Shown here: positions 1-33,650 of the stretch, piece by piece
How the letters are laid out: every line of letters starts with the position of its first letter
Position numbering within the stretch: the stretch's first letter is position 1
Assembly: GCA_015066515.1 (NCBI GenBank)
Contig: SVOH01000022.1
Location: forward strand, 1 to 33,650
Reading direction: 5' to 3'
Source of the DNA: Oscillospiraceae bacterium
GTDB taxonomy: Bacteria; Bacillota; Clostridia; Oscillospirales; Acutalibacteraceae
Length of the DNA stretch: 33,650 nt
Notes under the pieces: model-generated
The model's database searches: none
The model's input: only the letters and a program-made list of their open reading frames with translations
Told to the model about the DNA's origin: nothing
Made by a program: the position numbers and the translations under genes

Positions 1-1
1 C

Positions 2-751
2 TTTATTTTCCGTATTCGTGAATTTGAACAGATGGAGCTTGAATTCTTCTGTAAGCCGGGTACTGACCTTGAGTGGTTTGATTATTGGCGTAGCTTCTGC
101 CGCGATTGGCTTATAAATCTTGGTATGGACGAGAATTCACTTCGTCTTCGCGACCACGATAAAGATGAGCTTTGCTTCTATTCTAAGGCTACCACCGATT
201 TTGAGTTCTTGTTCCCATTTGGTTGGGGCGAGCTTTGGGGCGTTGCTGACCGTACTGACTATGACCTTTCGCAGCATGCTGAACATTCGGGCGAGCCTAT
301 GGAATATTTTGATCCCGAAACAAATGAAAAATATGTGCCATATGTTATTGAGCCATCTTTGGGTGCCGACCGCGTAACGCTTGCATTCCTTTGCAATGCT
401 TATGATGAAGAGGTTGACGAAAAAGGCGACAAGCGTGTAGTACTTAGACTTCATCCCGCAATTGCTCCATTTAAAGCAGCAATTCTTCCACTTTCTAAAA
501 AGCTTTCAGACAAGGCTATGGAAATCAAGAATGATTTGGCAAAAGAATTTATGATTGACTTTGATGATGCAGGCTCGATTGGTAAACGTTATCGTCGTGA
601 GGACGAAATCGGTACACCTTTCTGCATTACCTATGACTTTGAAAGTGAAGAGGATGGTTGCGTTACAGTTCGTGAACGTGACAGTATGGAACAGGTTCGT
701 ATTCCGATTAGCGAACTTAAATCATATATTGCTGAAAAAATAAAATTCTAA
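2..751 (+). CDS. glyS: Glycyl-tRNA synthetase, C-terminal part (5' end outside window)
   Basis: Cytoplasmic class II synthetase that charges tRNA-Gly with glycine. The frame is already open at base 2 ([12 protein letters not shown]...), so the gene runs in from the left and the ATG at 32 is internal. The visible 249 residues match the single-chain dimeric GlyQS type. They include the [14 protein letters not shown] stretch after motif 2, the [19 protein letters not shown] segment, the motif 3-like EPSLGADR, and the C-terminal anticodon-binding domain starting near [16 protein letters not shown]. It ends in a normal TAA. No terminator follows, and the next gene starts 34 nt later, so read-through into the transporter is likely. 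Family identity is firm. Confidence 0.93.
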
Positions 752-785
752 TTTTGCTGAATAATATTTGGGGGACACTTTCAGT

Positions 786-2567
786 ATGGAAATATTAATA
801 GAATCCACCGGTGCAACACAAATACTCATAATGTTTGCAATGCTTGTTGGCGGTTTGGCATTTTTTATGTACGGAATGAATGTAATGTCAAGCGGACTTG
901 AAACAATGGCGGGCGGCGGATTAGAGCGCACTATGAAAAAGGTTACCGCAAATGACTTTTTGGGATTTTTCTTGGGTGCAGGTATAACCGTTGCTATTCA
1001 GTCATCATCAGCATTTACTGTAATGCTTGTAGGTCTTGTTAACTCCGGTATTGTTCAGTTTGGTAATACGTTTGGTATGATAATGGGTTCAAACGTAGGT
1101 ACTACCCTTACTGCGTGGATACTTAGTCTTGCCGGTATCAGTAAGGACAGTTTTGTAATGACACTGTTACAACCAATGACCTTTTCGCCCATACTTGCAT
1201 TTATAGGTATAGTAATCCGAATGTTTACCAAATCCGAAAAAAAGCATAATCTTGGTATTATATTCATTGGCTTTGCAGTGCTTATGTTTGGTATGGAGTT
1301 AATGAGTGCTTCAATGGTATCTGTTCGAGAAATACCGGGATTTGATAAATTTTTAGCAAGTCTTTCAAGCCCTATAATTGCACTGCTGGTATCCACTATA
1401 TTTACAGGTGTCATTCAGTCATCGGCTGCGACAATCGGTATCGTTCAGGCTTTGGCCCTCTCGGGTGGTATTACTTGGCAGATGGCAATACCGCTTGTGC
1501 TTGGTGCAAATATCGGTACGTGTGTTACTGCGCTTATTTCAAGCGTTGGTACCAATAAAAATGCAAAGCGCGTTGTAATAATGCATTTCTTTGTAAACGT
1601 GTTTGGTTCGGGAATTTGTATGATCATAATGTACATTATGAAAGCGCTTGGTGTAGCATTGCTTGGTGCCGAAATTGGTATGGTTGGCGTTGCAATAGTT
1701 CATACGCTGTTTAATGTTGTAACTACTGTTGTTTTATTCCCCATAAAAAAAATTCTCATTGGTTTTTGTGCAAAACTTGTACCAGAAGACAAGGAAGAAA
1801 AACAGCACACGGCTTTCTTGGACGAGCGTATATTTAACAATACACCGCTTGCAATTAGCGAGTGCCGCCGTCTTTCAAACGAGATGGCAGATTATACTCG
1901 TCAGGCAATAATGTCATCGCTTGATATTATTGCTGGCTATGATGAGTCAAAAGCCAAGTTTGTAAAAGATATAGAAACACTTACCGATAAATATGAGGAC
2001 AAGCTGGGCACTTATCTTGTGCGCCTTAGCAGTAACAATCTTACCGAAGACGATTCGCACGCGGTATCGCGTATGCTACATTCGCTTAGTGACTTTGAGC
2101 GTATAAGCGACCATGCACTTAATCTTTGCGGAACTGCTCTTGAAATAAAAGAAAAGAATATTGTATTTTCAAATGATGCAAAGCGTGAGTTAGGAGTTAC
2201 AATTCAGGCGCTTAGAGAAATCGTAGATATTACAATCGATTCTTATGTACACGACGACTTTGAAAAGGCAGCTCAAGTAGAGCCTATCGAGCAGGTAATA
2301 GATAAACTTAAAGATGACCTTAAGGCGCGTCATATAGACAGACTTCAAAAGGGTGAATGTACAGTTCAAATGGGATTTGTATTCTCTGACTTGCTTACCA
2401 ATATAGAGCGTGTTTCTGACCATTGTTCAAATATCGCTGTTTATACAATTCAACGGGATTCACCAAAGCTTGATACCCATAAATATTTAAGAAATGTAAA
2501 AACCGACGCTGTTGGTAATTTTGTGGAAGAATACAATATATACGAAAAGAAGTATTCACTTGATTAG
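786..2567 (+). CDS. Na+/phosphate cotransporter family protein with C-terminal PhoU-like domain
   Basis: Membrane protein of the Na/Pi-cotransporter II family (PF02690 repeats; NptA/YjbB-like), 593 aa, predicted to move inorganic phosphate with sodium. The two inverted-repeat signatures are visible: QSSSA near residue 72 and QSSAA near residue 211, each in a hydrophobic hairpin, with about nine membrane segments before residue 335. From about residue 355 to the end the protein is soluble and helical, with two SDFERISDH/SNIERVSDHC-type motifs typical of PhoU repeats. I chose ATG 786, with GGGGGA at 770-775 as its ribosome site; the frame opens earlier with TTG at 768, but that codon overlaps the ribosome site. 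The stop codon is part of the ribosome site of the following lipoprotein gene, so the two are translationally linked. Confidence 0.9.
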   Translation: MEILIESTGATQILIMFAMLVGGLAFFMYGMNVMSSGLETMAGGGLERTMKKVTANDFLGFFLGAGITVAIQSSSAFTVMLVGLVNSGIVQFGNTFGMIMGSNVGTTLTAWILSLAGISKDSFVMTLLQPMTFSPILAFIGIVIRMFTKSEKKHNLGIIFIGFAVLMFGMELMSASMVSVREIPGFDKFLASLSSPIIALLVSTIFTGVIQSSAATIGIVQALALSGGITWQMAIPLVLGANIGTCVTALISSVGTNKNAKRVVIMHFFVNVFGSGICMIIMYIMKALGVALLGAEIGMVGVAIVHTLFNVVTTVVLFPIKKILIGFCAKLVPEDKEEKQHTAFLDERIFNNTPLAISECRRLSNEMADYTRQAIMSSLDIIAGYDESKAKFVKDIETLTDKYEDKLGTYLVRLSSNNLTEDDSHAVSRMLHSLSDFERISDHALNLCGTALEIKEKNIVFSNDAKRELGVTIQALREIVDITIDSYVHDDFEKAAQVEPIEQVIDKLKDDLKARHIDRLQKGECTVQMGFVFSDLLTNIERVSDHCSNIAVYTIQRDSPKLDTHKYLRNVKTDAVGNFVEEYNIYEKKYSLD

Positions 2568-2578
2568 GAGGTCTATTT

Positions 2579-4006
2579 ATGATTAAAAGAATTGTAGCGT
2601 TGGCTTTATGTATTGTTATGGCAATAGGTTTATTTGGATGTGATAAGGCATCAAAATTACCTAAATATGCTGAAAAGCAGTTTGAAATTTCGGGCTTTTG
2701 GGCGCCTTATGAAATAACTGAAGAAGCTTTTAAGCAGTATAAAGATGTTGGCTTTACACACCTTGCAATGATAAATCATTCGCTTGGCGGTACAAGTGAA
2801 GAGCAGTTTTATTTGGGTTCGGACCGCACAATGAAATCACTTGAAATTTGTAAAAAAGTTGGTCTTAAAGCAATACTTAATTACAATGACTGGATGGTTC
2901 CTCGCTGTGAAGAAGAGGGCGAAGATTTTTACGGTGACACGCCATTTAGTAAGTTTGACATTTATGGCGATTACAAGGATATAATCACAGGCATACACAT
3001 ATGTGATGAGCCTTACTTGAAAAATTGGAACAATCAAAATCATTTTGAACTCTATGGTAATAAAACCCTTATAGATGATTTTAAAAAGATATATCCTGAT
3101 GCTAAGTATATAGTAAATCTTATCCCTTATACAGCATATGCAAGTCGTGGATTTGAAAGCTACGATGAAATGATGGAACTTTATGAGAAAACATTTATGG
3201 ATCCGTTTGAAAAACCAATGGTATCGGTAGACGTTTATCCGTTCCATCAGGACAACAAACAAGATGACGGAACGTTGCTTCTTAACTATCAGTACATTGC
3301 AAACTCTGCTAAAAAATACGGTGTAAAGCCTACTTTCATTTTGCAGTCAAGCGTAGGCGGAGCAGACGAGGGCAGAAAAGAATTTGAAATGGAGCTTAGC
3401 GAAAGTGATCTTCGCTGGGAGGTATATAATGCCTTAGCATATGGCACCGATAGTTTACAATATTATTGCTATTCTGTTCCAAAGAGCTTTGATGAAGACG
3501 GAAACGAAGTGTTTATGTACGATAATTGTATATTAAATCGTGACGATACACCAAGTGATGTTTATTATAGCTTACAAAAAATACATAAAGAAATACAGTC
3601 TTTTGCAAGTGTTATTCTCGCTTATGACTGGGCTCAGACGGTTGGTGTAACAGGTGTAGATGACCAAACCTTTAGAATGAGTCAAATTGAACTTGACCAT
3701 ACAACGTGGAAACCTATTAGATTGAATGATTGCGAAATCTATGAAGATGCTACCAGTACACATGATATGTTAATAAGCCGTTTCACAAGTAAAGAATACG
3801 GCGAAGCATATTTATTCCTCAACTGGGCAGAGCGTGGTGACAGCAATACAATAACTGCTACATTTAAAAATTGCAAGTCAGTTGCTATCTATGGCGGCAT
3901 AGGTTTTGAGGGTACTCCTGAGATAGTAGAACTTGACGAAAACGGCAAGTTTGAACTTAAACTCGAATATGGTGAAGGTGTGTTTGTAACACCATTAACG
4001 AAATAA
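2579..4006 (+). CDS. Putative glycoside-hydrolase-like lipoprotein, tandem paralog 1 of 6
   Basis: 475 aa. The signal peptide ends in lipobox LFG-Cys21, so the mature protein should be anchored outside the cell membrane. The rest fits a (beta/alpha)8 barrel. Strand-like segments are ISGFWAP (37-43), LAMINHS (62-68), LKAILNYNDW (96-105), ITGIHICDEP (136-145), KYIVNLIP (175-182), VSVDVYPF (214-221), FILQSS (252-257) and LQYYCYSVP (292-300). A C-terminal beta domain ends in YGEGVFVTPL. E144 in the strand-4 DEP motif sits where clan GH-A enzymes carry the acid/base Glu (NEP). No named family or substrate can be assigned. Very similar to paralog 4 (shared SYDEMMELYEKTFM, NSAKKYGVKP, EFEMELSE). AGGAGG at 2566-2571 overlaps the stop of the phosphate transporter gene. 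Confidence 0.8.
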   Translation: MIKRIVALALCIVMAIGLFGCDKASKLPKYAEKQFEISGFWAPYEITEEAFKQYKDVGFTHLAMINHSLGGTSEEQFYLGSDRTMKSLEICKKVGLKAILNYNDWMVPRCEEEGEDFYGDTPFSKFDIYGDYKDIITGIHICDEPYLKNWNNQNHFELYGNKTLIDDFKKIYPDAKYIVNLIPYTAYASRGFESYDEMMELYEKTFMDPFEKPMVSVDVYPFHQDNKQDDGTLLLNYQYIANSAKKYGVKPTFILQSSVGGADEGRKEFEMELSESDLRWEVYNALAYGTDSLQYYCYSVPKSFDEDGNEVFMYDNCILNRDDTPSDVYYSLQKIHKEIQSFASVILAYDWAQTVGVTGVDDQTFRMSQIELDHTTWKPIRLNDCEIYEDATSTHDMLISRFTSKEYGEAYLFLNWAERGDSNTITATFKNCKSVAIYGGIGFEGTPEIVELDENGKFELKLEYGEGVFVTPLTK

Positions 4007-4014
4007 TATGTTTA

Positions 4015-4049
4015 AACAAGGACTTTTCTATGTAAAGGTCCTTGTTTTT
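4015..4049 (+). terminator. Rho-independent terminator after paralog 1
   Basis: AACAAGGAC (4015-4023) pairs with GTCCTTGTT, with an inner TTT/AAA extension across one bulge, followed by a T run. It separates npt-paralog 1 from the next transcription unit, which has its own promoter directly downstream. Confidence 0.85.
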
Positions 4050-4050
4050 C

Positions 4051-4079
4051 TTGATTATAATCACATAATGTGTTAAAAT
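4051..4079 (+). promoter_or_regulatory. Sigma-A promoter for paralogs 2-3-4
   Basis: TTGATT (4051-4056), 17-nt spacer, TAAAAT (4074-4079), with an upstream TG (4071-4072) making an extended -10. It lies just after the terminator. It also rules out the upstream GTG at 4070 as the start of paralog 2, because that codon lies inside the promoter. Confidence 0.7.
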
Positions 4080-4114
4080 TTTACTATAAAATAATTTTTA
4101 GCAAGGTGAATAAA

Positions 4115-5521
4115 ATGAAAAATCTAAAAAAAATAATTTGTAGTTGTTTGGTTTGTATTGTTTGTTGCACCTTGTGCTCATGTGGCAAACCATCGAAAAA
4201 GGATCTGCCCCAATATCCCAGCCAAGAATTTGAAATTTGTGGTTTGTGGGCACCGCACGAGATGAGTGAGCAAGCTTTTAAACTTTATAAAGACGCAGGT
4301 TTTAATGTTGTTTCATTTACCAATCATGACGAGATGCCACGTAGCAGTGAAAATCAGTATTATATAGGCTCAAAGCGTACATTAGAGGCGCTTAAGCTTT
4401 GTAAAAAAGTAGGTATCGACGCTTACATAGCGTATGGTGCGTCTTGGTTTAACCGCCACAACGAAGGCGACGAATATTTTGATAAGAAACCCTTTAGCAC
4501 CTATGACCAGTACGGTGAATATAAGGATATAATAAAAGGTGTACATATAAACGACGAACCCAACAAAGAAACAATGGCAAGTTTAGCCAAAGACGAGTTG
4601 ATAGAAGACTTCAAGAAGGTTTTTCCAAATACAAAATATATGATAAACCTCATTCCTGCAACGGCAGTGACAAGCAGGGATTTTGTGGATTATGATGAAA
4701 TGCTAAAGATTTACGGAGAAACAATTATGTCAAAATTTGAAAATCCGTATATTTGCGTGGATGTGTACCCGTTTTCAAATTCTAAGAACCCAGAAATGAT
4801 GATGCTTTACAATTATAATGAAATAGCTAAATGCGCTCAAAAATATAACGCTGAAACAAGCTTTATTTTACAGTCAAGCACAGGTAATGAGTTTTTAGAA
4901 AGCTTAAGCGAGGGTGATATGCGTTTACAGGTGTATACTGCTCTTGCCTTTGGCGCCGATAATTTACAGTATTATTGTTATTCGGTACCAACTAGTTATA
5001 GTGAAGACGGTAGCGAGATCGAAAGTTATTTATATAGCCATTGTATGCTTGAGCGGGATCAAAAAACTCCCAATCAATTATACTATGATGTAAAGACCGT
5101 AAACCAAGAAATTCAAAAATTTGCAAGTGCGATTTTAGCTTACGACTGGAAACAGGCTATAGGTATATCGGGCACCGAGGATCAGACCTTCCGTGTGTGC
5201 AGTATAGAATATGACACAAATTTTGAGCGGCGTGCTCTTGAAAATACAAAGCATTATGTTTCGGCAACAGCTACTCTGGATTTAGTTTTAAGCCACTTTA
5301 CAAGCAACGAGTATGGCGAAGGGTATATGTTTGTAAACTTTGCAAGAGCCGAAAGCAATAACAATAAGTTAACAGCAACCTTTAAGGATTGCGGTGCTGT
5401 AGCAATTTACGGTGGAAAAGATTACTCAGGTACGCCAAGGATTGTACCACTTGATGAAAACGGTCAGCTAAATCTTGAACTTAATTACGGTGAGGGTGTT
5501 TTTGTGACACCGCTTGTATAA
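4115..5521 (+). CDS. Putative glycoside-hydrolase-like lipoprotein, tandem paralog 2 of 6
   Basis: 468 aa from ATG 4115 (AAGGTGA at 4103-4109). The signal peptide is unusually Cys-rich, with Cys at 9, 11, 14, 17, 18, 21 and the probable lipid-modified Cys23 (LCSC). The barrel follows the array pattern: ICGLWAP (41-47), SFTNHDEMPR (67-76), IKGVHINDEP (140-149, candidate acid/base E148), INLIPATA, ICVDVYPF, FILQSS, LQYYCYSVP, then a C-terminal beta domain ending YGEGVFVTPLV. Its N-terminal third differs from paralogs 1, 4 and 5 (SFTNHDE in place of MINHS) and is shared with paralog 6. First gene of the 2-3-4 unit. Function is inferred only from fold pattern; the substrate is unknown. Confidence 0.8.
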   Translation: MKNLKKIICSCLVCIVCCTLCSCGKPSKKDLPQYPSQEFEICGLWAPHEMSEQAFKLYKDAGFNVVSFTNHDEMPRSSENQYYIGSKRTLEALKLCKKVGIDAYIAYGASWFNRHNEGDEYFDKKPFSTYDQYGEYKDIIKGVHINDEPNKETMASLAKDELIEDFKKVFPNTKYMINLIPATAVTSRDFVDYDEMLKIYGETIMSKFENPYICVDVYPFSNSKNPEMMMLYNYNEIAKCAQKYNAETSFILQSSTGNEFLESLSEGDMRLQVYTALAFGADNLQYYCYSVPTSYSEDGSEIESYLYSHCMLERDQKTPNQLYYDVKTVNQEIQKFASAILAYDWKQAIGISGTEDQTFRVCSIEYDTNFERRALENTKHYVSATATLDLVLSHFTSNEYGEGYMFVNFARAESNNNKLTATFKDCGAVAIYGGKDYSGTPRIVPLDENGQLNLELNYGEGVFVTPLV

Positions 5522-5534
5522 GGGGCTTATTGAT

Positions 5535-6935
5535 ATGTTGAAGAGAATATTAAGTTTTTTGTTGATGTTGTTATTATTAACGGGACTTGTAGCCTGCAAG
5601 GGCGGTAATAGCGAGACTCAATTACCGAAATACTCCCAAAAAGAGTTTGGTATAGCGGGCTTTTGGGCGCCGTATGATATAAGTGAAGAAGGCTTAAAAC
5701 AATATAAAGAGGCCGGACTAAACACACTTCTTATGGTAAATCACGCGGGGGAAAGAACTAGCAAGGAACAGTTTTATCTAGGCTCTGAACGCACCATGAC
5801 TACACTTGAAAACTGTAAAAAGGTTGGACTTAAGGCTATAATTAGTTACAATGATTGGGTAGCCGCCTCTTGCGAAGGAGAGGGTAGTGATTATTATGGT
5901 GAAACGCCGTTTAGCAAATTTGATATTTATGGTGACTATAAAGATATAATAACCGGTGTGCATATAGTTGACGAGCCAAAGACTATTCACTTGCCAATAT
6001 ATGGTAATCAAACACTTATAGAAGATTTTAAAAAGATTTATCCAAATGCTCTTTATATTGCAAACCTGCTACCACTTTCGGCAGGCGTAAAAAGCTATGG
6101 CTACGTCGATTATGATGATATGCTTAACCAGTTTGAAGAAAATTTTATGAAGCCGTTTGATAAACCGTACATTTCGGTAGATGTTTATCCGTTTCATATT
6201 AAGGTTCCTGACACACATTTGTATCTTGCACAAAATTATCAGATGATTGCTGAATGTGCAAAGAAATATGACGCTACTAAAGCATTTATTTTACAAGCAA
6301 GCACAGGTTCAGAATTTGAAGATACACTCACCGAGGGCGATATGCGTTGGCAGGTGAATGCGGCGGTTGCCTTTGGTGCGGATGAAATTCAGTATTATTG
6401 TTATTCAAGTCCATATTCTTTAAATGATAATGGCGAAAAGGAACACAGATATAATTACTGTATGTTAAACAGTGATAATACACCAAGTGATGTCTATTAT
6501 TACGTTCAAAAAGTAAACAAAGAAATACAAAATTTTGCAAGTGTGATTTTGTCGTATGACTGGGATGATTCTTTGGGCATAGAGGGTAGCGAAGAATCCA
6601 GTTACCGATTAAGCTCACATATTTACGACGAAACATATACAAACAAAAAAGAGTTTAAAGATGCAAAGCATTACGTATCATCAACGGCTACAAAGGATTT
6701 ATTGGTTAGTAGATTTGAATCAGAGCAATATGGTGAAGGCTATATGCTTGTAAACTTTGCTAAGCGTGATCAAAAAAATTCTATAGAGGTCATATTTAAG
6801 GACTGCGACCAAGTTGCGATTTACGGTGGAGTGGATTATAGCGGTACACCCGATATAGTCTCACTTGACGAAAATGGCAAATTAAAACTGGAACTTCAGT
6901 ACGGTGAGGGTGTGTTTGTTACACCAATTGTATAA
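5535..6935 (+). CDS. Putative glycoside-hydrolase-like lipoprotein, tandem paralog 3 of 6
   Basis: 466 aa from ATG 5535, with AAGGGG (5520-5525) overlapping the stop of paralog 2 at 5519-5521. The lipobox is LVA-Cys21. Barrel landmarks are IAGFWAPYDIS (40-50), LMVNHAGERTS, AIISYNDW (101-108), ITGVHIVDEP (139-148, candidate acid/base E147), LYIANLLP, ISVDVYPF, FILQAS and IQYYCYSSP, followed by the EQYGEGYMLVNFA ... YGEGVFVTPIV beta domain. It differs from the other copies by QAS in place of QSS at strand 7 and SSP in place of SVP at strand 8. It is probably co-transcribed between paralogs 2 and 4 (13- and 15-nt gaps). Likely an extracellular carbohydrate-active protein; substrate not deducible. 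Confidence 0.8.
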   Translation: MLKRILSFLLMLLLLTGLVACKGGNSETQLPKYSQKEFGIAGFWAPYDISEEGLKQYKEAGLNTLLMVNHAGERTSKEQFYLGSERTMTTLENCKKVGLKAIISYNDWVAASCEGEGSDYYGETPFSKFDIYGDYKDIITGVHIVDEPKTIHLPIYGNQTLIEDFKKIYPNALYIANLLPLSAGVKSYGYVDYDDMLNQFEENFMKPFDKPYISVDVYPFHIKVPDTHLYLAQNYQMIAECAKKYDATKAFILQASTGSEFEDTLTEGDMRWQVNAAVAFGADEIQYYCYSSPYSLNDNGEKEHRYNYCMLNSDNTPSDVYYYVQKVNKEIQNFASVILSYDWDDSLGIEGSEESSYRLSSHIYDETYTNKKEFKDAKHYVSSTATKDLLVSRFESEQYGEGYMLVNFAKRDQKNSIEVIFKDCDQVAIYGGVDYSGTPDIVSLDENGKLKLELQYGEGVFVTPIV

Positions 6936-6950
6936 TATGAGGGTGAAAAT

Positions 6951-8570
6951 ATGAAGAAATTTTTATGCTTTATACTTGCAATGATAATGGTATTATCGCT
7001 TGTGTCATGTAGAAAAATAAATGAACAGAGTGCATATAGCTCGGGTGAAAATTCAGAGCTTTCATGGGGCACCGTTGAAATAATAGAAGGTACCGATAAA
7101 AACTCATCACCATCACAACAGGATAATTCTAACACTCAGAATAATTCATCAAGCGGAAATGGGTCTTCAAATTCTAATAACGCTTCTTCTGAAAACGAGC
7201 AAGACGCTTTAAAACCGTATACAGGTAATTTGTCAACCTTGGCAGAGGGAAAATTGCCGCAATTTGCAAACCGCGAATTTGAAATATCGGGCTTTTGGGC
7301 GCCGTATGAAATAACGGAGGAAAGTTTTAAAACGTATAAAAACGTTGGCTTTACTACTCTTGCAATGATAAATCATTCGCTCGGCAACACAAGCGAGGAG
7401 CAATTTTATCTTGGCTCTCAGCGCACAATGAAGGCGCTCGAGGTTTGCCGCAAGGTGGGTCTTAAGGCTATTTTAAATTATAACGATTGGATGGCCGAAC
7501 GTGTAAGCGGTGACAAGAACTATAATGGTAATACTCCTTTTAGCAAGTACGATCTTTACAGTGATTACAAGGACATTATTACAGGTGTGCATATTTGTGA
7601 TGAGCCGTATAAAGATCGGCATTTTCCGTTGTATGGAGATAAAACTCTTATTAATGATTTCCAAAAGGTTTATCCTAACGCTAAATTTATAGTAAATCTA
7701 ATACCATATACAGCGAGTTCGAGTCGAGGATTTGCTTCTTACGATGAAATGATGGAGCTTTATGAAAAAACATTTATGGAACCGTTTGAAAATCCTTTTG
7801 TATCGGTTGACGTGTATCCGTTCCATCAAGGTTCTAAACAAGACGACGGTACATTGGCTTTGAATTATGAATACATAGCAAATTCGGCAAAGAAGTACGG
7901 CGTAAAGCCTGGATATATTCTTCAGTCAAGTGTTGGCGGTGCTGACACGGGTAACAAAGAATTTGAAATGGAGCTTAGTGAGGGAGATTTGCGCTGGGAG
8001 ATAAATTCTGCTTTGGCGTTTGGCGCAGATACACTTCAATATTATTGCTACTCCGTTCCGGGTTCAATCAGTGATGGCCAAATGGTATATATGTATGATT
8101 ACTGTATACTTAACAGGGATAATACTCCGAGTCCGATTTATTATCACTTACAGAAGTTGCACAATGAATTAAAAAACATTTCTAATGTAATACTTGCGTA
8201 TGATTGGGATGAATCAATTGGAGTTTTAGGTACAGAGGATTATGTCGGCCGAGTTGCAACCTTGGTTTATGATGAAGACTTTAATGTTAAAACTTTTAAA
8301 AATTCAAAACATTTTGTGTCAGCCACATCGACCCAAGAGACACTTGTTAGTAGATTTACAAACAAAGAATATGGTGAGGGATATATGTTTGTGAATTTTG
8401 CTGATAGAAAAAGCAGTACCGTTACAGCAAAATTCAGAGATTGCAAGTCGGTTGCTATATATAACGCTTCAAAGGGAGACGAGCCCCAAATTGTAAAAAC
8501 CGATAAAGAAGGGCAATTTACTCTTGAATTTGAGTATGGTGAAGGTGCGTTTATAGTACCGCTTAAATAG
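6951..8570 (+). CDS. Putative glycoside-hydrolase-like lipoprotein with Ser/Asn-rich linker, tandem paralog 4 of 6
   Basis: 539 aa, the longest copy. The extra length is a tether between lipobox LVS-Cys20 and the barrel. Residues 21-100 hold a low-complexity Ser/Asn/Gln stretch (about 51-82) that would lift the domain off the membrane. The barrel begins at EISGFWAPYEITEE (111-124), with LAMINHS, AILNYNDWM, ITGVHICDEP (210-219, candidate acid/base E218), VNLIPYTA, VSVDVYPF, YILQSS and LQYYCYSVP, then a beta domain ending YGEGAFIVPLK. Outside the tether it is close to paralog 1 and is probably a duplicate of it. The ribosome site GAGGGTGA is at 6939-6946. Last gene before a strong terminator. 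Confidence 0.8.
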   Translation: MKKFLCFILAMIMVLSLVSCRKINEQSAYSSGENSELSWGTVEIIEGTDKNSSPSQQDNSNTQNNSSSGNGSSNSNNASSENEQDALKPYTGNLSTLAEGKLPQFANREFEISGFWAPYEITEESFKTYKNVGFTTLAMINHSLGNTSEEQFYLGSQRTMKALEVCRKVGLKAILNYNDWMAERVSGDKNYNGNTPFSKYDLYSDYKDIITGVHICDEPYKDRHFPLYGDKTLINDFQKVYPNAKFIVNLIPYTASSSRGFASYDEMMELYEKTFMEPFENPFVSVDVYPFHQGSKQDDGTLALNYEYIANSAKKYGVKPGYILQSSVGGADTGNKEFEMELSEGDLRWEINSALAFGADTLQYYCYSVPGSISDGQMVYMYDYCILNRDNTPSPIYYHLQKLHNELKNISNVILAYDWDESIGVLGTEDYVGRVATLVYDEDFNVKTFKNSKHFVSATSTQETLVSRFTNKEYGEGYMFVNFADRKSSTVTAKFRDCKSVAIYNASKGDEPQIVKTDKEGQFTLEFEYGEGAFIVPLK

Positions 8571-8572
8571 TT

Positions 8573-8603
8573 AAAAACTCCTCTTTAAAAGAGGAGTTTT
8601 TTT
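8573..8603 (+). terminator. Rho-independent terminator after paralog 4
   Basis: Perfect 13-bp stem, AAAAACTCCTCTT (8573-8585) with AAGAGGAGTTTTT (8589-8601), a 3-nt TAA loop and a T run. It ends the paralog 2-3-4 unit. Confidence 0.92.
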
Positions 8604-8619
8604 GTTTTTGAAAATTAGG

Positions 8620-8648
8620 TTGAATTTAGCAAAATTTAGCAGTATAAT
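8620..8648 (+). promoter_or_regulatory. Sigma-A promoter for paralogs 5-6 (and probably pgsA)
   Basis: TTGAAT (8620-8625), 17-nt spacer, consensus TATAAT (8643-8648). The start codon at 8679 and its AAGGAG (8664-8669) leave a short leader. No operator-like dyad is evident. Confidence 0.82.
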
Positions 8649-8678
8649 AAATAAAATTACAACAAGGAGTATTGTGCT

Positions 8679-10061
8679 ATGGTAAGAAAATTAATAGTTT
8701 TATTCCTATCGGTCGTTATGATTTTATCAGCGGTAGGCTGTAAATCAGACGGATTACCCAAATATCCTGAAAAGTCATTTGAAATATCAGGATTTTGGGC
8801 GCCATACGAATTGACTGAAGAAACCTTTAAGCAATATAAGGATGTTGGCTTTACCACCTTTGCGATGATAAATCATTCACTTGAAAAAAACAGCGAAAAT
8901 CAGTTTTATCTTGGTTCTGACCGTACTATGAAAGCGCTTGAGCTTTGTCGTAAGACAGGGCTTAAAGCTATTTTGCAATATGGAGATTGGCTGGCTACTT
9001 GGTCGGAACAAAACGAGGACTATTATAACGAAACACCGTTTAGTCAGCATGACCTATATGGCGAGTATAAAGATATAATTACAGGCATAAGCATTGTTGA
9101 CGAGCCTTCAAAGGATCATTATGACGGTAGATATAACAGCAAGGCTATGATGGATGATTTTCAAAAGGTTTATCCCGATGCTTATTACATAGTAAACCTT
9201 TCGCCAAGATATGCAGGCGGAACATACTGGGATTTTGCCAATTACGATGAGCTTGTCGATACCTATGAAAAAGAGATAATGACTCATTTTGACAAAAAGT
9301 TTATTTCGGTTGACTGTTATCCCTTCCGTAACGAAGAAAAAAACAAGTATGCTCGCCATCAGGATTGGCTTTTAGGTCATGAGATTATCGCTAACCTCGC
9401 TAAAAAGCACGATGCATACAAAACCGCAATTATACAAAGCAGCGTTACTAATGAATTTGCTTCGGTGCTTACAGAAGGCGATATGCGTTTGCAGGTAAAT
9501 GTTGCGCTCGCATTTGGTTTTGACCACATACAGTATTATTGCTATGAAGTGCCTAGGTCATATAATGAAGATGGCACGGTCAATTATATGTACGAGCATT
9601 GTATTTTAAACCAAGACAGTACACCTAATGAAATGTACTATTGGTTGCAGGATATTCACAAAGAAATACAGTCGTTTTCCAGCGTAATACTCGCTTATGA
9701 CTGGGACAGCATTATCGCACGAAATCCTGTAGGCTTTAGCAGCAATACGGATATGATGCAGATGTTAGACCGCGAATTTGAAAATGCTAAGCACTTTGAT
9801 AAAACAATATCATCTACCGACGTTGCAATCAGCCGTTTTACAAGTGAGAAATATGGTGAGGCATATATGTTTGTAAATTATGCTCAAAGAGATGCGAAAA
9901 ACAACGTTGTTACTGCAACCTTTAAGGATTGTAAAAAGGTGGCAGTATACGGTGGCAACGGTTTTGACGGCACACCAAAAATCGTAGAGCTTGATGAGGA
10001 AGGCAAGTGCCGATTTGAATTTGAATACGGCGAGGGCGCATTTGTAGTACCTGTTGTTTAA
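8679..10061 (+). CDS. Putative glycoside-hydrolase-like lipoprotein, tandem paralog 5 of 6
   Basis: 460 aa, the shortest copy, with lipobox AVG-Cys21 and almost no linker. Barrel segments are ISGFWAPYELTEE (36-48), FAMINHSLEKNSENQ, AILQYGDW, ITGISIVDEPSK (134-145, candidate acid/base E142), YIVNLSPRYA, ISVDCYPFRNEE, AIIQSS and IQYYCYEVP. The beta domain ends YGEGAFVVPVV. The strand 5-6 segment (SPRYA, YPFRNEE, a DW insertion) and the NPVGFSSN motif after the barrel are shared only with paralog 6. It resembles paralogs 1 and 4 at its N-terminus. First gene of the third unit; paralog 6 follows after 11 nt. Confidence 0.8.
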   Translation: MVRKLIVLFLSVVMILSAVGCKSDGLPKYPEKSFEISGFWAPYELTEETFKQYKDVGFTTFAMINHSLEKNSENQFYLGSDRTMKALELCRKTGLKAILQYGDWLATWSEQNEDYYNETPFSQHDLYGEYKDIITGISIVDEPSKDHYDGRYNSKAMMDDFQKVYPDAYYIVNLSPRYAGGTYWDFANYDELVDTYEKEIMTHFDKKFISVDCYPFRNEEKNKYARHQDWLLGHEIIANLAKKHDAYKTAIIQSSVTNEFASVLTEGDMRLQVNVALAFGFDHIQYYCYEVPRSYNEDGTVNYMYEHCILNQDSTPNEMYYWLQDIHKEIQSFSSVILAYDWDSIIARNPVGFSSNTDMMQMLDREFENAKHFDKTISSTDVAISRFTSEKYGEAYMFVNYAQRDAKNNVVTATFKDCKKVAVYGGNGFDGTPKIVELDEEGKCRFEFEYGEGAFVVPVV

Positions 10062-10072
10062 AAGGAGAAAAT

Positions 10073-11485
10073 ATGAGTAAAAAAATTATTGTGTTTGTTT
10101 TATCTTTGGTTTTGACGTTATCTTTGACAGGGTGCGGCCAATCGCAGCCCGAGTCACAGCCACCCAAACCGCAAAATGCTGATACTAAAACCGAATTACC
10201 GCAGTATGAGGATCACGAATTTATCATTAGTGGACTTTGGGCACCAAGAGATGTATCTGAAGAAGGGTTTAAGCTGTATAAAGATGCAGGCTTTACGGCG
10301 TTGTCGTTTTCAAATCACGATGAACTGCCGAGAACGTCTGACAATCAGTATTACATAGGCTCTAATCGCACTATGGAAGCCTTAAAACTTTGCAAAAAAG
10401 TAGGCCTTGACGCAATTTTAGGTTACGGAGACAATTGGTACGTTCTCGAAATTGAGGGTGATGATTATTTTGACGGCACTCCATTCAGTAATTATGACTA
10501 CTATAATGATTATAAGGATATAATAAAAGCTGTTAAAATAAAGGATGAACCCAGCAAGGAGCACATCGATAAATACAAGTCTGAAACTCTTATAGAAGAT
10601 TTTAAAAAGGTTTACCCCGATGCACAGTATTTTATGACCATAACACCCAGACACGCAAGTCCAACTGCGTACGGTTTTGGTTCTTACGATGAGATGCTTG
10701 CTTATTATGGCGAAAATATTTTAAGCAGATTTGATAATTCTCTTATGGAGGTTGACTTTTACCCATTCCCAAACGAAGAGCACAGAGAATATCCACGTTG
10801 GGACGATTGGGTTATTACCTATGAGGCAATAGCCGAAACCGCAAAAAAATATAATGCAGACGTATCAATCATTATGCAGTCAAGTGCAGGTCTTGAATTT
10901 GCAAAAGATCTTACCGAAGCTGATATGAGATTTCAGGTTAATATGGCTCTTGCCTTTGGTGCTAAAACACTGAAATATTATTGTTATACCGTTCCTACAA
11001 TACAGTACACATATAATTATTGTATACTTGATCCCAACAATAAACCCAGCGCTCTTTACGGATACGTAAAGGATATACACAAGGAAATACAGTCTTATGC
11101 CGACGTAATTCTCTCTTATAAGTGGGACAGTGTTATAGGGTCAAACCCCGTAGGTTTCAGCAGTAATATGGATATGTCGAAATTGTTGCTTGAAAATGAA
11201 TTTAAAGACACCAAGCATTTTGAACACGTACTTTCTTCTACGGACTTGGTTATAAGTCGTTTTGTAAGTGAAAAGTATGGTGAAGCATATATGCTTGTAA
11301 ACTATGCGCAAAAAGATGCGAAAAACAACGTTGTTACCGTAACCTTCAAGGATTGTAGCCGACTGGCACTGTACGGTGGGAAAGGCTTTGACGGTACGCC
11401 CAAAATTGTAGAGCTTGACGAAGAAGGTAAATACCGCTTCGAGTTTGAGTACGGTGAAGGTGTTTTTGTCGTACCAATGGTATAA
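10073..11485 (+). CDS. Putative glycoside-hydrolase-like lipoprotein, mosaic tandem paralog 6 of 6
   Basis: 470 aa, lipobox LTG-Cys21, then a Gln/Pro-rich tether (about 22-42). The barrel has ISGLWAPRDVSEE (52-64), SFSNHDELPR, AILGYGDNW, IKAVKIKDEPSK (151-162, candidate acid/base E159), FMTITPRHA, MEVDFYPFPNEE, IIMQSS and LKYYCYTVP. The beta domain ends YGEGVFVVPMV. Residues up to about 112 resemble paralog 2 (KLYKDAGF, NHDE.PR, NQYYIGS, EALKLCKKVG), whereas the sequence from DEPSK onward resembles paralog 5 (NPVGFSSN, NYAQ.DAKNNVVT, EYGEG). A 23-nt stretch at 9891-9913 and 11315-11337 is identical between copies 5 and 6. The strand-8 segment lacks the EDG insert of its relatives. The ribosome site is AAAGGAGA at 10060-10067. 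Confidence 0.8.
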   Translation: MSKKIIVFVLSLVLTLSLTGCGQSQPESQPPKPQNADTKTELPQYEDHEFIISGLWAPRDVSEEGFKLYKDAGFTALSFSNHDELPRTSDNQYYIGSNRTMEALKLCKKVGLDAILGYGDNWYVLEIEGDDYFDGTPFSNYDYYNDYKDIIKAVKIKDEPSKEHIDKYKSETLIEDFKKVYPDAQYFMTITPRHASPTAYGFGSYDEMLAYYGENILSRFDNSLMEVDFYPFPNEEHREYPRWDDWVITYEAIAETAKKYNADVSIIMQSSAGLEFAKDLTEADMRFQVNMALAFGAKTLKYYCYTVPTIQYTYNYCILDPNNKPSALYGYVKDIHKEIQSYADVILSYKWDSVIGSNPVGFSSNMDMSKLLLENEFKDTKHFEHVLSSTDLVISRFVSEKYGEAYMLVNYAQKDAKNNVVTVTFKDCSRLALYGGKGFDGTPKIVELDEEGKYRFEFEYGEGVFVVPMV

Positions 11486-11493
11486 TTTTTTAC

Positions 11494-11511
11494 AGGAGAT
11501 GAACTTTTACG
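11494..11511 (+). promoter_or_regulatory. Ribosome binding site with ACG at the expected start position
   Basis: AGGAG (11494-11498) is followed after 10 nt by ACG (11509-11511), in frame with the phosphatidyltransferase. No ATG, GTG or TTG lies in that frame between the upstream stop (TGA at 11500-11502) and ATG 11566. Changing ACG to ATG would give a complete N-terminus, reading on through KNKIITIPNIMSFGRL. The ATG at 11499 is in another frame, abuts the AGGAG and stops after nine codons. Confidence 0.55.
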
Positions 11512-11565
11512 GTTACCCAAAATACTAATAGATATAAAAACAAAATAATTACTATACCAAACATA

Positions 11566-12078
11566 ATGTCGTTTGGTAGACTGTGTTTAATACCCATAAT
11601 TGTGTGGTTGTATTGTTTTGAAAAGAATTATCTATGGACAACGGTGATTTTTATAATATCTGGACTTAGCGATATTGTAGATGGTTTTATTGCTCGAAAA
11701 TTTGATATGATAAGTGACTTCGGCAAGGCTTTTGACCCGGTAGCAGATAAGCTTACTCAAATTGCGATGCTGTTTTGTCTGGTAACGCGTTTTCCGCTTA
11801 TGCTGATACCGCTGATTATTCTAATCATAAAAGAATCGCTCGCTGCAATAATGAATATGATAACTCTTGAAAAGGCCGGCTTTGTAGTGGCGGCTAAATG
11901 GCACGGAAAGCTTAATACTGTGCTCATTTATTCAATGATGTTTGTACATATTGTGTGGTTTAATATTCCGGAAATAGTTTCAGATGTTTTAATCGGCATA
12001 TGCATTGCTATGATGGTTATATCATCATTCCTTTACACCAAATCAGACGTAAAGGCAATAAAAAAAGAAAAAGAGTAA
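11566..12078 (+). CDS. pgsA: CDP-alcohol phosphatidyltransferase, likely CDP-diacylglycerol--glycerol-3-phosphate type (PgsA-like)
   Basis: Integral membrane enzyme that replaces CMP in CDP-diacylglycerol with an alcohol; glycerol-3-phosphate is the likely acceptor, giving the phosphatidylglycerol precursor. The full family signature D-x2-DG-x2-AR-x8-G-x3-D-x3-D is present from SDIVDGFIARK to FDPVADK, with several membrane helices. The coordinates begin at the first canonical start (170 aa), but this is probably too short. The upstream in-frame codons encode KNKIITIPNI, and the IPN motif before the first helix is a hallmark of the family, so translation probably begins at ACG 11509 (189 aa), which has the only ribosome site. 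Likely co-transcribed with paralog 6. The glycerol-phosphate assignment is from family resemblance; other CDP-alcohol acceptors are possible. Confidence 0.82.
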   Translation: MSFGRLCLIPIIVWLYCFEKNYLWTTVIFIISGLSDIVDGFIARKFDMISDFGKAFDPVADKLTQIAMLFCLVTRFPLMLIPLIILIIKESLAAIMNMITLEKAGFVVAAKWHGKLNTVLIYSMMFVHIVWFNIPEIVSDVLIGICIAMMVISSFLYTKSDVKAIKKEKE

Positions 12079-12120
12079 AATTAATGGCTTGGAGAAAATA
12101 TCCAAGCCATTAATTTTATA
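12077..12120. terminator. Bidirectional terminator between pgsA and thrS
   Basis: Perfect 17-bp stem (12077-12093 with 12101-12117), GC-rich at the tip (GGCTTGGA/TCCAAGCC) with A/T tracts at both feet, so it can end the plus-strand pgsA and the minus-strand thrS transcripts. The 5' arm begins inside the pgsA stop codon. Confidence 0.88.
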
Positions 12121-13920
12121 TTACTTTTTAAGTTTGTTGTCTACAACATCGGCGAGAATTGTTTGGAACTGCTCCATACTAATAGCACCAAGGTCTTCGC
12201 CCGAACGGTGACGAACAGATACCGTTTTGTTTTCAATATCTTTATCGCCTAAAATAATCATATACGGCACCTTTTCAAGCTGTGCGTTTCTGATTTTGTA
12301 TTTAAGTGTGTTTTGGCTGTCGTCTACAGTTACGCGGTATTTTTTAGCGGCAAGCTGTGCACGAATTTCTTCAGCGTAGTCGTTTGCGCGGTCGGTAATT
12401 GTAAGAATACGAACCTGCTCGGGTGAAATCCAGGTTGGCAGTGCACCGGCATATTTTTCAATTAAGTATGCAAGTGTACGCTCATAGCAACCAAGGCTTG
12501 TGCGGTGAATGATATATGGCAGCTTCTTCTGACCGTCAGCGTCGGTATAGTACATACCAAACTTTTCAGCCAAGAGCATATCTATCTGAATTGTAACGAT
12601 AGTGTCCTCTTTGCCAAATACGTTCTTATACTGAATATCAAGCTTTGGTCCGTAGAAAGCGGCCTCGTCAATACCAATTTCATACTCAACGCCCAAGTGT
12701 TCAAGTATCTTTTCCATAGTAGCCTGTGCGGCGTTCCACTGTTCTGCAGTACCCTCATATTTGTCGGTATTGTTAGGATCCCACTGCGAGAAACGGAAGG
12801 TGCAGTCTTCCAATAGACCCACAGTACCAAGGAAGTATTTGCATAGGCTTAGGCAGTCGGCAAATTCTTGTTCTAACTGGTCGGGGCGAAGCACCAAGTG
12901 ACCTTCGGAAATGGTGAACTGACGTACACGGATTAGGCCGTGCATTTCGCCCGAATCTTCATTTCTAAATAGGGTAGAGGTCTCGCCTAAACGCATTGGC
13001 AAATCGCGATAGCTGCGCGCTGCGTTAAGGAATACTTGATATTGGAACGGGCAGGTCATAGGACGCATTGCCAAGCATTCTTTTTCTTCGTCGTGTGGGT
13101 CGCCCAAAACAAACATACCGTCAAGGTAGTGATCCCAGTGACCTGAAATACGGTAAAGGTCACGCTTTGCCATAAGTGGTGTCTTGGTAAGCAAATAGCC
13201 GTGCTCTTGCTCAACGTCTTCAACCCAACGCTGTAATAACTGAATTACACGTGAGCCCTTTGGTAAAAGGATTGGTAAGCCTTGACCGATTGAGTCAACG
13301 GTTGTAAAGAAACCAAGCTCACGACCAAGCTTATTATGGTCACGGCGTTCTGCCTCTTCAACCATTTTTAAGTATGCGTCAAGCTCTTCTTGAGTTTTAA
13401 ATGCTGTACCGTAAATACGGGTAAGCATTTTGTTGTTTTTGTCGTTTTTCCAGTAAGCGCCCGACTGACCGGTAATTTTAAATGCCTTAAGTGCTTTTGT
13501 GTAGCAAAGGTGAGGGCCTGTACACATATCTACATAATCGCCCTGCTTAAAGAAACTGATTTCAGCATCTTCGGGCAAATCACCGATATGCTCAACCTTA
13601 TATTTTTCGCCCAATTCTTGCATATGTGCGATAGCCTCTTCACGAGATAAAACGTAAGGGCGAATAGGCAAATTCTCTTTTGTGATTTTTTTCATTTCTG
13701 CCTCAATAGCAGCCAAATCTTCGTCTGAAAGCTTAGTGTCACCAAGGTCTATATCATAGTAAAATCCCTTTTCGGTTGCAGGGCCATAGCCAAAATCGGC
13801 ATGTGGGTAAAGGCGCTTTACAGCCTGCGCCATAATGTGCGCTGCAGAGTGACGTAGCACTTCAAGCTCTTGTGAAGCTTCGGCTTCCGCAACAGTACCA
13901 TCTTTGTAAATGATCTTCAT
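12121..13920 (-). CDS. thrS: Threonyl-tRNA synthetase lacking most of the TGS domain
   Basis: Class II synthetase charging tRNA-Thr, 599 aa. After only about 20 N-terminal residues the editing domain starts directly with HSAAH (H24, H28) and continues to MCTGPH (C133, H137). The roughly 60-residue TGS domain of E. coli-type ThrS is therefore nearly absent. In the catalytic core, motif 2 is FRNEDSGEMHGLIRVRQFT (319-336) and motif 3 is SLGCYER (475-481). The probable zinc ligands are C290, H341 and H472. The C-terminal anticodon-binding domain starts near residue 500. RQFTISEGH replaces the common RGFTQDDAH around the second zinc ligand, which I take as a subfamily trait. The ribosome site AAGAGG lies at 13931-13936. 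Controlled by the T-box upstream. Confidence 0.95.
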   Translation of the reverse strand: MKIIYKDGTVAEAEASQELEVLRHSAAHIMAQAVKRLYPHADFGYGPATEKGFYYDIDLGDTKLSDEDLAAIEAEMKKITKENLPIRPYVLSREEAIAHMQELGEKYKVEHIGDLPEDAEISFFKQGDYVDMCTGPHLCYTKALKAFKITGQSGAYWKNDKNNKMLTRIYGTAFKTQEELDAYLKMVEEAERRDHNKLGRELGFFTTVDSIGQGLPILLPKGSRVIQLLQRWVEDVEQEHGYLLTKTPLMAKRDLYRISGHWDHYLDGMFVLGDPHDEEKECLAMRPMTCPFQYQVFLNAARSYRDLPMRLGETSTLFRNEDSGEMHGLIRVRQFTISEGHLVLRPDQLEQEFADCLSLCKYFLGTVGLLEDCTFRFSQWDPNNTDKYEGTAEQWNAAQATMEKILEHLGVEYEIGIDEAAFYGPKLDIQYKNVFGKEDTIVTIQIDMLLAEKFGMYYTDADGQKKLPYIIHRTSLGCYERTLAYLIEKYAGALPTWISPEQVRILTITDRANDYAEEIRAQLAAKKYRVTVDDSQNTLKYKIRNAQLEKVPYMIILGDKDIENKTVSVRHRSGEDLGAISMEQFQTILADVVDNKLKK

Positions 13921-13948
13921 AAAAATCTATCCTCTTTCATAATAATAT

Positions 13949-13987
13949 AAAAAAACTTCGCCACCTGTAAAATACAGGGACGAAGTG
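13949..13987 (-). terminator. T-box leader terminator
   Basis: On the minus strand ACTTCG...CGAAGT (13981-13986 with 13955-13960) and CCTGTA...TACAGG form a stem followed by seven T (plus-strand A run 13949-13955), just before the thrS ribosome site. This is the attenuator that competes with the T-box antiterminator. Confidence 0.8.
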
Positions 13988-14190
13988 TAAAATACTCTCC
14001 GTGGTTCCACCCACATTCCGCAAATTGCTTTACGGCACTTTTAACGCTTTAACGCAGCGGATACGTCTGTGGTTGTTACCCCACAGCACTCAAAGGTGGT
14101 GTTCGCCTTACAGCATCTTATGACCCTTTCAGCCGACGAAGTCACTCTCTTAAAAGATACAACACAAGGTTACTGTCCTTATCAACGCTT
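13949..14190 (-). promoter_or_regulatory. T-box leader (tRNA-Thr sensing) of thrS
   Basis: The conserved T-box sequence TGGGTGGAACCACGG reads on the minus strand at about 13999-14013, just upstream of the terminator. Stem I shows the loop-E-type AGTA in GGACAGTAACC (about 14167-14177) opposite GAAC-ACC-ACC (14104-14095). The codon after GAAC is ACC (14100-14098), a threonine codon, so uncharged tRNA-Thr should stabilise the antiterminator and switch thrS on. The specifier could also be the adjacent ACC at 14097-14095; both are Thr. This explains nearly all of the gap between thrS and its promoter. Confidence 0.93.
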
Positions 14191-14201
14191 TACATTAATA
14201 C

Positions 14202-14230
14202 ATAATAACTATTTTTTGTCCTTTTGTCAA
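14202..14230 (-). promoter_or_regulatory. Sigma-A promoter for the T-box-thrS transcript
   Basis: On the minus strand: TTGACA (14230-14225), 17-nt spacer, TATTAT (14207-14202). Transcription would start near 14195, just upstream of stem I of the T-box. Confidence 0.85.
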
Positions 14231-14280
14231 GAAAAATGCCGTTAAATTGCAAAAAATTCGAAAATTTACAAAATTTTTTA

Positions 14281-14309
14281 TTGACTGTAAAAAAAAATAG
14301 TAGTAGTAT
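14281..14309 (+). promoter_or_regulatory. Probable promoter for gdhA
   Basis: TTGACT (14281-14286), 17-nt spacer, TAGTAT (14304-14309), in a very A/T-rich stretch. Start near 14316, about 37 nt before the ATG. The -10 is not consensus, and TATATA-like alternatives lie close by. The 51 nt between the thrS and gdhA promoters hold nothing else I can recognise. Confidence 0.6.
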
Positions 14310-14352
14310 ATAGTATATTATTTTAACACTTTAAAGTGTGGAGGTAGATATT

Positions 14353-15705
14353 ATGTTTAAGTCAGAATATTTAAACAAAGTTTATGCCGATACCGAAAAA
14401 CGTAACGGCAATGAGCCCGAATTTTTGCAGGCGGTACGTGACGTGCTTGAGTCACTTGAACCTGTTGTAGCGCAGGACTCAAAATTTGAAAAGCACGGCG
14501 TTATCGAGCGTATGGTAGAACCCGAGCGTATGATCACTTTCCGCGTTTCTTGGGTTGATGATAACGGTCAGGTTCAGGTAAACCGCGGTTTCCGTGTACA
14601 GTTTAACTCTGCCATTGGTCCATACAAGGGCGGTCTTCGTTTCCATCCAACAGTTAATGCTTCTATTATGAAGTTCTTAGGTTTTGAGCAGACATTTAAA
14701 AACAGTCTTACAGGTCTTCCTATGGGCGGCGGTAAGGGTGGTTCAGACTTTGACCCACGCGGCCGTAGTGACGGTGAAATTATGAGATTCTGCCAGAGCT
14801 TTATGACCGAGCTTTCAAAGCACATTGGTGCTGATACCGACGTTCCTGCAGGTGATATCGGTGTAGGCGCTCGTGAGGTAGGTTACCTTTACGGTCAGTA
14901 CAAGCGTCTTCGCAACGAGTTTACCGGCGTTCTTACCGGTAAGGGCCGTTCATTTGGCGGTTCACTTATCCGTCCTGAAGCTACAGGCTTTGGCGCTGTT
15001 TACTATGTGCAGGAAATGCTTAAGACTTTTGGCGAAGAGGTTAAGGGCAAGACCTTTGCAATTTCAGGCTTCGGTAACGTTGCTTGGGGTACTGCAATGA
15101 AGGTTGCAGAGCTTGGCGGTAAGGTTGTTACCATTTCAGGTCCTGACGGTTACGTTTATGACGCTGACGGTGTTGTAACCGAAGAAAAGCTTAACTTTAT
15201 GCTTGAAATGCGTGCATCAGGTCGCGATAAGGTACAGGATTATGCTGACAAGTTTGGTGTTCCTTTCTTTGCTGGCAAGCGTCCTTGGGAGCAAAAGGTT
15301 GACGTTGTTATGCCTTGCGCTACTCAGAACGAGGTTGGCGAAGAAGATGCTAAGAATATCGTAGCAAACGGCGTTAAGTACTATGCTGAGGTTGCTAATA
15401 TGCCTTCTACCGACGAGGCTATCAAGGTTCTTAAGGCTGCAGGTGTAGTTATTGCTCCATCTAAGGCAGTAAATGCCGGTGGCGTTGCAGTATCTGGTCT
15501 TGAAATGAGCCAGAACTCAATGCGCTATAGCTGGACTGCCCAAGAGGTTGACGCTAAGCTTCATCAGATTATGGCTGACATCTACAAGAATTCTTGGGAT
15601 GCCGCTAAGAAGTACGGTATGGAAGGTGACCTTATCGCAGGCGCAAACATTGCCGGCTTTGAAAAGGTTGCAGACGCTATGATTGCACAGGGCGTTGCGT
15701 ACTAA
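14353..15705 (+). CDS. gdhA: Glutamate dehydrogenase, hexameric, probably NADP-specific
   Basis: Cytoplasmic enzyme interconverting 2-oxoglutarate + ammonium and glutamate, 450 aa, full length for the 50-kDa hexameric type. Visible signatures are GPYKGGLRFHP, LTGLPMGGGKGGSDFDP (containing the catalytic-region lysine), DTDVPAGDIGVG, the Rossmann motif GFGNVAWG, and the C-terminal SKAVNAGGVAVSGLEMSQN. SGPDGY after the second Rossmann strand favours NADP over NAD, but this is a family-level inference. The start is ATG 14353 with GGAGGT at 14340-14345; the in-frame GTG at 14338 overlaps that ribosome site. The codons look optimised (GGT, CGT, AAG), consistent with high expression. Monocistronic, with its own terminator. 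Confidence 0.95.
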   Translation: MFKSEYLNKVYADTEKRNGNEPEFLQAVRDVLESLEPVVAQDSKFEKHGVIERMVEPERMITFRVSWVDDNGQVQVNRGFRVQFNSAIGPYKGGLRFHPTVNASIMKFLGFEQTFKNSLTGLPMGGGKGGSDFDPRGRSDGEIMRFCQSFMTELSKHIGADTDVPAGDIGVGAREVGYLYGQYKRLRNEFTGVLTGKGRSFGGSLIRPEATGFGAVYYVQEMLKTFGEEVKGKTFAISGFGNVAWGTAMKVAELGGKVVTISGPDGYVYDADGVVTEEKLNFMLEMRASGRDKVQDYADKFGVPFFAGKRPWEQKVDVVMPCATQNEVGEEDAKNIVANGVKYYAEVANMPSTDEAIKVLKAAGVVIAPSKAVNAGGVAVSGLEMSQNSMRYSWTAQEVDAKLHQIMADIYKNSWDAAKKYGMEGDLIAGANIAGFEKVADAMIAQGVAY

Positions 15706-15727
15706 TTTATAACCTAATAAAAATTAT

Positions 15728-15759
15728 AAAAGAACCCACTTGCAAGTGGGTTCTTTTTG
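15728..15759. terminator. Terminator between convergent gdhA and alpha-mannosidase genes
   Basis: A 15-bp palindromic stem (AAAAGAACCCACTTG and its complement, centred at 15742/15743) with T runs on both strands. Stronger for gdhA (TTCTTTTT), also usable for the minus-strand operon that ends at 15767. Confidence 0.9.
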
Positions 15760-15766
15760 TATGGTT

Positions 15767-18244
15767 TTAAACAAGACCTTCCATAAGGTTTGTTTCGGTA
15801 AAACTTTTACCGTCAAAGCGTATGGTTTTTATTTCGTATTTACCAAATTGTATTTCCATTTGTGCATCATAAAAATGCAAGATGCAATTCTGTGACTTTT
15901 CGGTTGGATTAAAGAGTCTTATAATATAACCTTCGCCATTATCGGCTTTTTTAAATGCATTTATTGTAACACAATCGGTATTAGAAAGCTTAAGTGGTGA
16001 TTTTGGTATTGTTCCAATTCCTGTTGGGTAGAATGAAAGTGTCATAGGCTTCATATTAAAGTGCTGAGCTTTTCTTGCGGCAAGAGGTCTAACGATATTG
16101 CTTTTACCAACGCTAAACAAAAAGCTAAAATCACGTTCGCCCTGTTCAATGTACGGCATATATCGGTCTTGCGGCATAACAACACGGTCGTCCACAGGAT
16201 GCGCACAGTAAGATGCTGAACGCAATAGTGTGTATTTTAATGTTCCCGATTTACTGTCAAAGCAAGAACCGTAGATACCGTTGTTTATTGCAACAAGAGT
16301 GTCATTGTTGTCCGATACATAGATGAATTTTTGAGATACGTTTTCTTCTAACTCGTCTTTAAGTTGTTCTTCACCATAAGGCTGTTCGCCAATACAAACA
16401 CTATCTTTAAGTGCGGTAGGAATATTTAGGCGCAGCATACGCTGCTTTTCGCCCCAATTCACACGTACGTCAAGCTTTAATTCGCCGTTTTCACCAAGTA
16501 TATATTTTACCACAGCATAAGAATTTTTGTAGCCAAAAACCGCTTCGATAATTGTTTGTACGTCACCATCTTCAATAATATGAACCGACGGAATTTCGTT
16601 TTCCAGATACAAGAATTCTTTTGCCTTAGCAGGAGTTAAAAGACTGAATTCGCCAAGTTTTTCTTTAAATGCGGTTACATTCATACCCCACGGGTCAAAG
16701 TCATCGTTAAATACCTCAAGACCAAATGCACCGCTTTGTACGTAGTTTTTACCGTCCTTAATGTATTCGTCAACAAGACCTGTAGCGGTGTTGATTTTGA
16801 TTTTTGTACCGCCGCGGTTAAGAATAAAGTAGCCGTTTTCTTGTGTAGCGTTAAGTGTCGGACGCTCTGGGTAGGTTTCGAAAGCGCAGTCAAAACGGTT
16901 AAGCGTCATAGGAGCAAGGGTAGCTCTTATAACTACGCGTTTTCTCCAGTTAATAGGAATAGTGCTATATTCTTTTTCGCATTGCGATGGAACAATATTA
17001 CCGTCTTTGTCGTAAACCACAGGTTTCATAAAATAAAGGTTGCGGTCTTGGTCCCAAAGGTTAAATTCACAAACAATATCCTCGGTAATTTCGTAGGGGT
17101 ATGGGTTGTAAACAAAAACGGGAATTTTATCACTGTCAGCTTTTTTCTGGCCCGATGCAAGTGCAAAAAATGCCTTTGCTTTAAGTCGTGTCAAAATTTC
17201 AATAGCGTGGTCCATCATACGAATACCCATTTCTTCAGCAGGTTGAATAGAAGAGCCGGGTAAAACATCGTGAAACTCTACCGTCATAATATCATACATA
17301 GCGTCCGAAAGTTCTTTAAATGGATACTCCATAAGGCCTTCGTTCGCTGCGTGCGAGCACATAATCTCGGTAAGGTAGTATGCGTTTTCAGCCGCCCTGT
17401 GCTTTTGTTTTACACGGATTTGTGAGGTGTAGCAGCCTACCGCCCAGCACCAAAGACTATGGTGAACCTCAGGCAAGTCGTGATGCTTTATTGTTTCGGC
17501 AAGATACTCTTCGGGTGTGGAGTGAACAAGGTCGACGCCCTTTTCTTTTAATTCTTTTTTAAGAATAATAAGGTCGTCAAGGTCTTTTTTAGAAGGACCG
17601 CCGCCGTGGTTACCGATACCCCAAAGTCGCATATTTATGTCACCGTCTGGGCACTGATTAACGGTTGCATTTATGTATTCTGCAGCGTGACCCTTTGGCG
17701 TACTGTACCAACCGTGAGGACGCATACCAACCACCTTTGAACCGTCGTAGCCTACCCAAGTATAGTCGTTGGCCGGCATTGTTAGGTGCTGTGGTTGCGG
17801 GCGCATATGTACGTAGCCCTTATAACCGCTTTTTGCCATAATTTGAACAAGACCGCGGCTGTGACCGAAAGAGTCAAAGTTAATAGCAACGTGTGGTGCT
17901 TTACCAAACTTTTCTAAAAAGTATTTTCTACCGGTGAGCATTTGACGAACAAAGCTTTCGCCAGAGGGCATATTGCAGTCGGGCTGTACGTGCCAACCGC
18001 CCATAATATGCCATTTGCCGCGCTTTACAAGGTCTTGTATACGGGCAAAAAGTGGTGGATCAAATTGTTCTATCCAATCATATAATAAGACCTCGTTGTG
18101 ACAAAAAATATAATCTTCGTATTGCTCGCAAAAATCTGCCGCTATGCGAAATGTAGAGAGCGCTTCGGCGGCGCCTTCCTCCCATTCCCATTGCCAAATA
18201 GGATCTAAGTGCGCATTGCAAATGATATAGGTTTTTTTAGCCAT
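15767..18244 (-). CDS. Alpha-mannosidase, glycoside hydrolase family 38
   Basis: 825 aa, no signal peptide, so probably cytoplasmic; expected to release alpha-mannose from short oligosaccharides. The GH38 zinc site starts with AHLDPIW (H12, D14). GGWHVQPDCNMPSGESFVRQ follows near residues 82-101. The nucleophile motif is NFDSFGHS (D124, H128 nearby), and NHGGGPS supplies the later histidine. The central helical and C-terminal beta domains are present, so it is full length. I chose ATG 18244; the frame could open six bases earlier at TTG 18250, but AAGGAGT (18258-18252) fits the ATG better. Last gene of the DUF2156-GNAT-GH38 operon, 12 nt after the GNAT gene. Mannose specificity is from family membership. 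Confidence 0.93.
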   Translation of the reverse strand: MAKKTYIICNAHLDPIWQWEWEEGAAEALSTFRIAADFCEQYEDYIFCHNEVLLYDWIEQFDPPLFARIQDLVKRGKWHIMGGWHVQPDCNMPSGESFVRQMLTGRKYFLEKFGKAPHVAINFDSFGHSRGLVQIMAKSGYKGYVHMRPQPQHLTMPANDYTWVGYDGSKVVGMRPHGWYSTPKGHAAEYINATVNQCPDGDINMRLWGIGNHGGGPSKKDLDDLIILKKELKEKGVDLVHSTPEEYLAETIKHHDLPEVHHSLWCWAVGCYTSQIRVKQKHRAAENAYYLTEIMCSHAANEGLMEYPFKELSDAMYDIMTVEFHDVLPGSSIQPAEEMGIRMMDHAIEILTRLKAKAFFALASGQKKADSDKIPVFVYNPYPYEITEDIVCEFNLWDQDRNLYFMKPVVYDKDGNIVPSQCEKEYSTIPINWRKRVVIRATLAPMTLNRFDCAFETYPERPTLNATQENGYFILNRGGTKIKINTATGLVDEYIKDGKNYVQSGAFGLEVFNDDFDPWGMNVTAFKEKLGEFSLLTPAKAKEFLYLENEIPSVHIIEDGDVQTIIEAVFGYKNSYAVVKYILGENGELKLDVRVNWGEKQRMLRLNIPTALKDSVCIGEQPYGEEQLKDELEENVSQKFIYVSDNNDTLVAINNGIYGSCFDSKSGTLKYTLLRSASYCAHPVDDRVVMPQDRYMPYIEQGERDFSFLFSVGKSNIVRPLAARKAQHFNMKPMTLSFYPTGIGTIPKSPLKLSNTDCVTINAFKKADNGEGYIIRLFNPTEKSQNCILHFYDAQMEIQFGKYEIKTIRFDGKSFTETNLMEGLV

Positions 18245-18256
18245 ATTCAAAACTCC

Positions 18257-18760
18257 TTATTCAAGTGTATATTCAAATGTTAATTTATTGATGTTATCAG
18301 GTGTTCCCTTAATCATAATAGGGTAGGTGTTTTGTGGTTTGTCACAAATAAGTGATAGCTTTTTAAATTTATCGCAAACCTCAATTACAGCATCGCAAGT
18401 TTGTCGTGTGCCTGTGATTTGCTTAAAGCCTGCCTGATTATAAAATGCAATGACACCTTCACTTGATGGCTTTAAAAAATAAAAAGCTTCTTCATTTTGT
18501 GTTTCACTAAATAATTTACTCATAAGACCCTTGTGACGAAAGTCTTTATGTGTGGTTACGGCGTAAATGTAATACGCCTTAAATTTAGTGCCTTTAAAAT
18601 TTAAAACACAGGGTATTTTAAAATACATTGCTGCTACAACATCATCTATTTCAAGTGTTTCAACATTGTCAAAAAATGAGTCAAACAGCATAGAATCAAA
18701 CTCTTTATCCTCGCCAAAAGCATCATTATATAATTTTTTACATTGTTCGAAAATGGTCAT
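18257..18760 (-). CDS. GNAT-family N-acetyltransferase
   Basis: 167 aa, GNAT fold. The acetyl-CoA pyrophosphate-binding segment is YAVTTHKDFRHKGLMSKLF, with RHKGLM standing for the Q/R-x-x-G-x-G/A loop. EGVIAFYNQAGFK is the typical strand 6/7 motif. The acceptor substrate cannot be told. The start is ATG 18760, which overlaps the upstream TGA as ATGA, with AAGGAA upstream; an in-frame ATG at 18781 lies inside the preceding gene and has no spaced ribosome site. Translationally coupled to the DUF2156 gene, an arrangement that suggests the two modify the same or related targets. Confidence 0.85.
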   Translation of the reverse strand: MTIFEQCKKLYNDAFGEDKEFDSMLFDSFFDNVETLEIDDVVAAMYFKIPCVLNFKGTKFKAYYIYAVTTHKDFRHKGLMSKLFSETQNEEAFYFLKPSSEGVIAFYNQAGFKQITGTRQTCDAVIEVCDKFKKLSLICDKPQNTYPIMIKGTPDNINKLTFEYTLE

Positions 18761-19635
18761 ATACTTTCCTTTTTGGTACATAGATATTTTGGTAATATTA
18801 TTTCAGGCTTATAAGAAAGCTTTGATTTACGAAGTCCATCAATTCCCAAATCGTTTTCGCGGTTAATATATCTGTAATCATTAAGATTGTGTGATGCAAA
18901 TTCACGATTGATAACGGTGTAGGCAGTTTCGTACCCTAATATTGCTTTTTCGATATGAATGTCGTAAATGTTGTTATTAATAGGTGAACCAAGGGTGAAG
19001 GCTACAACCCTGTTGTCAACAATAATTGCACCGCCCGTAACGTCAAGAGTATCCATATTTTTAAGCATAAAATCAATGCCGTGCATTTCACTTGTTAGTC
19101 CCACATCGGTATCATCGTTGTGTTGACGGTACCATATTCTAGCACATTCCCTAACTTTTTCGATATTATTACTTGCTATGTCTTCATAATGCCAATTAAA
19201 TTGCTTTGAAAAAGAGGAAATGTGATTTCGCTTGGAATGATATTTCTTGCCTGACAAATTAATAAGGTCGCTCGAGTTGTAAATATAATCAAACTCGCTG
19301 GGAATTTCATGAAAGTCATAATATTCACCGTAAAGCCTTTTAAAAGTTTGAAAACGTTCACCCTCTTGAGCCCAAATGTTTGGAAAATTATTTTCTGATT
19401 TTATAATTTTTTCCAGTCCTTTGGCCACATTGCCAAAGGGTACGCTGTAAGACTCGTTGTTATTGGAACAGGTTTTTAAATACAATGTATCGTCTTCAAT
19501 ACAGTAGTAGTTGTTATAAAGTGGTTGCCATATAAGTAAATTTATAAAGGCTATTTCACATGTGAGTTCTTGTGCACTTTTAAAAAAGGCTTCAAGCTTT
19601 TCTTTATCGCCAAGTTCGATTTTTTTAAAATTCAT
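18757..19635 (-). CDS. DUF2156 (phosphatidylglycerol lysyltransferase C-terminal-like) protein
   Basis: 292 aa, soluble, resembling the PF09924 family: a tandem GNAT-like fold related to the catalytic domain of MprF lysyl-phosphatidylglycerol synthases, but without membrane helices. The supporting segments are LSGKKYHSKRNHISSF (about residues 125-140), GGAIIVDNRVVAFTLG (strand 4-5 region) and the C-terminal INRENDLGIDGLRKSKLSYKP. In this stand-alone form the substrate is unknown; transfer of an aminoacyl or acyl group is a family-based guess. It heads the minus-strand operon and ends in an ATGA overlap with the GNAT gene. The ribosome site (AAGGT about 10 nt upstream) is weak. Confidence 0.8.
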   Translation of the reverse strand: MNFKKIELGDKEKLEAFFKSAQELTCEIAFINLLIWQPLYNNYYCIEDDTLYLKTCSNNNESYSVPFGNVAKGLEKIIKSENNFPNIWAQEGERFQTFKRLYGEYYDFHEIPSEFDYIYNSSDLINLSGKKYHSKRNHISSFSKQFNWHYEDIASNNIEKVRECARIWYRQHNDDTDVGLTSEMHGIDFMLKNMDTLDVTGGAIIVDNRVVAFTLGSPINNNIYDIHIEKAILGYETAYTVINREFASHNLNDYRYINRENDLGIDGLRKSKLSYKPEIILPKYLCTKKESI

Positions 19636-19661
19636 TTTTTCAAGACCTTAGTTTTTTTAAA

Positions 19662-19691
19662 ATAATACCACATTTTATCTTTAATATTCAA
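19662..19691 (-). promoter_or_regulatory. Promoter for the DUF2156-GNAT-GH38 operon
   Basis: On the minus strand: TTGAAT (19691-19686), 18-nt spacer, TATTAT (19667-19662), placing the start near 19655, about 20 nt before the ATG. Confidence 0.6.
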
Positions 19692-19727
19692 CAAAAAAAT
19701 TACATATTTTGTTAATGCGTACATATG

Positions 19728-19747
19728 TTGTGTTTGAAAAAACACAA
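19728..19747. repeat. Perfect 8-bp inverted repeat between divergent operons
   Basis: TTGTGTTT-GAAA-AAACACAA. It lies in the 217-nt gap between the minus-strand DUF2156 promoter and the glycogen phosphorylase promoter. There is no T run, so it is not a terminator. It may be a regulator site or chance in A/T-rich DNA. The rest of the gap shows nothing I recognise. Confidence 0.35.
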
Positions 19748-19852
19748 ATTTATAGCAAAAATGTATAAAATATTTTTTAAGATATCGCGATTAAGAGGTT
19801 GACTTTGTGCATATTATACAAAAAAGCACCTGAATATTGTTTTTAGTAACAC

Positions 19853-19881
19853 TTGAAAAAAGAATTCGAATATTGTATTAT
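19853..19881 (+). promoter_or_regulatory. Sigma-A promoter for glgP-GH13 operon
   Basis: TTGAAA (19853-19858), 17-nt spacer, TATTAT (19876-19881); a TATAAT also occurs at 19879 with a 20-nt spacer. It shows that the frame upstream of ATG 19933 is leader, not coding. Confidence 0.75.
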
Positions 19882-19932
19882 AATAAAGTAAATAATAAAA
19901 TTAAAAAAATATCTTTTTATGGAGATGTTATT

Positions 19933-22335
19933 ATGACAAAATATACAATTACAGCACTTAAGGATATGTTAGAGAAAAAACTCTCTCACAACTTTGGTGT
20001 AACACCCGATCAGGCATCGGATGATATTTTTTACAAGGCAACGGTACTTGTGCTACTTGATATTATGAGTGAGCGCAAGGCAGAGTTTAAAAAAGCGGTT
20101 GATGAGCAAGAAAGTAAAACTATATACTATTTGAGTATGGAGTTTTTGATGGGTCGTTCACTTAAGAATAACCTTTATAACCTTGACCTTACCGAGACAA
20201 TGCGTAAAGCACTTAAAAGCTACAAGGTAAATCTTGATAACCTTTTTGAGCTTGAACCTGACGCAGGTCTGGGTAATGGCGGCTTAGGTAGACTTGCTGC
20301 ATGTTTCCTAGATGGACTTTCAAGCAGCAGTTATTCTGCGATGGGTTATTGCATTAAGTATGAGCTAGGTATTTTCCGTCAAAAATTGGTTGACGGTTGG
20401 CAGACTGAAATGCCTGATTTTTGGCTTCCGGGCGGTGAAGTGTGGCTTGAACCACGCCCACACTCTGCTGTAGACGTTCATTTTGACGGTTATATCGATG
20501 ACTGGTGGGATAATAACTATCACCACGTTGAGCACAAAGATTATCACAATGTTCGCGCAATGCCATACGACCTTAAATGCGCCGGAAAAGACGGTAAAAC
20601 TGTAAACGTATTACGTCTTTGGAGCGCTGAATGTCAGGATTTTGATATGTCGGCATTTAGTCAAGGCGATTATGTTAGAGCTATTGAACAGCGCGCATCA
20701 GCAGAGGCTATTTCTAAAATTCTTTATCCCGAAGACAAACACCCCGAGGGTAAATCTCTTCGTCTTCGTCAGCAGTATTTTCTTGTTTCTGCATCAGTTC
20801 AAGATATACTTAACCGTCATATGCGCAAGTATAACACACTTGAGAATTTGCCTGACAAGGTTGCAATTCACATTAATGATACGCATCCAACACTCGCAAT
20901 ACCAGAGCTTATGCGTTTGCTTCTTGACGAGTGCGGTTACTCATGGGAAAAGGCTTGGGATTTGGTAACACGTACAGTGGCTTACACTAATCACACTATT
21001 ATGGCTGAAGCGCTTGAGTGTTGGCAGATAAACTTGTTTAAAGACAGAATGCCGCGTATTTATCAAATAGTTCAAGAAATTGACCGCAGATACCGTGAAG
21101 AAGTTATCTCAAAAACCGGTGACTTCGCACTTGCCGAGCGCACTGCTATTATTTCGGGCGGTGTAGTTCGTATGGCAAATTTATGTGTAGCGGCATCACA
21201 CACTGTAAACGGTGTATCAAAGCTTCATAGCGATATTATTAAAGACCAGCTCTTTAATGATTACTATAAGATGGCACCCGATAAGTTTACCAATGTTACC
21301 AACGGTATTGCTCACCGTAGATGGTTGTGTCAGGCAAATCCTGAGCTTACAGCGTTTATTACCGAGCTTATCGGTGATGGCTTTATAAAGGACGCATCAC
21401 AGCTTGAAAAACTGATGGCTTTTGCCGATGATAAAACTGTTCTTAATCGTCTTGCGGAAATCAAATACAGCAATAAAGTGCGCCTTGCAAACTACGTAAA
21501 ACAAAATATGGGCATTGATATTGACCCGAATTCCGTAGTTGATATGCAGGTTAAGCGTTTGCACGAGTATAAGCGGCAGCATATGAATGCACTTCATATA
21601 ATCACCGATTATCTTTATCTTAAAAATAATCCAAACGCTCCATTTACACCAAAGACTTATATTTTTGGTGCAAAAGCGGCGCCAGGTTACCTCTTTGCAA
21701 AAGAGATTATTCAAATGATTTACAAGTTGTCGGTAGTTATTAATAATGACCGTGCCGTAAACGACAAGCTAAAGGTGTTGTTCCTTGAGGATTATCGTGT
21801 AACGCTGGCAGAGCTTATGATTCCAGCTGCCGAAATCAGTGAGCAGATTTCACTCGCTTCTACCGAGGCTTCGGGTACCGGTAATATGAAGTTTATGATG
21901 AACGGTGCTGTTACCTTAGGTACCGAGGACGGCGCAAATGTTGAAATTCATTCAGCTGTGGGTGACGACAATATTATTATTTTTGGTATGCAAACACCCG
22001 AAGTATTAAAAATTCAAAAAACAGGCTACAGCCCAATGCAGTATTATAACAACAATGCTGATTTGCGCCACGCACTAGATTTTATAGGCCGTGGTATTGA
22101 CGGCAAGCAGTTTGATAATATTTATAATACTCTTAAAAATGTTGACACTTATATGGCGCTTGCGGATTATGCAGATTACTGTGAAGCGCATAAAAAAGCT
22201 ATGGAGCTTTATAATAAGCCTGAAATTTGGAATAAGATGTCACTTACCAACATTGCTGCTTCGGGTATATTTGCAGCCGACCGTTCAATAAACGATTACG
22301 CAAAGAATATTTGGGGACTTGACAAAGTTAAGTAA
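19933..22335 (+). CDS. glgP: Glycogen/starch (maltodextrin) phosphorylase, GT35
   Basis: 800 aa cytoplasmic enzyme that phosphorolyses alpha-1,4-glucan ends to glucose-1-phosphate. The family blocks are visible: YYLSMEFLMGRSL, DAGLGNGGLGRLAACFLDG, the HINDTHPTLAIPELMR block, RRWLCQANP, VKRLHEYKRQ, and the pyridoxal-phosphate block EASGTGNMKFMMNGA, whose lysine holds the cofactor, followed by LGTEDGANVE. Length is normal. The start is ATG 19933 with GGAGA at 19921-19925; the frame is open further upstream to 19837, but that contains the promoter. The GH13 gene begins about 18 nt after the stop, so both degrade the same polymer. No allosteric N-terminal extension is obvious. Confidence 0.95.
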   Translation: MTKYTITALKDMLEKKLSHNFGVTPDQASDDIFYKATVLVLLDIMSERKAEFKKAVDEQESKTIYYLSMEFLMGRSLKNNLYNLDLTETMRKALKSYKVNLDNLFELEPDAGLGNGGLGRLAACFLDGLSSSSYSAMGYCIKYELGIFRQKLVDGWQTEMPDFWLPGGEVWLEPRPHSAVDVHFDGYIDDWWDNNYHHVEHKDYHNVRAMPYDLKCAGKDGKTVNVLRLWSAECQDFDMSAFSQGDYVRAIEQRASAEAISKILYPEDKHPEGKSLRLRQQYFLVSASVQDILNRHMRKYNTLENLPDKVAIHINDTHPTLAIPELMRLLLDECGYSWEKAWDLVTRTVAYTNHTIMAEALECWQINLFKDRMPRIYQIVQEIDRRYREEVISKTGDFALAERTAIISGGVVRMANLCVAASHTVNGVSKLHSDIIKDQLFNDYYKMAPDKFTNVTNGIAHRRWLCQANPELTAFITELIGDGFIKDASQLEKLMAFADDKTVLNRLAEIKYSNKVRLANYVKQNMGIDIDPNSVVDMQVKRLHEYKRQHMNALHIITDYLYLKNNPNAPFTPKTYIFGAKAAPGYLFAKEIIQMIYKLSVVINNDRAVNDKLKVLFLEDYRVTLAELMIPAAEISEQISLASTEASGTGNMKFMMNGAVTLGTEDGANVEIHSAVGDDNIIIFGMQTPEVLKIQKTGYSPMQYYNNNADLRHALDFIGRGIDGKQFDNIYNTLKNVDTYMALADYADYCEAHKKAMELYNKPEIWNKMSLTNIAASGIFAADRSINDYAKNIWGLDKVK

Positions 22336-22353
22336 TTTTTAAGGATGATGGGT

Positions 22354-24213
22354 GTGAATTACTATCCCTTTGATTCGCGAAACAATTTATATCGTTCTTA
22401 TCTTGGAGCCGTACCCGCAAACGAAAGTTTGCGGCTACGGCTACTCTTGCATAAAGACGCGTGTGTGTACGATGCGTTTTTGCGTATTGTAAATGACAGT
22501 GATAATTCGCTTTGCGAGGTAAAAATGTCGCCCACAAACGAGTGGCTTTATGACTATCAGTTTTTTGACTGCGATGTAAAGTTTCCACAAGGACTATATT
22601 GGTACGATTTTCGTTATACCAGTGCATATGGTGAATTCTTTGTAATAAAGAGTGAAAACAGCTTAGGAATTGTGTCACAAACACAGGGTGAACGTTTTCA
22701 ACTAACCGTTTACGATGAAAACTTTACTACACCTGATTGGCTAAAGGGCGGTCTTATTTATCAAATTTTTCCTGATCGTTTTTATAACTCAGGAAGTAAA
22801 AAATCAGATGTTCCGCAAGATCGTTTTATATGTGGCGATTGGAACAGAATACCGGAATATCGTCAAAATAACGGACTATGTTCTTTGGGTAACGATTACT
22901 ACGGTGGTGACCTTGCGGGCATAGAGCAAAAATTACCTTACCTTAAAGAATTGGGCGTTACCTGCGTGTATCTTAACCCAATATTTGAGGCTCATTCAAA
23001 TCACCGTTATAATACTGCAAATTACGAAAATGTTGATATGCTTTTAGGTGATGAAAATGACCTTGTAAGTCTTTGTGAAAAGGCTGAAAAGCAGGGCATT
23101 AAGATAATTCTTGACGGTGTATTTTCACACACGGGCGACGATAGTGTTTACTTTAACCGTACAGGACGTTATGGCGATGGCGGTGCATATCGCGATTATA
23201 ATTCTATATATCGCGAGTGGTTTAAATTTTATGATTATCCAAACGGATATGACGCTTGGTGGGGCGTAAAAACGCTGCCCGAAACCAATGAGGACAACGA
23301 TAGCTATACCGACTATATCACAGGTGAAAACGGTATTTTGCGAAAGTATTTGCGTCTTGGTATTGGTGGCTGGCGACTTGACGTTGCCGACGAATTGCCA
23401 GATAAATTCTTAGATAAATTGCGTACGGCTGTAAAGACCGAAAAAAGTGATGCCTATATTTTGGGTGAGGTTTGGGAGGACGCCAGCAATAAAATAAGTT
23501 ATGGTGCGCGCCGTAAGTTTTTGCGTGGATCACAGTTAGATAGCGTTATGAATTATCCCTTTGCCAATGCGATAATTGAGTTTGTAAAGCATGGTGGCGG
23601 TAATGTGCTTAGCGAAACGGTGCATACAGTACTCGAAAACTATCCAAAATGTTCGGTAGATACGCTTATGAACCATCTTGGCACCCACGATACCGCAAGA
23701 GTGCTTACTATGCTTGGAAGAAGTGACAGCTTTATAGGTGACCGCGCTTGGCAGTCACAGCAAAAGCTTTCCGAATATGAGTATAATCAGGGTATAAAGC
23801 GATTAAAGGCAGCGGCTGTTATTCAGTATACACTGCCTGGTGTACCGTCGCTGTTTTATGGTGATGAAGCAGGGGTAGAAGGCTATGGCGACCCATTTTG
23901 TCGTGCAACATATCCTTGGGGAAAAGAAAATGAGGAGCTTTTAAGTTTTTATAAGGAATTAGGAAAAATTCGTAAAAATTGTAAAGCCTTTATTGACGGC
24001 GATTTTTATACTGTTTTGGCAAATGAAAATGCAATCGCCTATACGCGAAAAAGCGATAAATCAATGGTATTTATTGCTGTAAATCGCGGCGAGGATGCCA
24101 TTTGTTTAGCCGTGCCTCAAGAATTTAAGGAATGCAAAAAAGCATTTGGCAAAGCAGTAACTAACGACGAAATTGTTCTGAATGAATGTGAATATTGTAT
24201 TATTTATAAATAA
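22354..24213 (+). CDS. GH13 alpha-glucan hydrolase (neopullulanase / cyclomaltodextrinase-like)
   Basis: About 619 aa, no signal peptide, so it is intracellular. An N-terminal beta domain (about 1-125) of the type found in neopullulanases precedes the catalytic barrel that starts at LIYQIFPDRFYN. GH13 regions: DGVFSHTG (region I), GGWRLDVADEL (region II, nucleophile Asp), ILGEVWED (acid/base Glu), NHLGTHDTAR (region IV Asp). YGDEAGVEG follows. It most likely cuts maltodextrins or limit dextrins and feeds the phosphorylase. The start is uncertain. ATG 22345 and 22348 sit on or next to AAGGA (22341-22345), whereas GTG 22354 has an 8-nt spacing and gives MNYYPFDSRN. Alpha-1,6 versus alpha-1,4 specificity cannot be read. 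Confidence 0.88.
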   Translation: MNYYPFDSRNNLYRSYLGAVPANESLRLRLLLHKDACVYDAFLRIVNDSDNSLCEVKMSPTNEWLYDYQFFDCDVKFPQGLYWYDFRYTSAYGEFFVIKSENSLGIVSQTQGERFQLTVYDENFTTPDWLKGGLIYQIFPDRFYNSGSKKSDVPQDRFICGDWNRIPEYRQNNGLCSLGNDYYGGDLAGIEQKLPYLKELGVTCVYLNPIFEAHSNHRYNTANYENVDMLLGDENDLVSLCEKAEKQGIKIILDGVFSHTGDDSVYFNRTGRYGDGGAYRDYNSIYREWFKFYDYPNGYDAWWGVKTLPETNEDNDSYTDYITGENGILRKYLRLGIGGWRLDVADELPDKFLDKLRTAVKTEKSDAYILGEVWEDASNKISYGARRKFLRGSQLDSVMNYPFANAIIEFVKHGGGNVLSETVHTVLENYPKCSVDTLMNHLGTHDTARVLTMLGRSDSFIGDRAWQSQQKLSEYEYNQGIKRLKAAAVIQYTLPGVPSLFYGDEAGVEGYGDPFCRATYPWGKENEELLSFYKELGKIRKNCKAFIDGDFYTVLANENAIAYTRKSDKSMVFIAVNRGEDAICLAVPQEFKECKKAFGKAVTNDEIVLNECEYCIIYK

Positions 24214-24233
24214 AATTATTGTTTTATTTATAA
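24204..24233. repeat. A/T-only 12-bp inverted repeat after the GH13 gene
   Basis: TTATAAATAAAA (24204-24215) and TTTTATTTATAA (24222-24233) with a 6-nt loop, spanning the GH13 stop codon and the -35 of the next promoter. It may slow polymerase or end transcription weakly; without G/C pairs I do not call it a terminator. Confidence 0.4.
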
Positions 24234-24247
24234 TTTAGTGTTATAAT
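24219..24247 (+). promoter_or_regulatory. Promoter for the degV gene
   Basis: TTGTTT (24219-24224), 17-nt spacer, TATAAT (24242-24247), with TG at 24239-24240 forming an extended -10. Confidence 0.75.
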
Positions 24248-24278
24248 CTTGATGAAATAAAAATTTTGGAGGATAAAT

Positions 24279-25136
24279 ATGGCTAAGATTATTATATCAA
24301 GTGATAGCACCTGTGATTTAAGTGCAGAACTTAAAGAGAGATACGGTGTAAAAATTATACCTCTTGGCATTACTTTAGGCACCGAGGTTTACCGTGACGG
24401 TGTAGATATTACACCAGACGATATTTACGCACACCACGCTAAAACCGGCGAGTTGCCAAAGACCACCGCCGCAAATGTTGGCGAGTGTATTGATTATTTT
24501 ACCGACCTTACTAAAGACGGCGATGCTGTAATTCACTTTACAATCAGTTCTACAATGTCTTCTACCTACAACAACACCTGTATGGCGGCAGAGGATTTTG
24601 AAAATGTATATGTTATAGATGCCCAAAATCTCTCAACAGGTAGCGGTCTTTTGGTGGTTGCTGCGGCTGAAATGGCTCAAAGCGGTATGAAGGCTGAGGA
24701 TATAGTGGCAGAAATCGAAAAATTAAAGCCTTGCGTTGACGCATCATTTGTTATTGACAGTCTTGAATACTTGCACAAGGGTGGTCGTTGCTCGGCTCTT
24801 GCTATGCTTGGCGCAAATTTGCTTAAGCTTAAGCCTTGTATCGAGGTTAAAAACGGTAGCATGGGCGTTGGTAAAAAATATCGTGGCGTATATGGTCGTG
24901 TGCTTACAGAATATGTTGACGAGCGACTTCAAAATGTGGCTGACATTGACACAAGTCGTGTGTTTGTAACCCATGCAGGCTGTGATATTGATATTGTAAA
25001 TGCTGTTGTAGAGCAGGTTAAGTCGAAGGGCATCTTTAAAGAGGTGTTCTTGACCCGTGCCGGCTGTACAGTATCATCACACTGCGGCGCAAATACATTG
25101 GGTGTTTTGTTTGTTCGCAAGTCACCAATCGAATAA
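24279..25136 (+). CDS. DegV family fatty-acid-binding protein
   Basis: 285 aa, cytoplasmic, DegV/FakB family. It begins with the characteristic IIISSDSTCDLS and IIPLGITLGTEVYRDGVDIT. The ISSTMSSTYNN loop contacts the fatty-acid carboxylate in this family, and SLEYLHKGGRCSALAMLGANLLKLKPCIEV is the second hallmark. Such proteins present exogenous fatty acids to FakA for phosphorylation, but no fakA gene is here, so use in phospholipid synthesis is inferred. The ribosome site GGAGGA is at 24268-24273. It has its own promoter and two hairpins downstream. Confidence 0.93.
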   Translation: MAKIIISSDSTCDLSAELKERYGVKIIPLGITLGTEVYRDGVDITPDDIYAHHAKTGELPKTTAANVGECIDYFTDLTKDGDAVIHFTISSTMSSTYNNTCMAAEDFENVYVIDAQNLSTGSGLLVVAAAEMAQSGMKAEDIVAEIEKLKPCVDASFVIDSLEYLHKGGRCSALAMLGANLLKLKPCIEVKNGSMGVGKKYRGVYGRVLTEYVDERLQNVADIDTSRVFVTHAGCDIDIVNAVVEQVKSKGIFKEVFLTRAGCTVSSHCGANTLGVLFVRKSPIE

Positions 25137-25149
25137 TTCAGCATACAAT

Positions 25150-25184
25150 AAAGCAGGGGTGAACAATAGGATATCCTGCTTTTC
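25150..25184 (+). terminator. Probable terminator after degV
   Basis: AAAGCAGG (25150-25157) pairs with CCTGCTTT (25175-25182) around a 17-nt loop containing GGTGAAC. The T run is short. It belongs to the GCAGG-GTGA-type hairpins seen at several gene ends in this window. Confidence 0.55.
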
Positions 25185-25233
25185 GGCGGTAGCGGCTTGC
25201 TATCTATAAGATTACCGATTTATACCCCTTTAA

Positions 25234-25275
25234 TATATAAAAATCCCCCGAGAATACTCGGGGGATTTTTATATA
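25234..25275. terminator. Strong, symmetric terminator hairpin
   Basis: Perfect 19-bp stem (25234-25252 with 25257-25275), loop AATA, core TCCCCCGAG/CTCGGGGGA, T5 on both strands. It is a second stop for the degV transcript and insulates the next unit. The remaining sequence of the 278-nt gap (25185-25233, 25276-25342) shows nothing recognisable. Confidence 0.85.
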
Positions 25276-25342
25276 AAGTAATAGGTGAGAGCGAAAAAAT
25301 AATGTGCGTGCTTACTGTAAACGGACATTACAAATTTGTAAC

Positions 25343-25371
25343 TTGACATTTTTGTCTCTTGATTATAGACT
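25343..25371 (+). promoter_or_regulatory. Promoter with GTCT...AGAC dyad (candidate BlaI-type operator), copy A
   Basis: TTGACA (25343-25348), 17-nt spacer, TAGACT (25366-25371). GTCT (25354-25357) and AGAC (25367-25370) form a dyad reaching into the -10. The register is the same as in the promoters at 28647 and 29708. It drives the membrane protein gene at 25415. Confidence 0.65.
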
Positions 25372-25414
25372 GTAGTTGGAATTCAAGATATATTTTAAAG
25401 AAAGGGGATAAATT

Positions 25415-25978
25415 ATGAACGTTGTGTTATCTATCCTTTTGTTTGCAGTAGTTTTATTTATTATTATTTTGATTACAAGTTTATTTTTTCGTCTTTTTGG
25501 ATGGTCCGCAACCAAAATATATTTTGCAATAAAAAATGCTTTTGTTAAAATCAAAAATAAAAGGCTGTTATTTGCAACTTTGTGGTCGGTTTTTTCAATT
25601 GTTGGTGTGGTATTGTATGGGGTTGTTATGGTACCGTATTGGTACTTTTTATTTGGTTTTCACACACCTGTATTTTCTATTTACATTGCAATTATGACAG
25701 GCTGGTTTTCTAATCTACCAGAAACATTTTTTATTTATTTGATTATTGGATTGATATTCCTTGTTACATGGGTAATTGCTTTAATAAGAATTAATAAAAG
25801 TTATTTGTTTGAGCGCTTGATTTTAGTTGATAGAATTATAACAATATTAATGTTTGCTCTTTACGCTATTTTTAATTTTAACGACTTTTGTGGTTGGAGT
25901 TTTATTATAATTCCGGCAGTGGAAATTGCGATTATGGCTGGCATAATTGTTGCAACTAAACTGAAGCGAAAGATTTGA
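25415..25978 (+). CDS. Small multi-pass membrane protein of unknown function
   Basis: 187 aa, strongly hydrophobic, about five membrane segments (near 5-27, 50-72, 83-123 containing one or two, 135-155, 160-180), with a basic end (KLKRKI). I recognise no family. ATG 25415 has AAAGGGGA at 25401-25408. It is a single-gene unit between two terminators, and its promoter carries the shared GTCT...AGAC dyad, so it is probably co-regulated with the lipoprotein and the BlaI/M56 operon. A role in the envelope is guesswork from topology and that regulation. Confidence 0.7.
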   Translation: MNVVLSILLFAVVLFIIILITSLFFRLFGWSATKIYFAIKNAFVKIKNKRLLFATLWSVFSIVGVVLYGVVMVPYWYFLFGFHTPVFSIYIAIMTGWFSNLPETFFIYLIIGLIFLVTWVIALIRINKSYLFERLILVDRIITILMFALYAIFNFNDFCGWSFIIIPAVEIAIMAGIIVATKLKRKI

Positions 25979-25992
25979 TTAATACTGTATCA

Positions 25993-26020
25993 AGGCGACC
26001 TGTTGGTCGCCTGTTTTTTT
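25993..26020 (+). terminator. Rho-independent terminator
   Basis: AGGCGACC (25993-26000), TGTT loop, GGTCGCCT (26005-26012), then G and seven T. It ends the membrane protein gene unit. Confidence 0.92.
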
Positions 26021-26036
26021 GCCATTTAATAATAAA

Positions 26037-26075
26037 TTATCGTTTTTCGATAACAAAATTATTGACAAACGATAA
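26037..26075. promoter_or_regulatory. TTATCG/CGATAA repeat cluster, candidate operator
   Basis: TTATCG (26037-26042), five T, CGATAA (26048-26053), then a third copy CGATAA at 26070-26075. The second and third copies start 22 nt apart, about two helical turns, and the third sits in the spacer directly after the -35. The likely ligand is the XRE-type HTH protein encoded in the same operon (inference). Confidence 0.55.
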
Positions 26076-26090
26076 TTTTTGTGTTATATT
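26062..26090 (+). promoter_or_regulatory. Promoter for the DUF2975-HTH-DUF4173 operon
   Basis: Consensus TTGACA (26062-26067), 17-nt spacer, TATATT (26085-26090), with TG at 26082-26083. The CGATAA repeats overlap it. Confidence 0.82.
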
Positions 26091-26122
26091 GCAGTTAGAA
26101 AATGGTTTTGGAGGTAATTTTT

Positions 26123-26590
26123 ATGTGGAATAGAAAACGCTCAGTAACATTGTCAATAGTAGTGTGCTTTATATTTGTAGGCATACTTACAGCGGCGCTG
26201 TTTTTTGGCCCTTGGTTTGTAAAGTTCTGGTTTACGGTTTATCGCGGTTGGTCAGAAAATGGAGTGGCTATGCACAATATGTCAACTCTTTTTGCTGCCT
26301 GTTTTTATCCTTGTGCTGTATTTGCATATATTACTCTTTACAGCCTTTTAAAGCTGCTTTTCAACATAAAAAAGCAATACATTTTTATAGATAGTAATGT
26401 AAAATATCTTCGCCGAATTTCGTGGTGCTGCTTTGCAGTATCGCTAATAACACTTATAGGCGGCGTATTTTACGTACCGTTTTTATTTGTGGCGGTAGCC
26501 GCCGCATTTGTTGGACTTATGCTACGCGTGGTTAAAAATGTAATGCAAAACGCGGTAGCTATAAGTGAAGAAAACGAATTAACTATATAA
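26123..26590 (+). CDS. DUF2975-family membrane protein
   Basis: 155 aa with four membrane segments (about 8-30, 54-80, 98-117, 119-140), ending AVAISEENELTI, the usual DUF2975 tail. This family typically sits next to a small YozG-like HTH gene, as here, and its function is unknown. The start is ATG 26123 with TGGAGGT at 26109-26115; the in-frame ATG at 26102 falls about at the transcription start. The TAA stop at 26588-26590 touches the edge of the MITE-like inverted repeat. First gene of the operon. Confidence 0.82.
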   Translation: MWNRKRSVTLSIVVCFIFVGILTAALFFGPWFVKFWFTVYRGWSENGVAMHNMSTLFAACFYPCAVFAYITLYSLLKLLFNIKKQYIFIDSNVKYLRRISWCCFAVSLITLIGGVFYVPFLFVAVAAAFVGLMLRVVKNVMQNAVAISEENELTI

Positions 26591-26694
26591 GTTTGAGTAA
26601 AATTGCCCACAGCACCATTTTGGGCTCGGGGCAGTATAGAATATACAGCACCGCTCACTGCAAAATGGCACTGTGAACAATTTTCTTTCAAACT
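26590..26694. repeat. MITE-like 105-bp element with ~33-bp imperfect terminal inverted repeats
   Basis: The left arm 26590-26622 (AGTTTGAG...CACCATTTTG) and right arm 26661-26694 (CAAAATGGCA...CTTTCAAACT) are inverted copies, apart from a few mismatches and one small offset. The middle folds further (GTATA-GAA-TATAC at 26633-26645). The whole unit could form one long hairpin. It fills most of the 141-nt gap between the DUF2975 and HTH genes. No coding capacity and no clear target-site duplication. It could be a mobile MITE remnant or a structured RNA processing/attenuation element. Confidence 0.65.
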
Positions 26695-26731
26695 ATGTTT
26701 ACGCTTTTTATCTGAAAGGAATATTTATAAT

Positions 26732-26938
26732 ATGATTGAAATTGATTTAGACGTAATACTCGCTATGCGTAAAATGACCTCGCTTGAGCTTTCTGAAAAA
26801 ATAGGTATTACACAAGCCAATCTTTCTATACTTAAAACAGGCAAGGCAAAGGCAATACGTTTTTCAACACTTGATGCAATATGTAAGGTGCTTGATTGTC
26901 AACCGGGAGATATAATTAAATACAACGACAAGGAGTAG
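26732..26938 (+). CDS. Small XRE/Cro-family HTH regulator (YozG-like)
   Basis: 68 aa DNA-binding protein consisting of little more than the helix-turn-helix: RKMTSLELSEKIGITQANLSILKTGKAKAIRFSTLDAICKVLDCQPGDIIKY. This is the pattern of the short regulators paired with DUF2975 proteins. ATG 26732 has GAAAGGA at 26714-26720; the same frame is open further upstream only because it reads through the inverted repeat. It probably binds the TTATCG/CGATAA sites at the operon promoter (inference). Its stop is next to the ribosome site of the following gene. Confidence 0.88.
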   Translation: MIEIDLDVILAMRKMTSLELSEKIGITQANLSILKTGKAKAIRFSTLDAICKVLDCQPGDIIKYNDKE

Positions 26939-26946
26939 TGATTATT

Positions 26947-28611
26947 GTGGAGGATAATAACAATATTTTAAACGAGCAAGCAACTGATGAAGAACAATTA
27001 GAAAATCAAGAAGAAATTTGGTCGCCACATCAACCGAAGCCAAAGCCGCTTTTTGAGCTAACAAAAGGTGATAATCTTTTTGCAATTTGTATGTTGGTGG
27101 CAAGTATTTTTTTGAGTGTTTTCGGTATTTTTGGTGGCTTCTCATTTGGATACTTAATATCGATGGTGATGTTTATATCGGTGTTTACGGTATATTTTAT
27201 AAAATGTAAAAATATAAGCATATTTCCACTACTTTGCATTGCTTTATCACTTGGTAATTCTGCGGTATTTATAACTACCACAAACGGCAGCGTGAAATTT
27301 TTTGGAGTTGTTATCAGCTTTATGCTGCTGGTAGTTGGTACTTATGGTTTGGCTTTTGGTAAAACGGCAGGTAACCGTGCAACATTTGGTATTATTGGTA
27401 GTGCTCTTTCTACGATGGGTAATATAGGAGTATCGGTAAAATCACTTTTGTCGGGCTATGAGGGTAGTAAAAAGTCGGTTGGTAAGGTAATGCTTGGCCT
27501 ACTTTGTGCAATACCTGTGCTTTTTGTTGTGGTGCCGTTGCTCATAAAGTCTGACGATGCTTTTAGCGGTATGATGAGTAACATTTTTAACGGCTCGGGC
27601 AACGGCTTTCTTACTATTTTAAAGGCTGTGTTTGGCGCGGTGCTTTCACTTTTTGTTATAGCATACGGTTTTTCACTTAAATTTAGCAGAACGTCACCCG
27701 CAAAGCAAGCAAAGAGTTATAGCATAGACACCGTTTGTATGGTTTCGTTTTTGTCGGCAATTGCGGCCTGCTATTTGCTTTATTTATTCTCGCAGCTTGC
27801 ATATTTCTTTAGCGCATTTAAGGGCTTTTTACCAAATCAGGATATAACCTATTCCGAATACGCGCGCAAAGGCTTTTTTGAAATGTGTATAATAGCGGTT
27901 ATAAATCTGGTTCTTGTATTTTTAAGTCTACTGTTTGCCAAAAAGCAAGACGGCAAGGTGAGTGTTGGTATAAGGGTAATAACAACATTTATAGCTGTAT
28001 TTACACTTATGATTATTGCAACCGCAATATCCAAAATGGTGCTTTACATAAGTGAGTACGGTATGACAATATTACGCATTACCACAAGCGCATTTATGGT
28101 GTTTTTGGCTGTAACATTTTTGGCAGTAATATTAAGAATATATTTAAACAATATAAACATTGTAAAAACAACACTTGTTACTGCGGGTATAATCATTTTG
28201 GTGCTTGGTACTGTTAATGTAAATAGTGTTTGTGCCAAATATAATTATAACGCCTATAAATCCTCTGCCACCGATAAAATCGACGTAGAGGCAATGTATA
28301 ATCTTGGAGATGAGGGTGTGCCTTATTTAGCAAAACTGGCTTGCAGTAAGAATAAAGATGTAGCAAATGATGCTAAACACTATCTTGCCAAAGCGTATAT
28401 GGAAGATTATTTTGTTAATATGCACTTTGCCGAGGGCTTTGATACCAAGGCGCTAAAGCAGCGTCAAAAATACAAGAGCTTTTCCTACTTTAGCCTACCC
28501 CAAAGTCGCGCATACAATGTGCTTTACGCATTTTTAGATAAAAACCCACAGTTTGATAAGGTGTGTCTTGAGTATTATTCAAGTCGTGACAGCATATATG
28601 ATTTGTGGTAG
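26947..28611 (+). CDS. Large multi-pass membrane protein, DUF4173/DUF4153-like
   Basis: About 554 aa. An acidic cytoplasmic N-terminus (ILNEQATDEEQLENQEE) is followed by roughly 11 membrane helices up to residue ~430 and a soluble C-terminal domain of about 120 residues (from NYNAYKSSATDKIDVEAMYNLG). Layout and position beside DUF2975/HTH genes match the DUF4173/DUF4153 group; function is unknown. The start is not certain. GTG 26938 overlaps the stop of the HTH gene but is only 2 nt from AAGGAG (26930-26935), whereas GTG 26947 has an 11-nt spacing, so I prefer 26947. Last gene of the operon, followed by a terminator. Confidence 0.72.
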   Translation: MEDNNNILNEQATDEEQLENQEEIWSPHQPKPKPLFELTKGDNLFAICMLVASIFLSVFGIFGGFSFGYLISMVMFISVFTVYFIKCKNISIFPLLCIALSLGNSAVFITTTNGSVKFFGVVISFMLLVVGTYGLAFGKTAGNRATFGIIGSALSTMGNIGVSVKSLLSGYEGSKKSVGKVMLGLLCAIPVLFVVVPLLIKSDDAFSGMMSNIFNGSGNGFLTILKAVFGAVLSLFVIAYGFSLKFSRTSPAKQAKSYSIDTVCMVSFLSAIAACYLLYLFSQLAYFFSAFKGFLPNQDITYSEYARKGFFEMCIIAVINLVLVFLSLLFAKKQDGKVSVGIRVITTFIAVFTLMIIATAISKMVLYISEYGMTILRITTSAFMVFLAVTFLAVILRIYLNNINIVKTTLVTAGIIILVLGTVNVNSVCAKYNYNAYKSSATDKIDVEAMYNLGDEGVPYLAKLACSKNKDVANDAKHYLAKAYMEDYFVNMHFAEGFDTKALKQRQKYKSFSYFSLPQSRAYNVLYAFLDKNPQFDKVCLEYYSSRDSIYDLW

Positions 28612-28615
28612 TTAT

Positions 28616-28645
28616 AAAAAGAGTGGGGCAACCTGCTCTTTTTAT
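28616..28645 (+). terminator. Rho-independent terminator
   Basis: AAAAAGAG (28616-28623) with CTCTTTTT (28636-28643), inner GG/CC pairing, T run. It sits directly before the next -35 box. Confidence 0.82.
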
Positions 28646-28646
28646 C

Positions 28647-28676
28647 TTGACAATTTAGTCTATTGGTGCTAGACTA
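28647..28676 (+). promoter_or_regulatory. Promoter with perfect TAGTCTA-N7-TAGACTA operator, copy B
   Basis: TTGACA (28647-28652), 17-nt spacer, TAGACT (28670-28675). TAGTCTA (28656-28662) and TAGACTA (28670-28676) are perfect inverted copies separated by 7 nt, and the right arm is the -10 itself. A bound dimer would block RNA polymerase. This is the best-formed member of the three shared operators. Confidence 0.72.
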
Positions 28677-28693
28677 TAAAAGAGGTGTTATTT

Positions 28694-29665
28694 ATGAAAA
28701 AAATATTTGTATTTTTACTTTTGATTGCAGTTGTATTTTCGTTGTCGGCTTGTCGTAAAAACGACGTGGTATTTAGCAGTCAAGGATTTGCTTCAAGTAT
28801 TATAACTACAAGTGAAATTTCTGATACTGTATCAGATGTATCGTCAGAAGATGATGTTTCGGATACTACGCAAGAAATCACATCAACAACAGAGACTGTA
28901 AGTTCCGAGCCTACGATTACAGCACCGACTGTCCCGTCATCTTCGCAACCCACTCCGACCAATCCGGTTGTAAACGAAACAGTTAATAGTACCATAGAAG
29001 ACGTTAAGGATAAGGTTGATGATATTATCCCTGAATTGCCGTCTGTGCCGCAGGTGCCTACCTCTTCAACAGAAAGCCCTTCCGATGAAGTGATAACACC
29101 AAATATTCCTGTTGAAGATTTATTTAAATTTGGCACTTTTAACGGTAATACCTATGAAAGCTTGTTTTGGAATATAGGCTGCACACTTGGTGAAGATTGG
29201 TCAATGCTTACCGAGGCTGAAATTCTTGAATATAACGGTATTTCTTCTTCTGCAACCGAACAGGAAATAAATGAACATATCTCAAATTCCTTTTTAATAA
29301 TCGATATGATAGCAGCTAAGGAAGATGGTAAATCGGTAGCTATGGCGCTTACGATGAGCGATTTGGGCAGTGGCAGTTTTGCACAATTGGATTTGAACGA
29401 ATATATGAATACAGTTGTAGAAACTTCTAAAGAAAGCTTAGTGCAAAGTGGTTTTTCCAATATGGTTGTAGAACGCAAGGATCTCACAATAGACGGTAAA
29501 CTGTTTCATTCTGCCGCAATGTCAGGCACTTTAGATGGGGTTAATGTATATCAAACGATTATTTGCATCAAAAATGATTATTATCTGACAATGATTGAGC
29601 TAACAACCACAACGGAAGAAGAAATGTTATATATAATCGATAATTTATATATACCGCAAGGTTAA
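28694..29665 (+). CDS. Secreted lipoprotein with Ser/Thr-rich tether and unknown C-terminal domain
   Basis: 323 aa from ATG 28694. The signal peptide has lipobox LSAC (Cys20), then a Ser/Thr/Val/Pro-rich region to about residue 135 with repeated TTSEIS/SSEDDVS/TSTTETVSS-like stretches, probably an extended wall-spanning tether. From TFNGNTYESLFWNIGCTLGEDWSM onward a folded domain of about 175 residues contains GSGSFAQLDLNEYM and YLTMIELTTTTEEE. It resembles the general pattern of small substrate- or stress-associated lipoproteins, but I cannot name the family. It is a single-gene unit under the shared GTCTA/TAGAC promoter, hence a likely target of the same repressor as the BlaI operon. Confidence 0.78.
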   Translation: MKKIFVFLLLIAVVFSLSACRKNDVVFSSQGFASSIITTSEISDTVSDVSSEDDVSDTTQEITSTTETVSSEPTITAPTVPSSSQPTPTNPVVNETVNSTIEDVKDKVDDIIPELPSVPQVPTSSTESPSDEVITPNIPVEDLFKFGTFNGNTYESLFWNIGCTLGEDWSMLTEAEILEYNGISSSATEQEINEHISNSFLIIDMIAAKEDGKSVAMALTMSDLGSGSFAQLDLNEYMNTVVETSKESLVQSGFSNMVVERKDLTIDGKLFHSAAMSGTLDGVNVYQTIICIKNDYYLTMIELTTTTEEEMLYIIDNLYIPQG

Positions 29666-29676
29666 TATTGATTTAT

Positions 29677-29706
29677 AAAAGAGCAGGGTGAACCTGCTCT
29701 TTTTTT
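29677..29706 (+). terminator. Rho-independent terminator
   Basis: Perfect 11-bp stem AAAAGAGCAGG (29677-29687) / CCTGCTCTTTT (29693-29703), loop GTGAA, T run. Directly followed by the next -35. Confidence 0.93.
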
Positions 29707-29707
29707 C

Positions 29708-29736
29708 TTGACAAATATGTCTATTTGGTGTAGAAT
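29708..29736 (+). promoter_or_regulatory. Promoter with GTCTA...TAGA dyad, copy C (BlaI-M56 operon)
   Basis: TTGACA (29708-29713), 17-nt spacer, TAGAAT (29731-29736). GTCTA (29719-29723) and TAGA (29731-29734) repeat the arrangement of copies A and B. Because this promoter would transcribe the BlaI gene, autoregulation is the simplest reading. Confidence 0.68.
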
Positions 29737-29758
29737 TTTTATGAAAGGGGATGTATTT

Positions 29759-30328
29759 ATGTCGAATGAAATAAGGTGTTCTAACTGCGGTAAAAAATGC
29801 AAGGAGTCTGACAGCTATTGTAAAAGCTGCGGTGAGCCTATTGTAAAAACCGTCGACACATACGGTGCTCCTATAGAGGGCATTGAGCTTGCAAAATGGG
29901 AAGAGTTTATTGGCGAGGGCGCTGACAATTTTATAAAAGATTTTAGAAAAAACGATGGTAAAAAGATATTTACAAGTGCAAATTTTGGCGCTTTTTTCTT
30001 TGGTCAGTTGTGGCTTCTTTATCGCAAGATGTATATTGAGGCTATAATTGCCTATATAGCTGCGTTTGTGGTTATTGGTATAGTTTTTGCCGTAGCTATG
30101 GCAGATGCGTTTTCGGCAGTTATGATAGTTTTACCCATATTATTTGCCTATCGTATAGTATTGTGGCTCTTTGCAAACGCTGTATATAAACAGCACATAA
30201 AAAGAGAAATATCCAAGCCCGCTCCCGATATGCGCAAGGGCGGAACCACCATTATTGCGCCTATAGTTGGCAATATTATTGTTAGCTTAATTATATCCGT
30301 GTTAAAAACATGGCTATTGGGTATGTAA
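29759..30328 (+). CDS. Zinc-ribbon plus DUF2628-like membrane protein
   Basis: 189 aa. The N-terminal zinc ribbon has two CxxC pairs (CSNC and CKSC, about residues 7-24). It is followed by a soluble linker, then the DUF2628-type segment FGAFFFGQLWLLYRKMY with two or three membrane helices and a last helix near the C-terminus (IIAPIVGNIIVSLIISVLKTWLL). The start is ATG 29759 with GAAAGGGGA at 29743-29751; earlier in-frame ATGs overlap the promoter or leader. First gene of the operon with BlaI and the M56 protease. The role is unknown; association with the envelope signalling pair is by position only. Confidence 0.8.
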   Translation: MSNEIRCSNCGKKCKESDSYCKSCGEPIVKTVDTYGAPIEGIELAKWEEFIGEGADNFIKDFRKNDGKKIFTSANFGAFFFGQLWLLYRKMYIEAIIAYIAAFVVIGIVFAVAMADAFSAVMIVLPILFAYRIVLWLFANAVYKQHIKREISKPAPDMRKGGTTIIAPIVGNIIVSLIISVLKTWLLGM

Positions 30329-30362
30329 ATTTAAAAAATATATTAATTAAAGGAATGATATT

Positions 30363-30731
30363 ATGTCTATTGCAAGATTAGGAATGGTAGAATCTCGCTT
30401 TGCCGATATTGTTTGGCAAAACGCACCTCTTAGTACAAGAGAGTTGGTAACGCTTTGTAAAAAAGAGCTTGATTGGGCGCGTACCACAACCTACACCGTG
30501 CTTAAAAAACTGTGTGATCGCGGTATTTTTAAGACCGAAAACAGCACCGTTACCGTTCTTATTGGTAAAGAGGAATTTTACGCAATGCAGAGCGAACAAT
30601 TTGTTGATGAAAACTTTAGCGGTTCACTTCCTGCATTTATTGCCGCCTTTACCACCAGAAAAAAGATTTCGGACAAAGAAATTAAAGAACTTGAAAAAAT
30701 GATTAAAGATTTTAAAGGAGATAATCAGTAA
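30363..30731 (+). CDS. blaI: BlaI/MecI/CopY-family transcriptional repressor
   Basis: 122 aa winged-helix repressor. The family core is clear: GMVESRFADIVWQNAPLSTRELV (helices 1-2), then the recognition-helix region WARTTTYTVLKKLCDRGIF, a wing (TENSTVTVLIGKEEF) and a C-terminal dimerisation helix (DKEIKELEKMI). In studied systems BlaI dimers block promoters with dyad operators and are cleaved after an M56 membrane protease senses a signal. Here that protease is the next gene, whose GTG follows the stop codon immediately. Likely targets are the three GTCT(A)/TAGA(C) promoters (inference). No beta-lactamase gene is nearby, so a role in beta-lactam response is not shown. Confidence 0.92.
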   Translation: MSIARLGMVESRFADIVWQNAPLSTRELVTLCKKELDWARTTTYTVLKKLCDRGIFKTENSTVTVLIGKEEFYAMQSEQFVDENFSGSLPAFIAAFTTRKKISDKEIKELEKMIKDFKGDNQ

Positions 30732-33029
30732 GTGACTGATATTTTTTTAAAAATTCTTAACACCAGCGTCACAGCGAGCTATCTTGTGGTGGCAGTAATT
30801 GTTTTTCGCTTATTGTTTAAAAAAGCTCCCAAATGGATAATGTGCATATTATGGGGAATTGTGGCATTAAGGCTTATTTTTCCGTTTTCTATCGAAAGCA
30901 GTATAAGTCTTTTGCCACAACGCGAAATATTAACCGTTTCGGAATCCTCTGACGTTATTATAGAATTCAAGTCAAATACTGTTAATGTTGACAACGACAC
31001 AACCGTTACCAACACTACACCCGCGACGGAGAATTTCGATACGCAGAGCAATGAATCGGCAATGCTCGAAGACTCAACACAGTCGCGTACGGACACCACA
31101 AATGTTGCACCGACAGTAGATAACAATATACCAAACGGTAGTGTTGTACAACATAGAGCAAGCAAAGAGATTTCTTTGTTTTGGCTGTTGTCGGTAACCT
31201 GGATTTGCGGAATGTTGCTGATGCTGACTTATAGCGTTATATCTTATATTAGACTTTCTTTAAAGGTGAAGGCAACTATTCTTTATCGCGATAATGTGTA
31301 TTACTGTGACAGTATTGATACACCGTTTATTTTTGGCGTTTTTTCTCCAAATATATATATTCCGTCAAATATGTCGACGGAGCATCTTGAATATGTTATA
31401 AGCCACGAAAGTGCTCATATAAAAAGGTGTGATTATATTTGGAAACCGATGGGTATTTTATTACTTACTTTTCATTGGTTTAATCCTATAATATGGGCGG
31501 CGTATATCTTATTGTGCCGTGATATTGAAAGTGCTTGTGATGAAAAGGTTATACGCGATATGGATGACGAATATAAAAAGAGTTATTCAATGGCGTTGCT
31601 TGACTGTAGTGTTCATCACAAAGCAGTTGTAACATGTCCAGTTGCGTTTGGAGAGGTAGGGGTTAAAGACCGCATCAAAGCTGTTTTAAACTATAGAAGA
31701 CCCGCAAAGAATTTTGTTACAATATCAGTTGTGGTTAGTATAATTATTTCATTTTGCTTTATTACTACCCCAAAAGAGCGTGTGTCTGCTATGGGCGGAA
31801 ACGAAGATATAAATATTGATGCTGAAACAGGCAGTAAGATAAATTATTCGGAATTGTATGAGAATTTCTTTAATCGTATAATAGGCAATATCGATAACAA
31901 TGAAATCTATTCCAAAGATAAGAATAATGTATCACAATTTACTTCTCCTGAAGATGTTGTTTTGACAAGAGATTCTGCTACTTTTAAAAATGGAAACAAG
32001 GAATACACTGCTAAGGTGTATTTTGATACCGAAGATGAGACCAATGCACAATATTTTATTGTAACAAATACCAAGACCGGTGAACTAATTAATAATTTAT
32101 CAATAGACCATTACGAAAACTTTACAGAAAATGCAATATATGCTATTGATATAACTTTTGATGGCAATTATGACTTGATTATGCCGTATCATATGGACGG
32201 TACGGGAGATCAATCTTTTTCGGTATATGTGTGGGATGTTGATGAAAAGCAGTTTGTTAAAAAATCTTTTTGGTATATGAGTAATTTTTCGCTTGATTAT
32301 AAAAACAAGTGCATACTTTCTCACCGAAAATGTGCCACTGTTTTTGATTATTATATACATCGCTATGATGATATGGGAAAGGATTTTTACTTGTTATCAA
32401 GTCTTTGTTGTGTGGTTGATGAAATGACAGGTGTTGTAAAAGTTGAAGAACGTCACGGAACAAATACAACAAAAGAATTTACGACATATTGCGGGGATTA
32501 TTTGTCATTAGATTCAAACGATAGCAATGCTGCGGAATATTTTAAAGAAGGTTCTTATTGGGATCTGAATTCTGATAAATGGAATCGTTGCATACAAAAA
32601 AATTATTATTCCAATTTTACCGATACTATACAAAATCAGGCTTATATAAGTGGATATATGGGCTTTTTGAACGGGTTTATTACGGCAGATAATCCAGAAA
32701 ATAAAAAACATATCAGTAGAAGTTATTATTTGAACCGTTTTTATATTGGTGAAATGATGAGTAATAAGACCAATCCATACGATGTAAGGTTTGCATATTA
32801 TGATATAAATGATGATGGAATTCCTGAAATGATTATGCAATCTGATACATATGATGTTTTTACATATAAGGATGCAAAACTGTGTTGGTCATATGAAACC
32901 AATTCTATAGATACTATTATTGAAAAGTTGAATTGGATTAGTCCAAAAACGCTTTTGTGTGATCGTAGTGATGGTATTTCAGGTTCTATATACGGCTCAT
33001 ATTTTGATTCATATTATAATAACAAATAA
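30732..33029 (+). CDS. M56-family (BlaR1-like) membrane metalloprotease with non-penicillin-binding sensor region
   Basis: 765 aa. Two N-terminal helices (about 12-50) come first, then a Ser/Thr/Asn-rich extracytoplasmic insert (about 65-145) and a third helix (150-172). The zinc-protease domain has HESAH (H225, E226, H229) and DIESACDEKV (third-ligand region, E266), and a fourth helix lies at 327-346. The remaining ~415 residues should be outside the cell. They lack the penicillin-binding domain of true BlaR1. They show DITFDGNYDLIMPY (473-486), like XAC2610-type domains, and a calcium-loop-like DINDDGIPE near 716. GTG 30732 with AAAGGAG at 30714-30720 is the start. Expected to trigger BlaI inactivation on an unknown signal. 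Confidence 0.85.
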   Translation: MTDIFLKILNTSVTASYLVVAVIVFRLLFKKAPKWIMCILWGIVALRLIFPFSIESSISLLPQREILTVSESSDVIIEFKSNTVNVDNDTTVTNTTPATENFDTQSNESAMLEDSTQSRTDTTNVAPTVDNNIPNGSVVQHRASKEISLFWLLSVTWICGMLLMLTYSVISYIRLSLKVKATILYRDNVYYCDSIDTPFIFGVFSPNIYIPSNMSTEHLEYVISHESAHIKRCDYIWKPMGILLLTFHWFNPIIWAAYILLCRDIESACDEKVIRDMDDEYKKSYSMALLDCSVHHKAVVTCPVAFGEVGVKDRIKAVLNYRRPAKNFVTISVVVSIIISFCFITTPKERVSAMGGNEDINIDAETGSKINYSELYENFFNRIIGNIDNNEIYSKDKNNVSQFTSPEDVVLTRDSATFKNGNKEYTAKVYFDTEDETNAQYFIVTNTKTGELINNLSIDHYENFTENAIYAIDITFDGNYDLIMPYHMDGTGDQSFSVYVWDVDEKQFVKKSFWYMSNFSLDYKNKCILSHRKCATVFDYYIHRYDDMGKDFYLLSSLCCVVDEMTGVVKVEERHGTNTTKEFTTYCGDYLSLDSNDSNAAEYFKEGSYWDLNSDKWNRCIQKNYYSNFTDTIQNQAYISGYMGFLNGFITADNPENKKHISRSYYLNRFYIGEMMSNKTNPYDVRFAYYDINDDGIPEMIMQSDTYDVFTYKDAKLCWSYETNSIDTIIEKLNWISPKTLLCDRSDGISGSIYGSYFDSYYNNK

Positions 33030-33056
33030 AAGGCAGGGGTGACCTGCCCTTTATTT
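33024..33056. terminator. Bidirectional terminator between M56 gene and sigG fragment
   Basis: A 14-nt stem with one mismatch (33024-33037 with 33043-33056), loop GGTGA, containing the M56 stop and touching the stop of the minus-strand gene. The AAATAAA/TTTATTT feet give T-rich tails on both strands. Confidence 0.82.
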
Positions 33057-33531
33057 ATTGTTTTATCTTTTTAAGCGCAAATTTTTCAAGTCTGGATACC
33101 TGTGCTTGTGAAATGCCTATTTCTTCTGATACTTCCATTTGCGTTTTACCTTGCATAAAGCGCAGACTTAAAATCTTTTTTTCTCGGTCAGAGAGATTTT
33201 TTATGGCCTCTTTTATACATATTTCGTCAAGCCAGTTTTTATCATCGTTTTTATCACCAACTTGATCAAGCACATATATTGTATCACCACCATCGGAAAA
33301 TACAGGCTCGTAAAGTGACACGGGGTCAACTATACTTTCAAGCGCTATTACAACATCTTCACGCGGCAGTCCCAGTTCGTCTGCAATTTCACTAACGGTT
33401 GGTTCTTTTTGGTTTTTTGCTGTAAGCGTTTCTTTTACCTGCATTGCACGATAGGCGGTATCCTTTATAGAGCGACTAACCCTTATCGAGTTGTTATCGC
33501 GCAGGTAGCGCCTGATTTCACCTATTATCAT
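33055..33531 (-). pseudogene. sigG: Sporulation sigma factor SigG, C-terminal fragment (N-terminal ~100 codons missing)
   Basis: 158 recognisable residues: MIIGEIRRYLRDNNSIRVSRS (end of region 2), a region 3 segment, DPVSLYEPVFSDGGDTIYVLDQVGD, and region 4 with LSDREKKILSLRFMQGKTQMEVSEEIGISQAQVSRLEK split over 193-type contacts. These are characteristic of forespore sigma-G rather than sigma-F. Full-length SigG is about 258 aa. The highly conserved residues before MIIGE (FSTYAVP and upstream) are absent although another 119 nt are visible. The frame stays open to the window edge but encodes unrelated residues. ATG 33531 has no ribosome site and is internal in homologues. I therefore read it as truncated or interrupted; an assembly join is also possible. 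Confidence 0.6.
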
Positions 33532-33566
33532 TGGAATGGTTATAGAATGGCGAAAAAGTAATATAC

Positions 33567-33596
33567 ATAGAGGATGAACTTTTATCCATCCTCTTA
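33567..33596. repeat. Hairpin upstream of the sigG fragment
   Basis: AGAGGATG (33569-33576) and CATCCTCT (33587-33594) flank a 10-nt loop. It lies 38 nt upstream of the residual sigG sequence, where coding sequence for sigma region 2 is expected. It resembles an intergenic hairpin more than coding DNA. Confidence 0.5.
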
Positions 33597-33617
33597 ATGT
33601 CTTATAATAATTGTAGT

Positions 33618-33647
33618 TTGTCGAATCGCTTTTTAGCGTTTCGACAA
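33618..33647. repeat. 13-bp inverted repeat at the window end
   Basis: TTGTCGAATCGCT (33618-33630) and AGCGTTTCGACAA (33635-33647), loop TTTT, one mismatch. Further evidence that the DNA joined to the sigG fragment is intergenic or repeat DNA. Confidence 0.6.
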
Positions 33648-33650
33648 GCC

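Follow-up and report, generated by a model that had tools for sequence, protein, structure and literature searches.

Glycoside hydrolases of family GH42 are retaining enzymes, and the GH164 beta-mannosidases are two-glutamate retaining enzymes. Members of clan GH-A carry a pair of catalytic Glu, one on barrel strand 4 and the other on strand 7; in GH42 (Glyco_hydro_42, PF02449) the acid/base is preceded by Asn and the nucleophile is the strand-7 Glu. One published account describes the clan with one common retaining mechanism and catalytic glutamates (PMC5725463), and a literature search on the clan GH-A Asn found nothing. GH123 achieves catalysis without an enzyme nucleophile and has a consecutive catalytic Asp-Glu pair as its motif (PMC11087588). 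The array family described here, from a gut bacterium of the Oscillospiraceae, has only the strand-4 Glu of the clan pair and shares with GH123 and kindred beta-N-acetylgalactosaminidases a consecutive Asp-Glu-Pro on that strand. A literature search on tandem paralogues found nothing relevant, and the part of a mucinolysome paper that was available, which mentions GH42, GH123 and dockerin, holds no description of the array family.

Organization and age of the array

The window is the whole stretch of DNA that was analysed (33,650 nucleotides). The list of open reading frames indicated that six lipoprotein genes of 460-539 aa lie back to back at positions 2579-11485, all on the + strand, with the following features.

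768..2567, + strand: Na/Pi cotransporter with PhoU domains, its end 11 bp upstream of the copy 1 gene; synteny kept in the array carriers seen
2579..4006, + strand: copy 1, 475 aa lipoprotein, barrel and beta-sandwich
4014..4047, + strand: terminator-like hairpin of 14 pairs after copy 1; the spacer recurs in a sister species
4051..4079, + strand: promoter-like site before copy 2
4115..5521, + strand: copy 2, 468 aa, start ATG 4115
5535..6935, + strand: copy 3, 466 aa, start ATG 5535; on a long branch of the tree, where no clear orthologue pairs with it
6951..8570, + strand: copy 4, 539 aa, additional Ser/Asn/Gly-rich spacer after the lipid anchor
8573..8601, + strand: terminator-like hairpin of 13 pairs after copy 4
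8620..8648, + strand: promoter-like TTGAAT-17-TATAAT ahead of copy 5, conserved in a sister species
8679..10061, + strand: copy 5, 460 aa
10073..11485, + strand: copy 6, 470 aa, barrel also modelled
11566..12078, + strand: CDP-alcohol phosphatidyltransferase following copy 6, with synteny in the array carriers seen

The six consecutive same-strand lipoprotein genes of the preliminary description were thus confirmed in coordinates and strand, and all six products showed a hydrophobic leader (judged by eye) followed by a lipobox-type Cys, C21 being invariant in the alignment; a surface location is predicted. A Shine-Dalgarno-like sequence was seen by eye before ATG 4115 of copy 2 and ATG 5535 of copy 3. 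Since two of the gaps hold both a terminator and a promoter, the layout suggests three transcription units. The absence of a linked transporter, as first described, did not stand, the Na+/phosphate cotransporter gene ending immediately upstream of copy 1.

Copies 2-6 were 50, 55, 65, 54 and 45% identical to copy 1, respectively, far beyond chance, and in a search of the host genome copy 3 matched the six array genes and nothing else at E<=0.001. DNA direct repeats (six families listed; 60 nt or more, 16-base seed) were only 62-77% identical to their reference copies, so the array is no assembly duplicate. The tree showed that copies 1, 2, 4, 5 and 6 group with orthologues from other species, and these five copies have low dN/dS and look to be under purifying selection. 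Judged from the sequences, the array duplications are old and not recent; a recent local amplification was rejected on account of the orthologues of five copies in sister species and of the identity of at most 77% among the listed repeat families. The survey of related genomes that the preliminary description had proposed revealed that array carriers hold 2-6 copies, which in the carriers seen sit between the Na/Pi transporter and the CDP-alcohol phosphatidyltransferase.

No match to the six copies was obtained with PADLOC, and a defence system was rejected on this basis. Copy 1, the copy searched, had no match among 72,556 plasmid records.

Predicted barrel and active-site residues

Models of copies 1 and 6 showed a confident (beta/alpha)8 barrel, the TIM barrel that had been expected, followed by a C-terminal beta-sandwich. 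The strands in the copy 1 model are b1 10-14, b2 35-37, b3 71-75, b4 110-117, b5 150-155, b6 190-193, b7 226-230 and b8 266-270; the eight strand-like sequence blocks noticed earlier map to the ends of these eight strands, and the order of blocks and strands is the same in the copy 6 model.

Comparison of the models with known structures indicated that the barrel matches GH42 structures; in the Foldseek ranking by E-value other glycoside hydrolase barrels came first and an entry titled GH42 stood at rank 46, while GH123 structures were not among the best 50 structural matches listed for either model. A search of the PDB with the profile of the closer alignment (A2, 29 rows) alone gave no match, and copy 1 alone gave nothing useful. 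With A2 the family matches also weakened, to 92.0 over 179 columns for GH42 and 49.1 over 28 columns for GH123. In structural and profile comparisons alike, GH42 is the family indicated first. In Pfam, copy 2 barely passed the GH42 cut-off (21.9 bits against 21), two other copies fell below it and three were unlisted, and no further GH42 domains were found in the six copies at E<=1. NCBIfam gave no match above its own cut-off for any of the six, in keeping with the earlier statement that the proteins belong to no clear named family. At 460-539 aa the array copies are also shorter than the 14 GH42 proteins used for comparison, whose frames measure 656-716 aa. Within the host genome, GH42 matches comprised the array copies and one sub-threshold place, which is taken as background only.

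The residues of copy 1 under discussion (model numbering) are as follows.

3005..3013, + strand: Asp117-Glu118-Pro119, end of strand 4; 34/34 rows of the wider alignment
3230..3238, + strand: Asp192-x-Tyr194, end of strand 6; 34/34 rows, and in GH42 too
3341..3346, + strand: Leu229-Gln230, strand 7; Leu229 aligned to the GH42 nucleophile Glu

The wider-family alignment (A3) consists of 34 rows hand-picked among profile matches, 5 of them from the window; 10/34 come from one genome, so that its row counts are not independent. The acid/base Glu of strand 4 was retained in 34/34 rows, and the residue before it is Asp in 34/34 compared with Asn in 14/14 GH42 proteins. The strand-7 nucleophile position is acidic in 0/34 rows of A3 and 0/29 of A2, while GH42 has Glu in 14/14. 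The proposed strand-4 acid/base site at the Asp-Glu-Pro motif is supported for Glu118 at the end of strand 4, with the clan Asn replaced by Asp; likewise, the assignment to clan GH-A held for the barrel and the strand-4 Glu but not for the second catalytic Glu. Plain GH42 was rejected, since neither the Asn-Glu motif nor the strand-7 nucleophile Glu is found. Loss of the nucleophile together with the altered neighbour of the acid/base suggests a changed mode of sugar cleavage.

Invariant columns among the close copies were enriched on the catalytic face (19/53, p 0.03). Positions fixed differently among three clades were not concentrated there, 2/15 lying on the face versus 73/305 overall (p 0.53; 27/36 tree rows, those of the three clades, which exclude copy 3 and eight further rows, with positions gapped in many rows unscored), and thus lend no support to substrate diversification of the catalytic pocket. 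The preliminary description had suggested substrate diversification or dosage; dosage or differential expression may play a part.

Candidate chemistry, relatives and alternative readings

We tentatively favour, from sequences, models and analogy with GH123, an active glycosidase that lacks an enzyme nucleophile and most likely works by substrate assistance on 2-acetamido sugars; both hydrolysis and the substrate class we infer. The array would then encode tandem lipid-anchored surface glycosidases with a GH42-related barrel and a rebuilt active site, in which Glu118 would stay the general acid/base, Asp117 would stand where the clan has Asn, and strand 7 would have lost its nucleophile Glu. 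The substrate would be a beta-linked N-acetylhexosamine; Asp117 would hold its 2-acetamido group, and the carbonyl of that group would stand in for the missing nucleophile, as it does in GH123. One chemistry is most likely common to all six copies, with differences in their outer loops, in the length of the spacer and in expression.

The likeness to GH123 is partial. The profile match is dependable over strands 1-4, while strands 5-8 were aligned in differing registers in two modes, and Pfam GH123_cat had no match in the six copies at E<=1. The N-terminal beta-sandwich of GH123 is absent from the array family: both models open with barrel strand 1, and the array precursors carry before the barrel only the leader, the anchor and, in copy 4, the spacer. 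Tyr194 and Tyr269 (the latter Tyr in 26/34 A3 rows) are candidates by eye for Y392 and W431 of the GH123 enzyme NgaLy, in the region of strands 5-8 where the alignment is unreliable. Asp192 and Tyr194 are common to GH42 and thus give no support to a GH123-like chemistry. The active-site residues would also suit inversion or a role in binding alone.

Other families were more distant. GH20, also a family with an Asp-Glu pair, gave hhalign probabilities of 0.4 (4 strong rows) and 16.2 (8 weak rows), and plain GH20 was rejected for want of profile similarity across the catalytic barrel. The GH164 beta-mannosidases were 10-13% identical. DUF4434 (PF14488) was a weak Pfam match in 3/34 A3 members (best 2.1e-4) and not among the Pfam matches of the six copies; a PF14488 search gave matches in 4/99 genomes, and a literature search found no paper naming DUF4434.

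Kinship with carbohydrate-active proteins, as proposed earlier, was supported by the relatives, some long ones of which bear dockerin, SLH, F5/8C or LPXTG parts. One wider-family member had a strong NCBIfam match to CelK, probably owed to its dockerin. No glycan cluster was found around the array. GH20 or GH123 genes were detected (HMMER, filters off) in 3/28 relative-bearing stretches (L190, with a GH123-like frame, L191 and L043; L088 overlaps L191, so that the 28 stretches are 27 places), in one of the three about 10 kb off with unrelated genes between, and a conserved hexosaminidase link was set aside as too weak. The host genome itself has 5 GH20 and 3 GH123 matches and no GH5, which is background only.

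It is somewhat unlikely that the proteins are instead inverting, or in some other way nucleophile-free, glycosidases in which Glu118 is the acid, Asp117 or Asp192 activates water and an N-acetylated substrate is not required. The lost strand-7 nucleophile agrees with such an enzyme, as does the fact that Asp117, Glu118 and Asp192 are the sole acidic residues in the columns invariant across A3; however, the Asp-Glu-Pro pair resembles GH123, and Asp192 needs no new role because it is invariant (14/14) in GH42 as well, a retaining family.

We consider it unlikely that the array proteins are catalytically dead and bind surface glycans, several versions of a GH42-like cleft capturing oligosaccharides. 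One of the two clan catalytic acids is missing in all A3 rows, the lipid anchor and spacer fit a capture protein, and relatives adjoin solute-binding proteins and permeases in stretches L043 and L081. Nevertheless, Asp117, Glu118, Asp192 and Tyr194 are invariant although distant A3 rows are 17-24% identical to copy 1, and the enrichment of invariant columns on the catalytic face would be unusual in a dead site.

Envelope housekeeping, in which the bacterium would trim its wall or lipoteichoic glycans in connection with the flanking phosphate transporter and phosphatidyltransferase, is very unlikely: it agrees with the constant flanks in the carriers seen and with a second, more distant phosphatidyltransferase elsewhere in the host genome (two matches in total), but distant relatives with dockerin, SLH or F5/8C parts are located away from the array setting, in genome G851 the 14 kb around a 56% identical phosphatidyltransferase contain no member of the family, and 11/11 other genus members searched have the transporter in short stretches from which the family is likewise absent.

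Significance of the family

Beyond the favoured substrate-assisted chemistry, it is possible, though doubtful, that these proteins represent a large uncharted family derived from clan GH-A, in which the two-glutamate mechanism was swapped for neighbouring-group catalysis through loss of the strand-7 nucleophile and change of the hallmark clan Asn to Asp, and which would form an evolutionary link between GH42 and GH123 and have been amplified into tandem surface arrays in gut Clostridia. If true, the family would be a natural case of mechanism switching on the clan GH-A scaffold, and numerous hypothetical clostridial proteins anchored by way of dockerin, SLH or sortase would become testable enzymes, possibly for host glycans.

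Organisation and expression signals of the lipoprotein array

The window represents contig 37 of the host genome (2.0 Mb, 98% complete). The preliminary description had read in it six tandem paralogous lipoprotein genes, and this reading is correct (identity to copy 1, 45-65%):

2579-11485, plus strand: six consecutive lipoprotein genes (copies 1 to 6), 460-539 aa

Copies 2 to 6 showed 50, 55, 65, 54 and 45% identity to copy 1, respectively, and could be aligned end to end. A search of the host genome with copy 3 (E<=0.001) gave no match beyond these six. The intergenic spaces are 11-15 bp ahead of copy 1 and at the 2-3, 3-4 and 5-6 junctions, and widen to 108 bp behind copy 1 and behind copy 4, where the following signals lie:

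4014-4047: strong terminator-like hairpin and T run after copy 1, with a promoter-like site behind it (signals span 4014-4079)
8573-8601: strong terminator-like hairpin and T run after copy 4, with a promoter-like site behind it (signals span 8573-8648)

The totals of the scan were only a little above chance (12 terminators against 7.9 +/- 2.8; 53 promoters against 40.9 +/- 6.2), and weight was therefore placed on position and conservation. The spacer from 4004 is identical over 129 bases, reaching into copy 2, to a stretch of the sister species (locus L038, from 10905), where it lies at a different copy boundary, between the second and third copies; the promoter-like site before copy 5 is also kept in L038. 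Three likely transcription units are predicted, one joining the transporter gene to copy 1, a second spanning copies 2-4 and a third taking in copies 5-6 and the phosphatidyltransferase gene. A long hairpin of 19 pairs at 12075-12119, with T runs on both sides and located between convergent genes, is likely a bidirectional terminator.

In the 36-row tree, three clades that group window copies with orthologues from other species have support, one with copies 1 and 4, one with copy 2 and one with copies 5 and 6; the position of copy 3 is not firm. The dN/dS values (NG86) of the orthologous pairs were about 0.07, 0.07, 0.11, 0.06 and 0.07 for copies 1, 2, 4, 5 and 6, figures that are rough because dS was above 1 for three pairs; the partners came from G018, except for copy 6 (G009), and there was none for copy 3. 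In G009 one of the copies is cut short by a stop codon.

Family placement and active site

The alignment of the wider family (A3, 34 rows) comprised five window copies, three near relatives and 26 rows of distant members hand-chosen from the profile matches, others of which were not included; ten of the 34 rows came from one genome, G052. Against the PDB, A3 matched GH42-type beta-galactosidase structures at a whole-sequence E of 5.9e-9, single stretches being weaker (3.5e-6 for the best of the five alignments listed). Comparison of A3 by hhalign, in which the one-template E-values are uncalibrated and the ranking is what counts, gave probabilities of 98.5 over 266 columns for GH42 (14 proteins), 92.1 over 119 columns for GH123 (14 proteins), 54.1 for GH5 (10 proteins) and 16.2 or 0.4 for GH20 (8 weak and 4 strong rows, respectively), with 0.7 and 0.2 for the ThrRS-like and transporter controls (11 proteins each). 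The closer 29-row alignment (A2) alone gave 92.0 over 179 columns for GH42 and 49.1 over 28 columns for GH123; Pfam assigned GH42 to one of the six copies, barely.

The PDB alignment and hhalign agreed in placing Glu118 (copy 1 model numbering) on the GH42 acid/base Glu, Asp117 on the GH42 Asn, Asp192-x-Tyr194 on the GH42 D-x-Y and Leu229 on the GH42 nucleophile Glu, which in entry 4uoq is the mutated residue 324, so named in the entry title. The Asp-Glu pair 117-118 was found in 34/34 rows of A3, while position 229 was acidic in 0/34 (I 16, L 6, V 5, M 3, T 2, P 1, N 1) and held L 18, M 7 and I 4 in the 29 rows of A2. All 14 GH42 proteins have each of the five residues in question (Asn, Glu, Asp, Tyr and the nucleophile Glu); thus, compared with clan GH-A, the family of the copies lacks one of the two defining acids and is altered in the residue beside the remaining one. 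The class first proposed, a GH-A-like surface glycosidase, is largely right, but the two-Glu mechanism that it implied is not upheld because the strand-7 nucleophile is absent.

The DE pair of GH123 and related families serves as acetamido stabiliser and acid/base, as mutants and thiazoline complexes show (PMC11087588). Clostridia GH123 proteins (n = 14) carry the D of this pair in 13/14, the E in 14/14 and a following P in 14/14. A GH123-like mechanism is therefore our leading inference for the array family, and membership in GH123 is not claimed since the GH123 match spans strands 1-4, strands 5-8 falling in different registers in global and local mode.

Two of the 15 positions that are fixed differently in the three clades fall on the C-terminal face of the barrel, a set defined from strand ends without coordinates, as do 73 of the 305 positions tested (p 0.53); invariant positions were enriched on this face (19/53, p 0.03). 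The core pocket looks common to the copies. The loops that follow strands 4 and 7 carry insertions that vary among copies and could still alter outer subsites.

Synteny and distribution of the array

The order in carriers is anticodon-domain synthetase (glycyl, truncated in the window by the contig end), Na/Pi cotransporter, copies, CDP-alcohol phosphatidyltransferase and threonyl-tRNA synthetase, the synthetase names being assigned by eye. Copy numbers were six in the window, five in G018 (L038/L102), four in G032 (L103) and in L036, three in G004 (L101) and two in G848 (L034/L097). Contig ends cut the array in L035, G009 and G034, where parts of this order are visible; G034 has an additional single copy elsewhere (L039/L092). 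The cotransporter (768-2567) and the phosphatidyltransferase (11566-12078) bracket the array in the carriers seen.

The transporter was present in 11/11 other genus members (60-72% identity in ten, 43% in G001), and the stretches around it contained no family members; no array match was found in the nine of these genomes that the search took in (all except G846 and G851). The array looks like a property of one sub-clade, because the threonyl-tRNA synthetase is 51-65% identical in these eleven genus members against 95-99% in carriers.

Strong relatives (E below 1e-100) were found in 6/37 genus members, host included, among 60 genomes searched, and a seventh carrier, G848, was detected via a flanking gene. 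The class sample, with at most four candidates scored per genome, gave matches at E<=1e-10 in 20/391 genomes, host included. Matches to A3 at E<=1e-8 occurred in 13/398 genomes of the phylum sample, host included; one (G458) was strong, and in eight of the remaining 11 the match was short and lay in a frame 649-724 aa long that may be a true GH42 protein. At least ten loci came from the named collection. Among those listed, the ones close to the window stem from hindgut MAGs of sheep, water buffalo, roe deer and goat, one distant locus is from chicken, and three belong to MAGs with no animal in the title.

Distant relatives and their neighbours

In a domain scan of seven long relatives, selected by length, L083 and L079 had a type I dockerin, L075 and L078 had S-layer domains, and L087 and L091 had F5/8C together with Ig-like domains; L087 also matched an LPXTG-type anchor (20.9 bits against 20), and the L082 relative gave no domain match. 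A sugar-type binding protein, two permeases and a GH123-like lipoprotein lie near the L043 relative, a binding protein and a permease near that of L081, and two permeases in L089. In L190 a strong GH20 comes after the relative, with a GH123-like protein further along. GH20 or GH123 occurred in 3/28 stretches with relatives (27 places, L088 and L191 overlapping). At least two family members were found in 13/28 of the stretches, six of the 28 being from G052; tandem copies are a family habit.

Genome G052 has 25 family matches; several of these stand in tandem, and S-layer domains are fused to some (L073-L078). Each of loci L079-L081 (G025 and G002, same genus as the window) has three or four distant members set among 900-1,650 aa proteins, of which one bears a dockerin; ABC transporter genes are also present in L081. 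A GH38 alpha-mannosidase gene lies at 15767-18250 of the window, about 4 kb from the array, and a GH38 gene also neighbours three tandem relatives in L082. Contig 40 of the host genome (L192) carries tandem GH123-like genes at 3925-6878 (495 and 485 aa), near a ROK-type kinase-like gene (named by eye).

A narrow literature search found no paper on the array family. The family presents a case for a mechanism switch that is open to testing.
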